Assembly: GCA_020072645.1 (NCBI GenBank)
Contig: JAIQGK010000024.1
Span: 1-61,985, forward strand
Direction: 5' to 3'
DNA: 61,985 bases
Source: Terriglobia bacterium
Lineage (GTDB): Bacteria; Acidobacteriota; Terriglobia; Terriglobales; Acidobacteriaceae
Numbering within the stretch: the stretch's first letter is position 1; each line of letters begins with the position of its first letter. The translations under genes and the position numbers were made by a program. This document shows, one piece after another, positions 1-61,985 of this stretch. The notes beneath the pieces are model-generated. The model did not search any database. It was not told the DNA's origin and saw nothing but the letters and a program-made list of their open reading frames with translations.

Positions 1-142
1 CTCGCAACACCGTCACGAACATCTTCTTCCCTGGCTTCACCATTACAACTGGCACCGTCCTCATGGTAGCCTCAACCATGTTCCACCTATCAGCCGCTCC
101 GGCCTCGATCGGAACAACCTCTTGAGACTCCACAGCTAGCAT
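1..142 (-). CDS. Partial ORF at the left contig edge (unknown, repeated)
   Basis: The minus frame from ATG at 142 runs open off the left edge and begins MLAVESQEVV, followed by PIEAGAADRW. An in-frame GTG at 172 (giving VPGSEWYIAEM) could be the true start, because no good Shine-Dalgarno sequence precedes the ATG. The first in-frame stop upstream is at 179-181. Bases 2-135 recur exactly, in inverted orientation, at 61852-61985, so the same reading frame is present at both window ends. I do not recognise the family. A transposase or another multicopy protein is possible, but only about 47 residues are visible. Confidence 0.45.
   Translation of the reverse strand, partial: MLAVESQEVVPIEAGAADRWNMVEATMRTVPVVMVKPGKKMFVTVLR
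2..139. repeat. Left copy of contig-terminal inverted repeat
   Basis: Positions 2-135 are the exact reverse complement of 61852-61985. One mismatch follows (136 versus 61851), then four more matching bases, after which the copies diverge. The shared part lies inside an open reading frame in both copies. This is what a contig looks like when assembly stops at a multicopy gene or mobile element. Confidence 0.9.
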
Positions 143-297
143 CTCCGCGATGTACCATTCTGAACCTGGCACATCGGTTTACCCAATCCATACAGGAATG
201 GGAAGGCGGGATCTCCGGCACGCGCGGCTTTTGCGTGGCGGGATAAAGGCGAAGGACACGTTCCCTGCTCTTAAGGGCAAGTTCTACAAAGTGTGTC

Positions 298-498
298 TTA
301 TGGATGAGAATCTGCCGTATTTCCGTGACTGGCCGTGGCTGCGTGACGTTCAACTCCGCTGCCAACCGGGATCACGGCGCCGGCGCGCACAAGTCCGTAT
401 ACAAGTCCCAGGAGGATCATAAACAATAGTCCGCCCCAGATGGTAAGCTGCATCAACTCCTTTGACGAAAGCTGCCTGTTGCGTTTAGCGCGTGCCAT
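298..498 (-). CDS. Small single-pass membrane protein, unknown
   Basis: This is a 66-residue ORF. It has a basic N-terminus (MARAKRNRQ), one clear hydrophobic segment at about residues 22-40 (WGGLLFMILLGLVYGLV), and a polar C-terminal tail. A GGAG Shine-Dalgarno sequence sits about 6 nt before the ATG, which favours a real gene. No family is recognised. The layout predicts a membrane-anchored protein with the basic N-terminus in the cytoplasm. It has no operon partner: the next ORFs on this strand are separated by more than 150 bp. Confidence 0.5.
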   Translation of the reverse strand: MARAKRNRQLSSKELMQLTIWGGLLFMILLGLVYGLVRAGAVIPVGSGVERHAATASHGNTADSHP

Positions 499-650
499 AA
501 TTTCTCCATCCCCGGTGTCTTCAGGAGGGGATTAGCCTCTTACCGGGACCTTTAAGGTCAACGAAGCGCCAGGAATTCGAGTTAGGCCGCGACTCACACA
601 AGGCGGACTACGCGAATTTATGGCGAAGGTTAGGAAGGATAGTTAGGAAA

Positions 651-974
651 CTAGCACCTTAGCGGAGGGCCAAGGAGGTCTATCAAATTGGAAAAGCTGG
701 AATTGGTGTTCAGCTCATTCGAACGCTCGACTCGTTGCTTGTGAAAAAATCTTGCGCGAAACACTTTCAAGGCAACGGTGGACTTCAAGTGTACCGGGCT
801 GGCGACAACCTGGATTCTTTTACCCTGAACAGCCGTAAACTCGATGGTTAATCCCGTCGTAGGATCCCCGTCGCCATCATTATCAATCACGACGCAAAAC
901 AGGTTGACCGAGGCCGTGAGCACGAAAATCAGCCCCAGCACCGCCCAACGCAAATATCTCTTAATCGTAGGCAT
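651..974 (-). CDS. Putative small exported protein, unknown
   Basis: The ORF encodes about 107 residues from ATG 974 (MPTIKRYLRW). A TTG nine bases earlier is the alternative start. A basic stretch is followed by a hydrophobic segment (VLGLIFVLTASVNLFCVV), which could be a signal peptide or membrane anchor, and then by an acidic DNDGDGDPTTG stretch. No convincing ribosome binding site is present and no domain is recognised. It lies in a stretch rich in broken genes, so it may itself be a remnant. Confidence 0.35.
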   Translation of the reverse strand: MPTIKRYLRWAVLGLIFVLTASVNLFCVVIDNDGDGDPTTGLTIEFTAVQGKRIQVVASPVHLKSTVALKVFRARFFHKQRVERSNELNTNSSFSNLIDLLGPPLRC

Positions 975-1210
975 CGAGTTCAAATGGCGGAAAACGGCCC
1001 GCGTCCGAAAGATTATATCGTGTCACCGCTGGATTAGTCTTGCATAAAATGGACATTAAAAACTCTTAGTTCCAATCAGCCAGCGTCCTTTCGTCACCCT
1101 TGGACGGCAGCTCCTGCTTTCCCCTGTCAGCGGCAACATCGGATTTTTCACACTGATGCGAACAATAGAAGAGAAACTCCGCCCCCAAAATGATCTCATA
1201 TCGGAGTCAG
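975..1210. other. Intergenic stretch with no supported gene
   Basis: Only short, unsupported frames occur between the putative exported ORF and the end of the broken Tat gene. I see no hairpin with a T-tract and no promoter that I would defend. Confidence 0.5.
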
Positions 1211-2137
1211 TCAGCTGCTTTTCACTGCTTCATAGTACTTTCCGTTGACTGCGCTGCCCATCACGGCAAAGTCGCAGCTCGATGTTTCCAGCGGGTCAGT
1301 TTTGAAGCTGAAGTCAATCGAGGGCACACGAAAGGCTGCCTCAAGTTGGGCGGCCGCTTTGAAGCCTTCAAAGCGGTATTGCCGCGCCGCATCCTCATAC
1401 TTCACGGGCTGATCGGTCGCCTTGAACGCCAGCTTGAAATCCATGAATGCCGGGGTGGTCTCAGCATCCATTGCCGGCCAACGCGGCTGGTCAATAATTG
1501 GCACATTTGTCATTTGCAGCGTAGCAGTTTTATTGTCCGCACTGAAGGTAAGGCCAGTGGAAGGAACGGGTGTAACCCAATACAAACCTTCTGCTGAAAT
1601 GGGTGGATGAAAATCGTGTATCTGGTTCGTGGGGGCCGCCGGTCCCTTGAATACCGTTAGTCAGGTATGAGCGAATATGGCTTGATGAGCCTGGCGCGCG
1701 GCCCAGTACTCGCCCGCCATGTAGCTGTAGTCCGTTGTGGGATTGCCCCAGGCGAGCCGATTTCCCTTGTTATCAGTGCCCATTCCGTGGAAGCCGTTGC
1801 AACGGGCCAGCTTTCCCTTGAAGTGATAGATGTTGGAAAGTTCGACATTTGGCATTGGACTCTGATTGTGGTTGCCATTCTTATCGAGCCACGGAATCGG
1901 ATAAGGGCAAGAGCCGCCGTTTGATGCAGCGTGGTTCTGTGGGATAACAGGAGCGCAGGTTTGCGGCTCGGATTGCGCGTGCAGCGGCCGGATTGGAAGC
2001 AAAGTCGCAAAGACGGAGGCCACACCCATCCTTATTAAATGCCGCCGGTCCAGCTTCGGCCCTGGACCTGGATCATTGTTGTCTTCAAAATCGGTGAGCT
2101 TGCGGACGGTGCATTCAGGATTGACAGTAGATTTCAT
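1211..2137 (-). pseudogene. Tat-exported protein interrupted by in-frame TGA
   Basis: One minus-strand frame runs from ATG 2137 to the stop at 1211 and is broken only by TGA at 1661-1663. The start has an excellent Shine-Dalgarno sequence (TTGGAGGAAAGC then ATG). The first half carries a twin-arginine-like signal near residues 31-55 (DRRHLIRMGVASVFATLLP ending LHAQ). The mature part has several cysteines and an N-rich segment (LDKNGNHNQSPMPNVELSN). After the TGA the frame stays open for about 150 residues with protein-like composition (for example TFSADNKTATLQMTNVP). No second start with a ribosome binding site is seen in the downstream half. Without the stop the product would be about 308 residues. 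The simplest reading is a nonsense mutation. Selenocysteine is less likely because no Cys partner or convincing SECIS is near. Function is not recognised. Confidence 0.65.
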
Positions 2138-2391
2138 GCTTTCCTCCAACATCCATAAACAAAATTTCACTGGAATCGTAGCCGATACGATCCTACCCGC
2201 AGGGTCGCCTTAAACGCTCGGCCTTTAGTTGGATGCTTCCACCTGATGCGCTGAACAAATCGACCGCTTGCCATCGGCAGTCAATGATTGCGTTGGTCCA
2301 GGGCAGCCGCTCGAAAAAGTCGTTTCAGACTTGCAGCCCATGCTGGCGTGGAAGCCATGTTGGACTAAAAACTTGATAAGTTATTGGGGTA
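2138..2391. other. Intergenic region before tRNA-Arg
   Basis: About 250 bases lie between the broken Tat gene and the tRNA. It should hold the promoter for the leftward gene, but I see no clear -35/-10 pair. No ORF or hairpin is supported. Confidence 0.4.
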
Positions 2392-2468
2392 TGGCGCGCC
2401 CTGAGAGATTCGAACTCCCGGCCTTCTGATTCGTAGTCAGACGCTCTATCCAGCTGAGCTAAGGGCGC
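2392..2468 (-). tRNA. tRNA-Arg (anticodon ACG)
   Basis: A cloverleaf can be drawn on the minus strand. The acceptor arms are GCGCCCT and AGGGCGC. The D-arm contains AGCTCAGCTGGATAGAGC. The anticodon stem TCTGA/TCAGA encloses the loop CTACGAA, giving anticodon ACG. The T-arm contains GTTCGAATC. The discriminator base is G, and CCA is encoded in the DNA at 2392-2394. ACG is normally modified to ICG and reads CGU/CGC/CGA arginine codons. It stands alone between a broken gene and the DUF421 gene. Confidence 0.95.
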
Positions 2469-2638
2469 GCAGGTTGCGGAGGCAACTCAACCATTTTAGC
2501 AAAGCTGCTTCAATCTGTCCCCTTGCCGCCGGCCAGGCGCGTGAATCGGGTGAGAAAACTTTGGTTCAGCGCCGGCCTGCAACTGTCTACATGAAATACA
2601 AATTTGCAATTCGACGCTGAAAAGCTACAATCTGCGCA

Positions 2639-3157
2639 ATGCTCACAAACTGGCATACGGTCCTGGAGATCGCACTCCGCACCACGGCGGTGTATGCGCT
2701 GGTGCTGGTTGGCATTCGGCTAACGGGAAAGCGCGAAGTCGGCCAGATGACGCCCTTCGATCTCACGCTCCTGCTGCTTCTCAGCAATTCAGTGCAAAAT
2801 GCCATGACCGGCCCGGACACATCCCTGATGGGTGGCGCCACAGCAGCGCTGGTCCTGCTCACTCTGAATTTCCTGCTGGCGGAACTTTCAGGACTGAATC
2901 GCGGTTTTAGAAAAATGATCCAGGGATCGCCGACCCTTTTAATCCACAATGGCGAATGTGTTGCCGCACACATGGCAAAAGAGCATATCTCTATGGACGA
3001 ACTCAACCGCGCCCTGCGCGAGCATGGGGTGGCCTGCGTTGATGACGCGGCGCTGGCGGTGCTTGAAGTGGATGGTTCAATCAGTGTCTTGAAGTATGAC
3101 GATGTCCCGGCCCAGGCTCATCCGCAAAAGCGGCTCAAGTTTCTTCATCGGAATTGA
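2639..3157 (+). CDS. DUF421 / YetF-type membrane protein
   Basis: The product is 172 residues. It matches the DUF421 (YetF/YdfS) layout: N-terminal membrane helices, the conserved GIRLTGKREVGQMTPFDL segment near residues 24-41, another hydrophobic stretch (GGATAALVLLTLNFLLAEL), and a soluble C-terminal domain. The C-terminal domain contains the typical GSPTLLIHNG, MDELNRALREHGV and AVLEVDGSISVLK motifs. Family members are inner-membrane proteins of uncertain biochemical role. In Bacillus they have been linked to spore or envelope phenotypes, but nothing here defines the role. The gene has no obvious operon partner; DUF4337 begins 113 bp downstream. Confidence 0.9.
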   Translation: MLTNWHTVLEIALRTTAVYALVLVGIRLTGKREVGQMTPFDLTLLLLLSNSVQNAMTGPDTSLMGGATAALVLLTLNFLLAELSGLNRGFRKMIQGSPTLLIHNGECVAAHMAKEHISMDELNRALREHGVACVDDAALAVLEVDGSISVLKYDDVPAQAHPQKRLKFLHRN

Positions 3158-3270
3158 CAGCACAGGTTCTATCAACCAGGAAAGATGATCACGCAAAATT
3201 TGGAATAACAACTTCTCTCGACCCAATATGTGTTGTAAGCGGCTTGCAGCGGTCTTGAGGAAGGACGCAA

Positions 3271-4020
3271 ATGAGCTTAGAAGAAGAACTCAGGGAAGGC
3301 GCGGAACACGCGCACAAAAGCGGTGAAAGAGGGATCGGCCTCACTATGGCGATTGTGGCGGTTTTGCTGGCTATTGCCACATTGATGGGCCATCGCACCC
3401 ATACTGAAGAAGGCCTGATTCAGGGCAAGATTGTAGACGAGTGGAACTTTTACCAGGCCAAGCACAGTCGTGCCCATGAATACGGTGCCATGGCCGAAGT
3501 GGCGGCACTGCTGCCCAATGGAAAAGATCTGGCGCTGAAGGATTACAAAAAGTCCCTGGACGAAGAATGCGGCACGCCGCCTGAGCATGGATGCAGCAGT
3601 CCGGCCCGGGATTCCGCCATCCTCCGGCCACTGTTAACACCTGATTCTACAAGCGACACCAAGGAAGAGAAGAAGGAGAAAGGCGAGTCCGACAAAAAAG
3701 AATCCCCTGCCAACGACGAAGCTACTAAAGAGCACGGCAAAGAAGCCAGCGCTGCCAAGGAGACGCACGAAAACAAATCCTCTGGCCACAAGCCCGGCGC
3801 AGTAAATATCCAGGAAAATGCCAAAGAGATGGAGCGCGAAAGAGACCTGGTGGAGCGGCGGGCCAATTACTATGACGGCGCAGAACTATTTCTGGAAATC
3901 TCAATTGTCCTTTGTTCAATAGCGCTGCTGGCGGAAGCAAAGCTATTCTGGCAACTTTCCTTTATCAGCACCATTCTGGGAATAGGTGTTGCACTCTTCG
4001 GATTCCTGGGAGTGCACTGA
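3271..4020 (+). CDS. DUF4337 family membrane protein
   Basis: The product is 249 residues and matches the DUF4337 pattern. A short acidic N-terminus (MSLEEELREGAEHAHKSGER) precedes a first membrane helix (IGLTMAIVAVLLAIATLMG). A cytosolic helical region begins with DEWNFYQAKHSR. A hydrophilic Lys/Glu-rich insert spans about residues 125-175. Two C-terminal membrane helices end the protein (FLEISIVLCSIALLAEAKLFW and the last 20 residues). The charged insert is longer than I expect for the family and is low complexity. Function of the family is unknown. A Shine-Dalgarno-like GAGGAAGGA lies upstream of the ATG. Confidence 0.85.
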   Translation: MSLEEELREGAEHAHKSGERGIGLTMAIVAVLLAIATLMGHRTHTEEGLIQGKIVDEWNFYQAKHSRAHEYGAMAEVAALLPNGKDLALKDYKKSLDEECGTPPEHGCSSPARDSAILRPLLTPDSTSDTKEEKKEKGESDKKESPANDEATKEHGKEASAAKETHENKSSGHKPGAVNIQENAKEMERERDLVERRANYYDGAELFLEISIVLCSIALLAEAKLFWQLSFISTILGIGVALFGFLGVH

Positions 4021-4055
4021 TATCGTAAATATTGTTTTTGTTGGAATCTTTTTTA

Positions 4056-4682
4056 ATGCCCAGGATCTATCTAGCCACCACCAACCCAGGCAAGGTACGA
4101 GAGCTCCGCGAGGCGGCGCAGGCATTATCCATTGCGCTTGATCCCTTGCCGCGCATGGCTGAAGTGCCGCCGGCGATTGAAGACGGAACCACTTTTGAGC
4201 AAAATGCCAGAATCAAGGCCGAGTATTACAGCCGCCTTGCGCCGGGTGAGTTGGTGCTGGCGGAAGACTCAGGGCTGGCAGTTGACGCGCTCCATGGCGC
4301 GCCCGGCGTCCATTCAGCCCGTTACGCTGCCGTACTTCAGTCAGGTGTGGCATCAGACCAAAACTCTGACGATGAAGCAAACAACGCCGCGCTCATTGCT
4401 CAACTGAAACGTCTCAATCGAGATCGATACACAGGAAAATATGTGTGTGTGATTGCGCTGTCCCGGGATGGACAGACCCTTGCCACCTTTACGGGCGAAG
4501 CGCCAGGAGAACTTCTGACCGTCCCCCGCGGGACTCAGGGCTTTGGGTACGACCCGCTGTTTTACTTCCCTGCTCTCGGCAAGACGTTTGCGGAACTTCC
4601 ACTGGAACAAAAACGCGAACATAGCCATCGCGGAAAGGCGTTTCGGCAGTTCCTGGAGTGGTACGGCAAGCAGCCGCTGTAA
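4056..4682 (+). CDS. rdgB: Non-canonical purine NTP pyrophosphatase (RdgB/HAM1)
   Basis: This Ham1/RdgB family enzyme hydrolyses dITP, ITP and XTP to the monophosphate and pyrophosphate, which keeps deaminated purines out of nucleic acids. The start at 4056 gives MPRIYLATTNPGKVREL, with the family signature TTNPGK near residues 8-13. An ATG 24 bases earlier is in frame, but its extra residues are not typical. Further motifs are ENARIKAEYY, AEDSGLAVDALHGAPGVHSA (metal/base binding), GFGYDPLFY and SHRGKAF. At about 208 residues the length is normal. In many acidobacteria rdgB follows rph; here rph is 17 kb away. Confidence 0.93.
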   Translation: MPRIYLATTNPGKVRELREAAQALSIALDPLPRMAEVPPAIEDGTTFEQNARIKAEYYSRLAPGELVLAEDSGLAVDALHGAPGVHSARYAAVLQSGVASDQNSDDEANNAALIAQLKRLNRDRYTGKYVCVIALSRDGQTLATFTGEAPGELLTVPRGTQGFGYDPLFYFPALGKTFAELPLEQKREHSHRGKAFRQFLEWYGKQPL

Positions 4683-4692
4683 CACGAGCTTG

Positions 4693-5175
4693 CTATTTGA
4701 GCATGTCGATGGCTTCTTTTTTAAGCTTCTTAGCGTCGGCTTGCCATTTGGTGCCATCCTGAAACTGCAGTTCCGCAACATACACAACAACCCCTGCCGG
4801 ATGTCTGGACAAGTCTTCCCTGGAAGGAACGGCGTTTGCCGAAATGTCGAACTCGGCGGTGGTATCTACCTTTTCGGGGACTGTCACCAGCTCGCCTCGA
4901 CCCATCCTTACGTCATCTTTTTTAACAGCTACCCAGCCAAGGCGGTAAACCTGGATCTTATTGTGGCTCTTGTTTTCCAGATGAGCGTCCAATAGCACAT
5001 TGTCAGCGCCAAATGATGCCTGGACAATGTGCACAGGATCGCCCGCTTGAGGCGCGAACAGCATCAGGATATCTTCACCGCCGCTTTGCAACGTTACGCG
5101 TAATCCCAGCGCCGGGCTTTGCCGAGCCATGGCCGCAATGAGGAAGAAGATGACAAAAACCAGCAATTTCTTCAT
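4693..5175 (-). CDS. Exported protein of unknown function
   Basis: The 160-residue product begins with a signal peptide (MKKLLVFVIFFLIAAMARQSPALG). The mature part is about 135 residues, with beta-rich segments (LRVTLQSGGEDILMLF, VVVYVAELQFQDGTKW) and a lysine-rich end. No family is recognised. It converges on rdgB, with only 10 bp between the two stop codons. It is probably periplasmic. Confidence 0.7.
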   Translation of the reverse strand: MKKLLVFVIFFLIAAMARQSPALGLRVTLQSGGEDILMLFAPQAGDPVHIVQASFGADNVLLDAHLENKSHNKIQVYRLGWVAVKKDDVRMGRGELVTVPEKVDTTAEFDISANAVPSREDLSRHPAGVVVYVAELQFQDGTKWQADAKKLKKEAIDMLK

Positions 5176-5277
5176 GATGGCACCCCGTATTCGTTCAAGT
5201 TCGGTCCTGCCACAGCATGCGGCAGCAGCTCCGCCTTGCGCTTTCGCATCCTACACCTTGGGCTGGAATTCTCAAGC

Positions 5278-5315
5278 TAAATTTGAGCTTTGCCAGGCCG
5301 ATTAGGCCAAATTTA
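5278..5315. promoter_or_regulatory. Candidate TetR operator (inverted repeat)
   Basis: TAAATTTG at 5278-5285 is the inverted copy of CAAATTTA at 5308-5315. A second small inverted repeat (GGCC-gatta-GGCC) lies between the arms. The element sits about 45 bp before the TetR start, where an autoregulatory operator would be expected. This is inferred from position and symmetry only. Confidence 0.4.
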
Positions 5316-5360
5316 GAAGTTGCGCTACCCTGCAAATCCAAGTAAATTCAAGGTTCTCTC

Positions 5361-5996
5361 ATGGCTAAACGGCCTTCACAAACAGCTGCCCGGTCAGCCA
5401 ACGGCACATCAGACAAGTACCAGCGCATTCTGGACGCTGCCATTGAAGTCATCGCCGAGCACGGGTTTTTCCATTCTCGAGTGGCAGAAATTGCCGACCG
5501 CGCCGGGGTGGCTGACGGCACTATCTATCTCTATTTCAAGAACAAAGATGAATTGCTGATGGCGTCGATTGACTCCGCCTTTCACCGGTTCATCCAGCGG
5601 GCGCGGAGTTCGCTCGACCAGTTGGCTGATCCGCGGGAAAAATTGCGCCGCCTGGCCTTTCTTCACCTGGAATCCCTGGGCTCAAACCGCAGTTTGGCCA
5701 TCGTCTTCCAGACCGAACTCAGGCATAGCGCGAAATTCCTTGGCCAGTTTTCTCATAACCTTCTAGTGGAATACTTTGATGTAATCAAAGGCGTTCTGCG
5801 TGAAGGCCAGGAAGCCGGCGTCTTTAGGGCCGACATTTCCGTAACTATTGCCGCGCATTGCTTCTTCGGCGCAGTGGATGAGATAGTTACTACATGGATC
5901 CTTTCCGATCGCGACCGGGACCGCGATTATCACCTCTCCACCCTGACTGATTCGGTTGTGGCGATTGTCCTTAAAGGCGTAGAAACGGGACCCTAA
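5361..5996 (+). CDS. TetR/AcrR family transcriptional regulator
   Basis: The product is 211 residues. The N-terminal helix-turn-helix covers about residues 20-65, with the diagnostic segment AEIADRAGVADGTIYLYFKN. The C-terminal ligand-binding half resembles FadR-type TetR proteins (FLHLESLGSNRSLAIVFQTELRHS). It lies 2 bp upstream of a long-chain acyl-CoA synthetase, so the pair is almost certainly one transcript. By analogy with Bacillus FadR, which represses fatty acid degradation genes and is released by acyl-CoA, it probably controls the adjacent ligase. The ligand here is inferred, not shown. Confidence 0.92.
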   Translation: MAKRPSQTAARSANGTSDKYQRILDAAIEVIAEHGFFHSRVAEIADRAGVADGTIYLYFKNKDELLMASIDSAFHRFIQRARSSLDQLADPREKLRRLAFLHLESLGSNRSLAIVFQTELRHSAKFLGQFSHNLLVEYFDVIKGVLREGQEAGVFRADISVTIAAHCFFGAVDEIVTTWILSDRDRDRDYHLSTLTDSVVAIVLKGVETGP

Positions 5997-5998
5997 GT

Positions 5999-7780
5999 AT
6001 GGAAATCAATACCCTCGCCGACATTTTCTTTGCTTCAATCGCGCACGATGTGGAACGCCATGTAATGTTCAAGCGCGGCAGCGAATGGCAGGTGATCTCT
6101 TCTCGCCAGCTCTATGGCTATGTGGCTACTCTTGCCAGGGTCTTGAAGCAATGGGGAATCCATAAAGGCGACCGCGTTGCGATCCTGGGCGAAAATCGGC
6201 CGGAATGGATGATTGCCGACTTTGCCTGCGTAACCACCGGAATCATCGATGTCCCAATTTACGCCACGCTCACGGCGGACCAGACTCTGTATCTCTTGCA
6301 GAATTCCGGCGCGCGCGTGATTTTTGTTTCCACGCTGGAACAGCTGCGCAAGATCCAATCCATCCGGGAGCAGACCTCACTCGAAAAAATTGTTGTGATG
6401 GATGAGATTAGTGAAGTCAATGTAATTCCCATGTGGTCTTTAATCAATTCCGCATCGCTCGAAGAAGACCCGCAATTTGATGAAGAAGCGCATCGAATCA
6501 CGCCAGACGACCTGGCCACCCTGATCTATACTTCGGGAACCACAGGGACCTCAAAGGGCGTAATGCTAAGTCACGGCAATCTCACTACTTGCGCCATCAT
6601 GGCCAGCAAGCAGGCGGAGTGGACGCCCGGTGACGTATATCTCTCATTTCTTCCCCTATCTCACGTCACTGCGCGCCACGTTGATTACGTCTGTTATCTG
6701 GACGGCGTTAGCCTTGCCTATTGCGCTGTGTTCGATCAGCTTCCGCAGATGCTGCAGGAAGCCAAACCCACAATTATTGTTGCGGTGCCGCGCGTCTATG
6801 AAAAAGTGCGCGCTGAGTCTGAACGTCGCGCCGGCCATGGCTTGCGGCGGAAGATTTTTGACTGGGCAGTGCGAATCGGCGAAAAACATAAAGAAGAAAT
6901 TGCACGAGGCGAAACGCCCACAGATCCGCGCTGGAAGGTAGCGAACCAACTGGTGTTTTCAAAAATACGCCAGGGATTTGGCGGACGGAGCAGGGCGTAT
7001 TTCTCTGGCGGCGCTCCCCTGGGCAAGGACATGGCAGAGTGGTTCTGCGCAGTTGGTATCCCAATTATGGAAGGCTACGGGCTGACGGAAACTTCGCCAA
7101 CTCTCTCCGTCAACCGCCGCGGAGCTTTTAAGATTGGATCAGTTGGCAAGGTAAATGAGGGCGTTCAGCTCAAGATTGCTGAAGATGGCGAGATTCTGGT
7201 CAAAGGGCCAACCGTTTTCAAGGGTTATTGGAACATGCCTGAAGAGACTCGCAATTCCTTTGTCGATGGCTGGTTTAAGACAGGCGACATTGGCGAGCTC
7301 GACAGCAATGGATTCCTCAGCATTACCGACCGCAAGAAAGATCTCATCAAGACATCGGGCGGAAAGTTCATTGCGCCGCAACCGATTGAAAACGCCCTGA
7401 AGGCGAATGTGCTGGTTGCGCAAGCCGCCATCATCGGCGACAAGCGCAAGTATGCTTCCGTGATCATCTCACCCCATTTTCCTTTATTGGAAGATTGGGC
7501 GCGCGCCAATGGCGTTCTGTTCACCTCACGTCAGGAGCTTGTAGCGTCAGATAAGGTACGTAATCTCTATCGCGGGATTGTAGAAGACCTGAACAAGCGG
7601 CTGGCGCATTTTGAAACCATCAAGAAAATCGTGGTGGTGCCGGATGAATTTACTGTCGCCACAGGCGAGATTACACCTACACTTAAGCTCAAACGCCGCG
7701 TGATTGAAGCAAAATACAAGCAGCAGATTGATGAGATCTACCAGCAGCCACATCCGATTGAAACCGCGCCCGTGGGATAA
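5999..7780 (+). CDS. Long-chain fatty acid-CoA ligase (AMP-forming)
   Basis: The product is 593 residues of the ANL superfamily, closest in layout to FadD15-type ligases. The AMP/phosphate loop [17 protein letters not shown] is near residues 176-192. The A5 motif is GYGLTETSP. The A7/A8 region contains [12 protein letters not shown] and [17 protein letters not shown]. These enzymes activate fatty acids to acyl-CoA through an acyl-adenylate, for beta-oxidation or lipid synthesis. There is no signal peptide, so it acts in the cytoplasm or at the inner membrane face. It follows the TetR gene by 2 bp and is probably under its control. Substrate chain length cannot be read from the sequence. Confidence 0.93.
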
Positions 7781-7856
7781 ACACCGCGCAATAATCCTTT
7801 ACATCTCAGCTTGCCTCTCGGAACCATTCGCCACGCCGATTTATTACAATGGATGC

Positions 7857-8627
7857 ATGGATCCTCTCATCATCGCAGGCCGGCAGTTCCGATCACGGCT
7901 GATCGTCGGTACCGGTAAGTACAAATCTGGCCAAGAAACTGCCCGCGCCATTGAAGCCAGCGGCTCGGAAATGGTCACAGTCGCCGTGCGCCGGGTAAAC
8001 CTGGACCGGAGCAAGGAATCGCTGCTGGATTTTATTGACCCCAAAAAATATTTTCTTCTGCCCAACACGGCGGGCTGTTACACAGCGGATGAAGCCATCC
8101 GCGCCGCCCGGCTGGGACGGGAGGTTGGACTTTCTGACTGGGTGAAGATAGAGGTCATTGGCGACCAAAAAACGCTTTATCCCGATGTTCAAGCGACAAT
8201 TGAAGCGACGCGCGTCCTGGTGAAAGAAGGGTTTACGGTGCTTCCCTATACTTCAGACGACATCGTGGTTGCCAAACGGCTATTGGACGCGGGTGCGAGC
8301 GCGATCATGCCGTTAGGTGCTCCCATCGGGAGCGGGATGGGAATTCAAAACACCGCCAACATCCAGATCCTGCGGGAGATGATCACGGAAGTTCCGCTGA
8401 TTGTGGATGCGGGCGTGGGAACAGCCTCTGACGCGGCCATCGCCATGGAGTTGGGCGCTGATGCCGTGCTGATGAATTCCGGAATCGCGCACGCTGAAAA
8501 TCCTGTGCTGATGGCGGAAGCTATGAAGTATGCGGTGATTGCCGGACGCGCAGCTTACCTGGCCGGCAGAATGCCTCGAAAGCTTTACGCCACGGCAAGC
8601 TCTCCGTTGCACGGAGTCGTTCGATAA
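7857..8627 (+). CDS. thiG: Thiazole synthase ThiG
   Basis: ThiG forms the thiazole phosphate moiety of thiamine from deoxyxylulose 5-phosphate, dehydroglycine/iminoglycine and ThiS thiocarboxylate. The start ATG 7857 gives [20 protein letters not shown], a typical ThiG N-terminus. The Schiff-base lysine is Lys97 in [11 protein letters not shown]. The phosphate-binding parts are [14 protein letters not shown] and [20 protein letters not shown]. The length of 256 residues is normal. No thiS, thiO/thiH, thiE or thiC lies in the window, and I see no TPP riboswitch in the 76 bp before it, so it is separated from the rest of its pathway. Confidence 0.95.
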
Positions 8628-8649
8628 TCCTTAGCCACGGTTCTAAAAT

Positions 8650-9735
8650 TTACCGTGTATTGTCGACCGCCAAACCTAGTTGACCGCTCGCGGTGATCCC
8701 GGTATTTGCGCCGAAGATGGCACGCGTTGGCCCAATATTGCCATTGGCCGCATTCAAATTGCCCCACACGGCAACTCTGGCAGCCCCTGGATCAGCGTTG
8801 TACAACGTTCCAGTGCTCGTTGTGTCAACGAATATTTGAGTTGGCACGGAGAGGCCGGTATTGGCGCCTGCTATCTCAGCAACTGGAGTAATATTATTAT
8901 CCGCCGTGGCAGCGTTCGGGTAAATCGTAATGCTGGGCGCTAAAGAGTTGCTCACCACAAGACGTCCCGCTCCATCCACTTGAACGCTTCCCGGACCCGA
9001 GAGGTGAGTGGCTGCGCCCTGCACAGCACGATTGGCCGTAATAGGGCCATTTAATGTACTGGCGTGATCGTAAACGGCAACTGCATTACCGGCCGAATCG
9101 GCGACATAAAGGCGATCATTGGCTCCGTCAATATAGATACCGGACAATTGGAAGTTTACACTCAAATCCCGGACTGGTGTCGGGGTACCGTTCGCCGTTG
9201 AAGCCGAGGCATACACGAGTATATCGATGTCATCGGCTACATAAAGCAGGTTTCTGACTTTATCCAGTGATACGTCGGTAGGATTCACCAGAGATCCCGT
9301 AATCTTTCTGCTGGGCGCAATATTACCGCTGCTTTTGGTGCTGATGCCGTCATAAATAACAACCGAAAGATCGCCTGTATCAGCAATGTAAAGGGAGTCA
9401 TTTGTAGTATCCAGCGTCATGAAACCGGGGAAGTTAAACGTGGTATTGTTGCCTGCAATGGTAGCAGCCGGAGTTGCATTACCGGCTACCGTAAAAGCGT
9501 TGTCAAAACGCAAGAGTGTATTTGAATTGCTTTCCATTACATAAAGCTTGCCCGTGGCGACAGGCGTTGGAGTTGGCGAGCCTGTGGGAGTTGGCGTGGG
9601 CGTGGGTGTACCGCCGCCTCCGCCCAGCGTTCGCCGGGGCGAAATGACACAACCAACTGTAAGCAAAAGACAGAACACTGCCACACAAATGCCTGCCGGC
9701 GAAAAGCCGCGTTTTGATCTGATTATTGGGTCCAT
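8650..9735 (-). CDS. NHL/YVTN-type beta-propeller lipoprotein
   Basis: From ATG 9735 the product is about 361 residues. It starts with a lipoprotein signal ending in the lipobox LTVGC (about residue 28). A glycine run and a Thr-Pro linker (TPTPTPTPTGSPTPTP) follow. The rest is a series of about six beta-propeller blades with recurring elements such as LYVADS, VDGAGRLVVSNS and IYGDG-like turns. The longer frame starting at 9798 lacks a sensible N-terminus. It is likely anchored in a membrane and faces the periplasm or outside. Substrate or partner is unknown. It converges on thiG with a 22-bp gap. Confidence 0.75.
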   Translation of the reverse strand: MDPIIRSKRGFSPAGICVAVFCLLLTVGCVISPRRTLGGGGGTPTPTPTPTGSPTPTPVATGKLYVMESNSNTLLRFDNAFTVAGNATPAATIAGNNTTFNFPGFMTLDTTNDSLYIADTGDLSVVIYDGISTKSSGNIAPSRKITGSLVNPTDVSLDKVRNLLYVADDIDILVYASASTANGTPTPVRDLSVNFQLSGIYIDGANDRLYVADSAGNAVAVYDHASTLNGPITANRAVQGAATHLSGPGSVQVDGAGRLVVSNSLAPSITIYPNAATADNNITPVAEIAGANTGLSVPTQIFVDTTSTGTLYNADPGAARVAVWGNLNAANGNIGPTRAIFGANTGITASGQLGLAVDNTR

Positions 9736-9830
9736 TCTCTGCCATGATAACCCAGTTTTTGCAGTTTCTAGTGCGCTATTCGTGCAGGTGCGTTCCACAC
9801 CGAAGTAACAAGCAGATGGAGTTAAGAAGT

Positions 9831-9860
9831 GTAAAAAAGGCGGCTTTTCCAGCCGCCTTT
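9831..9860 (-). terminator. Rho-independent terminator
   Basis: Arms 9836-9845 and 9851-9860 form a 10-bp stem (AAAGGCGGCT/AGCCGCCTTT) with a 5-nt loop. Read on the minus strand it is followed by a run of T. It lies just past the stop of the small exported protein at 9889. Confidence 0.9.
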
Positions 9861-9888
9861 CGGGGAAATCAGAGTTAAACGGTTTGAC

Positions 9889-10233
9889 TTACTTCTTTTC
9901 GTCGGACTGCTTCAGCATGGCCACTTTATCTACGTGGAGCGTGCCATTATCAAGCTTTCCGGTAACGCTTACGTGATGCCCTTCATGCCCTTTCAATGCT
10001 TCCTGATTGTCGACATTGATAATGCTCTTGTCTTTTTCAGAAACAAACACCAGCTTCGATCCATTTTCCGCGCACTTCTTGACGCAATCGGCATTGTCGA
10101 TGTCCTTGGCGCCGCATTTCTCGTCGCTGACCCAGCCGCTCATCTTGGTTTCTTTGGGAGCTTTGTCTTTGGCCAGGGACAGTGTGGAAGTCAAAAACGT
10201 GAGTGCAAATGCAACTAACAGAAGTTTCTTCAT
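9889..10233 (-). CDS. Small exported protein, DUF5818-like
   Basis: The 114-residue product has a signal peptide (MKKLLLVAFALTFLTSTLSLA). The mature region opens with MSGWVSDEKCGAKD and contains CVKKCAENGSKLVFVSE, followed by an OB-like segment (HHVSVTGKLDNGTLHVDKV). Small acidobacterial exported proteins of this shape are annotated as DUF5818. The paired cysteines may form disulfides in the periplasm. An AGGAG Shine-Dalgarno sequence precedes the ATG, and a strong terminator follows, so it is probably a single-gene transcript. Confidence 0.75.
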   Translation of the reverse strand: MKKLLLVAFALTFLTSTLSLAKDKAPKETKMSGWVSDEKCGAKDIDNADCVKKCAENGSKLVFVSEKDKSIINVDNQEALKGHEGHHVSVTGKLDNGTLHVDKVAMLKQSDEKK

Positions 10234-10391
10234 TGGGTAAGGTTATCTCCTCATAGGATGGTTCGTGCTTCAACAACTGCTTTTCAGCAGCTTTGCCGGG
10301 TTGATGCTACTGAGCTACTACGGTGAAAAAGGTGACGGGAAAAGTTTGATCGGCCCCCCGCAAGGTGTTGCTCCGATTCTCAAAGTTAAAG

Positions 10392-10739
10392 CTACTTCTT
10401 CTCCGGCGGCTGCGCAACTGCCGGAGGAGAAACGGTGTAGACCACCTCTCCGGGACGGGCATAGCGGAGCCGCTCACGCGCTTCTTTTTCAATGGTTTTG
10501 GGATCAGTCTTTAAAGCTTTAATTTCCTGTTCCATGCCGCCGTTTTGTTGTTGCAGAGCCTTAATCTGGCGATCGAGTTCGCGGGATTCTCGGCGCTTTT
10601 GCTGATAGTCCACAAGGCCATTGGCGCCGAACACCGCGTAGTAGCCAATAACGCAAAGCAAAATGCCGATCCCTGCCGCCGCCAGCTTGTGGCGCAAGCG
10701 ATAGAGCTGCTCCCTCCCGCCTTTGATTTTCTCCGGCAT
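10392..10739 (-). CDS. FtsB/DivIC-like septum formation initiator
   Basis: From ATG 10739 the product is about 115 residues. It has a short basic cytoplasmic N-terminus, one membrane helix (KLAAAGIGILLCVIGYYAVFG), and a coiled coil with repeated Q/E/R residues (RRESRELDRQIKALQQQNGG). The DivIC/FtsB ending KEARERLRYARPGEVVY follows. The family links FtsL and FtsQ in the divisome. Its ATG shares one base with the TAA of the upstream phosphohexomutase gene, which suggests translational coupling. A proline-rich C-terminal tail (SPPAVAQPPEKK) is longer than usual. Confidence 0.85.
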   Translation of the reverse strand: MPEKIKGGREQLYRLRHKLAAAGIGILLCVIGYYAVFGANGLVDYQQKRRESRELDRQIKALQQQNGGMEQEIKALKTDPKTIEKEARERLRYARPGEVVYTVSPPAVAQPPEKK

Positions 10740-12139
10740 TATTGTCTGATCCAATCGCGCGCCGCGGCGGAGAGTTTTTCCAGACCTTTTTCCGAGCTGG
10801 CTTCAGAGTAAATCCGCACTACCGGCTCCGTGCCGGACACGCGATAACAAACCCACGATCCATTGTCCATGATCAACTTCAAACCGTCCGCCCGTCCCAC
10901 CTGTTTTACTTTGTGGCCAGAGAGTTCGGTTGGATCGCTCTTCATCTTACTAGTGAACTTCTCTTTCAGTTCCGGCGTCAAGCTGAAGTTTTCTCTTCGG
11001 GCATAAAAGGAACCAACTTTGCCAAATAAATCTTTTATCTGGTCACCAATCGGCTTCTTGCGGCTGGCCACGGCTTCACAGCACAACAATCCGGCCAAGA
11101 CGCCATCTTTTTCCGGCACGTGATTCCGGATGGAGAGCCCGGCGCTCTCTTCACCACCAATGGCAATTTTGTCCTGCTTGATCAGCTCACCAATGTATTT
11201 GAAGCCCACAGGGGTTTCATGCAGCGGCACTTTGTGGTGCTGCGCCAGAGCATTAATCATATTGGTGGTAGAAACAGACTTGGCAACCCCGTTTTTCCAG
11301 CCTCGGCTCTCGACCAGATAATCGAACAACACGGCAATGACGTAATTGGGCTGGATGAATGTGCCGTCCTGGTCCACGATTCCGAAACGATCAGCATCAC
11401 CGTCCGTGGCAATACCAATGCGAGCGCCCGTCTCTTTCATCCTCTGGCGCATTTCATTCAGAAGATGGTCTTCCGGCTCAGGCGCATGGCCACCAAAAAG
11501 TACGTCGCGGACATCATGGACAGTGGAAACCGGAATACCTGCGTCCCTGAGTAGCTCATCGGAATAGCCGCGCGCCGCGCCCCAGAGCGGATCAAAGACA
11601 ACTTTCAATCCTGAGTTCCGGATGAGCGGCAAATCGACAATCTCTTTGAGTCGCGCCAGATACGCGGGTTTGGGATCGATGTTTGCAACCTGCGCTCTTG
11701 AAGAAGCTCCAGAAACGTCGCCATTGCTTGCGATCAATGATTCAATGGCACTGGTGGCTTCAGGCAATGCCGGCGCGCCGTCGGGTGTAGAAAACTTAAT
11801 GCCGCTGTATTCCGGCGGATTGTGCGACGCAGTGAAATTGATTGCGCCATCAGTCTTTGACCGGGTCACCTCATAAGAAATCGCGGGAGTTGGAGCAGGC
11901 TCGGCAATGACCAATGGCTGCACACCAAATGAGCTAAGCACGTCGGCGGCAATAGTGACAAAACGCTCTCCCATGTAGCGCGGATCGCGCCCCACAATCA
12001 CGCGTGCGCCATTCGGTTTTTTTGAAGCTACGTATTTTGCAATGCCTGTAACGGCCCGGCGCACATTGGCAATGGTGAACTCTTCCGCGATAATCGCGCG
12101 CCAACCGGAAGTGCCAAATTTAATCTTGGTAACACTCAT
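10739..12139 (-). CDS. Phosphoglucomutase/phosphomannomutase family protein
   Basis: The 466-residue product is an alpha-D-phosphohexomutase. The phosphoserine loop is TASHNPPEYSG, with the active Ser at about residue 105. The metal-binding loop is DGDADRFG near residue 247. The sugar-binding loop is GGEESAG, and the phosphate-binding loop near the C-terminus is RVSGTEPVVRIYSEA. These enzymes interconvert hexose 1- and 6-phosphates. Whether glucose, mannose or glucosamine phosphate is preferred cannot be decided by eye; GlmM is less likely because its signature differs. It forms a two-gene unit with the ftsB-like gene downstream. Confidence 0.9.
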   Translation of the reverse strand: MSVTKIKFGTSGWRAIIAEEFTIANVRRAVTGIAKYVASKKPNGARVIVGRDPRYMGERFVTIAADVLSSFGVQPLVIAEPAPTPAISYEVTRSKTDGAINFTASHNPPEYSGIKFSTPDGAPALPEATSAIESLIASNGDVSGASSRAQVANIDPKPAYLARLKEIVDLPLIRNSGLKVVFDPLWGAARGYSDELLRDAGIPVSTVHDVRDVLFGGHAPEPEDHLLNEMRQRMKETGARIGIATDGDADRFGIVDQDGTFIQPNYVIAVLFDYLVESRGWKNGVAKSVSTTNMINALAQHHKVPLHETPVGFKYIGELIKQDKIAIGGEESAGLSIRNHVPEKDGVLAGLLCCEAVASRKKPIGDQIKDLFGKVGSFYARRENFSLTPELKEKFTSKMKSDPTELSGHKVKQVGRADGLKLIMDNGSWVCYRVSGTEPVVRIYSEASSEKGLEKLSAAARDWIRQ

Positions 12140-12229
12140 GAGTCAAACCACAGTTAGTTGCATGTTGCCGGACTTTGGTTTCATGCAAAGTCCATCATAC
12201 GCTGAGAAATACGATGAGATGAGCAAGCC

Positions 12230-12425
12230 AAACCTTTGAAACACGGATGAGAGCAGGAAGCAGAGGAAATAAAATTGCGGAAAGCGAACCACGGAGTTCT
12301 CGTCTATCGATCTCTTCTGCAAATTGAGATTCCTGATCTGAATTCATCAGCTGAGCATGAATTGAGGTTGCGCGCCGACTCCAGATCATCCTCCGTCCCT
12401 CCTTTCCTCCGTGTTTCAAAGGTTT
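12230..12425. repeat. Composite intergenic inverted repeat (type A)
   Basis: The 18 bases at 12230-12247 (AAACCTTTGAAACACGGA) are exactly inverted at 12408-12425. The same outer motif recurs at 47993 and 48190-48214. The inner 160 bases carry no supported gene. The 225-bp frame on the minus strand is explained by the repeat and not by a protein. Confidence 0.85.
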
Positions 12426-12452
12426 TGATCGCTCACTGCTAAACTGAAACCC

Positions 12453-12770
12453 ATGACGAACGCGCGAATCATCCTTACCACGGCTGGATCGCAGGAAGAA
12501 GCCGCCAAGATCGCTAATACACTGGTAGAGCGCAGCTTAGCTGCGTGCGTCAACGTTGTGCCGCGGATCGAATCGGTTTACCGCTGGCAAGGAAAAGTGG
12601 AAACCGCACAGGAATGGCTTCTCCTGATCAAGACCCAGGCCGCGCTTTATGAATGCGTTCGCGACGCTGTAAAAGAGCTTCATTCTTATGATCTGCCGGA
12701 ATGCGTGATGCTGGAAGTGACTGCCGGTAGCCAGGAATATCTGGACTGGATCGCCGAAAACACCGGTTAA
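12453..12770 (+). CDS. cutA: Divalent cation tolerance protein CutA
   Basis: The 105-residue product matches CutA along its whole length. It contains an ILTTAGSQEEAAKIAN opening, the LAACVNVVPRIESVYRWQGK core with the conserved Cys near residue 32, the WLLLIKT strand, and the ending LPECVMLEVTAGSQEYLDWI. CutA forms a trimer with a ferredoxin-like fold and is linked to copper and other divalent metal tolerance, although its biochemical role remains unsettled. It stands alone, between a composite inverted repeat and the trans-sulfuration gene. Confidence 0.95.
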   Translation: MTNARIILTTAGSQEEAAKIANTLVERSLAACVNVVPRIESVYRWQGKVETAQEWLLLIKTQAALYECVRDAVKELHSYDLPECVMLEVTAGSQEYLDWIAENTG

Positions 12771-12871
12771 CCACAGCCCCCGGTCCGTAACTATGCGAAC
12801 CTTAATGCGAAATCTGCGCTCATCCGCATAAATCTGCGGCAAAATGCCTTTGCTCTTCTTTGTGATAAGAC

Positions 12872-14059
12872 TTAAATCGCTGCCAGCGCGTGGTCCAGAT
12901 CAGCTATAAGATCCTCCACATCCTCAATGCCAACAGAAATGCGTACCATGCCATCCGTGAGCCCAATTTCTTTTCTTCCCTTTTCACCCAGGGCGGCGTG
13001 TGTCATTGTGGCCGGATGCGAGATCAATGTTTCCACGCCTCCCAGGGATTCTGCCAGTGAGCAGACGCGTACCTTGGCCAGCATCTTGTTCGCGTTCCTG
13101 AACGAACCGGTCTCAAAAGTGATCATGGAACCAAACCCTGTCATCTGGCGCTTGGCCAACGCATACTGTGGATGATCGGAAAATCCGGGATAAAGGACTT
13201 TCTTCACTTTGGGATGAGTGCGCAGATATTCGGCAATCACACGCCCATTCTCATCGTGCTTTTCCATGCGTACCGCCAGCGACTTCACGCCGCGTAGCAC
13301 CAGCCAGCACTCAAATGGCGACAAGATTGCCCCGGAGGCCTTCTGCATGAAGGCCAGTTTTTCCGCATGAATCGGTTTGGTTGCGGCAACCATGCCTCCC
13401 AGGCCATCGCTGTGCCCGTTCAGGAATTTCGTGGTTGAATGCAACACCATGTCCGCGCCAAATTCGATTGGCCGCTGAAAGTAGGGCGACATGAAAGTGT
13501 TATCAACCACTAGTTCGGCACCGCTGGCATGAGCAATCCGGGCCACTTCCCTGATGTCGGTCAAAACCATCAGCGGATTGGTCGGCGTTTCAATCCAAAC
13601 GATGCGGGTATTCCGGCGCATGGCCTTTTTTACCGCGTCCAGGTCAGATGTATTGACATAACTGAACTCCACGCCATAATTCGTCATCACCTGATTAAAA
13701 AAGCGAGGCACTCCGCCGTAGACATTGTGCCCGCAGAGCAGGTGATCGCCCTGCTTCAGAAAGCACTGTGTCACCGCGGTTACGGCCGCCATGCCGCTGG
13801 CAAAAACATGCGCTGAGCTTGCGCTTTCCAGCGCCGCGAGATTGGTTTCCAGCTGCGTCCGCGTTGGATTGGAAACGCGCGCGTACTCGTAACCTTTGTT
13901 CTTCCCCACTTCCTGTTGCACGTAGGTTGACGTGGCAAAAATTGGGACAACAATGGCCCCCGTGGAAGGATCGGGCTCCTGGCCAGTGTGAATGCAAGCG
14001 GTGGAAAATCCAAATTTGCCGGTCTGGCGTTTCGTTACGCTGGCAGGTTTCTTTGCCAT
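12872..14059 (-). CDS. Cys/Met metabolism PLP-dependent trans-sulfuration enzyme
   Basis: The 395-residue product is a fold-type I PLP enzyme of the MetB/MetC/CGL family. The N-terminal region has TACIHTGQEPDPSTGA and STYVQQEVG. The PLP phosphate loop is VFASGMAAVTAV. The PLP lysine lies in STTKFLNGHSD (about residue 209). Downstream motifs include PFECWLVLRGVKSLAVRM and SLAESLGGVETLISHPATMTH. It could be cystathionine gamma-synthase, cystathionine gamma-lyase or O-acetylhomoserine sulfhydrylase. The cysK gene lies 63 bp upstream on the same strand, so the pair probably supports cysteine/homocysteine conversion. Confidence 0.9.
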   Translation of the reverse strand: MAKKPASVTKRQTGKFGFSTACIHTGQEPDPSTGAIVVPIFATSTYVQQEVGKNKGYEYARVSNPTRTQLETNLAALESASSAHVFASGMAAVTAVTQCFLKQGDHLLCGHNVYGGVPRFFNQVMTNYGVEFSYVNTSDLDAVKKAMRRNTRIVWIETPTNPLMVLTDIREVARIAHASGAELVVDNTFMSPYFQRPIEFGADMVLHSTTKFLNGHSDGLGGMVAATKPIHAEKLAFMQKASGAILSPFECWLVLRGVKSLAVRMEKHDENGRVIAEYLRTHPKVKKVLYPGFSDHPQYALAKRQMTGFGSMITFETGSFRNANKMLAKVRVCSLAESLGGVETLISHPATMTHAALGEKGRKEIGLTDGMVRISVGIEDVEDLIADLDHALAAI

Positions 14060-14122
14060 CTGGTGTTTGCTCCTGAATTGTTCAGTAATCGCAGCTCTGC
14101 TTTGCTGGGTTGGGCGGGACCG

Positions 14123-15055
14123 TTACTCGCCGCCTTCAAAAATATTTTTTGACATGTAGCGCTCGGCGGAATCAGGGATGATCGTCACTACTCGCTTCCC
14201 TTTGCCGAGTTTTTTTGCCACTTGAATGGCCGCGAATACGTTGGCCCCCGCGCTGGAGCCGCCCAGAACGCCTTCCAGTCGCGCCAGTTGCGCTACCGTA
14301 TCGAACGCGTCTTTATCGGTGACCATGATTACTTCATCGCACACGGCGGGATCAAAAGTCTTGGGAATAAAACTGGATCCAATGCCTTCCACTTTGTGCG
14401 GCCCTTTGGGACCGCCGCCCAGCACCGATCCCTCGGTTTCAACTGCAGCGCAGTAAATGCTGGATCGTTTCTGTTTCATAAAACGGGCTACGCCTGTAAA
14501 TGTGCCGCCGGTGCCAACACCGATTACAACGGCATCAATTGCACCCTGCATTTGTTCGAAAAGTTCTTCGGCAGTAGTTTCCTGGTGAAAGTCAGGATTG
14601 GCGGGATTTTCAAACTGGAGTGCGGTAAATGATCCGGGGATTTTGGCGGCAAGCTCTTTGGCCTTGGCGATTGCGCCTTGCATGCCTGCCTCGTCCGGCG
14701 TTCGCACGACTTCCGCGCCGAGCGCCCGCATGATTTTGACTTTTTCTTCGGCAAATTTTTCCGGAACGCAAACCACTACGTGGTAACCCTTGTTTACCCC
14801 GATCAGGGCCAGGCCGACCCCGGTATTCCCCGCGGTCGCTTCCACAATGGTCGATCCCGGCTTCAAAAGGCCCTGTTCTTCCGCCTTCTTGATCATGCCA
14901 ATAGCTGCGCGATCTTTTACGCTGCCGCCGGGGTTCAGGTATTCCAGTTTGGCAAACACACCCGCTGCGCCCGCCGGCACGATCCGGCGAAAATGGAGCA
15001 TTGGGGTCTTGCCAACCAGTTCGGTGATGTTTTCAGCCACAGGGAGTTGGGACAT
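14123..15055 (-). CDS. cysK: Cysteine synthase A (O-acetylserine sulfhydrylase)
   Basis: The 310-residue fold-type II PLP enzyme joins sulfide to O-acetylserine to give cysteine. The PLP lysine is Lys47 in NPGGSVKDRAAIGMI. The substrate loop is EATAGNTGVGLA, and the PLP phosphate glycine loop is GVGTGGTFTGVARFMK. The ending SAERYMSKNIFEG is typical. It is first in a leftward pair with the trans-sulfuration gene. Cystathionine beta-synthase is a close relative, but the length without a CBS domain favours CysK. Confidence 0.93.
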   Translation of the reverse strand: MSQLPVAENITELVGKTPMLHFRRIVPAGAAGVFAKLEYLNPGGSVKDRAAIGMIKKAEEQGLLKPGSTIVEATAGNTGVGLALIGVNKGYHVVVCVPEKFAEEKVKIMRALGAEVVRTPDEAGMQGAIAKAKELAAKIPGSFTALQFENPANPDFHQETTAEELFEQMQGAIDAVVIGVGTGGTFTGVARFMKQKRSSIYCAAVETEGSVLGGGPKGPHKVEGIGSSFIPKTFDPAVCDEVIMVTDKDAFDTVAQLARLEGVLGGSSAGANVFAAIQVAKKLGKGKRVVTIIPDSAERYMSKNIFEGGE

Positions 15056-15300
15056 AGCAGACTTTTTAGACTACGGGACGGAGAGCAATATGGTCAAACT
15101 TCTCGGCCATTTTCCCGGCAATTTGTTCAAAACAGGGCACTACCAGGCATAACTGTTTTTTCAGAAATTGACACAGTCACTTGAACAGAGTACCGTCAAC
15201 AGTGAGCGAGTAATCCTTCCTTACTCTCCAGACCTGCTGAAACTAAGTCAGCAACCTCTGGAGTTCTTCCCCTTAGCCAATAGTCAAATCAGGGAATTTA

Positions 15301-15431
15301 TGTTCCATGAAATAGCGCCGTTCCACTCAAAATCGGGCGGCCACGCGGAATTACCGGAAGATCACTGCGAAGAACAAGAGACGCCAGAGCACAAGCTACA
15401 CGAAGAAGAATCGAGCGAAACCTATGATTGA
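15301..15431 (+). CDS. Small acidic ORF, uncertain
   Basis: From ATG 15301 the ORF gives about 43 residues (MFHEIAPFHSKSGGHAELPE and an acidic tail). A TTG 133 bases earlier would extend it to 87 residues. An AGGGA precedes the ATG. Its stop overlaps the start of the next ORF by 8 bases, which suggests coupling. No family is recognised and the composition is low-complexity acidic. Confidence 0.3.
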
Positions 15432-15684
15432 CAAAAGTACCAGATCATCAAGAGTCTTTGCGGCCGGAAGCACAATTGATAATCGATTTCTCCTGTGCCG
15501 TGTGGCTGCGGTTTATGCGCGCCGGTTGCAGAAAACGAGAAATCAATTTGCGGAAAGCATCAACCAATCTTTGCGCTTGATCTCTGACCTTCCTCACGGT
15601 CACATGGACATGACAAATCTGCCGCCGGTGCCAATAGAGGAACTGCCGGCCCTTGAGCCAGTGGCCATCGAGATTAGTCTTTAA
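15424..15684 (+). CDS. Possible RNA polymerase omega-like small protein
   Basis: The ORF is 86 residues. Near residue 19 it contains IDNRFLLCRVAAVYARRLQK, which resembles the conserved RpoZ core (NRF, two alanines, then AR-LQ). Omega is a 70-100 residue subunit that wraps the beta' C-terminus, and the length fits. The lysine usually found after AA is replaced by valine-tyrosine, and the usual gmk neighbour is absent. This may be a divergent or second omega, or a coincidental match. Confidence 0.45.
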   Translation: MIDKSTRSSRVFAAGSTIDNRFLLCRVAAVYARRLQKTRNQFAESINQSLRLISDLPHGHMDMTNLPPVPIEELPALEPVAIEISL

Positions 15685-15763
15685 ATCGCAAAAACGAATG
15701 CTCCGGTTGCCAAAAACTTAAGTTCAGCTCCGGAGCAGATCATTTCCAAAAATTCACCGATCG

Positions 15764-16906
15764 TTACTGCTTAGCCGCCGTGCGCTTTTCGTCGGCAAAA
15801 TAACCATCGCGCGTCCGTACCTGAAGATCTTTATAGCCTGGCGCGCGCGCTTCCACTTTCACCTTGCGATATCCCCCATTGCTGCGGGGGTTCGATGGTT
15901 TGTAAGTGAGCGTGTACTGGTTGCGGATATCACGCGCCACTTCCTGGCTGATTTCATCCACTTCCATCAAATCTTTGGGGAAGAAAGCCACGCCGCCGGT
16001 CTGGTCTGACAGGCTTTGCAATGCGCGCTTGGCTCTCTTGATTCCTGGCTCGTCGCCTAGAATTCCAATGGTGTAGATGGTAGGTCCGTTATCGTCCTGG
16101 ACCTTTCTGATGGCCGATTCCAGTGATTCCCTGCTCTCGTTATCGACGCCGTCCGTGATCACCAGGAGGACTTTCTTTTCTTTCTTAGCGCCTTTGGCCA
16201 GGTGATCGGCGGAAGCGATTACGGCGTCATAGAGCGCGGTACCGCCTCGTGAATCAACCCGGTCCAGCGCTTCGCGCAAGGGCGGTATCTTGTTGGTGAA
16301 ATCCTGATCAAGGTAAGGATCGTCATTGAAATTCACGACGAACACCTCATCCTGCGGGTTGCTGGCCTGGATCAAATTAAGAACAGCCTTGGTAACAGCG
16401 GCGCGCTTGGTCCGCATGGAGCCGGAATTGTCCACCACGATTCCGATGGAAACAGGAATATCCTGCCGCTTGAAAAACGTTATCTTCTGCGGTTGATTGT
16501 CTTCATAAACCGCAAAATTGGTCTCAGCCAAGTTGGTAACAAGATGCCGTCTTGCGTCAAGCACCACAGCGGAAAGCGTAACTTCATTCACTTGTGAGCG
16601 GAAAGTGTATCTGTCGCCGTTCTTAGTGACCGCGCCCACTTCAGTTCCTGGAAGCGGCCCTGGCTCCAACCCGGGCTGTACATTAGTGGGCGTAGCAGCC
16701 GGCTTCGCAGCAGTAGGCGCTGGCTTGGGCACCCAGGCTGGAAGAGCCGGATCAGAAGGATCGATATCCGGTGGCAAAGGCGTGGCCTGTACACGCTGCT
16801 GGTTTTGCTGCGGCGTGGTGGTTGGGCCTTGCGTTCCCCAAAAAGAGGTGGCGCCCAGCAGCACAAAGAAAATTATTCCAAAAAGCTTTTTATTGCGAAG
16901 GCGCAT
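15764..16906 (-). CDS. VWFA-related acidobacterial domain protein (1)
   Basis: The likely start is ATG 16906 (MRLRNKKLFGIIFF...); an ATG at 16930 would overlap the upstream gene by 41 bp. An N-terminal hydrophobic signal/anchor is followed by a Pro/Gln-rich linker to about residue 90. A von Willebrand A domain follows, with a MIDAS-like DNSGSMRTKR motif and a later metal-binding ITDGVDNESRE. The C-terminal ending NQYTLTYKPSNPRSNGGYRK is characteristic of the acidobacterial VWFA-related family. These proteins are thought to act in protein-protein adhesion at or outside the envelope; no partner is known. It forms an overlapping tandem pair with the upstream paralogue. Confidence 0.88.
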   Translation of the reverse strand: MRLRNKKLFGIIFFVLLGATSFWGTQGPTTTPQQNQQRVQATPLPPDIDPSDPALPAWVPKPAPTAAKPAATPTNVQPGLEPGPLPGTEVGAVTKNGDRYTFRSQVNEVTLSAVVLDARRHLVTNLAETNFAVYEDNQPQKITFFKRQDIPVSIGIVVDNSGSMRTKRAAVTKAVLNLIQASNPQDEVFVVNFNDDPYLDQDFTNKIPPLREALDRVDSRGGTALYDAVIASADHLAKGAKKEKKVLLVITDGVDNESRESLESAIRKVQDDNGPTIYTIGILGDEPGIKRAKRALQSLSDQTGGVAFFPKDLMEVDEISQEVARDIRNQYTLTYKPSNPRSNGGYRKVKVEARAPGYKDLQVRTRDGYFADEKRTAAKQ

Positions 16907-17966
16907 AGTATCCCGTTCTGGCATAGACATTTAGATGCGGCAACCCCTTGGGTGGATTAAGCTTCACTTTGATCTTCCGCCAGTGACCGTCCTTAACCTT
17001 GTTGTTTGGACGGTATCCGAGTACATATTGGTTGCGCAGCTCTATTCCAATTTTTGTAGCCACATCCGCCAGTTCATTGGGATTGTTGATTGTGAACAAA
17101 CGTCCGCCGGTAACACTGGATATTTCGCTCAGCAGCGCCGGACCGGCAACTTCTTCCGGCTGTGACGGCGCCAGGCTGAAGATGCCAATGGAGTAAATCT
17201 GCACATCGGCCTCTTTTACCAGCGCCTTGATTTCGTTTTCGGTGTAACGGCTGTGGTTATCGCCGCCATCGGAAATAATCAGCAGGGCCTTCTTGCTGTT
17301 GCGCGCATCTTTCATCTTACTCACGCCCATGTATATGGCGTCGAGCATGGCTGTGCTGCCCTGGGGAACGGTATAAACCAGCTTGCCCTGAATATCTTCC
17401 ACTGATTTGGTGAAATCGGCGCGCAATTCCGGCCGATCATTGAACGTAATCATGAAAAACTCGTCCTGCGGGTTCGCCGTCTTGAAAAACTCGATGACCG
17501 CTTCGCGCGCTTTCATGATCTTGTCATTCATGCTGCCGCTCATATCAAAGATCACGCCCAATGAAATAGGAGCATCTTCGCTGGAGAAATGCCGTACCTG
17601 CTGGACTTCACTGCCTTCAAGAACCGAGAAATTCTCTTTATCCAGGCCGGTTACGATACGGTTCCAATCATCGGTCACCGTTACATTGACCAGCACCAGA
17701 TTTACGTCCACGGCCAGGCCCGGCTTGGCATGGTTCTTCAGCGCAGGATCCGCGTTCCCGACATCTTCTTTGGAATCAACAGTTTTTGCGGGAGCAGGAG
17801 GCTTGGGCTCAATGTGGACGTTCACGTCCTGAGCGCTGGTGGCGATGGTGAAAGCAAGAAAACACGCCAGTGTTAACGCGCAACGAATCAGCGGCGTAAC
17901 AGACGCCTTGAATGAGTGCCCGGGGGAACGGTTTGCACCATACCCGCGGCGTTCGAAGCGGGCCAT
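16890..17966 (-). CDS. VWFA-related acidobacterial domain protein (2)
   Basis: The start at ATG 17966 (MARFERRGYGANRSPG) avoids an unlikely 31-residue N-terminal extension. A signal peptide (TLACFLAFTIATSAQ) is followed by a short linker. The VWA domain carries DMSGSMNDKIM and ISDGGDNHSRYTE. The tail RNQYVLGYRPNNKVKDGHWR closely parallels the downstream gene, so the two are tandem duplicates. Their overlap of about 17 bp implies one transcript and perhaps a heteromeric assembly. The product is likely exported. Confidence 0.88.
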   Translation of the reverse strand: MARFERRGYGANRSPGHSFKASVTPLIRCALTLACFLAFTIATSAQDVNVHIEPKPPAPAKTVDSKEDVGNADPALKNHAKPGLAVDVNLVLVNVTVTDDWNRIVTGLDKENFSVLEGSEVQQVRHFSSEDAPISLGVIFDMSGSMNDKIMKAREAVIEFFKTANPQDEFFMITFNDRPELRADFTKSVEDIQGKLVYTVPQGSTAMLDAIYMGVSKMKDARNSKKALLIISDGGDNHSRYTENEIKALVKEADVQIYSIGIFSLAPSQPEEVAGPALLSEISSVTGGRLFTINNPNELADVATKIGIELRNQYVLGYRPNNKVKDGHWRKIKVKLNPPKGLPHLNVYARTGYYAPSQ

Positions 17967-18139
17967 GTTAGGAACCTCGTTTGCCGCGATTTTACCACAG
18001 CGATGCCCAGACATGACACGGGAACTTGGACATTGCACCCTTGCCTTTGGTCTTTGCAAGCTGCTCGTAAACTTAGATGATTGAGAGCTGGAAACAGGTT
18101 ATCCGTCTCGCTTGGTAGAATGCAATAGACCAACTGAAA

Positions 18140-19444
18140 ATGGCTGAAATCATTCCATTCAAAACGCTTCGCTACGATCCTGACCAGGTAAAGCTGGAAG
18201 ACGTGCTGACCCAACCTTATGACAAGATTACCCCAGAAATGCAATCCAAGTACTATGAGAAGAGCACGCACAATCTGGTAAGAATCATTTTAGGTAAGGC
18301 CGGCGAAACCGATACCGATACCTTCAACGTGTACACGCGGGCAGCGGAATATCTCCATGACTGGCGCTCCGGCGGCATCCTGAAACAGGATTCAGATCCT
18401 GGTATTTATGTCTATTCTCAGACGTTTACCGTTCCGGGAACGCGCGATCTGCAGGAGCGCCGGGGGCTGATTGCGCTGGGCCGTCTGCATGACTATGCAG
18501 ATGGCGTGGTGCATCGCCACGAGCAGACGCTTTCCAAGCCGAGAGCGGACCGTCTGAACCTGTTGCGGGCCACCCGGGCCCATTTCGGCCAAATCTTCAT
18601 GCTTTACAGCGATCCCGCACATGAGGTTGAAGGCCTGTTCCGATCCCGGATGGAAGAAGACCCTGACACTTCTCTGCTGGATGAATACGAAACCCTCCAT
18701 AGGGTCTGGCGGATCCATGATCCAGTACTGATTCACGCTGTGCAGCAGAAAATGCGCGACAAAAAGCTGCTGATCGCCGATGGACATCACCGTTACGAAA
18801 CAGCACTTGCGTATCGCAACGAATGCCGCGCCGAGACGGGCAGCTCCGATCCCAATGCGCCGTATGAGTTTGTGATGATGACGCTCATCCCCATGGAGAG
18901 CCGAGGACTGGTGATTCTTCCCACGCACCGCATTGTCCACGGCTTGCTGGACTTTGATCGCGAGCGCATGCTTGAAGCAGCAGCAGAGTTTTTTGATATA
19001 GACCGAATCGACCTGCGCACAGAAAGCCGTAGCGCCACCACGCTGCTGGGGCAGGCGGGGGAAAACGGCACAGCATTTGTCGCGGTAACGCGCCAAGGGC
19101 CTTATTTGATGCGGGCAAAGCAGGATGCCATTCAACATGCGCTGCGTGATCTGCCTGCATTGCAGCGCGAACTTGATGTTGTCCAATTGCACCGTGTGAT
19201 GCTGGAGCGTGTTCTGGGAATTTCTGAAGAAGCCATCCGCAACCAGGAAAACGTACGTTACGAGCGAGACGCCTTTGAAGCAATCTCCTGGGTCCGCCAG
19301 GGCGCGAACGTCGCATTCCTGATGAATCCAGCCAAGATTGAGCAGGTTCGCGATATCGCTTTTGGCGGCGAGGTATTGCCGCAAAAATCCACAGACTTCT
19401 ATCCCAAGCTGCTGAGCGGTCTGGCTATTTATGCGCTGGAGTAA
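18140..19444 (+). CDS. DUF1015 family protein
   Basis: The 434-residue product matches DUF1015 throughout. It contains the opening PFKTLRYDPDQVKLEDVLTQ and PYDKITPEMQ, the RHEQTLSKPRADRLNLLRAT segment, the IADGHHRYETALAYRNE motif near residue 215, and the LPTHRIVHGL segment. The family is cytosolic and widespread; a role in serine/phosphoserine metabolism has been suggested for related clades but is not established here. It begins a compact + strand operon and overlaps the amidase gene by 14 bp. Confidence 0.9.
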   Translation: MAEIIPFKTLRYDPDQVKLEDVLTQPYDKITPEMQSKYYEKSTHNLVRIILGKAGETDTDTFNVYTRAAEYLHDWRSGGILKQDSDPGIYVYSQTFTVPGTRDLQERRGLIALGRLHDYADGVVHRHEQTLSKPRADRLNLLRATRAHFGQIFMLYSDPAHEVEGLFRSRMEEDPDTSLLDEYETLHRVWRIHDPVLIHAVQQKMRDKKLLIADGHHRYETALAYRNECRAETGSSDPNAPYEFVMMTLIPMESRGLVILPTHRIVHGLLDFDRERMLEAAAEFFDIDRIDLRTESRSATTLLGQAGENGTAFVAVTRQGPYLMRAKQDAIQHALRDLPALQRELDVVQLHRVMLERVLGISEEAIRNQENVRYERDAFEAISWVRQGANVAFLMNPAKIEQVRDIAFGGEVLPQKSTDFYPKLLSGLAIYALE

Positions 19445-20174
19445 AACAGGAGCTGGGCTAGCGGTTATGGCTTTGTGCTGCGCTCTTGGCGTCTCCGGCT
19501 CCGTTCCGCAACAAGAATCGAGTGCTGACCACCAGGCTGTTCCATCCGGCACGCCTCCCACTGAAGGACAGAAGCGTGCGCCAGAGTTCTTTGTAATGAT
19601 CGATCCCAGTCATGGCGGTACCGACAGGGGCGCAACCTTTGGCGGGAAGCTGGTGGAGAAAGACATCACGCTTCGCCTGGCGCGTGAAGTGCGCAAGGAA
19701 CTGGAAGAACGCGGAATCGCGGTGCGGTTGCTGCGCGAGTCTGACATTGACATGAGCCTTGATCGTCGCGCTGAAATCACCAATGAACAGCGCGCTGGCA
19801 TCTATGTGGCGCTTCATGCAGGACGTCCGGGAAAAGGCATAAGGGTTTACACACCTCTTTTGATCGACGTGCAGCAGACGCAGGCAGGACGCTTTTTGCC
19901 TTGGGAGACCGCGCAATCCGGCGCTCTGAGTCGAAGCAAAAACTTGGCCTACTCAGTTTCTGAAGAGCTCAAAAAGAAAGGTCTTACTGTCGCCAATCTG
20001 GGCGTGCCGTTACGGCCGTTGAATAACATAGCCGCGCCCGCGATCGCCGTGGAGCTTGCCCCGGATGAGAACGATGCGCAGCCCTTTGAAGGCCAGAAGC
20101 GGCAAAACGCTGTTGCCACGGCCATTGCTTTGGGGATTGCGCAGATCCGGAGCCAGGCAGGAGCGCGCCAGTGA
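19431..20174 (+). CDS. N-acetylmuramoyl-L-alanine amidase (Amidase_3)
   Basis: The 247-residue product has an N-terminal signal peptide or anchor and a zinc amidase domain of the AmiA/CwlC type. The first zinc His lies in MIDPSHGGTDRGA. A conserved Glu lies in KLVEKDITLRLAREV. The third ligand His is in IYVALHAGR, where the family usually has S-[IL]-H-A-[ND], so the serine is replaced by alanine. This is a possible functional variation. It would cleave the amide between MurNAc and the stem peptide in the periplasm. It overlaps DUF1015 by 14 bp and the GerMN gene by 4 bp. Confidence 0.88.
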   Translation: MRWSKTGAGLAVMALCCALGVSGSVPQQESSADHQAVPSGTPPTEGQKRAPEFFVMIDPSHGGTDRGATFGGKLVEKDITLRLAREVRKELEERGIAVRLLRESDIDMSLDRRAEITNEQRAGIYVALHAGRPGKGIRVYTPLLIDVQQTQAGRFLPWETAQSGALSRSKNLAYSVSEELKKKGLTVANLGVPLRPLNNIAAPAIAVELAPDENDAQPFEGQKRQNAVATAIALGIAQIRSQAGARQ

Positions 20175-20761
20175 TCCCCCGCCATTTTCAAATCACGATC
20201 GCGTTGGTGTTACTGGCCATACTCATCAGCGGCATAGTTATTATCCGCATGACGCATAAGGAGGAAGCGCTGACCCTTCAGGCAGCGGAGGCCGCCCCGG
20301 CCGCTCCGATAGTAGGCGGCAAGCAGGAACATATTCAATTATTGCTGGCTTACGATGAAGATCAGGCCCTGCGCTGGCGTCCGGCGGATGTTTTTCTTCC
20401 GGCAGATCGCAATTTGCGCGCCCGGGAAACGTTGCGTTCCGTACTGGCGCAGTATCTGCAAACACCTTCTCCGCATCCGCTGGCGAAAGGCGCTGATATA
20501 AAAGATGTATATTTCATCAGCGACGATACGATGATTGTGGACACCACAGCACAGTTTGCCGACGGACATCCTTCAGGAATCCTGCCGGAAGAGTTGACGC
20601 TGGCTTCCCTGATTGAAACGCTCACCGCCAATGTGCCCGGCATTACTAAGGTCAAGTTTCTAGTGGACGGCAAGGAGCGCGAAACCCTGGCCGGCCACGC
20701 TGATTTAATGTCCTTCTATCAAACGGCTGCCGTGCATGAAATGGCCAAGGAGTTTGAATAA
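20171..20761 (+). CDS. GerMN domain membrane-anchored protein
   Basis: The 196-residue product begins with a single membrane anchor (ITIALVLLAILISGIVIIR). The rest is a GerMN domain with RARETLRSVLAQYLQ, VYFISDDTMIVDTTAQFADG and the ending TKVKFLVDGKERETLAGH. GerM of Bacillus works in sporulation and germination, but the domain is common in non-sporulating bacteria next to amidases. Here the 4-bp overlap with an amidase gene points to an envelope or peptidoglycan role. There is no evidence for sporulation. Confidence 0.87.
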   Translation: MIPRHFQITIALVLLAILISGIVIIRMTHKEEALTLQAAEAAPAAPIVGGKQEHIQLLLAYDEDQALRWRPADVFLPADRNLRARETLRSVLAQYLQTPSPHPLAKGADIKDVYFISDDTMIVDTTAQFADGHPSGILPEELTLASLIETLTANVPGITKVKFLVDGKERETLAGHADLMSFYQTAAVHEMAKEFE

Positions 20762-20763
20762 GC

Positions 20764-21558
20764 ATGCCGCCGGTGATTGGGGTCTTTGACTCTGGTTTTG
20801 GAGGTCTGACTGTTCTGCGGGAGTTGCGCAAGGCCCTGCCTGCGGCAGATTATCTTTATTTCGGCGATACCGCACATCTTCCTTACGGCGCTAAATCTGT
20901 GCGGACGGTGGCGAAGTACGCGATTGCAGCCGCGCACTTTCTTGAAGAACACGGGATTGAAATGCTGGTGGTCGCTTGTAATACGGCAACCGCGCTGGCT
21001 TTTGAAGACATTCGAACCGCCGTGAAAGTCCCAGTGGTAGGCGTAATAGAACCCGGCGCTGAACGGGCAGCGGCAATTTCAAAAACCAAAAAAGCCGTTG
21101 TGGCCGCCACGGAGGCCACCGTCGCAAGCCATGCTTATCAGCGTGCGCTTGAGCAACGGGGAATGCAGGCCACCGAAAAAGCATGCCCTCTTTTTGTGCC
21201 GTTGGTGGAAGAAGGTTGGGTTGAACATCGCGTCACGGAAGAGGTCGCGCATATATATATGGACGAGGTTTTTCAGAATGGCGCCCGCGATGCCGATGTT
21301 CTGGTGCTGGGCTGCACGCATTACCCGCTGATTCGTCCGCTATTGCGCCGGGTCGTCCCGCAATCGGTAGAAATCGTGGATTCAGCGGAATCCACCGCTG
21401 CCAAAGTTGTAGAGCTGCTTGGCGCAAATCGGGGGCAAGGCGGGCCGGGCGATTTACGCTGTTACGCGACGGATTCGGTAGAAAAATTCAGGCGGCTCGG
21501 GAGTAAATTTCTGGGCTGTCCAATTGAGAAGATTGAGTTGGTAGACATTGAAAAATAA
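20764..21558 (+). CDS. murI: Glutamate racemase
   Basis: MurI makes D-glutamate for peptidoglycan. The 264-residue product has the N-terminal [15 protein letters not shown] motif, the first catalytic Cys in [10 protein letters not shown] (residue 72), and the second in LGCTHYPLI (about residue 184). It needs no cofactor and is cytoplasmic. It starts 2 bp after the GerMN gene and is followed within 8 bp by rph, so it belongs to the same operon as the cell-wall amidase. Confidence 0.96.
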
Positions 21559-21565
21559 CAAAGAC

Positions 21566-22303
21566 ATGTTTTTTCGCTCAGACAACCGCCATCCGGAGCA
21601 GATGCGTCCGGTAAACATTATTCCTGAATTCATCTCCACAGCGGAAGGCTCTGCCCTGATTGAAGTGGGCAATACCCGTGTAATCTGCACCGCCTCCATT
21701 GAAGAGAGCGTACCGGGATTTATGAAAGGCTCCGGCAAAGGATGGATTACCGCCGAGTACAGCATGCTGCCGCGCTCTACATTGACGCGCACTCCGCGCG
21801 AAGCCAGCCGGGGACGCCAAAGCGGACGCACACATGAAATCCAGCGTCTGATTGGGCGCGCCATGCGGGCCGTCGTCGATCTGAAACAACTGGGCGAACG
21901 CACCATTACGCTTGATTGCGATGTTATCCAGGCCGATGGCGGCACGCGCACGGCCTCGATCACTGGCGCATTCGTGGCACTTGGCCTGGCCATGCAGAAG
22001 CTGGTGGAAGCTGGAACGCTTTCAGCGGCCCCGATCCGCGACTTTGTGGCCGCAACCAGCGTAGGGATTGTGGAAGGAACAATCCTGCTGGATCTTTGTT
22101 ATGAAGAGGACTCCCAGGCGGAAGTTGATCTCAACTTTGTAATGACGGGTGCGCGCAAAATTGTGGAAGTACAAGCCACAGCCGAGCAACATCCGTTCGA
22201 CGAATCCCAGCTCAAAAAAATGATGGACTACGCCGCCGGGGGCATTGAGGCGTTGATTGCCAAACAGAGAACAATTCTGGCCCAGTTGCCGCTACGGCAA
22301 TAG
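21566..22303 (+). CDS. rph: Ribonuclease PH
   Basis: RNase PH is a phosphorolytic 3' exoribonuclease that trims tRNA precursors. The likely start is ATG 21566 ([15 protein letters not shown]). A TTG 18 bases earlier would overlap murI. Core motifs are [16 protein letters not shown], the [20 protein letters not shown] phosphate and tRNA-binding segment, [20 protein letters not shown], and [15 protein letters not shown]. The length of about 245 residues is normal. It is the last gene of the operon and converges on a leftward ORF only 3 bp away. Confidence 0.96.
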
Positions 22304-22306
22304 AAA

Positions 22307-22621
22307 TTATTCCTTGGCAAAATCTTCATCGTCGAAGATGTAGGGCGCTGAGCGGATGAGCTTGAACCGGACTTTCAGGTCGCATTGGTCGCATACGGGA
22401 AACAGGTCGTCGCGATACATCACGGCTTCATGCGCCTGGCGATGGCCTTTATCGTGGATAACTTCATAGATCCCACTTTCCAGCACCGGCTGCCCGGGCA
22501 GGAACATTCTGCTGTGATGGGCCGGCTTGCGGCGATGGCTCCGCTCCTTGTCGCGGCCAGACATTAGGGCCCAGTTGAGTTTTTTGCGCGCGGGGGTTTT
22601 AGATAAATGGGTAGCGTTCAT
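22307..22621 (-). CDS. Small conserved-looking cytosolic protein, unknown
   Basis: From ATG 22621 the product has about 104 residues; a longer frame starts at 22663. The N-terminal third is very basic (SGRDKERSHRRKPAHHSR). The C-terminal part reads SGIYEVIHDKGHRQAHEAVM, then LFPVCDQCDLKVRFKLIRSA, then FDDEDF. The CxxC pair and surrounding pattern resemble small acidobacterial proteins with a zinc-ribbon-like end. Function is unknown. It may bind a metal or nucleic acid, which is inference only. Confidence 0.6.
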   Translation of the reverse strand: MNATHLSKTPARKKLNWALMSGRDKERSHRRKPAHHSRMFLPGQPVLESGIYEVIHDKGHRQAHEAVMYRDDLFPVCDQCDLKVRFKLIRSAPYIFDDEDFAKE

Positions 22622-22675
22622 TTTTTGTAATAGTAACAGGCACTTGCGGTTTTTAGTTCCCAAAATTAATTTTTC

Positions 22676-22975
22676 TCAAGCCTGGCGGTTGAACAGAATG
22701 GTGGCGAGCATTATCCAGATATAAGCGGTTTGCATCCACGTGTCCGGTCTTGCGATTATTTCTTTCCTTCCTTTGATACTGATCGTAAGCTGGACGCGGG
22801 CAAGATTCAGCAAGAGCACCACTGCCAGTAATTTATTGATCCAATCGTATGTCCTCCAATGGAGAACGATGGTCAAACAGACGGCGGATGTCGCCACAAG
22901 CGCGAGGAGGATCGTGCCAGCTTTGTTCAAGCGTCCTTCAAGGACGTCTTTATTCTCAGGTTTTATTTCTTCCAT
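22676..22975 (-). CDS. Small multi-pass membrane protein, unknown
   Basis: The 99-residue ORF has an acidic N-terminus (MEEIKPENKD) and three hydrophobic segments: GTILLALVATSAVCLTIVL, LLAVVLLLNLARVQLTI, and YIWIMLATILF. The AGGA/GAA-rich sequence before the ATG can serve as a ribosome binding site. No family is recognised. It lies on the same strand as the basic CxxC protein, 55 bp away, so they may be co-transcribed. Confidence 0.6.
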   Translation of the reverse strand: MEEIKPENKDVLEGRLNKAGTILLALVATSAVCLTIVLHWRTYDWINKLLAVVLLLNLARVQLTISIKGRKEIIARPDTWMQTAYIWIMLATILFNRQA

Positions 22976-23189
22976 TTTTATTCCGGGTATCAGACAAACT
23001 TGTTTTCTTGATCTTATTACAGCCTGTTCGAGTCCGAAATATCCCCGGGCTTTTTAGTACAATGGGTAACTCGAAGCGGATGTTGCGCATCTCTGAATTG
23101 TTGCAATTTGGCCCTGAAATCCGATTCCAGATTGGGCATAAAATCCGAAGAAAAATTGTAGATAAGAAATGATACCTAGGAGGACGACC

Positions 23190-24200
23190 GTGAAGCTTAC
23201 CCCTGGAAAATTAGCCGGAATGAAAGCGGTCTCTGACAAACGTGGCGTAATTGCCGCCGCCGCCATGGACCAGCGCGGATCATTGCAGAAAGAACTGGCC
23301 AAAGAAAAAGGCGCGGATGTAAGTTCATCAATGCTGGAGGAGTTCAAATCGATCGTCACGGAAGTCCTGACGCCGCATGCCAGCGCCATTTTGCTTGATC
23401 CGGAGTTTGGCTTGCCTGCGTCCAAGCGTCGGTCGAAGAATGCCGGCCTGCTTCTTGCCTACGAGAAAACCGGCTATGACAAGACTGGTCCCGGTCGCTT
23501 GCCCGACCTGCTGGACAACTGGTCCGTTCGCCGCCTGAAGGAAGCCGGCGCGGACTGCGTGAAGGTGCTGCTCTATTACACGCCCACCGACGGCGCCGCG
23601 ATCAATGACAAAAAACATGCCTGGGTGGAACGCATTGGCGACGAATGCCGCGCCAACGATATTCCCTACTTCCTGGAGTTTGTGGGGTATGACGAAGGCA
23701 TGGACGAGAAAGGCCTGGAGTTCGCGAAGAAAAAACCGGAAATCGTGATTGGGTCGATGGCCGAATTCACCAAGGACAAGTACGGCATCGACGTAATGAA
23801 GGTGGAAGTGCCGGTGAACATGAAATTTGTGGAAGGCGCAAAGGCTTATGGAGGCCAGAAAGCGTATTCCAAACAGGAAGCGATGGAGTATTTCCGCAAA
23901 GCTTCCGCGGTGGCCACACGTCCGTTCATTTATCTTTCTGCTGGCGTTAGCAATGCTGAATTCAACGAGGCGCTGGCGCTGGCCGGCGAATCTGGCGTGA
24001 AATTCAATGGCGTATTGTGCGGACGAGCCACATGGAAAGAAGGTATTCCGGTTTATGCCAAGCAAGGCGCAAAGGCGTTTGAGCAGTGGCTGCAATCGGA
24101 AGGCGTGAAGAATATTGAAAATGTGAATGCCAGCCTGAAAGCTGCAACCTCATGGTTCTCGCTGTATGAAGTTCGCGAACCGGCGATGGCGGGAGATTAG
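23190..24200 (+). CDS. lacD: Tagatose 1,6-bisphosphate aldolase (LacD type)
   Basis: The start chosen is GTG 23190, preceded by AGGAGG with 6-nt spacing; an ATG at 23169 lacks a good site. The product is about 336 residues of the class I LacD family. It begins KLTPGKLAGMKAVSDKRG, followed by AAAMDQRGSL, ILLDPEFGLPASK, the lysine-bearing ADCVKVLLYYTPTDG, VEVPVNMKF and FIYLSAGVSN. It splits tagatose (or related ketose) 1,6-bisphosphate into dihydroxyacetone phosphate and glyceraldehyde 3-phosphate. No lac or tagatose genes are adjacent, so it may serve as a general ketose-bisphosphate aldolase. Confidence 0.88.
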   Translation: MKLTPGKLAGMKAVSDKRGVIAAAAMDQRGSLQKELAKEKGADVSSSMLEEFKSIVTEVLTPHASAILLDPEFGLPASKRRSKNAGLLLAYEKTGYDKTGPGRLPDLLDNWSVRRLKEAGADCVKVLLYYTPTDGAAINDKKHAWVERIGDECRANDIPYFLEFVGYDEGMDEKGLEFAKKKPEIVIGSMAEFTKDKYGIDVMKVEVPVNMKFVEGAKAYGGQKAYSKQEAMEYFRKASAVATRPFIYLSAGVSNAEFNEALALAGESGVKFNGVLCGRATWKEGIPVYAKQGAKAFEQWLQSEGVKNIENVNASLKAATSWFSLYEVREPAMAGD

Positions 24201-24234
24201 AAATCAGCACTCAGTCATCAGCGCTCATTCAGTC

Positions 24235-24277
24235 GGCGCTCCATCTTCATCTAACAGATGGAGCGCCTTCCGCTTTT
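24235..24277 (+). terminator. Rho-independent terminator after lacD
   Basis: An 11-bp perfect stem (24235-24245 with 24257-24267, GGCGCTCCATC/GATGGAGCGCC) with an 11-nt loop is followed by TTCCGCTTTTT. It lies 35 bp past the aldolase stop. Confidence 0.8.
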
Positions 24278-24314
24278 TATTGCTTGCATTGCAGGCGATC
24301 AGATTATTCAATCT

Positions 24315-25283
24315 CTATTGGTTTGCAGCTTTTGTTGCATTGCCATTGCTTGCTTGTTTCTCCTGCGCCGCGGTCTGCTCCTCAATGTAGCGAATGATAT
24401 AAGCGGCATCCACATCAGCCACGTAGATGTTGGGCATCCGCACGTTGTATTTTTTCAGGAGCGCCGTTGCAACCGGGTCCTTTTCATTGAGCATCTGGTC
24501 GGGGTGCTGAATGATTTGCGTTAGCCATTGCCGGCTGCGGACGTGATTTACGCCCAGCAGATCTGGTCCCACCTTGTCTCCGTGTCCGATGGTATGGCAC
24601 GCGACACAATCCTTTCCGAACAAATATTTTCCTCTATCGAAGTTTTTGAGCGGGCTTCCGTCACCACTCGCTTTCTCGGCCGGGTTGTCGTGCTTGAAAT
24701 TATCGAGAAATTCGCCAATCATCCTGGCTTGAAAGCCGGGATTGTCCAGGGCGGAACTACGTACCCATTGGCCGGTGTCCTCATTGCCGATCAAAAGATG
24801 GGCAATATGGCCATCTGCATTCACTGCAGGGGTGGTATAAAGTCCCAGCCTCTTGCCCAGAAAAATAATGTCCTCTTTCTTGCCCGTCAAAAACGTCCAT
24901 CCCGGCCCCACATGAAATTGCTGCATGTAGGCCCTCAATACCTCCGGTGTGTCGTGGTCCGGATCAATGCTGATGGAATAAAAGAAGATATCTTTGCCTA
25001 CACGGTCACCCAGCTTCTTCTGCACCTGCGCCAGGCGCGCCGTTTCCAGCGGACATGAGTATTGGCACGTGGTGTAAATGAGATCGATGGCGACGATCTT
25101 GCCTTTGATCAGATCATCATAGAAATGGACTTTTTTTCCGTCCTGAGTGATGAGCTCGACGTTGGGAAAGTGGCTTGAATCGGTCCCATTGGCGGCCACT
25201 GGTTTGGCTGCGATCACCAATGCAAAGATTGCAACAGTAATGAGCGAAATGAAGGTTGCGTTCTTCCAATTTTTTGTCGACAT
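24315..25283 (-). CDS. SCO1/SenC-cytochrome c fusion protein
   Basis: The 322-residue product starts with a signal/anchor (FISLITVAIFALVIAA). Residues of about 35-195 are a SCO1/SenC thioredoxin-fold domain with the copper-binding TTCQYSCPLE motif (CxxxC near residues 74-78) and the later SISIDPDHDTPEVL. Residues of about 205-310 are a cytochrome c domain with CVACHTIG (haem-binding CxxCH) and a later VRMPN methionine as likely sixth ligand. SCO proteins deliver copper or control thiols for oxidases. It lies downstream of, and on the same strand as, a multicopper oxidase, which fits a periplasmic copper/electron-transfer pair. The fused haem domain is an uncommon arrangement. Confidence 0.88.
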   Translation of the reverse strand: MSTKNWKNATFISLITVAIFALVIAAKPVAANGTDSSHFPNVELITQDGKKVHFYDDLIKGKIVAIDLIYTTCQYSCPLETARLAQVQKKLGDRVGKDIFFYSISIDPDHDTPEVLRAYMQQFHVGPGWTFLTGKKEDIIFLGKRLGLYTTPAVNADGHIAHLLIGNEDTGQWVRSSALDNPGFQARMIGEFLDNFKHDNPAEKASGDGSPLKNFDRGKYLFGKDCVACHTIGHGDKVGPDLLGVNHVRSRQWLTQIIQHPDQMLNEKDPVATALLKKYNVRMPNIYVADVDAAYIIRYIEEQTAAQEKQASNGNATKAANQ

Positions 25284-25409
25284 GCTGTGCTCCTTTTGCC
25301 CCGTATTTCCGAGCGATAACTGGTTCGTCGGTGCGCGATGAATCCTTCGGCTTGGACAAGCTTCCTAAAGGCCCGCGTCCCTGCGCGTGGGACGCTAGAC
25401 GCTGATACT

Positions 25410-25446
25410 GCTAGTGGATCAGTTTCATGGAAACTGACCCACTAGC
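25410..25446. repeat. Long near-perfect hairpin between MCO and SCO genes
   Basis: Arms 25410-25426 and 25430-25446 pair over 17 positions with one A/C mismatch and a 3-nt ATG loop. No T-tract follows on either strand. It lies 10 bases after the multicopper oxidase stop and could attenuate or stabilise the transcript. Confidence 0.8.
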
Positions 25447-25455
25447 GAAGTTGTG

Positions 25456-27774
25456 TCATGCATTAGGAAGAATTTCGTCTGGCGTTTCGAAAGTGACGCC
25501 AGTCGGTTTTGAAATCGGTGTCGGCAATGGGCTAAGGAACGGCGTTCCACTGTCGATGTCCCACCGCAACAACATGGCATTGTCTTCATGCATGGTGTTG
25601 TGGCAATGCTCCATAAACATCCCGCCCCAATCCCGGAATTGCATCTTGAGGGTTACGGAGCCGTTGTCACGCAGACGGTAAACGTCCTTGCGGCCGCTCT
25701 CCGCCGGTGACGGCGGGTTGCCGTTGCGGTTGAGGATCTGGCCTTCTTCAAAGTGGATGTGAATGGGATGGTCCCACCCGGAGCCGCCTTGCAAGGTCCA
25801 GACTTCGGCTGTGCCAAATCCTGGTTGGGAGCTGATTCGGCCGTAGTCCGCTTCGAGTGTTCCTCCTGTATCACTGGCGGTGATGAGGCTACTGCTGCCG
25901 CCGCTATTATCGGTCTCGATGCCCCAGCGGAAGGAGCCTTGACCGTTCCCCAGGTAGGTGGTGACGGGATCATTCTGGTTCTGATCGCCGTTGTCATCAA
26001 ATCGGAACGTGCGTTGCCGCGCTGTCGCCGGTAAGATGGGATTCGGAATCAACGCGGTTCTTGGATTGGCAGTTAAATCAACGCTCTGGTCCGGTTGCGG
26101 CGGCGGGCCCAGGACCTTGAAGCGCAGGAATGCGCCCACAGCCGGGTCGCTTGTACCGGCGAGGGCCTGGGCCACGGTTACGATCTGCGCAGGTTCACGG
26201 CCGTCCTGGTGCACCTGCAAGTTGACCAGGTCCACGGTTTGCCCGGCATGGTAGCGGGAGAAATCAATGACGATGTCATACCGCTCCGCGATGCCAAGCT
26301 GGTCCGTCTGGGTGAGAGGAACGGTGACAGGCAGCAGGTTACCGTCATTCGCTATCTGCACGAATTGAGAGCTATCACTCAATGCCACCACAAAGAAGCG
26401 TGACACGCTGGCGTTCAGGATACGGAAGCGATACCTGCGCGCATACACGTTGAAGAATGGTTTCCAGGCGAAGTTGACAGTCATCTGGTCGGCCAGAAAA
26501 CCATCAAAAGCGATATTGTCCATGTTGAGCTGTCCGTTGGCGTCCCAGGCTTTGTCCGCGAGCATGAGGTTGACGTCAAAGTCCAGGTTGCCCCAGCCCT
26601 TGCCATTGGAGGAGCCGCTGGGCAGGCGCAGGTTTACACCGTCATTCACAGTTTCGTCACCGCGATCCAACGAGCTGTAAATGTTGTTCATGCCGGCGTT
26701 GCACTTGTACACGTTCTGGTCCGTGAAGGTGAACATATGATCGTGGAACCAGTGCGTGCTCATGGTCTCGTGCCAGTCGCCCGGAACCTTGTTGATGCCG
26801 CCGGAATCACTGGGAGCGCCGGCGCGCGGATCGGTGGCGCCGGTATTAATGCTGGTAAACCCCGCCAGCACCCACGGCCAATGGTAGTCATAGAACTGAT
26901 TAGGCCAGAAATAAGCCCCGGTGAAACCATCGTTCTCCGCGCCGTGGTGAGCATTGTGTTCATGCGTGGTGAGCGTGTATCGCCCAAAGCCGCCGTTATT
27001 CTTGATGTTAGTTGTCAAGCCGTTGTGATGGCGGAACAAGACCGGTTCACCATAGCGGACCTGCGTCAGCTTGGGAGGAAAGGTGCCCTGGAACGTCCAT
27101 ACCCGGTTTGCATTCTGAGTTGGGAAGTTGGGATGAAATTTTGCCGGGATGGCTACGGCCGGATTGATTCCAGAATTCAAGTCTGGGGTCACCTGCGGAT
27201 TGTAAGTAGTATTCGAGGTCACTGGTTTGGTAGTGACCTCAATTGCTACCTGAGGAGGGAACTGTGCAAACCGCTGGTGCGCCCAGTTCGCTCCCGGGGG
27301 ACGACCCTCAATCGGGCCCGTGGTTCCAGCGGGAAACCCGAAACCGGGATCAAGCACTTGCTGCGTCTGGTTGGACTGTTCCATCGGCGCGGGATTTAAG
27401 GTTGACACGGCGTTGCGCCGCAGGACGTCGAAACGCGGCATCGGCTGGGTAAACGGCTTGACACCAAACAAGGGACTTGCGGGTAGCCCGGTAGGGATTC
27501 CCTGATTGTCAGAGTTGCCCGCAAGGAGCGCACTCGGTGATGGCGACTGGCCCACCGCATATCTGACAAATGGATTTAGACCCCTGATCGGCAGCATAAG
27601 GCCGGCGCTTGTGAACAAGCCCCATTTGACCAGATCACGCCGTCTAATCTGGCCATGGGAGAGTGCCTTAGTAATTTCCGCGCGGTTTTGTCGTGCATTT
27701 TCCGCGTCACGGATTCGTCTTTTATCTGAATGTTCTGACAACCAAATACTGTCATCTCGATCTTTTCGGGACAT
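25456..27774 (-). CDS. Multicopper oxidase, Tat-exported
   Basis: The 772-residue product has a twin-arginine signal near residues 48-65 (RRRDLVKWGLFTSAG). All four copper-binding stretches are visible: THEHNAHHGAEND near residue 270, HWFHDHMFT near 343, HPIHIHFEEG near 668, and MEHCHNTMHEDNAML near 725. The last stretch supplies the type 1 His-Cys-His and a Met axial ligand. The enzyme would oxidise a substrate and reduce oxygen to water in the periplasm. Substrate could be metal (Mn, Cu) or phenolic; the sequence does not tell. It is larger than CueO/CotA (about 500 residues), with an insert after the signal. The SCO-cytochrome c gene follows. Confidence 0.93.
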   Translation of the reverse strand: MSRKDRDDSIWLSEHSDKRRIRDAENARQNRAEITKALSHGQIRRRDLVKWGLFTSAGLMLPIRGLNPFVRYAVGQSPSPSALLAGNSDNQGIPTGLPASPLFGVKPFTQPMPRFDVLRRNAVSTLNPAPMEQSNQTQQVLDPGFGFPAGTTGPIEGRPPGANWAHQRFAQFPPQVAIEVTTKPVTSNTTYNPQVTPDLNSGINPAVAIPAKFHPNFPTQNANRVWTFQGTFPPKLTQVRYGEPVLFRHHNGLTTNIKNNGGFGRYTLTTHEHNAHHGAENDGFTGAYFWPNQFYDYHWPWVLAGFTSINTGATDPRAGAPSDSGGINKVPGDWHETMSTHWFHDHMFTFTDQNVYKCNAGMNNIYSSLDRGDETVNDGVNLRLPSGSSNGKGWGNLDFDVNLMLADKAWDANGQLNMDNIAFDGFLADQMTVNFAWKPFFNVYARRYRFRILNASVSRFFVVALSDSSQFVQIANDGNLLPVTVPLTQTDQLGIAERYDIVIDFSRYHAGQTVDLVNLQVHQDGREPAQIVTVAQALAGTSDPAVGAFLRFKVLGPPPQPDQSVDLTANPRTALIPNPILPATARQRTFRFDDNGDQNQNDPVTTYLGNGQGSFRWGIETDNSGGSSSLITASDTGGTLEADYGRISSQPGFGTAEVWTLQGGSGWDHPIHIHFEEGQILNRNGNPPSPAESGRKDVYRLRDNGSVTLKMQFRDWGGMFMEHCHNTMHEDNAMLLRWDIDSGTPFLSPLPTPISKPTGVTFETPDEILPNA

Positions 27775-28229
27775 GCTTTGCTCCTATTAAGGAATCGGTT
27801 GTTGTCGGGCTGTGGTGCAAGATGCAGCATGGCAAGGCGATTGCAAACCGTTTCTGGCAAAGTCACAGTTGAAACATTCGATTCCTCGGGCTGAGAAGGC
27901 TAGTGATGATTTGGCGTGTGGAGTCGCCCTCGGCGGTGAGGATGCAAGCGCGTGAGGGGGAGTTCCACGGGCTGATGTCGACTGTTTGTTTGTCCTCCAG
28001 GAGGTTGGCGGGGGAACGCTGGAGAACGAGGTTCCTACATGTCGTGAGACGATATCACGGCAGATTCAGGCAAGTCTCAAATGTTTTTAATTTTGTTTTG
28101 CAAAATAGTTCCAAAATGGAACAAATATTAACTTTTGCACATTTTTAGTTGCAATATATTGCACAAGCAGTTTCGTCATCCTCAAATAGATCGCCTAACA
28201 ATCACGTATGATTGGCCCCGGAGAAAATC
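27775..28229. other. Divergent promoter region between MCO and SDR genes
   Basis: About 450 bases separate the divergent multicopper oxidase and SDR genes. The right third is AT-rich and carries two palindromes listed separately. The 81-residue frame at 27903-28148 is Arg/Ser-rich with no ribosome binding site, and I do not consider it a gene. Confidence 0.5.
28108..28163. promoter_or_regulatory. Two palindromic operator candidates
   Basis: GTTCCAAAATGGAAC (28108-28122) is an inverted repeat with 6-bp arms, and TGCAATATATTGCA (28150-28163) is a perfect 14-bp palindrome. They are about 27 bp apart in AT-rich DNA between divergent genes. This fits binding of a dimeric repressor or activator. 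The protein is not identified. Confidence 0.45.
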
Positions 28230-29048
28230 ATGGTACTTCCCGCATACGTAGGCGCACTAGATAGCACGCGGCAGCGAGAAACGGCGCTGATCACCGGCGC
28301 ATCGAGCGGCATTGGTCTTGATCTGGCAAAGTTGATGGCTCCCAACTTTGATCTGATCATCACCGCACGCAATCAGGCGGGGTTGGAAAAAATCGCCCAA
28401 GAACTGCAAGCGGCTCATGGGAACCATGTGCACGTGATTCCCGCAGACCTGACCCTGCCGCAAGCGCCGCAGCAGATATCCTCTGAGATCGAAAGGCGCG
28501 GGCTGCCGGTGGATATTCTAATTAACAATGCAGGCTTTGGATCTTACGGAGCGTTTGCGGAGAGCGATCTAAAGACCTCACTGGATATGGTGGAAGTGAA
28601 CATTGCCGCCCTCACGGCGCTGACGCGGCTCGCACTGCCAGGAATGATCCAACGCAAGCATGGAAGAATCATGAACGTCGCCTCAACGGCCGGCTTTCAG
28701 CCGGGGCCTCTGATGGCAGTCTATTACGCGACGAAGGCTTACGTGATTATGTTTTCTGAAGCGATTGCCAATGAACTCAAGGGCAGCGGTGTAACAGTAA
28801 CGTGTTTTTGTCCGGGAGCGACTGCCACCAACTTTGCCGAACGCGCGAAGATGGAAGAATCGCGGCTGTTCAAGATGGGAGCCATGAAGTCAAGAGACGT
28901 TGCTCTCATCGGGTACAAAGGGATGATGGCCGGAAAAGGCCTGGTGATCCCCGGCGTAATTAACAAGACGCTTGCGATGTCTGTCCGGTTCAGTCCGCGG
29001 AAACTAGTGACAGCAATTTCCAGGAGCCTGCAGGAAAAAGCAAAGTAG
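28230..29048 (+). CDS. Short-chain dehydrogenase/reductase (DltE-like)
   Basis: The start is ATG 28230, with GGAG 7 nt upstream. The product is 272 residues of the classical SDR fold. The cofactor loop TGASSGIG spans residues 22-29, the NNAG motif lies near 95, and the catalytic YYATK near 164-168, with a preceding Ser in NVASTAG. It likely uses NADP(H). The C-terminal region (GLVIPGVINKTLAMSVRFSP) resembles the DltE/YqjQ subgroup. Substrate is unknown. It lies 65 bp upstream of the selenoprotein gene on the same strand and may be co-transcribed with it. Confidence 0.9.
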   Translation: MVLPAYVGALDSTRQRETALITGASSGIGLDLAKLMAPNFDLIITARNQAGLEKIAQELQAAHGNHVHVIPADLTLPQAPQQISSEIERRGLPVDILINNAGFGSYGAFAESDLKTSLDMVEVNIAALTALTRLALPGMIQRKHGRIMNVASTAGFQPGPLMAVYYATKAYVIMFSEAIANELKGSGVTVTCFCPGATATNFAERAKMEESRLFKMGAMKSRDVALIGYKGMMAGKGLVIPGVINKTLAMSVRFSPRKLVTAISRSLQEKAK

Positions 29049-29113
29049 CGACCTGAAAGACTTGCTGCGCATCCAATGCCTCTATTGCTGTAAGCCAATT
29101 TCAGGAGAAGCTA

Positions 29114-29680
29114 ATGGCGGTTTCGTGGAACAAGGACATAGACGCAGCGCTCAGCCAGGGCAAAACCCAACACAAGCCCGTGCTGGTTGACTTTAGCGCT
29201 GCTCCAGCGTGAGGAGCATGCGCTCGGCTGGAAGCCGAATCGTATGCTGACCCTCAACTCGCATCGTTCATCGACCAGAAATTTGTGCCTATTGGGGTGC
29301 ACATCAAAGAAAATCCGGCTGGGTTCCATCGCTTTGATTCAGTCTGGACGCCAACCGCGCTGGTGCTGGACGAAAACGGCAAAGAGCGTCATCGCATAGA
29401 AGGTTATTTGCCAAAAGATGAATTTGCCGCACAGTTGCTGCTGGGACTGGCGCGGGTCGCCTTTATGCAGAAGAAATGGGCGGACGCGGAAAAGCTTTAT
29501 GATGAGATCCTTCAGGAATATCCCAACAGTGAGGCAGCGGCGGAAGCGGTTTACTGGAAAGCCGTGAGCCAATACAAAGGCAAACACGACCACACTGTAC
29601 TGGGCGAAGTGCAGAAAACGCTTCAGCAAAAGTATCCCAACAGCATTTGGGCAAAGAAGGCAATTCCCTGGGCAGCCTAA
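29114..29680 (+). CDS. Thioredoxin-fold selenoprotein, Sec at UGA 29210-29212
   Basis: The frame from ATG 29114 to the stop at 29680 is open except for TGA at codon 33. A strong Shine-Dalgarno sequence (CAGGAGAAGCTA) precedes the ATG. The N-terminal part is thioredoxin-like: KPVLVDFSAAPA, then the TGA, then GACARLEAESY. The motif is therefore Sec33-Gly-Ala-Cys36, with Sec in the nucleophilic Cys position of CxxC. Downstream are FVPIGVHIKENP and the cis-Pro region VWTPTALVLDENG. A TPR-like segment (RVAFMQKKWADAEKLYDEIL, YPNSEAAAEAVYWKA) ends the protein, 188 codons in all. A stable hairpin directly after the TGA fits a bacterial SECIS. Conventional callers would start at 29285 and lose the active site. 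A nonsense mutation is the alternative, but the position and hairpin argue against it. The 3' end overlaps dinB by 4 bp. Confidence 0.85.
29213..29248 (+). promoter_or_regulatory. Candidate bacterial SECIS stem-loop
   Basis: Starting 3 nt after the UGA, 29215-29222 (AGCATGCG) pairs with 29241-29248 (CGTATGCT), with one G-U. A small internal loop follows, and then 29225-29229 (CGGCT) pairs with 29233-29237 (AGCCG). The apical loop is GGA. The first loop G is 18 nt after the UGA, within the 16-37 nt spacing described for bacterial SECIS elements that bind SelB. Confidence 0.8.
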
Positions 29681-30252
29681 ACCGACTGTGCAGCATTATT
29701 TGGAGCGGCAGAGAAAATCTGCCGCTTTACATTTTCTGCCTGCAACAAGTGTCGCCGCTGGTGTGCCATCATCCAGGGAAGCGCGGCGACAAGGCGCATT
29801 CTGAAAATTCCCTGCCCGACCTTGATCTTTGCCAGATCAAGTCCTTGCTGCTCCCGCATCAGCCGTTCCCATTCATCCTGCGCTTTCATAAAAGCCGACA
29901 GCACTTGCAGGGGATCATCGATTGCAGCGGGCGGACGCACGTTCTTGGGTGCGCGAATCCTGAACTTGGGTGGCGGCTCGGCAATCCATACTAACAGACG
30001 TCCATTGGGGCCTAAGGAGAACGGGCCCTCGCCAAATCTCTTCTCCTGCTTGGCCTGCTCAATTCCGCGCGCCATAATCTTCTGCACCGTTTCCGCGGTC
30101 ATATTGAGATGCGCCAGGCACTCGGCAATGGACCATTTGCCGGGATCAGGGCGGCGCGTAAGTTCATCGGCAGAGACATTGTCCACCAGCGCCTGAGCGC
30201 GGCGGCGCGAATCTGCAATATCGCGAGAGACGGATTGAACATCAAATTTCAT
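29677..30252 (-). CDS. DinB superfamily protein
   Basis: The 191-residue product matches the DinB/YfiT-type four-helix bundle. It has an N-terminal DIADSRRRAQALVDNVSAD helix, the conserved RPDPGKWSIAECLAHLNMT segment with its metal-ligand His near residue 47, and the C-terminal WMMAHQRRHLLQ motif with two further His residues. Family members are putative metal-dependent enzymes or thiol-transferases (some use mycothiol or bacillithiol). The role here is unknown. It converges on the selenoprotein gene with a 4-bp overlap. A hairpin with a T-rich tail at 29703-29735 inside its 3' end could terminate the opposite transcript. Confidence 0.85.
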   Translation of the reverse strand: MKFDVQSVSRDIADSRRRAQALVDNVSADELTRRPDPGKWSIAECLAHLNMTAETVQKIMARGIEQAKQEKRFGEGPFSLGPNGRLLVWIAEPPPKFRIRAPKNVRPPAAIDDPLQVLSAFMKAQDEWERLMREQQGLDLAKIKVGQGIFRMRLVAALPWMMAHQRRHLLQAENVKRQIFSAAPNNAAQSV

Positions 30253-30263
30253 GGTCGTTTATC

Positions 30264-30281
30264 TTACTCCCACTCAATCGT
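30264..30281. repeat. Copy 1 of 18-bp guaA-tail direct repeat
   Basis: TTACTCCCACTCAATCGT at this position is identical and in the same orientation to 30705-30722, which is the stop codon plus last five codons of guaA. It lies between the dinB start and the start of the 30287 gene. It resembles one half of an integration-site pair. Confidence 0.9.
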
Positions 30282-30286
30282 TAAGT

Positions 30287-30682
30287 ATGATCTTGAATGT
30301 GGCCTATTTCCCGGATTTGAGTTCGTACAGCTACTGCACTCTGCCGTCCGCCGCGCCCGCCAAGGTGCTTAACGTGGGTTGGCTGGATAAGAGTCATGGA
30401 TTCCCTAAGGGCAAAGTTGATGATTCATTGCTGGCAAAGATCCTCTTTCTTTGCAGCACTCCGGTCAATCGAATGCGGGGTTGGCATCATTGCCCGTTCT
30501 GCGAGGCCTATCCTATTACCGTAAGTTCCGGGCACAAAGAATTGACACTCGGAGACGCGGAGATTCGAGTTCAAGGTGAAGACGAGATCGAGTACGCCGC
30601 GCCTACGCTGATTTACCACTACATGCGCGACCACGCCTATTTGCCGCCGCAAGTTTTTCTGAGCGCTCTCGAAACTGCTTAA
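30287..30682 (+). CDS. Unknown protein flanked by guaA-tail repeats
   Basis: From ATG 30287 (MILNVAYFPDLSSYSYC) the product has 131 residues. An in-frame ATG at 30251 would read through the direct repeat and is less likely. Visible features are LNVGWLDKSHGFPKGKVDD, LFLCSTPVNRMRGWHHCPFC (a CPFC motif with preceding His residues, possibly metal-binding) and YAAPTLIYHYMRDHAYLPP. I do not recognise a characterised family. It has no signal peptide and is probably cytosolic. The gene fits exactly between two 18-bp direct repeats, which suggests it arrived as a cassette. Confidence 0.75.
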   Translation: MILNVAYFPDLSSYSYCTLPSAAPAKVLNVGWLDKSHGFPKGKVDDSLLAKILFLCSTPVNRMRGWHHCPFCEAYPITVSSGHKELTLGDAEIRVQGEDEIEYAAPTLIYHYMRDHAYLPPQVFLSALETA

Positions 30683-30704
30683 CTACATTCCTTTTATGTA
30701 GAGT

Positions 30705-30722
30705 TTACTCCCACTCAATCGT
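30705..30722. repeat. Copy 2 of 18-bp repeat (guaA 3' end)
   Basis: This copy is the native 3' end of guaA (codons for TIEWE and the stop). It is identical to 30264-30281. The spacing between copies is 441 bp. Confidence 0.9.
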
Positions 30723-32261
30723 CCCCGGCGGCTTTGACGTAATGTCATACACCACGCGGTTGATGCCGCGAACTTCATTCACGATGCGCGTGGAAATTGC
30801 TTTGAGAACATCATACGGCAGCGGAACCCAATCGGCGGTCATGCCGTCTTCAGAGTGAACGGCGCGAATGGCGCAGGTGTAAGCATAAGTGCGCTGGTCA
30901 CCCATTACACCCACTGACATTACCGGGAGCAAGACCGCAAACGACTGCCAAATCTGCGTGTAAAGGCCAGCGCGCCGGATTTCATTCACAACGATTTCGT
31001 CGGCCTCTTGCAGCAATGCGACCCGTTCCGGCGTGACCTCGCCCAGAATGCGCACGGCGAGTCCCGGGCCGGGGAAAGGCTGGCGCTGCAAAATCTCTTC
31101 CGGCATACCCATTTCCCGGCCGATGCGGCGAACTTCATCCTTAAACAAATCCTTTAAAGGTTCAATAAGCTTGAGCTTCATCTTGTCCGGCAGGCCGCCG
31201 ACGTTGTGGTGAGACTTAATGGTCTGCGAAGGGCCGCGCACGCTGCGGGATTCGATGATGTCAGGGTAAAGCGTTCCCTGCACCAGCCAGTCTACTTTGC
31301 CGATCTGCTGTTCCAGCCGGTGCGCTTCCTGATCGAAGACCTCAATGAATTCATTGCCGATAATCTTGCGCTTCTTCTCCGGATCGATGACACCCGCAAG
31401 CTTGTTGAGAAAACGATCTGTCGCATCAACGGCCACAACGTTCAGACCAAGGCGGTCGCGCAAATTCTGTTGGACTTTTTGAAATTCATTTTTGCGTAGC
31501 ACGCCGTTGTTGACGAAGACGGAGATCAGGCGGCGGCCAATAGCTTTATCGACCAAGGTGGCAGCCACGGCGGAATCAACGCCGCCGGAAAGCGCGCAGA
31601 TCACTCTTCCCTGCTCGCCCACGGTCTGGCGCACCTGGCGGATGGTTTCGTCGATGAAGTGCTGAGGAGTCCAATCACCGCGCGCGCCGCAGATGTTGAC
31701 TACGAAATTGCGCAACAGGTCAACGCCGCGCTTGGTATGGTGAACTTCAGGATGGAACTGCACCGCCCAGATCTTCTGCGATTCATTTTCCATCGCAGCC
31801 AGCGCGTTGCTGCTTCGGGCCATGACGGTGAAGCCGGCGGGGAGTTCAAGCGCCTCGTCGCCGTGGGACATCCAGACGTTGAGCGAGGGCGGCAGGCCTT
31901 CAAACAGTCGAGACTGGCCTTTGACATTGATTTCCGCGTGGCCATACTCACGTTTGGGGCCAGGACGGACTTTGCCGCCGAGCTTGTGCGTGATGAAGTG
32001 TAGGCCGTAGCAGATGCCGAGCACAGGCAGGCCAAGGGCGAGCACGCGATCATCGGCGGGTGGAGCGTCATGATCGTAAACGGACGAAGGCCCTCCGCTC
32101 AGAATGATGCCGACAGGCCGGTAGCTCTTGATTTCATCCAACGGAGCGGTACAAGGGAGGACGACGGAAAATACTTTGAGTTCGCGGATGCGGCGCGCAA
32201 TAAGCTGCGTGTACTGCGAGCCAAAGTCGAGGATTACGATGGATTGTTCTTCCACGAACAA
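30705..32261 (-). CDS. guaA: GMP synthase (glutamine-hydrolysing)
   Basis: GuaA converts XMP to GMP using ATP and glutamine. The 518-residue product has a glutamine amidotransferase half (ILDFGSQYTQLIARRIRE, LSGGPSSVYD, catalytic Cys84 in LGICYGLHFI, VQFHPEVHHT). The ATP pyrophosphatase half has the P-loop ALSGGVDSAV near residue 225. The C-terminal dimerisation domain contains RQPFPGPGLAVRILGE and ends GTIEWE. It is full length. Its 3' end is a known integration hotspot for genomic islands, and here that end is duplicated 441 bp downstream. Confidence 0.97.
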   Translation of the reverse strand: MFVEEQSIVILDFGSQYTQLIARRIRELKVFSVVLPCTAPLDEIKSYRPVGIILSGGPSSVYDHDAPPADDRVLALGLPVLGICYGLHFITHKLGGKVRPGPKREYGHAEINVKGQSRLFEGLPPSLNVWMSHGDEALELPAGFTVMARSSNALAAMENESQKIWAVQFHPEVHHTKRGVDLLRNFVVNICGARGDWTPQHFIDETIRQVRQTVGEQGRVICALSGGVDSAVAATLVDKAIGRRLISVFVNNGVLRKNEFQKVQQNLRDRLGLNVVAVDATDRFLNKLAGVIDPEKKRKIIGNEFIEVFDQEAHRLEQQIGKVDWLVQGTLYPDIIESRSVRGPSQTIKSHHNVGGLPDKMKLKLIEPLKDLFKDEVRRIGREMGMPEEILQRQPFPGPGLAVRILGEVTPERVALLQEADEIVVNEIRRAGLYTQIWQSFAVLLPVMSVGVMGDQRTYAYTCAIRAVHSEDGMTADWVPLPYDVLKAISTRIVNEVRGINRVVYDITSKPPGTIEWE

Positions 32262-32311
32262 TTATTTCTGATTCGCGCCAGACTGTAAAGGTAAAAGAGT
32301 GTAAACGCAAA

Positions 32312-33283
32312 TCAAAGAATCGGGGTGTTCTCAACAGGCGTTCCGGAGGAAGTGGCGACAAGTTTTGGTCCAGCGGCGGGATCGACATGCGCGGCGGCCA
32401 GCGCGAGATAAGCGGCCATCCTGGCCATATAAAGGAAATCCGCCACGGCGAAGTACGCCAATGAAATGATTATCAAGAGCGTGAAATAACTCTGGGGTGA
32501 AGAGGCGACCATTCCTGATGTGAGCCCACAAATTGCCGTGACAATCAGTAGGACGACAACGCGAAAAAGCAGAAACACGAACCCCGTGCCAGCAAAATCA
32601 GAACGCTGCTGGCGGACGGTGTGGCGGGCCTGGCGTAGCGCGCCGCGAAAACTTTGGCCCTCGCGACCGAAAATTGCCGCCAGAGAAAGATACCAGTTCG
32701 CCGTGAGCCAGAAAGCGCTGATCAGAACAACCGATGGCAGCATCATCAGGTAATAAAGAACAAGGTCCGGCTGAGGGCCGTGAGTGGCAATAAGCATCTC
32801 GCCAACGCTGGCGGTGACCAACAATACCAAAGAGAACCAACTGATAAACCCACGCAAGAGCTGCAGCGCAAAAATGCTGCGGAAGCGGAGCGACGTGAGC
32901 CCCGCGCGCAACCTCCGGACGGTGGCGAAACGTCCCATGGCCGCGAGAATGCTCCAGATAAGGGCGATCGCCAATGGTACGCCGATGGCCGCAAACAGAA
33001 TGACCTTGATTCCGAGAAGCAACATGACGGCCACAACCAGCTGCCCTATTCTTTGCGGATCGCGGCTTCCCCAGGCTGTGTCCCAGGCTTTTCCAACGTG
33101 CAATGGGCCTAAAAGCATCATGCCAACGCCGGCGACTAGCATGCAGGCCAGAACCGCAAATGACCAGCGCCAAAGAATCTCGACGAGAAAAATGACAGGG
33201 TCACGCGTGACAGCACGGAGACCCTGCGTAATGGGATTGGGAGGCTTGGACGTTTTTCCTTGCCACTCATCATTTGTGGTCAT
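32312..33283 (-). CDS. Multi-pass inner-membrane protein, unknown
   Basis: The 323-residue product has about six hydrophobic segments, including FLVEILWRWSFAVLACMLVA, LVVAVMLLLGIKVILFAAIG, YYLMMLPSVVLISAFWLTAN, FVFLLFRVVVLLIVTAICGL and FTLLIIISLAYFAVADFLY. The ATG overlaps the leuS stop by 4 bp (ATGA), so it is coupled to leuS and probably precedes guaA in one leftward transcript. No characterised family is recognised. Confidence 0.75.
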   Translation of the reverse strand: MTTNDEWQGKTSKPPNPITQGLRAVTRDPVIFLVEILWRWSFAVLACMLVAGVGMMLLGPLHVGKAWDTAWGSRDPQRIGQLVVAVMLLLGIKVILFAAIGVPLAIALIWSILAAMGRFATVRRLRAGLTSLRFRSIFALQLLRGFISWFSLVLLVTASVGEMLIATHGPQPDLVLYYLMMLPSVVLISAFWLTANWYLSLAAIFGREGQSFRGALRQARHTVRQQRSDFAGTGFVFLLFRVVVLLIVTAICGLTSGMVASSPQSYFTLLIIISLAYFAVADFLYMARMAAYLALAAAHVDPAAGPKLVATSSGTPVENTPIL

Positions 33284-35862
33284 CTAACCACCACGTTGAC
33301 GAGCTTGCCTGCGACAACAATTACCTTGGCGACCTGTTTGCCATCAGTGGCGGCACGCACTTTTTCATCGGCAAGGACGCGCTCACGCACGGCATCTTCA
33401 GGAGTGTCCGCGGGAAAGACGATGTGGCTGCGAAGCTTGCCGTTGACCTGGATTGCGTAGGTAATCTCGTCTTCTTTGGCCAAAGCGGGATCATAAGCGG
33501 GCCACGGATAACGGAGAATACTTTCACTTTCACCCAGGACTTCCCAAAGTTCGGCGGCAAGATATGGCGCGAAAGGAGCAAGCAAAAGCACAAGACGGCG
33601 CTGGATATCCGCAAGCAACGCCGAAGGAAATTTTCCGGAGCTGATTTCATCTTCGGCAGCGTAAAGCTGGTTTACAAATTCCATGATCGCCGCGACTGAA
33701 GTATTGAAGTGCCAGCGTCCCTGAAAATCTTCAGTGATGCGTTTGATGGTCTGGTGGAGTTTGCGCTCAATCTGGCGAGCCTTGGGTGAAAGCTCAACAG
33801 ACGCAGAGGAACCAGCAGCGTTGCCGGATGAAGTCTTGCCGGCAATGCCGGCGTTGCGCATCACAAAGCGATAGGCCCGGCCGAGGAAGCGATGCACCCC
33901 TTCAACACCGGCTTCCTGCCAATCAAGCTCACGATCAGGAGACGTGGCGAAAAGCGAATACATGCGCGTGGAATCCGCGCCGAACCTTGCCACCATCTCA
34001 TCAGGCGAAACGACATTGCCTTTGCTCTTGGACATTTTGGCGCCATCTTTAATGACCATGCCCTGGGTAAAGAGGCGCGTTGCAGGTTCGTCGTTATGCA
34101 CCATGCCAAGATCGCGCATGAACTTGGTCCAGAATCGCGAATAAATCAAGTGCAAGATCGCGTGTTCAACGCCGCCAATATACTGGTCAATGGGAAACCA
34201 GTAATCGACAGTAGCGGTATCCAGCGGACGGTCCGCGAGATGGGCGTTGGTATAGCGGTAGAAATACCAGGATGAATCGACGAACGTGTCCATGGTGTCC
34301 GTCTCACGGCGGGCAACACCGCCGCATTTGGGACACTTGGCATTGACAAACTCCGGGACGCGTCCGAGCGGAGATCCGCCGGACAAGGTGATATCAACAT
34401 TATCCGGCAACACGACCGGAAGATCCTTTTCCGGCACAGGCAGCACGCCACATTGCTCGCAGTAAAGCATTGGGATGGGCGTGCCCCAGTAGCGCTGGCG
34501 TGAGATGCCCCAATCCTTTAAGCGATATGTGACGGTGCGCTTGCCAAAGCCGCCCTTCTCCGCCTGGGCAGTCATTTTTTCGATGGCTTCCTGATTCGAT
34601 AGCTCGCTAAACGGCCCTGAGTTAATGAGCAGGCTGTCTTTCTCCGTGTAAGGAAGCACAGGCGGTTCAGGCTCGCCAGGCGCGGGCGGCTGACCGGTCC
34701 TGCGCGGAAGAATGACGATGCGCGCTTCAAGACCATACTTCTGGGCAAATTCATAGTCGCGCTCATCGTGCGCGGGCACGGACATAATCGCACCGGTGCC
34801 ATAGTCCATCAAAATGTAGTTGGCCACCCAGATTGGCACCTTTTCCTGGTTGAAGGGGTTGATGGCGTAACGTCCGGTAAAGACACCGTGCTTTTCGATT
34901 GCGCCAACATCGCCGGATTCCCTGGCGCGGTTTTGTTCGCGGACAAGGTCTTCAACCTTGGAATGCAAATGCGGATCGTTGCCTACCAACTCGGCGACGA
35001 TAGGGTGCTCCGGCGCAAGCTGGATGGAAGTTGCGCCATAGATGGTATCGATTCGCGTGGTAAAAACTGTAATCTTGTCCGTGGCGGAGATGACGCCATC
35101 GATTTTGAAATCGACCAACGCGCCCTCGCTGCGGCCAATCCAGTTGCGCTGCATGGTGCGCACTTTTTCCGGCCAGCCTTCAAGCTTGTCGAGCCCGGCA
35201 AGAAGTTCGTCAGAATAATTAGTGGTGCGGACGAACCACTGCTCCAGATCACGCGTCTCAACCTGCGTTTCTTCATGACGCCAGCAGCAACCATCCACCA
35301 CTTGTTCATTGGCAAGCACGGTGGCGCATTCCGGACACCAGTTCACCCGGCTCTTTTTGCGGTATGCCAAGCCTTTCTCGTAAAGCTTTAAAAAGAACCA
35401 CTGGTTCCACTTGTAATATTCCGGAAGGCAGGTGGCGACTTCGCGCGACCAGTCATAGGCAAAGCCGAGCCGCTTCATCTGCGATTTCATGTGCGCAATG
35501 TTGCGGAGCGTCCACTCTTTAGGTGGAACGTTGTTTTTGATGGCTGCATTTTCCGCGGGAAGTCCGAAGGCGTCCCAGCCCATGGGATGGAGCACGTTGT
35601 AGCCGCTCATCCACATAAAACGTGCGAGCGCGTCGCCAATGGCGTAATTCCGCACGTGACCCATGTGCAATGCGCCGGAAGGATACGGCAGCATTTCCAG
35701 CACGTAATATTTCTTGCGCTTGCTGGTATGCGGCTCTGCGGCATAGAGCGCGGGATCAGCTTCCCAGCGCGCGTGCCATTTTTCTTCAATACGCTGCGGC
35801 TCGTAGCGAAGCTCGCGCTGCTCGGGTTGGTTCGCGGTGATTTCTATTTTGGTGTCGGACAT
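33280..35862 (-). CDS. leuS: Leucyl-tRNA synthetase
   Basis: LeuS charges tRNA-Leu. The 860-residue product is full length for the bacterial type. The HIGH-box variant HMGH is at residues 66-69 in SGALHMGHVRNYAIGDAL. The editing domain (CP1) lies in the middle (TTRIDTIYGATSIQLAPEHP, VPAHDERDYEFA). The KMSKS motif lies near residue 611 (KDGAKMSKSKGNVVSPDEM). A zinc-ribbon-like CPECATVL/CPKCGGV pair is present. It follows the endonuclease IV gene by 5 bp and overlaps the membrane gene by 4 bp. Confidence 0.97.
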   Translation of the reverse strand: MSDTKIEITANQPEQRELRYEPQRIEEKWHARWEADPALYAAEPHTSKRKKYYVLEMLPYPSGALHMGHVRNYAIGDALARFMWMSGYNVLHPMGWDAFGLPAENAAIKNNVPPKEWTLRNIAHMKSQMKRLGFAYDWSREVATCLPEYYKWNQWFFLKLYEKGLAYRKKSRVNWCPECATVLANEQVVDGCCWRHEETQVETRDLEQWFVRTTNYSDELLAGLDKLEGWPEKVRTMQRNWIGRSEGALVDFKIDGVISATDKITVFTTRIDTIYGATSIQLAPEHPIVAELVGNDPHLHSKVEDLVREQNRARESGDVGAIEKHGVFTGRYAINPFNQEKVPIWVANYILMDYGTGAIMSVPAHDERDYEFAQKYGLEARIVILPRRTGQPPAPGEPEPPVLPYTEKDSLLINSGPFSELSNQEAIEKMTAQAEKGGFGKRTVTYRLKDWGISRQRYWGTPIPMLYCEQCGVLPVPEKDLPVVLPDNVDITLSGGSPLGRVPEFVNAKCPKCGGVARRETDTMDTFVDSSWYFYRYTNAHLADRPLDTATVDYWFPIDQYIGGVEHAILHLIYSRFWTKFMRDLGMVHNDEPATRLFTQGMVIKDGAKMSKSKGNVVSPDEMVARFGADSTRMYSLFATSPDRELDWQEAGVEGVHRFLGRAYRFVMRNAGIAGKTSSGNAAGSSASVELSPKARQIERKLHQTIKRITEDFQGRWHFNTSVAAIMEFVNQLYAAEDEISSGKFPSALLADIQRRLVLLLAPFAPYLAAELWEVLGESESILRYPWPAYDPALAKEDEITYAIQVNGKLRSHIVFPADTPEDAVRERVLADEKVRAATDGKQVAKVIVVAGKLVNVVVR

Positions 35863-35867
35863 CTCTG

Positions 35868-36848
35868 CTATGCTCTCTTCCGCTTTGCCGGGGCCGTGGC
35901 TACCTGTACCAATGATTTTAACGTCTCTATGTTACGCAAATCGTCGCCGGGATCTTCAATCGGCGTCTCCGCAATGAACGCCGCGTGCTCGGTGCGCGGA
36001 TCGTTCAACAACCAGCGGAACGCTTCCAGGCCAATCGTGCCTTTACCGACGTGCTCGTGGCGGTCGCGCTTTGAGCCGCGCGCATCTTTCGCGTCATTGC
36101 AATGCCAGACCATTACGTTCTTCAACCCGATCGTCTCATCCAGCTTCTGCATGGTTTCATGCCATCCGGTTTCAGAAACAATGTCATAACCGGAAACGTG
36201 CGTGTGGCATGTGTCGATGCACGCACCCACCGGACACACGGGCCGCAGGTAGTGCAACAGATGCGCCACTTGATCAAACGATCCACCGAGAGAAAACTCC
36301 GAGCCAGCGGTGTTCTCAATCAGAACGCGAAGGTTGGATTTTTCCAGTTCCAAGCCCTCGGCGGCTTCTGCAATCGAGTGTGCGACTAACTCCAGGCCTT
36401 CTTCGCGGCTGCGTCCGCGAAAGGAACCGGGATGCAAAACCAGAAACTCCGCGCAAAGCGCGAGCGCGCGTTCCAGTTCTCCACGAAAAGCCGCCACCGA
36501 CTTGCGATGAAACTCCGGCGTGGCGCTGGCCAGGTTCACCAGATAACTGCTATGAATGGCCATTGGGCCAATTCCATATTTCTCCCGCAAACCCCGCATG
36601 GCGTCACATTGCGCGGGCGACAGCGAGTACGGCTGCCACTGCCGTGGGCTGGAAGAAAAAATCTGGAACGTGTTTGCTCCCAGGCGGTAAGCCCGCTCCG
36701 CAGCCATCTCAACACCGCCGGCCGTCGAGGTATGTATGCCGATGCGCCTGGGACCAGGCTTGGGCGGCTCGCCTTCCGCCCATAGCAGCACGTCCTTCAT
36801 GCTCAGCCGCTTGCGCTCATGAACGCCAAGGATTTTTGGCTTAGACAT
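35868..36848 (-). CDS. nfo: Endonuclease IV (AP endonuclease)
   Basis: Nfo cleaves 5' of abasic sites in DNA and is a TIM-barrel trinuclear zinc enzyme. The likely start is ATG 36848 (MSKPKILGVH); an ATG at 36884 is also in frame. Zinc-ligand motifs are visible in order: MAIHSSYLVNLAS, FLVLHPGSF, VLIENTAG, ACIDTCHTHVSGYD, MVWHCNDAK, DRHEHVGKG and FIAETP. The extra N-terminal segment (about 40 residues before RRIGIHTSTAGG) and the C-terminal KRKRA tail are longer than in E. coli Nfo. It heads a leftward group with leuS. Confidence 0.93.
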   Translation of the reverse strand: MSKPKILGVHERKRLSMKDVLLWAEGEPPKPGPRRIGIHTSTAGGVEMAAERAYRLGANTFQIFSSSPRQWQPYSLSPAQCDAMRGLREKYGIGPMAIHSSYLVNLASATPEFHRKSVAAFRGELERALALCAEFLVLHPGSFRGRSREEGLELVAHSIAEAAEGLELEKSNLRVLIENTAGSEFSLGGSFDQVAHLLHYLRPVCPVGACIDTCHTHVSGYDIVSETGWHETMQKLDETIGLKNVMVWHCNDAKDARGSKRDRHEHVGKGTIGLEAFRWLLNDPRTEHAAFIAETPIEDPGDDLRNIETLKSLVQVATAPAKRKRA

Positions 36849-37003
36849 GGCAAGGCGCTTACGCTCTGGATTCCCTGAAGGCATGTGCTAAATGATTGAT
36901 TTTAACATGCTAAAGATGGGTCGCAGAGCCGGGTGGCTCCCAGCTTTTGATTGCTACTGATGACAAAATCAAAGTAAACTGAAGGTCAACGAGGGCCACA
37001 ATC

Positions 37004-38065
37004 ATGTTAGTCGTAATGAAGGCGCATGCCACTGAGGAGCAGGTTCGCGCGGTTTGCGAGCGAATTGAGTCACTCGGTTACCGGGCGCACCCCATACCAG
37101 GGGAGCAGCGCACCGCCATTGGCATTACCGGCAATAAAGGCGCCATGGAGCAAGGCGTGCTGGACGAAATGTCCGGCGTGCAGGAAGTCATACACGTAAG
37201 CAAGCCGTACAAATTGGTAAGCCGCGATGCCAAGGAAGAAGATACGGTCATTACCTTTGCCGGCAGCGATGGAAGTTTTGGCGGTCGCGACCTGGGAGTA
37301 GTGGCAGGACCTTGCTCTATTGAATCCCGTGAACAGGCTTTTGCGATTGCAGAACGAATTGCCAAGGGCGGCGCCAGGTTTTTCCGCGGAGGAGCTTACA
37401 AGCCGCGTACATCGCCCTACGCATTTCAAGGTCTGGGAGAGGAAGCCCTGAAGATCATGGCGGAAATCCGCGACCGTTTTGGGCTGCGGATTATTACAGA
37501 AGCGCTGGACGAGGAATCATTGCATCTGGTGGCGGAATATGCGGACGTAATCCAGATTGGCGCGCGCAACATGCAGAACTTTTCGCTTCTAAAGAAGGTA
37601 GGACGGCTTCGCAAGCCGGTGATGTTGAAGAGGGGTATGTCCGCCACGCTGGAAGAATTTTTAATGGCGGCGGAATACATCCTAAGTGAAGGCAATTATG
37701 AAGTGATTCTGTGCGAGCGCGGCGTCCGCACTTTTGCCGACCACACGCGCAACACGCTGGACCTGAGTATTGTGCCCGCCGTGCAGCGGTTGAGCCATTT
37801 GCCGATTGTCGTTGATCCAAGCCACGGAACGGGAAAACGCAACAAAGTTCTGCCGCTCGCGCGCGCCGCAGTGGCAGTGGGCGTCGATGGAATCATGGTG
37901 GAAGTGCACAACGATCCTGAGCATGCTCTTTCTGATGGTGTCCAGTCTATCTTCCCTGATCAATTCGACGAGATGATGCATGAGATAAGGCAGATTGCGG
38001 CCGTGCTGCACCGCAACATCCAGCAGCCACGCACGCAGCCTGCAGTTGCCAAGGCCGGCAGATAA
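37004..38065 (+). CDS. aroF: 3-deoxy-7-phosphoheptulonate synthase (DAHP synthase)
   Basis: The enzyme condenses phosphoenolpyruvate and erythrose 4-phosphate in the first shikimate step. The 353-residue product has an N-terminal ferredoxin-like regulatory domain (about residues 1-75, [20 protein letters not shown]). The TIM barrel follows, with [44 protein letters not shown] and [20 protein letters not shown]. This layout is the AroF/Thermotoga type (family I-beta). It starts a two-gene unit with the YVTN lipoprotein gene. Confidence 0.95.
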
Positions 38066-38066
38066 C

Positions 38067-39200
38067 TTGCGAGCACTAACGTTAGCGGCATGTCTTGCCC
38101 TTGCCCTGCTTGCAGGCTGCAAGGACACGCCGGAACCCAGCGCTAATTATCGCGAATACGCCTATGTTTCCAATGGCGGCAGCAACAACGTAACCGTGAT
38201 CGACCTGCGCGCCTTGTCAATCCTTGCCACCGTTTCAGTAGGACGCAGCCCGACGGGGCTGGCCGTGAATCCCCGAAAGAACGAAATCTACGTCTCCAAT
38301 ACGGAATCCAACAACATCAGCGTGATTGACGCCGAAACGAACAAGGTGGTTTCGACCATCGGCGTGCATCGCGCGCCATTTTTTGTGGACGTTTCTTCTG
38401 ACGGCAAGCGAGCTTACGTGGCAAATTCCGGATCGGCTAACCTTTCAGTTATCGATCTGGACCAGCGCAAGGTGATCAAATACATCCCAACGGGGAATGG
38501 GAGCAATCTTGCGCGATTGACGCCGGATGGCAAGCTGGCGATTGTGGCGTTGAGGGATGAAAATTCTATCGCTGTTGTGGATACGCAAAAACTGGAAGTA
38601 CGCGACAAAGTGGCAGTATGCGCCAAGCCAGTGGAGCTGGCGATTGTTCCGGATTCCAGCAAGGTTTTTGTGGCATGCAGTGAATCCCGGCAGGTGGCGG
38701 CAGTAGACCTAAAGACGGACAAACTGCTCACGTTGCTGGATGTGGGCAAGACCCCCGCGCATATTGCGGTGAAACCGGATGGCGGCGAGGTTTTTGTATC
38801 GAACTATGACGATAGCTCGATTTCTGAAATCGTGACCTCAACAAATGAGGTGAACAATACCTTCCAGATTGGGGACCATCCGGCACGCGGGCTGGTTTCA
38901 CCGGACAATGCGCTGCTGTATGTGGCGAATTTTGGGTCCGATTCGGTAGCGGTATACAACATCGATAACGGCAAACGCACGGCCTCCGTGCCGGTTGGCA
39001 GCCATCCGGAGAGCATGGCGCTTTCCCCAAACCAGTTACTCTTACTGGTAGTAAACACCGGAAGCGGCGATATGACTGTGCTTTCATTGATCGACAACAA
39101 AGGCAGACCACAGCCGGACGTGCCGTCCCTGGAAACAATGATCCCATTAGGGAAAGATCCGCGGGCGATTGTGGTGAAGGCGTTTGTGAGCCAGCGATAA
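38067..39200 (+). CDS. YVTN beta-propeller lipoprotein
   Basis: The start chosen is TTG 38067, one base after the aroF stop (LRALTLAACLALALLAGCKD). The lipobox LLAGC places the lipidated Cys near residue 18. The longer upstream frame overlaps aroF and lacks a signal. The remaining 360 residues are seven or so YVTN blades (AYVSNGGSNNVTVIDLRALS, IYVSNTESNNISVIDAETNK, LYVANFGSDSVAVYNIDNGK). It is predicted to sit on a membrane facing the periplasm. Binding partner is unknown, and co-transcription with aroF may be only positional. Confidence 0.85.
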   Translation: MRALTLAACLALALLAGCKDTPEPSANYREYAYVSNGGSNNVTVIDLRALSILATVSVGRSPTGLAVNPRKNEIYVSNTESNNISVIDAETNKVVSTIGVHRAPFFVDVSSDGKRAYVANSGSANLSVIDLDQRKVIKYIPTGNGSNLARLTPDGKLAIVALRDENSIAVVDTQKLEVRDKVAVCAKPVELAIVPDSSKVFVACSESRQVAAVDLKTDKLLTLLDVGKTPAHIAVKPDGGEVFVSNYDDSSISEIVTSTNEVNNTFQIGDHPARGLVSPDNALLYVANFGSDSVAVYNIDNGKRTASVPVGSHPESMALSPNQLLLLVVNTGSGDMTVLSLIDNKGRPQPDVPSLETMIPLGKDPRAIVVKAFVSQR

Positions 39201-39494
39201 TTACGGTTTGCTTTGTGCCTTGCTCAGTTTTGGAAAGGCAATAAGAAGCCCTTTTGGCGGTGCTTTTAGGCTGCCCACCTTTCCCGAGATACAGCCAAAC
39301 AACTCCGGCAGCGTGACGTCCAGAGACATAGCGAGGAGCAGCAGCGTTCCCAGCTTGATGTCCACCTCGCCGTGTTCGATCGCTATGAGACGGCTAACGG
39401 AGAGTCCGGACCTTTCCGCAAGCTGCTCTAGCGTGAGTCCCATGCGTTCCCGCAGCTCATAAATGCAGCTTCCCACTGCTTTTTGAAAGGACAT
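39201..39494 (-). CDS. XRE-family HTH transcriptional regulator
   Basis: From ATG 39494 (MSFQKAVGSCIYELRER) the product is about 97 residues; an ATG at 39521 is the longer option. A Cro/C1-type helix-turn-helix spans about residues 10-65 (LRERMGLTLEQLAERSGLSV, SRLIAIEHGEVDIKLGTLL). The C-terminal 30 residues are basic with no enzyme domain. Its stop abuts the YVTN gene stop. It lies upstream-divergent to nothing obvious, so its target is unknown. Confidence 0.85.
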   Translation of the reverse strand: MSFQKAVGSCIYELRERMGLTLEQLAERSGLSVSRLIAIEHGEVDIKLGTLLLLAMSLDVTLPELFGCISGKVGSLKAPPKGLLIAFPKLSKAQSKP

Positions 39495-39580
39495 AAAGAA
39501 AAATTGCGCAATCATCCTCAATGAAGATTGAATGAAAATTCAAAACCTTTTGCTATTTCCTGATAAATGGCCGGCTGCTA

Positions 39581-40600
39581 TCAGGCGCTGATCTGGTCGG
39601 CGTTTTCTTCGAGCGCGCGCACAAGCTGCCTCAGGGTTTCCAGGTTGTCCACTTGCGCCACAGACCTGACATGCAATGAGTTCATGACGGCCTTTGTCGC
39701 TTCAGATCCGATCCGCTCCTGCGCGGCTTCCAGCCGGCGAAGCCCTTGGGCGGCCGACTGCATGGTGGCCAAAACTTTCTCCAATACCACACGGTCGTTT
39801 ATCTCTGAGGGCTTCCAGACGCGCGCTATGGCCTTCAGTAGTCCCCGGTACATGGCTTTGCCCAGCGGCTGCGCCATGGCTTCGATCTGCTGAATCATTC
39901 GCCTGTCTTCGAGCGAAATACTCGGCTCGTCGGACCGGGAATTCTTCTTCCTTTTGTCTGCGGCAGCCGGCTTCACCGCTCCGGATTCGCCGTGGGGCAA
40001 GGACCGCAAGCCTTTTCGCCATCCCTCGGGCGTAGCCCAGCCGCCAAGCTGCGGCGTTTCCGCCGGATGTCCATGTTCGTCCAGCTCCACCCATACGCCG
40101 CTAAGGTTATATAGATATCTTCCCAGTCCGAAACAGGAGCAGGCGCGCTTGAAAGCCTGCGCCTCGGCGCTGGTTCCAGCATTTTCGTTGTCCGTCCATT
40201 CCTCTCCGGTGGCGGAATGGGAACCGATTCCATGAATTGTAAGTTCGCACGTGACAAACACCTTGGCTGCAACTTTATTGTCCCGGCTGCGCTCGAAGGT
40301 AGCGCTGGTCTGGACCGTATATGTCCGCGTCCATCCTGCCGGAGTAAAGAGCTCATTCAGGCGGTCAGTGTAGGCCCGCTGATCAGCATAGGGAAGGACC
40401 TGACCGCGACTCCGGTCCTCGCTAACTCTTACCACCCTCCACTCGATCAGCGACGGGCTGAACGGCACCTCCAGTTCCGCAACAAATGCTCTTACCTTAT
40501 CGATATTGAATCTTGATCCCAAGAAACCCGATGATGCCGGTGAGGATTTAGCAGTTTCATTGGGTCGAACGCTGGCAGGATTTTTCTTCAGAGCCGTCAT
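39581..40600 (-). CDS. Rad52/Rad22-family DNA annealing protein
   Basis: From ATG 40600, with GAGGGACAC just upstream, the product is about 339 residues. Residues of about 35-185 form the Rad52-type single-strand annealing core: PFSPSLIEWRVVRVSEDRSR, LPYADQRAYTDRLNELFTPA, GWTRTYTVQT and NAGTSAEAQAFKRACSCFGL followed by GRYLY. The second half is a helical, basic region after a linker (VKPAAADKRKKNSRSDE). Bacterial members are often phage recombinases but also occur as chromosomal genes. No phage genes are near. The small upstream ORF ends inside its ribosome binding site, so the two are coupled. Confidence 0.85.
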   Translation of the reverse strand: MTALKKNPASVRPNETAKSSPASSGFLGSRFNIDKVRAFVAELEVPFSPSLIEWRVVRVSEDRSRGQVLPYADQRAYTDRLNELFTPAGWTRTYTVQTSATFERSRDNKVAAKVFVTCELTIHGIGSHSATGEEWTDNENAGTSAEAQAFKRACSCFGLGRYLYNLSGVWVELDEHGHPAETPQLGGWATPEGWRKGLRSLPHGESGAVKPAAADKRKKNSRSDEPSISLEDRRMIQQIEAMAQPLGKAMYRGLLKAIARVWKPSEINDRVVLEKVLATMQSAAQGLRRLEAAQERIGSEATKAVMNSLHVRSVAQVDNLETLRQLVRALEENADQISA

Positions 40601-40607
40601 GTGTCCC

Positions 40608-40814
40608 TCAATCAGTGTTAGATGTGCTTTCATATGAGCTTAGCGATCTCCGCATCAATAGCCTCCGCCTCTCCAGCTCAACCGATCCCGGCCACTTCCT
40701 GCCGGCGGACGTCTGGAAAAATTTGAGGATAGCTAATTCATTGGCGCGGATTTGTGTGCATTCCTCCATTTCTTCCCGAAGGATGTCCCGGATGCTCCTC
40801 ATGCAAAACATCAT
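40608..40814 (-). CDS. Small charged protein upstream of Rad52 gene
   Basis: The ORF is about 68 residues from the ATG pair at 40814 (MMFCMRSIRDILREEMEE); another ATG is at 40802. It is rich in Arg and Glu and predicted helical (RANELAILKFFQTSAGRKW). The stop (40608) overlaps the ribosome binding site of the Rad52-family gene, which suggests translational coupling and a shared role. No family is recognised and no good ribosome binding site is seen. Confidence 0.45.
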   Translation of the reverse strand: MMFCMRSIRDILREEMEECTQIRANELAILKFFQTSAGRKWPGSVELERRRLLMRRSLSSYESTSNTD

Positions 40815-40967
40815 ATAGCGAATAAAAAGGGAATTCAAGGTATTTTTGGGCAAAATTTGCGATTTTTGTGAAGGCGAGCGTCTTCGGTCGCGGAAACGTA
40901 ACTAAAATGATGAGCTTCTATTGTGTCCGGATAAATGCGAATGGTCGGATAGTTGGAATCGCCCTGA

Positions 40968-41705
40968 TCAGCGCAGATTTAGGCCGCCATCAATGGTGAG
41001 AATCTGGCCTGTGATGAAGTGCGGCGCGGTGGCGAAATACATCACCGCGCTTACAACGTCCTGCGGCGATCCATTCTTCTTCATGGGCGTATGCGCGGCC
41101 AGACGCTGAAGGAGCTCCGGATCTTTTTCTCCCGCGCCAGCATCGATCATGCCAGGCGCAACGCAGTTAACGGCAATTTCCGGGGCCAGGGCCTTGGCCA
41201 TTACCTTAGTAAGCATGTGAAGCGCAGCCTTGGAAGAACAGTAGTGCGCATGCGTAGCCCAAGGCTTCTCACCACCTAACGATCCCATATTGATAATACG
41301 GCCCTGGGCACTACGCAGCGAGGGAATGCAGCTTTGCGAAACCAGAAACGGCGCGCGGACATTCACCGCGAAAACTTCATCCCACTGTTCCGCTGTAATC
41401 TCTTCTATATTTGAGGTTTCAAAGACGCCCGCATTGTTGATCAGCAAGTGGATCTGACGGAAATGCTTCAGGACGGTTTCAACCGCTTTTCGGGCGCTTT
41501 CTGCCCGGCGCAGATCGCATTCGAAAGCAAGAGCCTGCACGCCGGTAGCCTCTATTTCTTTGAGCGTTTGTTCAGCTTCATTGGCGGACGAGCGAAAGGT
41601 GAATGCGACGTTCGCCCCGGACCGGGCCATGGCAAGCGCGATGGCTTTACCCAAACGGCGGGCCGCCCCCGTGATAAAAACCGTTTTGTCTTTCAAGTCT
41701 GTCAC
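40968..41705 (-). CDS. SDR family oxidoreductase (FabG/pteridine-reductase-like)
   Basis: The 245-residue product is a classical SDR. The cofactor loop is FITGAARRLGKAIALAMA (TGxxRRLGK is typical of pteridine reductase/FolM-like members). NNAG lies near residue 88, and the catalytic Tyr-Lys is in HAHYCSSKAALHMLT, with Ser in NMGSLGG. The ending FITGQILTIDGGLNL is FabG-like. It is cytosolic and NADPH-dependent by family. Substrate could be a dihydropteridine or a 3-oxoacyl thioester; the sequence alone does not decide. It has no operon partner. Confidence 0.88.
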   Translation of the reverse strand: MTDLKDKTVFITGAARRLGKAIALAMARSGANVAFTFRSSANEAEQTLKEIEATGVQALAFECDLRRAESARKAVETVLKHFRQIHLLINNAGVFETSNIEEITAEQWDEVFAVNVRAPFLVSQSCIPSLRSAQGRIINMGSLGGEKPWATHAHYCSSKAALHMLTKVMAKALAPEIAVNCVAPGMIDAGAGEKDPELLQRLAAHTPMKKNGSPQDVVSAVMYFATAPHFITGQILTIDGGLNLR

Positions 41706-41952
41706 GCAGGCATTGTAAATGGGGGATTGGGACTACGGTTGCGCAATCGCCGAGGGGCGCTTTTGAGTGGCGGTGAGACCAGCAGCTGATCGGCAATGCA
41801 TTAGGCACATCAGACAGAGAAGAAGCCCGCCAATCCACCTAAAAGATGAGCTGCTCAAAAAACTTAAGGTTCTTTAAAGATTCCTGCTAATATATGCGTT
41901 GTCACGCTGAGTCAGGCGCTCAGGTGAAGTCTTTCCCAGGGATTGGCAAAGA

Positions 41953-42279
41953 ATGTTTTTGCTTTCTCATAGATCGTTGCGTGGCTTTGTTCTTGGCCTG
42001 ATGTTTTTCCTGGCCGGGGGCACCATCTGCTGGTCGGATTCGTACGATCCGGACCCTTATGACGATATCCCGCCTGTCGTTACAGTCGATTTCAATTACG
42101 TTGTTCCCAGCCAGATCACCAGGCATGCCCCCAATATTCAGGTGGAAGCGCCGCAACGCATCGCTAAAGCGACCGGACAGCTGCTAGATTTTGCACTCCC
42201 ACAACTCTTGATCCATAACGGCATCGCCTCTCTGCCAAGACAGGGCCCGCCGAATCTGCTAATACCCCTTAGACGCTAG
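41953..42279 (+). CDS. Small exported protein, unknown
   Basis: The 108-residue ORF has a signal peptide (MFLLSHRSLRGFVLGLMFFL, AGGTICWS) and a mature part beginning DSYDPDPYDDIPPVVTVDFN with many Pro and Asp residues. No domain is recognised and the ribosome binding site is weak. It is separated from the next gene by a structured intergenic region. Confidence 0.5.
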   Translation: MFLLSHRSLRGFVLGLMFFLAGGTICWSDSYDPDPYDDIPPVVTVDFNYVVPSQITRHAPNIQVEAPQRIAKATGQLLDFALPQLLIHNGIASLPRQGPPNLLIPLRR

Positions 42280-42898
42280 AGCCTTCGTCCAAAGCTCTTG
42301 AGCCCAGAGCACGTTCAGGGTCCACCTAAAGTGAATTCAGAAAATTGGCAAGAAGTATCCGTTGCAGCAAAACGGATGAGTTTGCCAGCACATTCACACC
42401 AGAGATTCGTGGACTTTCTTGCAGGAATCGCGGCAATCCTGAAAGTGCTCCTCAAGCAGCAAGTTGAAATTCAGCAATCCCAAAATTGATTTCTTCATCG
42501 CCCTTCGGGGTGGTGAGGAAGGCCGGAATCGGGCTTCCGGCAAAGAGTCGGGCACCGGCACTGGTAGCCGGCTGGGCACCGCGCATCAGCCAAAACCAGA
42601 TTTCGGTGCCCGACTTTTCCTGTTGAAGATCATCGAAGGCGCAATTCGCATATTGATCCGCCGCGGATTCCCACGTGCCATGGCTAGCATTCGCTTTCGT
42701 TAATTGTGCAATCTAGTTGCTACGCTAGCGTGTGCCCCGGTCGATACCCAAAGAATTTTTGCATTTTGCGATGATTTTTATCTCTCAGTAACACACAAGG
42801 TGGTACTCTTCCCCACACCAAAATCGAAACATATTGCTGGAGCGATGCGCGGCGCCGTGGCGCCATGGTCGCAAGCAAACAACAAAGGACGTGAAAGA
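42280..42898. other. Intergenic region with structured element
   Basis: About 620 bases precede the nidogen-type gene. A 63-residue frame at 42298-42489 has no ribosome binding site or recognisable domain, and I do not call it. The main feature is the long stem at 42543-42619, listed separately. The promoter of the downstream secreted gene should lie in the last 200 bases, but no clear elements are seen. Confidence 0.45.
42543..42619 (+). ncRNA. Candidate structured RNA / terminator-like element
   Basis: A perfect 12-bp stem pairs 42546-42557 (AGTCGGGCACCG) with 42604-42615 (CGGTGCCCGACT), extended by A-T and G-T pairs and followed by TTT. Inside, CTGG pairs with CCAG and GGCTG with CAGCC, giving a three-tier rod of about 75 nt. 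It could be a small RNA with an intrinsic terminator or a bidirectional terminator. No coding function is evident. Confidence 0.5.
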
Positions 42899-43618
42899 AT
42901 GCACGACAGTAATCGCCGTTTTCTGTTGGTCTGCCTGTTTTTTGTCCTCTTTGCATTCGTTGCGCCAACCGCTCACGCCGCGAGCAACCAGAGCGCTTTT
43001 TGCCATTCAACTGACGGCAGTTTTACCACTTGCCCGGACGGTCATCAGGAGTGGTCAGACATCACGCCTGTTTTCTTCCCGCAAAGTAACAGTTATCTCT
43101 ATGCTGACCAGGGCGCTTTCCTGAATCCTGGCGGACCTCCCGATACTTTTTTCCTGATGTATGACGAGTGTTCACGCACTGCGCCGCTGGGGCCGAATGA
43201 TTATTTCCTGGTGAACTTTGCCAACGTTGATGAGGCTTCAGGCTCGCCCGCGTTGGTGCACTACAGCATTCACATCTTTGTGGATGGCACCATCATCTTT
43301 CTTGAGAACGGCCAGGTGCAATCGGTCGGCGGACAGACCCGCGTGCCTGAGATTGAAGGCCAGCGTGGCCGGGCGAGTTTCGGTACGTCGCCAACTTGTC
43401 CTTTCAATCACCTGATTGCGGAATTTCAGATTCCTCTGGAGAGCGCCGGCACGCTAACCGCCGGTTTTGATACTACGTATTCGCCTGACCCGCTGTTCTG
43501 GGGCAGCAGCGTTCCGCCACCGCCTCCGCCGCTTCCGCCATGCCCACCTGCCGGAACTGGCACGCCAGTCACGCTGCCGCAGGTGAATGCGCCGGTGAAG
43601 CTGGCCTTGAAGGACTAA
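42899..43618 (+). CDS. N-terminal part of a secreted protein split by a 7-bp duplication
   Basis: From ATG 42899 the product is 239 residues. It has a signal peptide ([20 protein letters not shown]) and a cysteine-containing mature part ([20 protein letters not shown]). A proline-rich segment ([15 protein letters not shown]) precedes the end. The frame stops 10 bases before the next ORF, exactly at a tandem duplication of AGGACTA. Removing one copy fuses this frame to the next through [12 protein letters not shown], so this is best read as the export half of one interrupted gene. Confidence 0.75.
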
Positions 43619-43624
43619 GGACTA
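43611..43624 (+). repeat. 7-bp tandem duplication causing a frameshift
   Basis: AGGACTA occurs twice back to back (43611-43617 and 43618-43624). The second copy introduces TAA in the upstream frame and shifts the reading frame. Deleting one copy gives a single 1109-codon-scale open frame. Confidence 0.9.
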
Positions 43625-43628
43625 TCGA

Positions 43629-46238
43629 GTGATCTATGGCTCGATTCCGCTAACGTTCACTTCAGGTGGAGGGGGAGTGGCTTCGCAATGCTCTGTAACT
43701 TCCAATCTAGGTGCGCTGCCAGTGTTGTTCCAGGATACGGAGCTTGGATTTGATTTCGGGCCACCGATTCAGGTAGCAACCAGCCAGGCCGTGGCCAGTG
43801 TAAATATCTTCGACCAGGGCGGCATCGACACATCGTCCATTCCGCAGTGCAATTTCTCCTTTGGCTCAGGCGCAAACAATTGTTTCATCAACGCCGCTCC
43901 CGGCGGATCAGCCAGGGTGGCGCAATGGTTCACTCCCGGTTTTGATATCACCGGGCCATTGGGAATTCACACAAATACGGGGCCGCTTACCTTCTACGTA
44001 AATCTTGACGCGTTGAACCCGCCGACTGGCGATTTCAACTCAATGCTCCAGAGCATTGAAACTTTCGTGCATACCAACCTAATCGCCAATCTTGACGGCG
44101 TGACCTCCATCGCCGCGTTCCAGGACCCGCCCAACAACGTTCTGGTAACCGATCCTAACGGGCTGAGAACAGGAACGTTGCCCGATGGCACAATCGTGAA
44201 TGAGATTCCCGGTTCCACATACATCCAGAATTCAGCCCGCAACGCTGTGGTGATCGTGGAGCCGCAAGCGGGCGTCTACAACACGCAGATTATCGGCCCG
44301 GTGGACAGCACGTTTGCCTTGTCGATGTCATTCACCCAATTGCTGCCGAACCTTTCGGTTCCTTCGATCACCGAGTCAGACGTCTCAGGGACCGTGTCCT
44401 CAACCGGAAGCGTTTTCCCGTTTACGGTGCCGGTGGCAGGGCCAAGAGGATCGGGCGGAGCGATTCGCACCGGATTCGACAGCTTTGCCTTACCGCCGAA
44501 TGACGATGGCTCCAGCGGACCTACGGCCATCGGCTTCCCCATCAACTTCTTCGGACAGACGTTCTCTTCACTGTTTGTGAATGACAACGGCAACGTAACA
44601 TTTGATCAGCAGCTCTCTGAATTCACGCCGTTTAGCCTGCAGACGACGCAACGCGAGATCATTGCACCGTTCTTTGCGGACGTGGATACGCGAGTCGGAA
44701 ACCAAGTGACGTACGGCCCCGGCACCGTCGATGGGCATCCTGCCTTCGCTGTCACGTGGCCGGGCGTTGGCTGCTTTGCCGAAATCACCAGCGTGCTGGA
44801 TTTCTTCCAGGTGGTGCTGGTTGACCGCTCGGATTCAGCTCCCGGCAACTTTGACATTGAGTTCAACTACAACTCAATTCAATGGGAAACCGGTGAGGCC
44901 AGCGGCGGCAACGGCGCATGCCAGGGCGGAGCTGCAGCGCGCGTTGGATTCTCCAACGGCAGCGGAGCTCCGGGGACGTTCTTTGAGCTGCCCGGTTCGG
45001 GATTGCCCGGATCTTTCCTCGACAACAATCCTTCCACAGGCCTGATCCATAACAGCTTTGGCAGCAATCAGGCGGGAAGATATGTCTTCCAGGTGCGGAA
45101 CGGAGTACCAGCCACTGGCGTCGATACCGACGGAGACGGCGTCCCAGATGAACTGGATAACTGTCCCACGGTGCCCAACCCAGACCAGAAGGATTCGGAC
45201 TTCGATGGCGTTGGAGATGCCTGCTCGTCGCCAACGTTGCAGCGCAACACCGCGGCGTTTCTGCAGGCCCTGGCCAATGGACAGACAAGCGCGGAACAAA
45301 ACGGACTGCTCGTGTCCCAGACACCAACTCTCACCGATCAGTTAACCCGGATCGTAAACTTCCGTGTTGGCGCGGGATTGGCCACGTCAGCAAGCCAACT
45401 AGCTACCAGCCTGGTGAACAGCCTTGTGGCGATCGGGCAGGTTTCGGCGGCAGATGCCAACGCACTCATAGCGAGTGTGTTGAACACGCCCAATCACCCA
45501 CCGTCGATTGTTTGTCCCTCGGCTGCGGTCAATGAGTGCACGCTCAACGCGGGAACGCCGGTCTCCTTGACGGCACACGTCTCCGACGCTGATGGTGACG
45601 CGCTGACCGTGACCTGGAATGCCGATGGATCGCAACTGCGCGTGGACCAGGTGCCCAGCGGGCCTGCGCCCACCACAGCCGCGCTCACGTTGACTCAACC
45701 GTTCACACTGGGTGTTCATAACCTGAATATTTCAGTCACTGACGGCAAGTCAGCTCCGGTAGCATGCACAACCACGGCTACCGTTCGCGACACAACGGCA
45801 CCAGCGGTAAGCGCTTCAGTGGGATCGCCGGTCCTCTGGACGCCGGACCACACGATGTTCAACGTTGGCTTTGCCGCAACTGCGCAAGACCAGTGCAGCG
45901 GGCCACAACCTGTTTCCGTGAAGGTGTTCTCGAACGAGAGCCAGTTCGCTCAAGGTTCCGGGAACTTCTCACCGGATGCAAGCGGCGGAGCGGCAGGTCT
46001 TCTGCTGCGCGCAGAACGGAGCGGAGGCGGCAACGGCCGCGTCTATCTGATCGTAGCCAGCTCGGTCGATCCGGCAGGCAATCGTGCCTTTGCCTGTTCT
46101 ACCGCGGTTGTACCACACGATCAGGATGACGTTTCACTACAAGCTATCCAAGCGATGGCTGCCACTGCTCAGGCGTTCTGCGGGAGCAATGGTGGAACGG
46201 CGCCGGCAGGATATTTCGCGATTGACGGTACGCAATAG
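43629..46238 (+). CDS. Nidogen-domain/thrombospondin type 3 repeat protein, C-terminal part
   Basis: The 869-residue frame opens at GTG 43629 without a signal peptide, which fits loss of its N-terminus by the upstream duplication. Around residues 285-480 is a NIDO-like domain ([68 protein letters not shown]). At about 500 there is a calcium-binding TSP3 repeat ([31 protein letters not shown]). The C-terminal part has cadherin/PKD-like beta domains ([31 protein letters not shown]). This is a large extracellular or surface protein. GTG initiation after AAGGA is possible, but the product would stay inside the cell. Confidence 0.8.
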
Positions 46239-46255
46239 ATCGCGAAGGATTCCTG

Positions 46256-46852
46256 TTACACAATGCTGGCTTCAGAAACTCGGCCGCTACTTTCTGCAAA
46301 GAAGTGGCGGCCGAATTTGAATAGAGTGATCCCGGCCGTCATGCCGGTGATCGCCGCCAGCGGGCCGCCCATAAGAATTCCGAGCATGAGAGTAAAGAGA
46401 AAGAGACCTCCAACACGTCCCAAAGACCATTGCCCTTCCAACATGGGAAGGCCACAAGCAAAGAGCGCGGCAAATATCACGAACGTCCCCGCGCCAACCA
46501 AAAAGCCGCGCAGCACGGCGTGGCCGTAATTCTGGACTCGAGATGGATCCAGAATGGCTGCGCCCCAGGTATAACCGGCAATCCCGGCAGCCAAAGAAGG
46601 TAATGCCACGTACAGAATGACGGCGTGAGGCGCCATCACCAGCCGGAGGAAAAACAAAAAGGTAGCAAGAGCCGCAAATGCCGCAAACCAGAGCGCGGCT
46701 ACGGATCTTCGTGCGGACGGTGGCAGAGTGCGTACAGCCAAACCGGTCTCTCCTAAAGCCACATTATAGTGTTCAGGATTGCTTTGGATATGGTGCCATT
46801 GGGGCAGCGTCTGCGGGGTTATTGGGTTTCTTATCCTTTGTTGGTTTTCCAT
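46256..46852 (-). CDS. Multi-pass membrane protein, unknown
   Basis: The frame is 198 residues from ATG 46852. A TTG at 46741 (preceded by AGGAGA) is a better-supported start and gives about 161 residues. Four hydrophobic segments are visible: ALWFAAFAALATFLFFLRLV, ILYVALPSLAAGIAGYTWG, FLVGAGTFVIFAALFACGLP and LFLFTLMLGILMGGPLAAI. A TATAAT lies about 23 bases before the TTG and could be a -10 box, which also argues against the longer start. Function is unknown. Confidence 0.65.
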   Translation of the reverse strand: MENQQRIRNPITPQTLPQWHHIQSNPEHYNVALGETGLAVRTLPPSARRSVAALWFAAFAALATFLFFLRLVMAPHAVILYVALPSLAAGIAGYTWGAAILDPSRVQNYGHAVLRGFLVGAGTFVIFAALFACGLPMLEGQWSLGRVGGLFLFTLMLGILMGGPLAAITGMTAGITLFKFGRHFFAESSGRVSEASIV

Positions 46853-47266
46853 TCACTGGCGATGGAAATATTCCTTCACCAGAAGTGACTTCTGGCTCGG
46901 CCAATTACGCCTAACTCGTGAACATCCAAAGACCATGCGCTCCTTTTATGGATTGGGGCTTGCTGAACTACCTGGATCAGAGAGAAGACGGCCAACCATC
47001 CAGTAATTGTCAGGGTTGTCCGGACGATGGTGGCTCTGAGGGAATAGCTGTTGTATGGAGCCTGTTCTGGGTCGCGGTAGACGCCTTCGTCATCTGGTAC
47101 TTGCTCAAGCCTGAAGTAAAAGACCGCTTTCCACCCCCCCGTTCAGGCTCGCGCTGCTTCAGCGTAGCCTTTTAAGGGCATTCTGTGCATCAGAATGGGC
47201 TGCTTCTTTCGGCAGCCCATCACTTTTTATTTCACTTGAACGGTTAATATAGATTTTTGGATCGCC
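46853..47266. other. Intergenic region with doubtful small membrane ORF
   Basis: A GTG-started frame at 46918-47175 would give 85 residues with one hydrophobic stretch (GIAVVWSLFWVAVDAFVIWY). It has a CPDDGG motif but no ribosome binding site, and it ends in a C-run and hairpins. I leave it as uncertain. Two consecutive hairpins end the region (47179-47197 and 47195-47220). Confidence 0.3.
47195..47229 (+). terminator. Rho-independent terminator-like hairpin
   Basis: ATGGGCTGC (47195-47203) pairs with GCAGCCCAT (47212-47220) across an 8-nt loop, followed by CACTTTTTATTT. A smaller hairpin (CATTCTG/CAGAATG, 47179-47197) abuts it and is mutually exclusive by two or three bases, as in attenuator-like pairs. 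Confidence 0.65.
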
Positions 47267-47935
47267 ATGGCCAATCTCGTCTTTCTTTTTGACGTTGACA
47301 ACACGCTGCTTGATAACGATCGCGTCACGGCCGATCTTAAGCGCCATCTGGCGCAGCAGGTTGGCCCCGAACGCCAGCAGCGCTACTGGGACTTCTTTGA
47401 GCAAATCCGCACCGAGCTTGGCTACGCGGATTATCTTGGCGCACTGCAGCGCTATCGCCTGGAGTACCCGCGCGATCCCAGCCTGCTCACGGTTTCACAC
47501 TTTCTCATCAACTACCCATTTGCCACGCGACTTTATCCTGATTCTCTGGACGCCATTGAACACGTGAAGCAATGGGGCACGGCGGCAATTCTTTCTGACG
47601 GCGACGTTGTTTTCCAGCCGCGCAAGGTTGAACGCTCTGGAATTTACGAGGCGGTGAATGGCAATGTGCTGATCTATATCCACAAGGAAAAAGAACTGGA
47701 CGACGTGGAACGCCGCTTCCCTGCTGATCATTACGTGTTGATCGATGACAAGATCCGCATTCTGGCCGAAGTGAAAAAAATCTGGGGCAGCAAAGTCACC
47801 ACGGTCTTTCCCAGGCAAGGCCACTATGCGCTTGATCCTAAAATTCTTGCGGCGTATCCGCAGGCAGATATCACGCTGGAACGGATCGGCGAGCTGCTGA
47901 AGTACGACCGCGATGCCTTTGTCGCAAAAGCCTAA
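47267..47935 (+). CDS. HAD-superfamily hydrolase
   Basis: The 222-residue product has HAD motif I in FLFDVDNTLLDNDRV (nucleophile Asp near residue 9), motif II-like in AAILSDGDVVFQP, and motif III/IV acidic residues in HYVLIDDKIRILAEVKK. The C1-type helical cap lies between residues 20 and 90. It is a cytosolic phosphatase or dehalogenase-type enzyme; the substrate is unknown. It stands between a terminator and a nested inverted repeat, so it is probably monocistronic. Confidence 0.88.
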   Translation: MANLVFLFDVDNTLLDNDRVTADLKRHLAQQVGPERQQRYWDFFEQIRTELGYADYLGALQRYRLEYPRDPSLLTVSHFLINYPFATRLYPDSLDAIEHVKQWGTAAILSDGDVVFQPRKVERSGIYEAVNGNVLIYIHKEKELDDVERRFPADHYVLIDDKIRILAEVKKIWGSKVTTVFPRQGHYALDPKILAAYPQADITLERIGELLKYDRDAFVAKA

Positions 47936-47943
47936 CCTGGAAT

Positions 47944-48262
47944 CCACCACTGATTAGCACTGATTCCACTGATCAGAAAAAACAGAAAAGCAAAACCTTT
48001 GAAACACGGAGGAACAGAGGAAGCGGAGGAGTCTTGGGAGATCAAGTCACTATTCGACCATCTTGCGACGAATGAAATCTTCACCACAGATGGTATTGAT
48101 CAGGGAAAAAACAAATCTCACCACGGGGACACGGAGAATTGCCAAAGCCGGGTAATTGCCAGAATTGAAAAGCCAAACCCTCCGCTTCCTCTGTTCCTCC
48201 GTGTTTCAAGGGTTCGGGTTTGCTTTTCCTGATCAGTGTTATCAGTGGCCATCAGTGGTGAG
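47944..48262. repeat. Nested composite inverted repeat (type B)
   Basis: The outer arms, 47944-47976 and 48228-48262, pair over about 32 bases with roughly six mismatches (phrases around CACCACTGAT and ACTGATCAG). The inner arms, about 47995-48030 and 48179-48214, pair at 35 of 36 positions and include the AAACCTTTGAAACACGGA phrase shared with the element at 12230. The centre holds further GATCAGG and CACCACGGGGACACGGAG phrases. No gene is supported inside. Transcribed, it would fold into one long hairpin. Confidence 0.85.
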
Positions 48263-48336
48263 CTTCGCTTTCGCGGCTTGCCGAAAAGTTTTTAACGCAT
48301 GGAGAATCTCTGTACTTAAAAACAGGAGAAGATCAA

Positions 48337-48609
48337 TTGCCCAAATTCGTTATTGAGCGCGAAATTCCCGGCGTGGGAAACCTGAAACCGGAAGAGCTGC
48401 AAGCCATCTCGTAGAAATCTTGCGGCGTACTGAATAACCTGGGACCACAAATTCAATGGGTGGAAAGTTTTGTGACCCAGGATAAGATTTACTGCATCTA
48501 TATCGCGCCCAATGAAAAGATGGTGCGGGAGCACGCCAGCCAGGGCGGCTTTCCTGCCAATAAAGTTTCAGAAGTTAAAGCAAAAATCTATTTCACGACC
48601 GCCGAATAG
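48337..48609 (+). pseudogene. DUF4242-type gene with in-frame amber codon
   Basis: The frame from TTG 48337 (AGGAGAAGATCA upstream) to TAG 48607-48609 gives 90 codons. It reads PKFVIEREIPGVGNLKPEEL and QAIS, then TAG at 48412-48414 (codon 26), then KSCGVLNNLGPQIQWVESFV, TQDKIYCIYIAPNEKMVREH and ASQGGFPANKVSEV. This is the small nickel/ferredoxin-like DUF4242 family along its whole length. Glutamine (CAG) is the residue I expect at the TAG, and ATG at the start, so both lesions are single-base changes. Most likely it is a recent pseudogene; amber suppression is a remote alternative. Confidence 0.8.
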
Positions 48610-48623
48610 AAATGGCCACAGAC

Positions 48624-49058
48624 TTACGATCTTCCAGCAATTCCCTGCACTTCAAAGCGAGCATCGAACAACAGCTTGCCCGAACCGAGGAATGCCCGCG
48701 CTGGAAATTCACCTTTAAAATAGGTCCGATAAACCACGTTGAACGTTTCGAAGAGCGACACATCGGAGCAAAAGATTTGAACAGAGAGAAGATCGTCCAT
48801 GGTCAACCCGGCGGATTCCAGCGTGCGCTTCACGCCATCCATCACCAGCCGCGCTTCTTCGTCGGCAGTGGCAGGCGGCCTGCCGGTTTTTGGATCAAGG
48901 CCGATGTGTCCGCAGAGATAGAGCGTATTGCCGTGCCATACCGCGTCACTAAATGGCAGATTGCTGCGCGTGGTGCGCTCCGATCGAATTCGCTTTGCGC
49001 CCGCCGCCAGCCCAACGGCCAGTGCGAACACATTCAATATAACTACGTCAGCGGTCAT
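48624..49058 (-). CDS. RidA family protein
   Basis: The 144-residue product is of the RidA/YjgF family, which deaminates reactive enamines and imines. The core contains LPFSDAVWHGNTLYLCGHIG, DEEARLVMDGVKRTLESAG, LSVQIFCSDVSLFETFNVVY and the C-terminal FPARAFLGSGKLLFDARFEV. The usual catalytic Arg (PxRxxV-type) position has ARAFLG, so activity is not certain. The N-terminus (VVILNVFALAVGLAAGAKRI) is hydrophobic and could be a signal or anchor, which is unusual for RidA and suggests an exported relative. Confidence 0.87.
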   Translation of the reverse strand: MTADVVILNVFALAVGLAAGAKRIRSERTTRSNLPFSDAVWHGNTLYLCGHIGLDPKTGRPPATADEEARLVMDGVKRTLESAGLTMDDLLSVQIFCSDVSLFETFNVVYRTYFKGEFPARAFLGSGKLLFDARFEVQGIAGRS

Positions 49059-49186
49059 GGTTCCTCCGTGAATTTTAAGAGATGCAACATCAGGCTCCAG
49101 CAGTTCATTTTTCTTATACGCTCATTCAGGAGAGAGTAAAATCTGGTGCCAGAAAGAATAAGCGTCAATTTGCATCTGGAGGGTAC

Positions 49187-49666
49187 ATGCGTAAATTGTT
49201 GGCGATCCTGCTTCTGCTCCCTATGATTTCCCTGGCGCAGACGGCCGCCCCGAAGAAAGCTGCAACGAAAGCTAAACCAGCGGGCCCCGCCCCGGTCGTG
49301 GTCACGCCCGACAAGATCCAATGGGGGCCTGCCCCTGCCGTCTTTCCGTCCGGCGCACAGTTCGCCGTCCTCGCCGGCGATCCAGGCAAGCCCGGGCTGT
49401 TTACAGTCCGTCTGAAGATGCCCGATGGTTACAGGATCATGCCGCACTGGCATCCGACGGCGGAAAACGTGACCGTACTTTCTGGCGAATTTCACGTCGG
49501 TATGGGCGATAAGTTTGACGAGAGCTCAATGACGACTTTGCCGCCGGAATCGTTGGCAGTTGTGCCGCCGCACCATAACCATTACGCCATGACCAAAGGG
49601 GAAACCGTGGTCCAGGTCAACGCCATAGGGCCGTTCAAGCTCATCTATGTCAACCCTGCTGATTGA
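49187..49666 (+). CDS. Exported cupin-domain protein with frameshifted tail
   Basis: The start ATG 49187 follows GGAGGGTAC. The product has about 159 residues: a signal peptide (MRKLLAILLLLPMISLAQ), an Ala/Lys/Pro linker, and a cupin barrel. The first cupin motif is MPHWHPTAENVTVLSGEFHV and the second is VVPPHHNHYAMTKG, giving probable metal-binding His residues. The frame stops at TGA 49664. In the +1 frame a Lys/Ala-rich tail (DPTHGQASPAKKGAMAAKKV, then PAKK) continues to a TAA at about 49738. One extra T in GATTGAC explains both. The barrel is intact, so function may survive. Confidence 0.87.
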   Translation: MRKLLAILLLLPMISLAQTAAPKKAATKAKPAGPAPVVVTPDKIQWGPAPAVFPSGAQFAVLAGDPGKPGLFTVRLKMPDGYRIMPHWHPTAENVTVLSGEFHVGMGDKFDESSMTTLPPESLAVVPPHHNHYAMTKGETVVQVNAIGPFKLIYVNPAD

Positions 49667-49758
49667 CCCGACCCACGGGCAGGCCAGCCCGGCGAAGAAG
49701 GGTGCAATGGCCGCGAAAAAAGTGCCCGCCAAAAAATAAACTTAAAACTGTATGACAT

Positions 49759-49789
49759 GGGTGCGCGAAAAGCGCACCCTGTTTTGTTT
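49759..49789 (+). terminator. Rho-independent terminator after cupin gene
   Basis: GGGTGCGC (49759-49766) pairs with GCGCACCC (49772-49779) over a GAAAA loop and is followed by TGTTTTGTTT. Confidence 0.88.
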
Positions 49790-49873
49790 GGAAACGCTGA
49801 ACCATAAGCTACATAAAGAAATCACTTTGTGGTCCTTCGTGTCCTTGTGGTTAAGGTTTATCCGGAGGGTCCA

Positions 49874-50362
49874 TTGACGTCAAACAACGTCGGCAAATCC
49901 GCTGCCGCTGCCCGTAAGCTGAAGCGCTGGGTCAATCTCTATCCGCCTTACCTGGGCGCCGCCGTGCGCGTCACTCATATAGCAGAAAACTTCCGCCGTG
50001 TAGAGGTCGAGATGCCGTTGCGTTTCTACAACCGCAATTACGTCGGCACGCATTTTGGCGGATCACTCTATTCCATGGTCGATCCGTTTTACATGCTCAT
50101 GTTGATCAACATTCTCGGCCCCGATTACATTGTCTGGGACAAAGCCGCGAACATTCGTTTCAAACGACCCGGCAAAGGCGTAATGAAGGCGACGTTCGAA
50201 CTGACGGAAGAAAAGATTGCTGAAATCCGCGCCGCTGCTGAGACGCAGCCTAAAGTCGAGCCGCAGTTTCAAGTGCTGGTGAAGGACGAAGAAGGCAACG
50301 TGGTGGCGGAGGTCGACAAGCTGCTGTATGTTAAGAGAAAAAACAAGGAACAAACAAAATGA
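49874..50362 (+). CDS. DUF4442 hotdog-fold protein
   Basis: The start is TTG 49874, preceded by GGAGG with suitable spacing; the longer frame from 49829 has no ribosome binding site. The product has about 162 residues. The hotdog core contains RVEVEMPLRFYNRNYVGTHF, GGSLYSMVDPFYMLMLINIL and KAANIRFKRPGKGVMKATFE. The family is related to PaaI-type acyl-CoA thioesterases, and the conserved GTHFGGS loop is the likely active-site helix start. Substrate is unknown. Its stop overlaps the next gene by 4 bp. Confidence 0.87.
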   Translation: MTSNNVGKSAAAARKLKRWVNLYPPYLGAAVRVTHIAENFRRVEVEMPLRFYNRNYVGTHFGGSLYSMVDPFYMLMLINILGPDYIVWDKAANIRFKRPGKGVMKATFELTEEKIAEIRAAAETQPKVEPQFQVLVKDEEGNVVAEVDKLLYVKRKNKEQTK

Positions 50363-51216
50363 TCAGGCGCGAGTTTCTCTTTGGTCTGGGCGCACTACTT
50401 ATTTCCCGCGCAGGAACGACCCAGCAAGATCAGACTCAACAGACATCTTTGCTCAGCAAAGGCTTTGTCAAAACCACCCTTGGCCCTGACGCCTACTTTG
50501 AAGTGCACGGCAATTCCAAAGGTCCAAACGTATTTCTCGGGCCTCCAGTGTTTTCTCGGGTAGCTAACCCCGCCCACGTCAAGCTTCAAACAGAAATCAA
50601 GGAAGGCTACATAAAGCATCTTGGCGGCGGTTACCGGCTGCTGATGTCCGATTATTCGCATCTTCAAGGCAAAGAAACCGGTCCGGAGGAAACACGCCTG
50701 ACGGTGGAAAATATGTGCAAAGACTATCTGGCCATCGCCGATGCCGCGAACGTCGACAGCTTTGCCGCTGCGGGGTATTCATGGGGCGGTAATGCAGTTC
50801 TGCAGCTCGCCACGCGCTCTCCACGCGTGATCGCGCTGGTAGTGGGCGGCTGGCCCGCGCTCGATGGACCCTACAAACACATGCTTGAATTCATCCAGGA
50901 GCTGCACAAGCAGAATCCTGAACGCGCCGAAATGGTGCACTACATTAATTACTATCGCAGCCTGCAAGACTGGCCGGAGAAGAGTGAGGTCGCGAAGCTG
51001 ACCTGCCCGCGCCTGAACTTTGATGATACCGCAGACAACGATGACACGAATTTTATCGCTACCTTGCGCAAGAATGCTGATGCGCTCCATAAAATGGGTT
51101 GGGAAACCGCAGAGGTAACCAGCGGCGCCGGTCATGCCGGTGGGCTGATGCCGGATGTTGCTTGTCCTCTAATAGGATCGTTTCTCGCCAGACACATGAA
51201 GAAAACATCTGCGTGA
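50359..51216 (+). CDS. Alpha/beta hydrolase with Tat-like signal
   Basis: The 285-residue product starts MIRREFLFGLGALLISRAG, a short twin-arginine-like leader. The nucleophile elbow is AAGYSWGGNAV (Ser near residue 142). A likely acid is in DDTADNDDTNF, and the His is in SGAGHAGGLM near the C-terminus. The fold fits a periplasmic esterase or lipase-like enzyme. It overlaps the DUF4442 gene by ATGA, so they are coupled. Substrate is unknown. Confidence 0.85.
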   Translation: MIRREFLFGLGALLISRAGTTQQDQTQQTSLLSKGFVKTTLGPDAYFEVHGNSKGPNVFLGPPVFSRVANPAHVKLQTEIKEGYIKHLGGGYRLLMSDYSHLQGKETGPEETRLTVENMCKDYLAIADAANVDSFAAAGYSWGGNAVLQLATRSPRVIALVVGGWPALDGPYKHMLEFIQELHKQNPERAEMVHYINYYRSLQDWPEKSEVAKLTCPRLNFDDTADNDDTNFIATLRKNADALHKMGWETAEVTSGAGHAGGLMPDVACPLIGSFLARHMKKTSA

Positions 51217-51233
51217 ATTCCCGCTCACGTTGA

Positions 51234-52274
51234 TCAGGCACGAAGTACAGGTTTCCACCGCTCTTCCGCCAGCCGATCAGCCGCCTGATACGTGGGAATC
51301 TTTTCTCTTTCAGCCATGGCAAAGATGGTCAGCAGCGTGTCATAGATCGCATCGGTCTTCGCCAGCGTTTTCTCAACGTCCCATCCCATCATCTCGCGGC
51401 AGCAGCCATTGATTACGCCGCCGGCATTGGCCGCGTAATCGGGCGCGTAAACAATGCGCCGCTTCTCCAGCAGATCGCCATGCCGAGGCTCCAGCAATTG
51501 GTTGTTAGCCCCGCCCACGACCAGCGCGACTTTGAATTCCGGCAGCGTCTGATCGTTGACGACTCCACCTAGCGCGCACGGCGCAAATATGTCGGCCTCT
51601 GCCGAATAAATCTCTTCCAGCGCGACCATGCTTGCTCCATGATCGTCCATTGCGCGCTTTACCTTGGCCGCATCCACATCGGTAACAATCAGCTTGGCCC
51701 CGACTCGCGCCAGCTCTCCGGCCAGAAAATATCCCACGTGTCCGCAGCCCTGAATGGCGACGGTCTTTCCCGCCAGATCGTCGCTTCCCCATTTGTGCTT
51801 TGCCGCAGCCTGCATCGCTCGAAATACGCCGCGCGCCGTGTGCGGTGACGGATCGCCCGAACGGCCCTGCAATCCGCCAACGTAAGTAGTCTCTTTCAGG
51901 ATATACTCCATGTCCGCTGGACTCGTGCCCACGTCCTCTGCGGTGATGTATTTACCGGCAAAGCTGTTAACCATCCGGCCATGCGCGCGGAAAAGCTGCT
52001 CGCGATCGGTAGCTTTGCCATCGTGCATGATGATGGATTTCCCACCGCCAAATGGCAATCCAGCCAATGCATTTTTGTAGGTCATGCCCCGAGCCAGACG
52101 TAACGCGTCAGTCATCGCATCGTCTTCAGTCTTGTAACTCCAATAACGGGTGCCGCCTACGGCCGGGCCCAGCGTCGTGGAATGGATCGCAATAATTCCC
52201 TGGTAGCCTGCTGCGTCGCCCGACCCAAGCACTACACGCTCATAGCCGGGCACACGGATTTCCCTGATTTTCAT
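51234..52274 (-). CDS. Leucine/Glu/Phe/Val dehydrogenase
   Basis: The 346-residue product is an amino acid dehydrogenase of the leucine dehydrogenase subgroup, converting branched-chain amino acids to 2-oxo acids with NAD. Substrate-binding elements are GPAVGGTRYWSYKTEDDAM and ALAGLPFGGGKSIIM (catalytic Lys near residue 79), with TAEDVGTSPADMEYI following. The Rossmann motif is AIQGCGHVGYFLAGELA near residue 175. The C-terminal part has PDYAANAGGVINGCCREMMG. It is cytosolic and the length is normal. Specificity for Leu versus Phe/Val is inferred only. Confidence 0.92.
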   Translation of the reverse strand: MKIREIRVPGYERVVLGSGDAAGYQGIIAIHSTTLGPAVGGTRYWSYKTEDDAMTDALRLARGMTYKNALAGLPFGGGKSIIMHDGKATDREQLFRAHGRMVNSFAGKYITAEDVGTSPADMEYILKETTYVGGLQGRSGDPSPHTARGVFRAMQAAAKHKWGSDDLAGKTVAIQGCGHVGYFLAGELARVGAKLIVTDVDAAKVKRAMDDHGASMVALEEIYSAEADIFAPCALGGVVNDQTLPEFKVALVVGGANNQLLEPRHGDLLEKRRIVYAPDYAANAGGVINGCCREMMGWDVEKTLAKTDAIYDTLLTIFAMAEREKIPTYQAADRLAEERWKPVLRA

Positions 52275-52354
52275 AGGACCCTTTGAAAATTGGAGGATGG
52301 AGTACCGATGAATTTACCAGATTGCTCCGCCACACGGAAGAGTGTCTTAGTACA

Positions 52355-55300
52355 ATGCTCTTGCCTATGTCGAAAAACTTTTCTCTCGTGCGCTTCATCC
52401 CACTTTGCACGCTTCTCGTCCTTTTATCTGGCTTTGCATCTTCCCAGCAGCTCGATCCTAATCTGTACAACGGTCTACGCTGGCGCATGATCGGCCCGCA
52501 CCGCGGCGGACGCACCGTTGCCGTAAGCGGCGTTGAAGGCCAGCCAAACGTTTATTACTTTGGCGGCGTTGGCGGCGGCGTGTGGAAGACCGCGAATGGC
52601 GGCATCACTTGGGAACCAATCTTTGACAGCCAGCCTATCGCGTCCATCGGTGCGCTGTCCGTCGCTCCGTCAAATCCCAACGTCATCTATGTCGGCACAG
52701 GCGAATCCGATTTCCGCTCCGACCTGACTTATGGCAATGGCGTTTACAAATCGACTGATGCCGGCCACACATGGAAGAATATCGGGCTGACCGCGTCGCA
52801 GCACATCAGCCGTATTGCCATTGACCCGCACAATCCGGATACATTATTCGTCGCGGCCATGGGTAGCGCATATGGGCCCAGCGCTGAGCGCGGCGTTTTC
52901 CGTTCGACGGACGGCGGAGCGACATGGCAAAAAGTCCTTTTCAAAGACGACAACACCGGCGCTATCGATATCACGCTTGATCCCGATAATCCAAAAGCCG
53001 TGTGGGCAGCTCTGGTGCATGACCAGCGTCCGCCCTGGAGCGCGTATCCTCCCGTCACAACCAACGGAGCAATCTACAAATCCATAGATGGCGGAACTGA
53101 GTGGAAACCTGTCACAGGTGGCGGACTTCCTGAAGGCGATTGGGGACGCATAGGTCTGGCCGTCGCACGCGGCACGCACGGCCAGCGCGTCTATGCATTG
53201 ATTGACACGAAAGAAGGCGGCGTGTTCAAGTCGGACGATGGTGGCCAAACATGGCTCCGCACCGGCAAAGATCCGCGCCTCGGCCGCCTTTGGTATTTCG
53301 GCGAAATTTACGTCGATCCTAAAAATCCTGACACTGTGTATGTTCCCAATGTCTCGATTTATCGCTCCACCGATGCAGGAAAAACTTTTGTCGCCATCAA
53401 AGGCGCACCCGGCGGCGATGATTATCACGCGCTCTGGATTGATCCCAGCAATCCGCAACGCATGATCTTTGGCAGCGACCAGGGCGCTGGCGTCAGCGTG
53501 GACGCGGGCCACACCTGGAGCAGTTGGTATAACCAGCCAACGGCGCAGTTCTATCACGTGGCTGTTGACAATGATTTTCCTTATTACGTTTACGGCGCAC
53601 AGCAGGATAGCGGCAGCGTCTTTATTCTCAGCCGCAGTAATGACGGCGCTATCACCTTCCGCGACTGGCACCCTGCCGGCGCCGGTGAGAGCGGTTATAT
53701 CGCACCCGATCCTTCCGATTCCAACATCATCTATGGGGGAGGAACTTATGGAGAACTCTTCCGTTATGACCGTCGCACCGGACAGGCACAGATCATCGCC
53801 CCGGATGCCATCCGCAACTTCGGTGAAGCTCATCCCGAGCATCGTTATACATGGACATCTCCTGTAGTCTTCTCGCCGCAGGATCCGCACACTCTTTATT
53901 TCGGATCACAGTACGTGCTGCGCAGCAATGACCGCGGTAACAGTTGGCAGAAGATCAGTCCAGACCTTACAGGCGCTGATCCAAAAGCGTCACAGGACGG
54001 ACCGCTAACGGTTGAAAATGCCAGAGCACGCGGGCACGGCGTGGTTTATACCATTGCGCCTTCGCCGGTAAGCGCCGGACAAATCTGGGTAGGCACAGAT
54101 AGCGGCTTGATTCAGCTCACGCGCGACGGCGGCAAGACCTGGAACAATGTCACTCCTTCAGGACTCTCTGACTGGAGCAAGATCAGCATCGTCGAGCCTT
54201 CACACTTCAACGCAGGCACGGCTTATGCAGCGGTGGATCGTCATCGGCTCAATGATATGGGCCCATACATCTATCGCACGCGGGATTTCGGCAAGACATG
54301 GGCGCGAATCAACAACGGCATTCCCAATGGCGCATACGTGCGGGCCGTACGCGAAGACCGGGTCAAGAAAGGGCTGCTCTTTGCTGGAACCGAACTCGGC
54401 GTTTATTTCTCTATCAATGACGGCGACTCATGGCAGCCGCTGCAACTCAACCTGCCGGTTTCTCCCGTACATGATCTGGTCATCAAAGACAACGATCTGG
54501 TGATTGCAACGCACGGCCGGGCCTTCTGGATTCTGGATGACATTTCAGCTTTGCGTCAGATGACTGACGAAATCAAATCAGCCCCAGCGCATCTTTTCCA
54601 GCCTTCCACCGCCATGCGTATCCGCGCCACCACCCACGGAGACACGCCTCTGCCGCCGGAAGAGCCTTCGGGAGAGAACCCGCCGCCCGGAGCAATCTTC
54701 TACTATTACTTGAAGTCGCCCGCGCAGGGTGAGGTAAAACTTGATGTGCTGGACGCAAAGGGCAGCGTCATTCGTTCGTACTCCAGCAAAGACCAGCCGT
54801 TCCATCCCCCAACGCCACCGGCTTTCCCCATGTATTGGTTTAAGCCTGAAGCGCCGATCTCAACCGCAGCGGGAATGCATCGCTTCGTCTGGGACGTTCG
54901 CTACGCCGCGCCGCCGGTCGCCCAGCCCGGATACAGCATGTTTACCATTGCAGGCGGTGACGTGCCACGTGAACCTGCTGGTCCGCAGGCGCTTCCCGGC
55001 GGGTATCAAGTACGGCTTACCGTCGACGGCAAAACATACACGCAGCCCTTCAAGCTCACCATGGATCCTCGCGTAAAAACCACGCCCCAGGATTTGGAAA
55101 AGCAATTCTCTCTGGAGTTAAAACTCGTCCAAGCCTCGCAGCAGGCGAACCAGGCTGTCGAAGATATTCACGCCGCAGCGCAGACAGGAAAGATCAGCGC
55201 TGACGATGAGAAGAAGCTTGCAGGCGCGCGACGGCGCCGCGGCGAAGCTGAATCTGAAGGTCCTCCCGGCCAGCAGCCGGCATTCGCGCAGGTGATCGGC

Positions 55301-55435
55301 AACCTTGGCCAGCTGATTGTCGCCGTGGATAGCGCCGACGCCGCTCCCACGACCCAGGAATCCCAGGCCGCAGAAAAAACTCTGGCGCAGGCGCAGGCCC
55401 TGTTCAAGCAGTGGGAGGCGTTAAAGCCCAAATAG
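52355..55435 (+). CDS. Sortilin/VPS10-like BNR-repeat glycoside-hydrolase-type protein
   Basis: The start is ATG 52355 or 52367 (MSKNFSLVRFIPLCTLLVLL, then a signal cleavage near SGFASSQQ). The product is about 1026 residues. The N-terminal 700 residues are two seven-bladed-type propellers of Asp-box/BNR repeats (STDAGHTWKN, STDGGATWQK, SDDGGQTWLR, TRDGGKTWNN). Then comes an Ig-like segment (GEVKLDVLDAKGSVIRSYSS) and a helical end with QLIVAVDSADAAPTTQESQA. Proteins of this type are secreted, common in acidobacteria and Bacteroidetes, and often annotated as glycosyl hydrolases without proof. The FAD oxidoreductase gene follows after 1 bp. Confidence 0.87.
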   Translation: MLLPMSKNFSLVRFIPLCTLLVLLSGFASSQQLDPNLYNGLRWRMIGPHRGGRTVAVSGVEGQPNVYYFGGVGGGVWKTANGGITWEPIFDSQPIASIGALSVAPSNPNVIYVGTGESDFRSDLTYGNGVYKSTDAGHTWKNIGLTASQHISRIAIDPHNPDTLFVAAMGSAYGPSAERGVFRSTDGGATWQKVLFKDDNTGAIDITLDPDNPKAVWAALVHDQRPPWSAYPPVTTNGAIYKSIDGGTEWKPVTGGGLPEGDWGRIGLAVARGTHGQRVYALIDTKEGGVFKSDDGGQTWLRTGKDPRLGRLWYFGEIYVDPKNPDTVYVPNVSIYRSTDAGKTFVAIKGAPGGDDYHALWIDPSNPQRMIFGSDQGAGVSVDAGHTWSSWYNQPTAQFYHVAVDNDFPYYVYGAQQDSGSVFILSRSNDGAITFRDWHPAGAGESGYIAPDPSDSNIIYGGGTYGELFRYDRRTGQAQIIAPDAIRNFGEAHPEHRYTWTSPVVFSPQDPHTLYFGSQYVLRSNDRGNSWQKISPDLTGADPKASQDGPLTVENARARGHGVVYTIAPSPVSAGQIWVGTDSGLIQLTRDGGKTWNNVTPSGLSDWSKISIVEPSHFNAGTAYAAVDRHRLNDMGPYIYRTRDFGKTWARINNGIPNGAYVRAVREDRVKKGLLFAGTELGVYFSINDGDSWQPLQLNLPVSPVHDLVIKDNDLVIATHGRAFWILDDISALRQMTDEIKSAPAHLFQPSTAMRIRATTHGDTPLPPEEPSGENPPPGAIFYYYLKSPAQGEVKLDVLDAKGSVIRSYSSKDQPFHPPTPPAFPMYWFKPEAPISTAAGMHRFVWDVRYAAPPVAQPGYSMFTIAGGDVPREPAGPQALPGGYQVRLTVDGKTYTQPFKLTMDPRVKTTPQDLEKQFSLELKLVQASQQANQAVEDIHAAAQTGKISADDEKKLAGARRRRGEAESEGPPGQQPAFAQVIGNLGQLIVAVDSADAAPTTQESQAAEKTLAQAQALFKQWEALKPK

Positions 55436-55436
55436 C

Positions 55437-56597
55437 ATGCATACAGCGGACGTGGTCATCATCGGCGGCGGCATAGTTGGCTCAAGCATCGCTTGGCACC
55501 TCACGCATGCGGGTTGCAAGAGCGTGCTGGTCATTGAGCGGGAAAGTTCGCAGGGAAAAGGTTCCACCGGCAAGAGCATGGGCGGAGTGCGCGCGCAGTT
55601 TTCCACGCCCGTCAATATACAGATGTCGCTGTACTCGATTCCTTTCTATGCCAAATTTGAAGAAGTCGTCGGCCATCCTGCCGATTATCGCCCGCAAGGT
55701 TATCTTTTCCTCGCGACCAAGGACTCACACCTCGCGTATCTGCGCGACAACTTCGAGCGGCAAAAGAAACTCGGTTTGACGACCGCCCGTCTGCTTCCCG
55801 CTGACGAAATTCGCGCCATGCTGCCGCAGCTCCGCTCTGACGACGTTCTCGGCGGCAGCTTCTGCTCGACCGACGGATTTGTGGATCCTTACAGCGTGAT
55901 GAATGGCTTCATGGCCTCAGCCGTGGAACACGGAGCCACGTTGTGGAAGAGGACTGAAGTTACAGGCATCGGCACAGATGAGCAAGGCGCATTCCGCGTG
56001 GAAACCACTCGCGGCCCGGTTTCCACCCGCACGGTCGTCAATGCCGGGGGAGCATGGGCGGCACAAATTGCGAAATTCGTCGGCGTCGATCTGCCGGTTG
56101 AGCCGCTGCGGCGCATGCTTGTCCCGTCTGAACCTTTTTCGGACTTTCCGCATACCTCTCCCATGGTCATCGACATGAGCACGGGCTTCCATTTCCGCCC
56201 GGAAGGCCGCGGCTTTCTGCTGGCCTGGAACGATCCTGAGGAAACGCCTGGTTATAAAACTGACTTCGAGACAGCGTTTATCGAAAAAATCCTACTGCAC
56301 GCTGCCGACCGTGTCCCAGCCTTTGAGAATCTTCCAATCAATCCCAAGCGTGCCTGGGCGGGACTCTATGAGATGACGCCCGATCATCACTGCGTGCTCG
56401 GTCCGGTCGCTGCCGTGCCCGGATTCTTTCTGGCCAACGGCTTCAGCGGCCACGGCGTGATGCACTCACCAGCGACAGGTAAGATTCTTGCAAACCTTAT
56501 TTTGCAGGGAAAAACCGATGTAGTGGATGATGTTGGTGTTCTCGCTTTCGAGCGCTTCGCCAAGGGTCAGTTGCTGCATGAAACTGCGGTGCTATAA
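55437..56597 (+). CDS. FAD-dependent amino-group oxidoreductase (DAO family)
   Basis: The 386-residue product is of the DAO/sarcosine oxidase superfamily. The N-terminal FAD-binding motif is VVIIGGGIVGSSIAWHLTHA, followed by the Rossmann acidic residue in VLVIERE. Downstream are GSTGKSMGGVRAQFSTP, TVVNAGGAWAAQIAKFVGVD, RAWAGLYEMTPDHHCVLGPV and the C-terminal GFSGHGVMHSPATGKI. It resembles sarcosine/glycine oxidases and the FAD subunits of hydrogen cyanide or proline dehydrogenase-like enzymes. No signal peptide is seen. It lies 1 bp after the BNR-repeat gene, in the same transcript. Confidence 0.9.
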   Translation: MHTADVVIIGGGIVGSSIAWHLTHAGCKSVLVIERESSQGKGSTGKSMGGVRAQFSTPVNIQMSLYSIPFYAKFEEVVGHPADYRPQGYLFLATKDSHLAYLRDNFERQKKLGLTTARLLPADEIRAMLPQLRSDDVLGGSFCSTDGFVDPYSVMNGFMASAVEHGATLWKRTEVTGIGTDEQGAFRVETTRGPVSTRTVVNAGGAWAAQIAKFVGVDLPVEPLRRMLVPSEPFSDFPHTSPMVIDMSTGFHFRPEGRGFLLAWNDPEETPGYKTDFETAFIEKILLHAADRVPAFENLPINPKRAWAGLYEMTPDHHCVLGPVAAVPGFFLANGFSGHGVMHSPATGKILANLILQGKTDVVDDVGVLAFERFAKGQLLHETAVL

Positions 56598-56740
56598 GTT
56601 TTCACCGCAAAGGACGCTAAGGGCGCGAAGGAAGAAAAAGATTTAGATGAAAATACGCGAATCCATGCAAAGGAACGCCCGTTTGGATTCGTGTTGATTC
56701 GCGCTGATTTTTTCCTTGGCGTCCTTGCGGTGAAACTTTT
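56597..56740. repeat. Composite inverted repeat filling a convergent gap (type C)
   Basis: The arms 56597-56622 and 56714-56740 pair around CACCGCAAAGGACGCTAAGG and its complement, with one bulge and one mismatch. An inner pair (CGCGAATCC with GGATTCG) is present. The element spans exactly from the stop of the FAD gene to the stop of the leftward gene. It may serve as a bidirectional terminator. Confidence 0.8.
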
Positions 56741-57279
56741 CAATTATGCGCCGGATTAACCACTTGGAAGGAATTGATGATCCGGTTCACGTCCGCGGGG
56801 CGCTTACCCTTGTATCCTGCGCTGATGATGTAAAAGATTTTGTCGCCACAGTGGAAGCGATGCAGGCTGCGCTCCTCGGATGATCCGGTCTCATATTCCA
56901 GGCCACGCAAGCCGGAGAGCTCCACTTGTTTGAGCGTTCCCCGAATCACCGGCTCCTTCGGGTCTTTGTTGCTGTCTGCTTTGTCCCACAGGTCAGCCAG
57001 CGTGGTTTCGCAATCCATAAGCTTGTGGACGGCACGTAGATTAAAGATTGTTCCGTCTTCCAGGCGAACCGTGTAGACATGTATGTGGCGATCGCCACCA
57101 TCGTTACGCGGCGTGGTCGGCGCGGGCAGGGTAATCGCGAAGCCGTCGTCAGGATAAACGTAGGGTCTCCACTGCTGCGACTCTTGTTTTTTCGCTGCGC
57201 GCTTCTGCGCCACGCTTTTTTGCGCCAACGGCGCGCCAATCAGCATTACACCAAGGATTGTGAGAACAATCGTTTTCAT
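56740..57279 (-). CDS. Exported protein of unknown function
   Basis: The 179-residue product has a signal peptide (MKTIVLTILGVMLIGAPLAQ) and a basic linker (KRAAKKQESQQ). The mature part begins WRPYVYPDDGFAITLPAPTT and ends FYIISAGYKGKRPADVNRII. The pattern of DGFAITLP at the start and a final helix before NSFQV resembles small PsbP/DUF1795-like exported proteins. No certain family assignment is made. It converges on the FAD oxidoreductase gene. Confidence 0.7.
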   Translation of the reverse strand: MKTIVLTILGVMLIGAPLAQKSVAQKRAAKKQESQQWRPYVYPDDGFAITLPAPTTPRNDGGDRHIHVYTVRLEDGTIFNLRAVHKLMDCETTLADLWDKADSNKDPKEPVIRGTLKQVELSGLRGLEYETGSSEERSLHRFHCGDKIFYIISAGYKGKRPADVNRIINSFQVVNPAHN

Positions 57280-57327
57280 AGGCTGAAGAACATCTTATCA
57301 GCCTGAGTCGCTCCCCGTCGGAATCCG

Positions 57328-57717
57328 TTAGGCCTGCGCTGCCAATGCACTATCGAGTTTGCGTATCGCATCTTTCAGCGCATCCCGTCCGGCAAACTGC
57401 TTCGCTTCAACCTCAAGTTCTGCTGCCAGCTGGTTGCTCATGCGCGTAATACAGTGGATGCGCTCCTCGGTGATTATGGTGGAAAGCTCGCGGCTGTCGC
57501 CATCCAGCCATTTCTCCACCTGCCAGCCGGTTTTGCGGGCACTATCCACGGCAAAGCGAAATTCGCTTAAAACGCGGCGATCCACCATCCCGGCGCTTAG
57601 CAATTGTTCCAACCGCTGCAGTTCGCCGGTAATCCGTGCAACCTGATTTGTTACTTGTCTGGTGAAAGCCTGATTGGCTTCCTGAATTGCTGTTTCCTTG
57701 ATTACTGCTTCTATCAT
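57328..57717 (-). CDS. Cytosolic helical protein, unknown
   Basis: From ATG 57717 (MIEAVIKETAIQEANQ), with GGGAG just upstream, the product has 129 residues. It is almost entirely helical: FTRQVTNQVARITGELQRLE, LSEFRFAVDSARKTGWQVEK, RIHCITRMSNQLAAELEVEA. No family is recognised. A longer frame from 57816 has no ribosome binding site. It is divergent from the 57870 gene. Confidence 0.65.
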   Translation of the reverse strand: MIEAVIKETAIQEANQAFTRQVTNQVARITGELQRLEQLLSAGMVDRRVLSEFRFAVDSARKTGWQVEKWLDGDSRELSTIITEERIHCITRMSNQLAAELEVEAKQFAGRDALKDAIRKLDSALAAQA

Positions 57718-57869
57718 TTCTGCTCCCGGAAGGTCATGTACCTTATTTCCGTAGAGTAGTACAACTTCCGGTTTGGAGGTTAGTGACCTAGGTAACATGC
57801 CAGCCCAACTTTTCAAGCGGTATTGAACACGCTATCTGAGCCGCGATTAAAAAGAGTAAAGTGGGCTCC

Positions 57870-58493
57870 ATGAAATCAGCGGTAATAGGCGTGAGCGTCC
57901 ACTCCGGATGGGGTGTGGTGGTGACCGTCGCAGGTAAGTTTGGCACGGAAGAAGTCCTGGATCGTCGCAGACTGGTTATCATTGATTCCAAAGTCGCCGG
58001 TGCGGCCCAGCCCTATCATCACGTTCAAGCAAAGGAAATTCATGCCGCCGAAGCGCATTTGAACCAATGCGCGGCCGAGTCGCGGCGGCTGGCCGTTCAA
58101 GCGCTCACCCGCGTTGTCTCTGAGCTTGGCGATCGGGGTTTCGTGCTGGTCGCATCAGCCCTCCTGCTCGGTTCGGCGCGACCTCTACCTGATCTGGAAA
58201 AAATAATGGCTTCTCACCCGTTAATTCATACGGCTGAAGGTGAATTCTTCCGCCAGGCTTTCCGCAGTGCTTTTGAACACCTGAAAATTCCGGTTACCGG
58301 AATTCCCGCACGAGATCTTGACGACTATGCGCTGAAAGCCTTTGGAAAAGCCGCGCCGCAGATCCACAACAGAATCGATGGAATGGGACGCACTCTTGGC
58401 GCGCCGTGGACCAAAGACGAAAAGACAGCCGCGCTTGCCGCCGCCATCGTACTGACAGGCGCGCGGTCGAAACGTCACGCTTCCGGCGCATAG
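57870..58493 (+). CDS. Conserved-looking protein, unknown
   Basis: From ATG 57870 the product has 207 residues. It starts MKSAVIGVSVHSGWGVVVTV, then EVLDRRRLVIIDSKVAGAAQ, and has a helical middle (AAEAHLNQCAAESRRLAVQA). The C-terminal half includes DDYALKAFGKAAPQIHNRID and GAPWTKDEKTAALAAAIVL. The opening is reminiscent of RuvC-like or ASKHA folds (first strand with Gly and Ser), but I cannot assign a family. It is cytosolic. Confidence 0.7.
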   Translation: MKSAVIGVSVHSGWGVVVTVAGKFGTEEVLDRRRLVIIDSKVAGAAQPYHHVQAKEIHAAEAHLNQCAAESRRLAVQALTRVVSELGDRGFVLVASALLLGSARPLPDLEKIMASHPLIHTAEGEFFRQAFRSAFEHLKIPVTGIPARDLDDYALKAFGKAAPQIHNRIDGMGRTLGAPWTKDEKTAALAAAIVLTGARSKRHASGA

Positions 58494-58593
58494 ACCATAG
58501 GTCTACGAATGCCCCGCCCCAGATAGATTTCTTCAAACATCTTCAAATTTGGAATAGACTCATTCGTTCCAAAACCTGAGGCAAAGCGGGGTC

Positions 58594-61170
58594 ATGAGAA
58601 AGCATATGAACAAGCAGGCACGTCAGTTTATTCGTTTATTAATTATCGTGGTTACCCTACCTTTCTGCCAGGTGGCAAATGCTCAGCAATCGCCTCAGGA
58701 AGAGCACACTGTTCTCCATGGTTACCAGAAGGCTCCGCAGCCAATCTCTGACATTCTGAATGCGCGGCCCACGCCGCTCGTCCAGGTAAGCCCCGATGGA
58801 AAATGGCTGCTCTCCGCCGACCGTCTGGCCAATCCTCCGATCGCCGATCTGGCGCAGCCCATGCTTCGCCTTGCCGGCTTGCGCATCAATCCCACGACAA
58901 ATGGCAGACATCATCCTCCTCGCCTCATCGCTTTGAGCCTGGTTCAGGTTGCGACGGGCAAGACGCTCAAGATTACAGGTATTCCCGCCAATCCTTATCT
59001 CAGCCTTCCTGACTGGTCGCCCGACGGCACCAAATTCGCCTTTACCAACACCGTCGCCGACGGCATCGAATTGTGGATCGGCAACGTTGAAACCGCCAAG
59101 GCCGAGAAGCTTGAGGGCTTCAAGATCAGCGCCATCCTCGGCGATCCCTTGCAGTGGATGCCCGACGGCAAAGCGCTCTTGGTCCAGGTCGTTCCTTCTG
59201 GCCGCGGTAATGCTCCCGCCGAGCCCAAGACCCCAGATGGCCCGATCATTCAGGAGAGCGATGGCAAGAAAGCCCCGGTACGCACCTATGAAGACCTGCT
59301 CGAAAATCCGCACGATGAAAAGCTGTTTGACTACTACGCCACGTCGCAGTTGACGCGTGTCAGCTTGCCTCATGTCGGCCACCTCGGCCCAATCCGCGCG
59401 AGCATTGACGTCAACGGCGCAAGCAGGATCGGCAAGCCGGGAATCTTTTCCCGCATAGACCCTTCTCCCGACGGCAAGCACCTGCTCGTCGTTCGCATCC
59501 AGCATCCATATTCCTACATCATGCCGGAGAGCGACTTCCCGCGCGAAGTCGAAGTCTGGGACCTTACCGGAAAGCTCGAGCACAAAATTGCCAGCCTGCC
59601 ATTGGCGGACCATGTTCCCATTGAAGGCGTGCTGACCGGCCCGCGCGACTACCAATGGGTTCCCACACAGCCGGCCACGCTGATCTGGGCGAACGCGCTG
59701 GATGGCGGCGATCCTAAAACCAAAACTCCCTTCCGTGATGAAATAATGATGCTTAGCGCCCCATTTACTGACAAACCGCGCGAACTGGTGAAGCTGGAAC
59801 AGCGATTTCTTCCTGCCGGCGGTGGTGGCGGCGGTTTCCGCGCTGGCTCAGCGATTGAGTGGGGCGACAATGGGATTGGTTTGGTGCGTGATTACAATCG
59901 CGACCGGCGCTGGCTGCGCACTTTTTTAATCGATATCGCCAAACCCGGCGAGCAACCCAGGCTGATCTGGGAGCGTTCCATACGCGACCGTTATCGCGAT
60001 CCCGGCTCGCCGCTGATGCGCACTCTGCCAAACGGCAAGAGGGTGATGCGCCAGGCTGGCAGTGCTATTTTCCTGGCGGGCAACGGCGCTTCACAAAAAG
60101 GCGAGTTCCCTTTCCTGGATCGTTTTGACCTTGATACCCTGAAATCCGACCGTATCTTCCAATGCGGCGATGGCCAATATGAGTCCGTGATTGCGCTTCT
60201 GGCCGACGATGGAACAAAGTTCCTGACCCGCCACGAGAGTCCCACGGAACCGCCCAATTATTTTGTTCGCACGGCCAATGGTGCAGACAAAAAAGCCGTC
60301 ACTGATTTTCCAGATCCTGCTCCGCAGCTTCACGGCATTACCAAACGGCTGGTGACCTATAAACGAGCAGATGGCGTGCAGCTGTCCTTTACGCTCTACC
60401 TGCCTGCCAACCATAAAGAAGGCGAGCGCCTGCCAACCATCGTGTGGGCGTATCCGCTGGAGTTCAATGACGCCGATACAGCCGGACAGGTCTCAGGCTC
60501 GCCGTACCACTTCACCACCATCACCGGCATCTCGCAGCTGTTTTTGGTAACGCAGGGTTACGCCATTCTCGATAACGCCACCATGCCGGTCGTCGGCGAT
60601 CCGGAGACCATGAACAATACTTATGTGGAGCAGGTTGTGGCCAGCGCCAAAGCCGCCATCGATAAAGCCGTAGAGATGGGCGTCACCGATCCTAACCGGG
60701 TCGGCGTGGGCGGACACAGCTATGGCGCTTTCATGACTGCCAATCTGCTGGCGCATTCCGATCTATTCCGGGCTGGCGTCGCTCGCAGCGGCGCGTACAA
60801 TCGCACACTCACACCTTTTGGTTTCCAGAGCGAGCGCCGCACCATTTGGGAAGCGCCGGAGATGTACATCAAGGTTTCGCCCTTCATGCAAGCCGACAAG
60901 ATCAAGCATCCCATCCTGCTGATCCACGGCATGGCTGACGATAACTCGGGAACTTTTCCCATCCAGAGTGAGCGCATGTACCAGGCCATCAAAGGCAACG
61001 GCGGGATCGTTCGCTATGTCCAGCTTCCCTATGAAGCTCACGGCTACCTGGCCCGAGAATCCACTGAACACACGCTGTGGGAGATGGTTACGTGGTTCGA
61101 TAAATGGGTGAAGAACGCGCCACCGTCCGGAGGGCAGACCAAAACCGCAAAGAGTAACGAGCAGCATTGA
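58594..61170 (+). CDS. S9 family serine peptidase (prolyl oligopeptidase type)
   Basis: The 858-residue product has a signal peptide (IRLLIIVVTLPFCQVANAQQ). A beta-propeller domain (about residues 60-580, blades such as VQVSPDGKWLLSADRL) precedes the C-terminal alpha/beta hydrolase domain. The catalytic Ser lies in VGGHSYGAFMTANLL near residue 709, the Asp in HGMADDNSGTFP near 780, and the His in PYEAHGYLARESTEH near 814. The ending matches S9D glutamyl aminopeptidase-like enzymes. It would act on peptides in the periplasm or outside. No neighbour suggests a substrate. Confidence 0.93.
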   Translation: MRKHMNKQARQFIRLLIIVVTLPFCQVANAQQSPQEEHTVLHGYQKAPQPISDILNARPTPLVQVSPDGKWLLSADRLANPPIADLAQPMLRLAGLRINPTTNGRHHPPRLIALSLVQVATGKTLKITGIPANPYLSLPDWSPDGTKFAFTNTVADGIELWIGNVETAKAEKLEGFKISAILGDPLQWMPDGKALLVQVVPSGRGNAPAEPKTPDGPIIQESDGKKAPVRTYEDLLENPHDEKLFDYYATSQLTRVSLPHVGHLGPIRASIDVNGASRIGKPGIFSRIDPSPDGKHLLVVRIQHPYSYIMPESDFPREVEVWDLTGKLEHKIASLPLADHVPIEGVLTGPRDYQWVPTQPATLIWANALDGGDPKTKTPFRDEIMMLSAPFTDKPRELVKLEQRFLPAGGGGGGFRAGSAIEWGDNGIGLVRDYNRDRRWLRTFLIDIAKPGEQPRLIWERSIRDRYRDPGSPLMRTLPNGKRVMRQAGSAIFLAGNGASQKGEFPFLDRFDLDTLKSDRIFQCGDGQYESVIALLADDGTKFLTRHESPTEPPNYFVRTANGADKKAVTDFPDPAPQLHGITKRLVTYKRADGVQLSFTLYLPANHKEGERLPTIVWAYPLEFNDADTAGQVSGSPYHFTTITGISQLFLVTQGYAILDNATMPVVGDPETMNNTYVEQVVASAKAAIDKAVEMGVTDPNRVGVGGHSYGAFMTANLLAHSDLFRAGVARSGAYNRTLTPFGFQSERRTIWEAPEMYIKVSPFMQADKIKHPILLIHGMADDNSGTFPIQSERMYQAIKGNGGIVRYVQLPYEAHGYLARESTEHTLWEMVTWFDKWVKNAPPSGGQTKTAKSNEQH

Positions 61171-61196
61171 TCAGCGAGCACGAGGAGGAAAATGGG

Positions 61197-61418
61197 ATGA
61201 AGAATGAAAATGAATTGCTGATTCCGCCGGCCGCTGAAGAAGATCCCAAAGCCATGGAGGTGATCGGGGCTGGGTGGCGAAAGACGGCCAGCACGTGAGC
61301 CTCAATCCTCTCGTTTAGAAAGACCCGCAAGCATTGGGTATCCCTGGCGGATTTAGCAGGGTACGTTGCCAATGCATGTGAGCAGGTTGGGGCTCAATCG
61401 AGGCGAAACCGTGCGTAA
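61197..61418 (+). pseudogene. Decayed DUF5076 gene
   Basis: ATG 61197 follows GAGGAGGAAAATGGG and opens MKNENELLIPPAAEEDPKAM, a typical DUF5076 N-terminus. The first frame ends at TGA 61296-61298. The expected middle (VAKDGQHVSLNPLV, then a stop where Trp is expected, then KDPQALGI) continues in another frame, and the end (LADLAGYVANACEQVGAQSR) returns to the first. Two frame changes and one nonsense codon are therefore needed to rebuild a protein of about 74 residues. This is clearly a relic. Confidence 0.75.
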
Positions 61419-61639
61419 GATCCCCCGATCCGCTCGGCCGGAACTCACCACGCCAGCCGATAGTGCTAGAAGCTAGATGCAAAATTCGCATCCTCACCGC
61501 CGAAGATAAAGAAATATAAACACTTATGGCAATTTCACTCATCTGTGCAAAAAAAACAAAAAATATCGTTAGCCGAATGAAACGCTTTGCCCCTTTTGTG
61601 CACTATTCAGACAGGATGAACGGAAAAAGCACAAACTAG

Positions 61640-61750
61640 GACCGGCGGTGGTTGCCAAGGGGGTGTCACCGCCGGCACCTGGGATTGTGGCTCCTTATTT
61701 GCCTCTTCAGTAACAAGGGCGCGACTTTACCTGGTCGCGCTTTTGTATTT
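61640..61750 (+). ncRNA. Candidate small RNA with intrinsic terminator
   Basis: A 9-bp perfect stem (CCGGCGGTG 61642-61650 with CACCGCCGG 61667-61675) is followed, after about 40 nt, by a terminator hairpin (GCGCGAC 61719-61725 with GTCGCGC 61734-61740) and TTTTGTATTT. No coding frame explains it. An A/T-rich block 80-100 bases upstream could hold a promoter. A riboswitch or attenuator is an alternative, but the gene immediately downstream is the repeated partial ORF. Confidence 0.5.
61719..61750 (+). terminator. Rho-independent terminator
   Basis: A 7-bp GC stem with an 8-nt loop is followed by TTTTGTATTT. Confidence 0.85.
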
Positions 61751-61851
61751 AGACGGCCTTGCCCTATCATGACCTCACTGTTCGACTCCGCACATTGATT
61801 CCAAAAGTGAACACTTCTGAACGCGACAATCGACCTTCTTCAAAAAGCTAA

Positions 61852-61985
61852 CTGTGGAGTCTCAAGAGGTTGTTCCGATCGAGGCCGGAGCGGCTGATAG
61901 GTGGAACATGGTTGAGGCTACCATGAGGACGGTGCCAGTTGTAATGGTGAAGCCAGGGAAGAAGATGTTCGTGACGGTGTTGCGA
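61852..61985. repeat. Right copy of contig-terminal inverted repeat
   Basis: These 134 bases are the exact reverse complement of positions 2-135. Confidence 0.9.
61854..61985 (+). CDS. Partial ORF at the right contig edge (unknown, repeated)
   Basis: The frame opens after a TGA at 61818-61820. GTG 61854 is a possible start (VESQEVVPIEAGAADRWN), and an ATG at 61911 is later. It runs off the window. The sequence upstream of 61847 differs from the left copy, so the two are distinct loci sharing the same coding segment. No family is recognised. Confidence 0.4.
   Translation, partial: MESQEVVPIEAGAADRWNMVEATMRTVPVVMVKPGKKMFVTVLR

Follow-up and report, generated by a model that had tools for sequence, protein, structure and literature searches.

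A very probable selenoprotein family with a thioredoxin fold and a TPR-like tail in Acidobacteriota

A reading frame in a contig of a Terriglobia bacterium (Acidobacteriota) is interrupted once, by a TGA lying where a thioredoxin-like protein would have the first Cys of its CxxC motif, which raises the question of whether this codon is read as selenocysteine (Sec) and what kind of protein would then be made. The window, i.e., the whole stretch of 61,985 nucleotides that was analysed, had been annotated from its letters alone as containing an uncharacterised selenoprotein at this locus. Direct reading bore out the proposed ATG at 29114 with its Shine-Dalgarno sequence, and the TGA at codon 33 is the sole interruption of the frame 29114-29680. 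Residues 33-36 read U-G-A-C, i.e., UxxC, in agreement with the claim that the TGA replaces the first Cys of CxxC and leaves the second intact. If no recoding is assumed, the plain ORF list yields only 131 residues from the GTG at 29285, just as the original prediction had anticipated for a routine call, and the active site is lost. The features of the locus are as follows:

29103-29107 (+): Shine-Dalgarno sequence AGGAG, 6 nt 5' of the ATG, read from the sequence
29114-29680 (+): predicted selenoprotein gene, 188 residues including Sec33, from ATG 29114 to stop TAA 29678-29680; read from the sequence, with a homologue in 46 genomes, its own included
29114-29437 (+): thioredoxin domain, residues 1-108, Thioredoxin_2 (PF13098), by Pfam (E 1e-13), structure model, and Foldseek
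29210-29212 (+): TGA, predicted Sec codon 33, first position of UxxC; TGA in 44 of 46 genomes, Cys in two
29215-29248 (+): predicted extended hairpin 3' of the Sec codon, 34 nt; fold of 29213-29250, -20.0 kcal/mol (z -4.45)
29219-29221 (+): TGC codon, predicted resolving Cys36 of UxxC; invariant in 35/35 rows of alignment A2
29223-29239 (+): predicted SECIS core of type A, CTCGGCT-GGA-AGCCGAA, with loop GGA at 29230-29232, 17 nt past the TGA; from codon conservation and pairing
29351-29353 (+): Pro80 of WTPT, at the cis-Pro place; invariant in 35/35 rows of alignment A2
29414-29674 (+): helical tail, residues 101-187, about two TPR-like hairpins; TPR_6 at 31.1 bits (cut-off 26.3) and structure model

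It is highly probable that the gene represents a genuine selenoprotein family of the thioredoxin type (Trx-TPR), Sec insertion itself being inferred. This central claim of the original prediction is supported computationally by the conserved TGA, the co-occurrence of selA, a set of frozen codons, and the fold.

Conservation of the TGA and the selenocysteine machinery

Homologues were sought in three overlapping genome samples, comprising 61 relatives (the window's own genome included), 396 genomes of the phylum, and 399 of the class. With repeats removed, 46 genomes have a full-model homologue, 44 of them with a single in-frame TGA and two (G020 and G610) with Cys at residue 33, which is the pattern of Sec and Cys that had been proposed as a check on the prediction. 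Among the relatives, 11 matches were obtained at E 1e-10, 10 with one TGA and G020 with none. The phylum sample gave 120 matching genomes at E 1e-15, of which 94 (below 90 bits, in most cases matching in the thioredoxin domain only, some with an internal stop) were excluded before counting and 26 exceed 100 bits nearly end-to-end on the model, one TGA being present in 25 of these and absent from G020. The class sample gave 16 matches at E 1e-26, 14 with one TGA and G020 and G610 with none. The 44 TGA genomes fall under 19 family codes, the TGA occupies the first place of UxxC in every one of them (34, nine further, and L084), and identity to the window protein reaches down to 24%. L084 (genome G447), whose start lies three codons ahead of its TGA, was left out of the codon, covariation, hairpin-rule, and tree counts; two loci come from a single-sequence search of genome contigs, and L009, whose contig equals that of L012 in length and gives the same match, was counted once. 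GGAG or GAGG lies at most 20 nt from the chosen start in 26 of 34 TGA members. No relatives were found in the viral contigs and plasmids searched.

Among the phylum-sample matches below 90 bits, other thioredoxin-domain frames with one TGA in the match or frame were also observed (e.g., G201, G207, G291, and G261), and a few have TAG or TAA instead (e.g., G385 and G177). Some of these TGA frames could be further selenoproteins or merely frame ends.

The selenocysteine machinery named in the original prediction as a check was recovered in the window's own genome: tRNA-Sec (Rfam 73.9 bits, cut-off 47; ARAGORN anticodon TCA), SelB (387.9 bits, cut-off 242), SelA (550.5 bits, cut-off 268), and SelD, the last with 35 conserved codons missing. 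Across the family, selA is present in all 44 TGA genomes (25/25 in the phylum sample, 9/9 further, and 10/10 new in the class sample) and in neither Cys genome, against a background of 252 of the 396 phylum-sample genomes. Under independent draws, 25 of 25 would correspond to p 8e-6, a guide only, as the genomes are related. G020 has no selB or selD over cut-off; in G610, selA alone was checked.

The gap in selD is an in-frame loss of 105 nt relative to four same-genus selD genes. It is clean and lies at a CGCC repeat (L062 985-2070; G000:C12, about 254484-255569), and the gene retains its own in-frame TGA. The missing stretch presumably holds metal- or ATP-binding residues, and selenophosphate supply in this strain may fail if the gap is real.

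Four same-genus genomes (G001, G004, G006, and G007) have selA, selB, and selD over cut-off and no match to the Trx-TPR gene, which is thus dispensable. At a further locus (L010 2122-2231), assigned to the same genus by its neighbours, a remnant of the gene was observed, with the first 25 and the last ~11 codons left; it adjoins homologues of the window's DinB-family gene and the next gene, and in its genome the coordinates of selA are the same as in G006.

An assembly error at the TGA, or a pseudogene, might be argued from the damaged selD of the same genome and from this deleted remnant; this possibility is nevertheless very remote, since the same TGA recurs in 44 genomes under 19 family codes, the frame stays open to either side of it, and the hairpin codons are frozen. 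At the level of the family, TGA conservation and the frozen codons refute it. A reading of UGA as Trp or another residue, by a different code or plain read-through, would be permitted by a lone in-frame TGA but is just as improbable, since TGA terminates 7 of the 29 open frames of at least 300 codons in the window, homologues that lack the TGA have Cys at that residue, and selA co-occurs with the TGA.

The hairpin and its two registers

For Sec to be inserted, the ribosome would read the UGA at codon 33 as Sec, enabled by SelB with Sec-tRNA binding the hairpin just 3' of it. The original prediction described a 36-nt hairpin with a GGA loop 3 nt past the TGA; the loop stands, and the size and place were close (34 nt, 29215-29248). 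Rules for bacterial SECIS elements, as quoted in a 2026 review and inventory, specify a loop of 3-9 nt with G in loop position 1 or 2, a distance of 16-37 nt from the UGA, an upper stem of 4-16 bp, and an energy of at most -7.5 kcal/mol (PMC13188914). The window hairpin agrees in loop, loop G, spacing, and stem (GGA, 17 nt, and 6 bp), so that the SECIS scoring suggested in the original prediction is borne out on these points. On energy, the outcome depends on the part that the rule intends: the whole hairpin reaches -20.0 kcal/mol and the apical stem alone -7.2, just short of the limit. Six of the seven type-A core pairs are formed, the outermost (C-A) not. Counting both strands, the window has 2095 TGA trinucleotides, and 92 of them come with a simple hairpin that satisfies the rules and is no less stable than this apical stem; therefore, the hairpin alone is not decisive, and it is the TGA in 43 further genomes together with codon conservation that takes it beyond chance.

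Two forms of the hairpin were recognised in the family. Type A (CUCGGCU-GGA-AGCCGAG) has its loop about 18 nt from the TGA and occurs in 32 members, with L029 in a variant form, and type B (UGGAUGC-CGUGAC-GUAUCCA) has its loop about 24 nt from the TGA and occurs in 12; the first 34 TGA members divide into 22 A (L029 included) and 12 B. Comparisons were made with synonymous shuffles, in which codons were exchanged among synonymous places within each gene, over a scan from Sec+1 to Sec+20. Type A shows elevated codon identity at Sec+4 to +9 (z 7.0 to 11.2); in type B the elevated stretch is Sec+7 to +11 (z 2.4 to 8.0), and the z-scores treat related genes as independent. Elsewhere up to Sec+20, codon identity is mostly ordinary, A also showing z 4.5 at Sec+15. 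At stem positions picked after inspecting these sequences, 6.45 pairs were observed in A against a shuffle mean of 4.32, and 6.83 in B against 5.04, values that 0 of 2000 shuffles reach in either type. Six or seven pairs are formed by 20 of 22 A members and by all 12 B members, and in a check on nine later members plus L084, all 10 have 5-7 of the seven A pairs. The codons of the proposed recoding signal are conserved beyond what the protein needs.

Under a strict simple-hairpin rule, 35 of 43 members pass, compared with a mean of 3.9 and a maximum of 9 in 200 shuffle rounds; the remaining 8, including the window's gene, miss its energy limit. The two Cys genes have no hairpin under the simple rule, and one of them (L087) still pairs six of the seven type-B stem places, without the loop G. 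Taken one gene at a time, the folding energy of the 42-nt region gives no uniform picture against synonymous shuffles: z is -2.8 for the window's gene and about 0 or above for several members, and the region is often no more stable than its shuffles. Covariation supports B, with two of seven pairs changed on both sides (reached by 12/500 shuffles), and is weak for A, the window's type, with one of seven (94/500 shuffles); a consensus fold of the A set keeps four pairs and shows no covariation.

Whether the SECIS has shifted by 6 nt within one protein family, with the Sec codon unmoved, is an even call. Four A members (L036, L075, L080, and L082) have Asp at Sec+7 and form six of the seven B pairs beside five to six A pairs, the dual-pairing region extending from nt 17 to 36 past the TGA. 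They may be intermediates, through which the switch passed without losing Sec; this is only weakly suggestive, because A members with Glu (L026, L033, L076, and L085) likewise reach five B pairs, a number close to the shuffle mean. In a tree built without the hairpin columns, the A members form one group and one A/B change suffices; an earlier tree with fewer members gave the A clade a support of 82/92. The tree favours no direction of the change: B as a single clade is not rejected (p 0.159), the support for A is 95/71, and long branches lead to the Cys genes. The two types might instead reflect paralogy, in line with one family code (f2) that includes genomes of either type, but no genome in the three samples has more than one match over 100 bits.

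Protein architecture, likely role, and relation to known families

A structure predicted with AlphaFold on the family alignment (mean pLDDT 96.3, pTM 0.91) has a thioredoxin fold to about residue 100, followed by helices at 101-118, 122-135, 140-157, and 161-173 and two short ones. The Pfam profiles detected in the window protein are Thioredoxin_2, Thioredoxin_7, and, at residues 109-139 and exceeding its cut-off, TPR_6; the C-terminal TPR-like extension that had been claimed is thus seen in both profile and model. At E 0.01, Thioredoxin_2 was detected in 35/35 members, TPR_16 in 18, and TPR_6 in 16, so the TPR part is recognisable by sequence in only about half of them. Residues 33, 36, and 80 are invariant in the 35 alignment rows, with UxxC in the 34 TGA rows. 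As modelled, the protein displays the features of the thioredoxin superfamily, namely the fold, (C/U)xxC at the start of a helix, and the opposite Pro, Pro80, which we take to be a cis-Pro facing the active site.

The redox pair would work as UxxC, in which Sec33 attacks, Cys36 resolves, and Pro80 faces both. The product would most likely reduce disulfides or other oxidised thiols in the cytoplasm, and the TPR-like part may dock a partner or client. A reductase function of the window protein is held with middling confidence; the cytoplasmic location is suggested by the lack of a visible signal peptide in a check by eye, and the reductase direction and partner binding are likewise putative. When ORFs were clustered in eight further genomes and two same-genus loci, no adjacent gene was found to be common outside the genus; among genes further away, three pairwise matches (clusters 11, 12, and 13) lie at varying distances. 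The neighbours are not conserved, and the genomic context therefore gives no substrate. Elsewhere in the window, an SCO1-like/cytochrome c fusion (24315-25283, -) and a multicopper oxidase-like protein (25456-27774, -) were noted by eye.

By Foldseek, the closest solved fold is the gamma domain of DsbD (1uc7; profile match E 5e-13), and DsbH-like proteins, thioredoxins, and YbbN are among the nearest. In DsbD, the gamma domain forms the periplasmic end of a membrane protein and carries CxxC, whereas the window protein is free-standing, has UxxC, and bears a helical tail.

Besides a reductase, a role like that of the chaperedoxins CnoX/YbbN, holdases that pass their clients to GroEL/ES, was considered, in which the TPR part would hold unfolded or oxidation-prone proteins and UxxC would protect or reduce their cysteines. 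Chaperedoxins share with the window protein the order of a thioredoxin domain followed by a TPR domain, and the Caulobacter CnoX retains CxxC and works as an oxidoreductase (PMC8129009); Foldseek places E. coli YbbN (3qou) and a homologue from Salmonella (3qdn) near the top, with alignments of 191-199 columns, tail included. However, the rmsd over these alignments is 10.4-12.5, which means that the domains are placed differently, and the window protein has 188 residues, about 95 fewer than the 280-285 of the 3qou and 3qdn chains, with Sec in place of Cys or Ser. The TPR domain described for E. coli CnoX has two subdomains of five helices each (PMC8129009), an arrangement that the four long and two short helices of the modelled tail do not reproduce. 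No NCBIfam match is named CnoX or YbbN, although NCBIfam may hold no such model. A chaperedoxin-like role is accordingly rather unlikely. Somewhat less likely still is a role as a peroxidase dependent on selenium, in detoxification, or in metal binding, in place of protein-disulfide reduction. Many thioredoxin-fold selenoproteins have unproven substrates, and predicted metal binding and antioxidant roles are mentioned in the 2026 review (PMC13188914); nonetheless, a UxxC that includes a resolving Cys, together with the Pro of WTPT, is the arrangement of thioredoxins, and the structures closest in fold are those of DsbD gamma, DsbH-like proteins, and thioredoxins. A disulfide reductase thus remains the preferred reading.

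The Trx-TPR family would be one among the bacterial UxxC selenoproteins with a thioredoxin fold. When the window protein was scored against NCBIfam, no model came over its cut-off; the cut-offs were applied to this protein alone, and a scan of 35 members was judged by best E-values. TsoB, Trx_VPGUxxT type 2, and Trx7/PDZ have part of the thioredoxin domain in common with the family (E 5e-11, 1e-10, and 5e-4), and the window protein lies far under their cut-offs (41.5 of 805, 41.7 of 275, and 19 of 300 bits, respectively). The 2026 inventory comprises 119 selenoprotein families or subfamilies, and no Trx-TPR selenoprotein, tetratricopeptide, or TPR is named in its main text (PMC13188914). The entry that comes closest, in its Table 1, is a thiol:disulfide interchange protein with PF13098 and UxxC (representative WP_011366075.1); the likeness to the window protein is one of Pfam domain and motif, and no TPR part is named for the entry. 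For the phylum, a 2006 survey counted three selenoprotein families and four selenoproteins in Acidobacteria (PMC1794560), and for the acidobacterium Occallatibacter riparius a 2025 tool paper listed three known selenoprotein genes and no new one (PMC12013277). The literature searched on selenoproteins of Acidobacteria, of Solibacter, or with TPR yielded no report of a Trx-TPR family. The label "uncharacterised" thus holds as far as NCBIfam and this literature go, and no further, and the family is very probably a real one that is not listed under its own name in current catalogues.

These findings add a Sec family that plain ORF lists truncate, in a phylum for which few families have been counted (PMC1794560). 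The Trx-TPR architecture allows Sec and Cys versions to be compared, and the two hairpin registers make it testable how an RNA signal within a coding region may relocate while the protein and the recoding persist.
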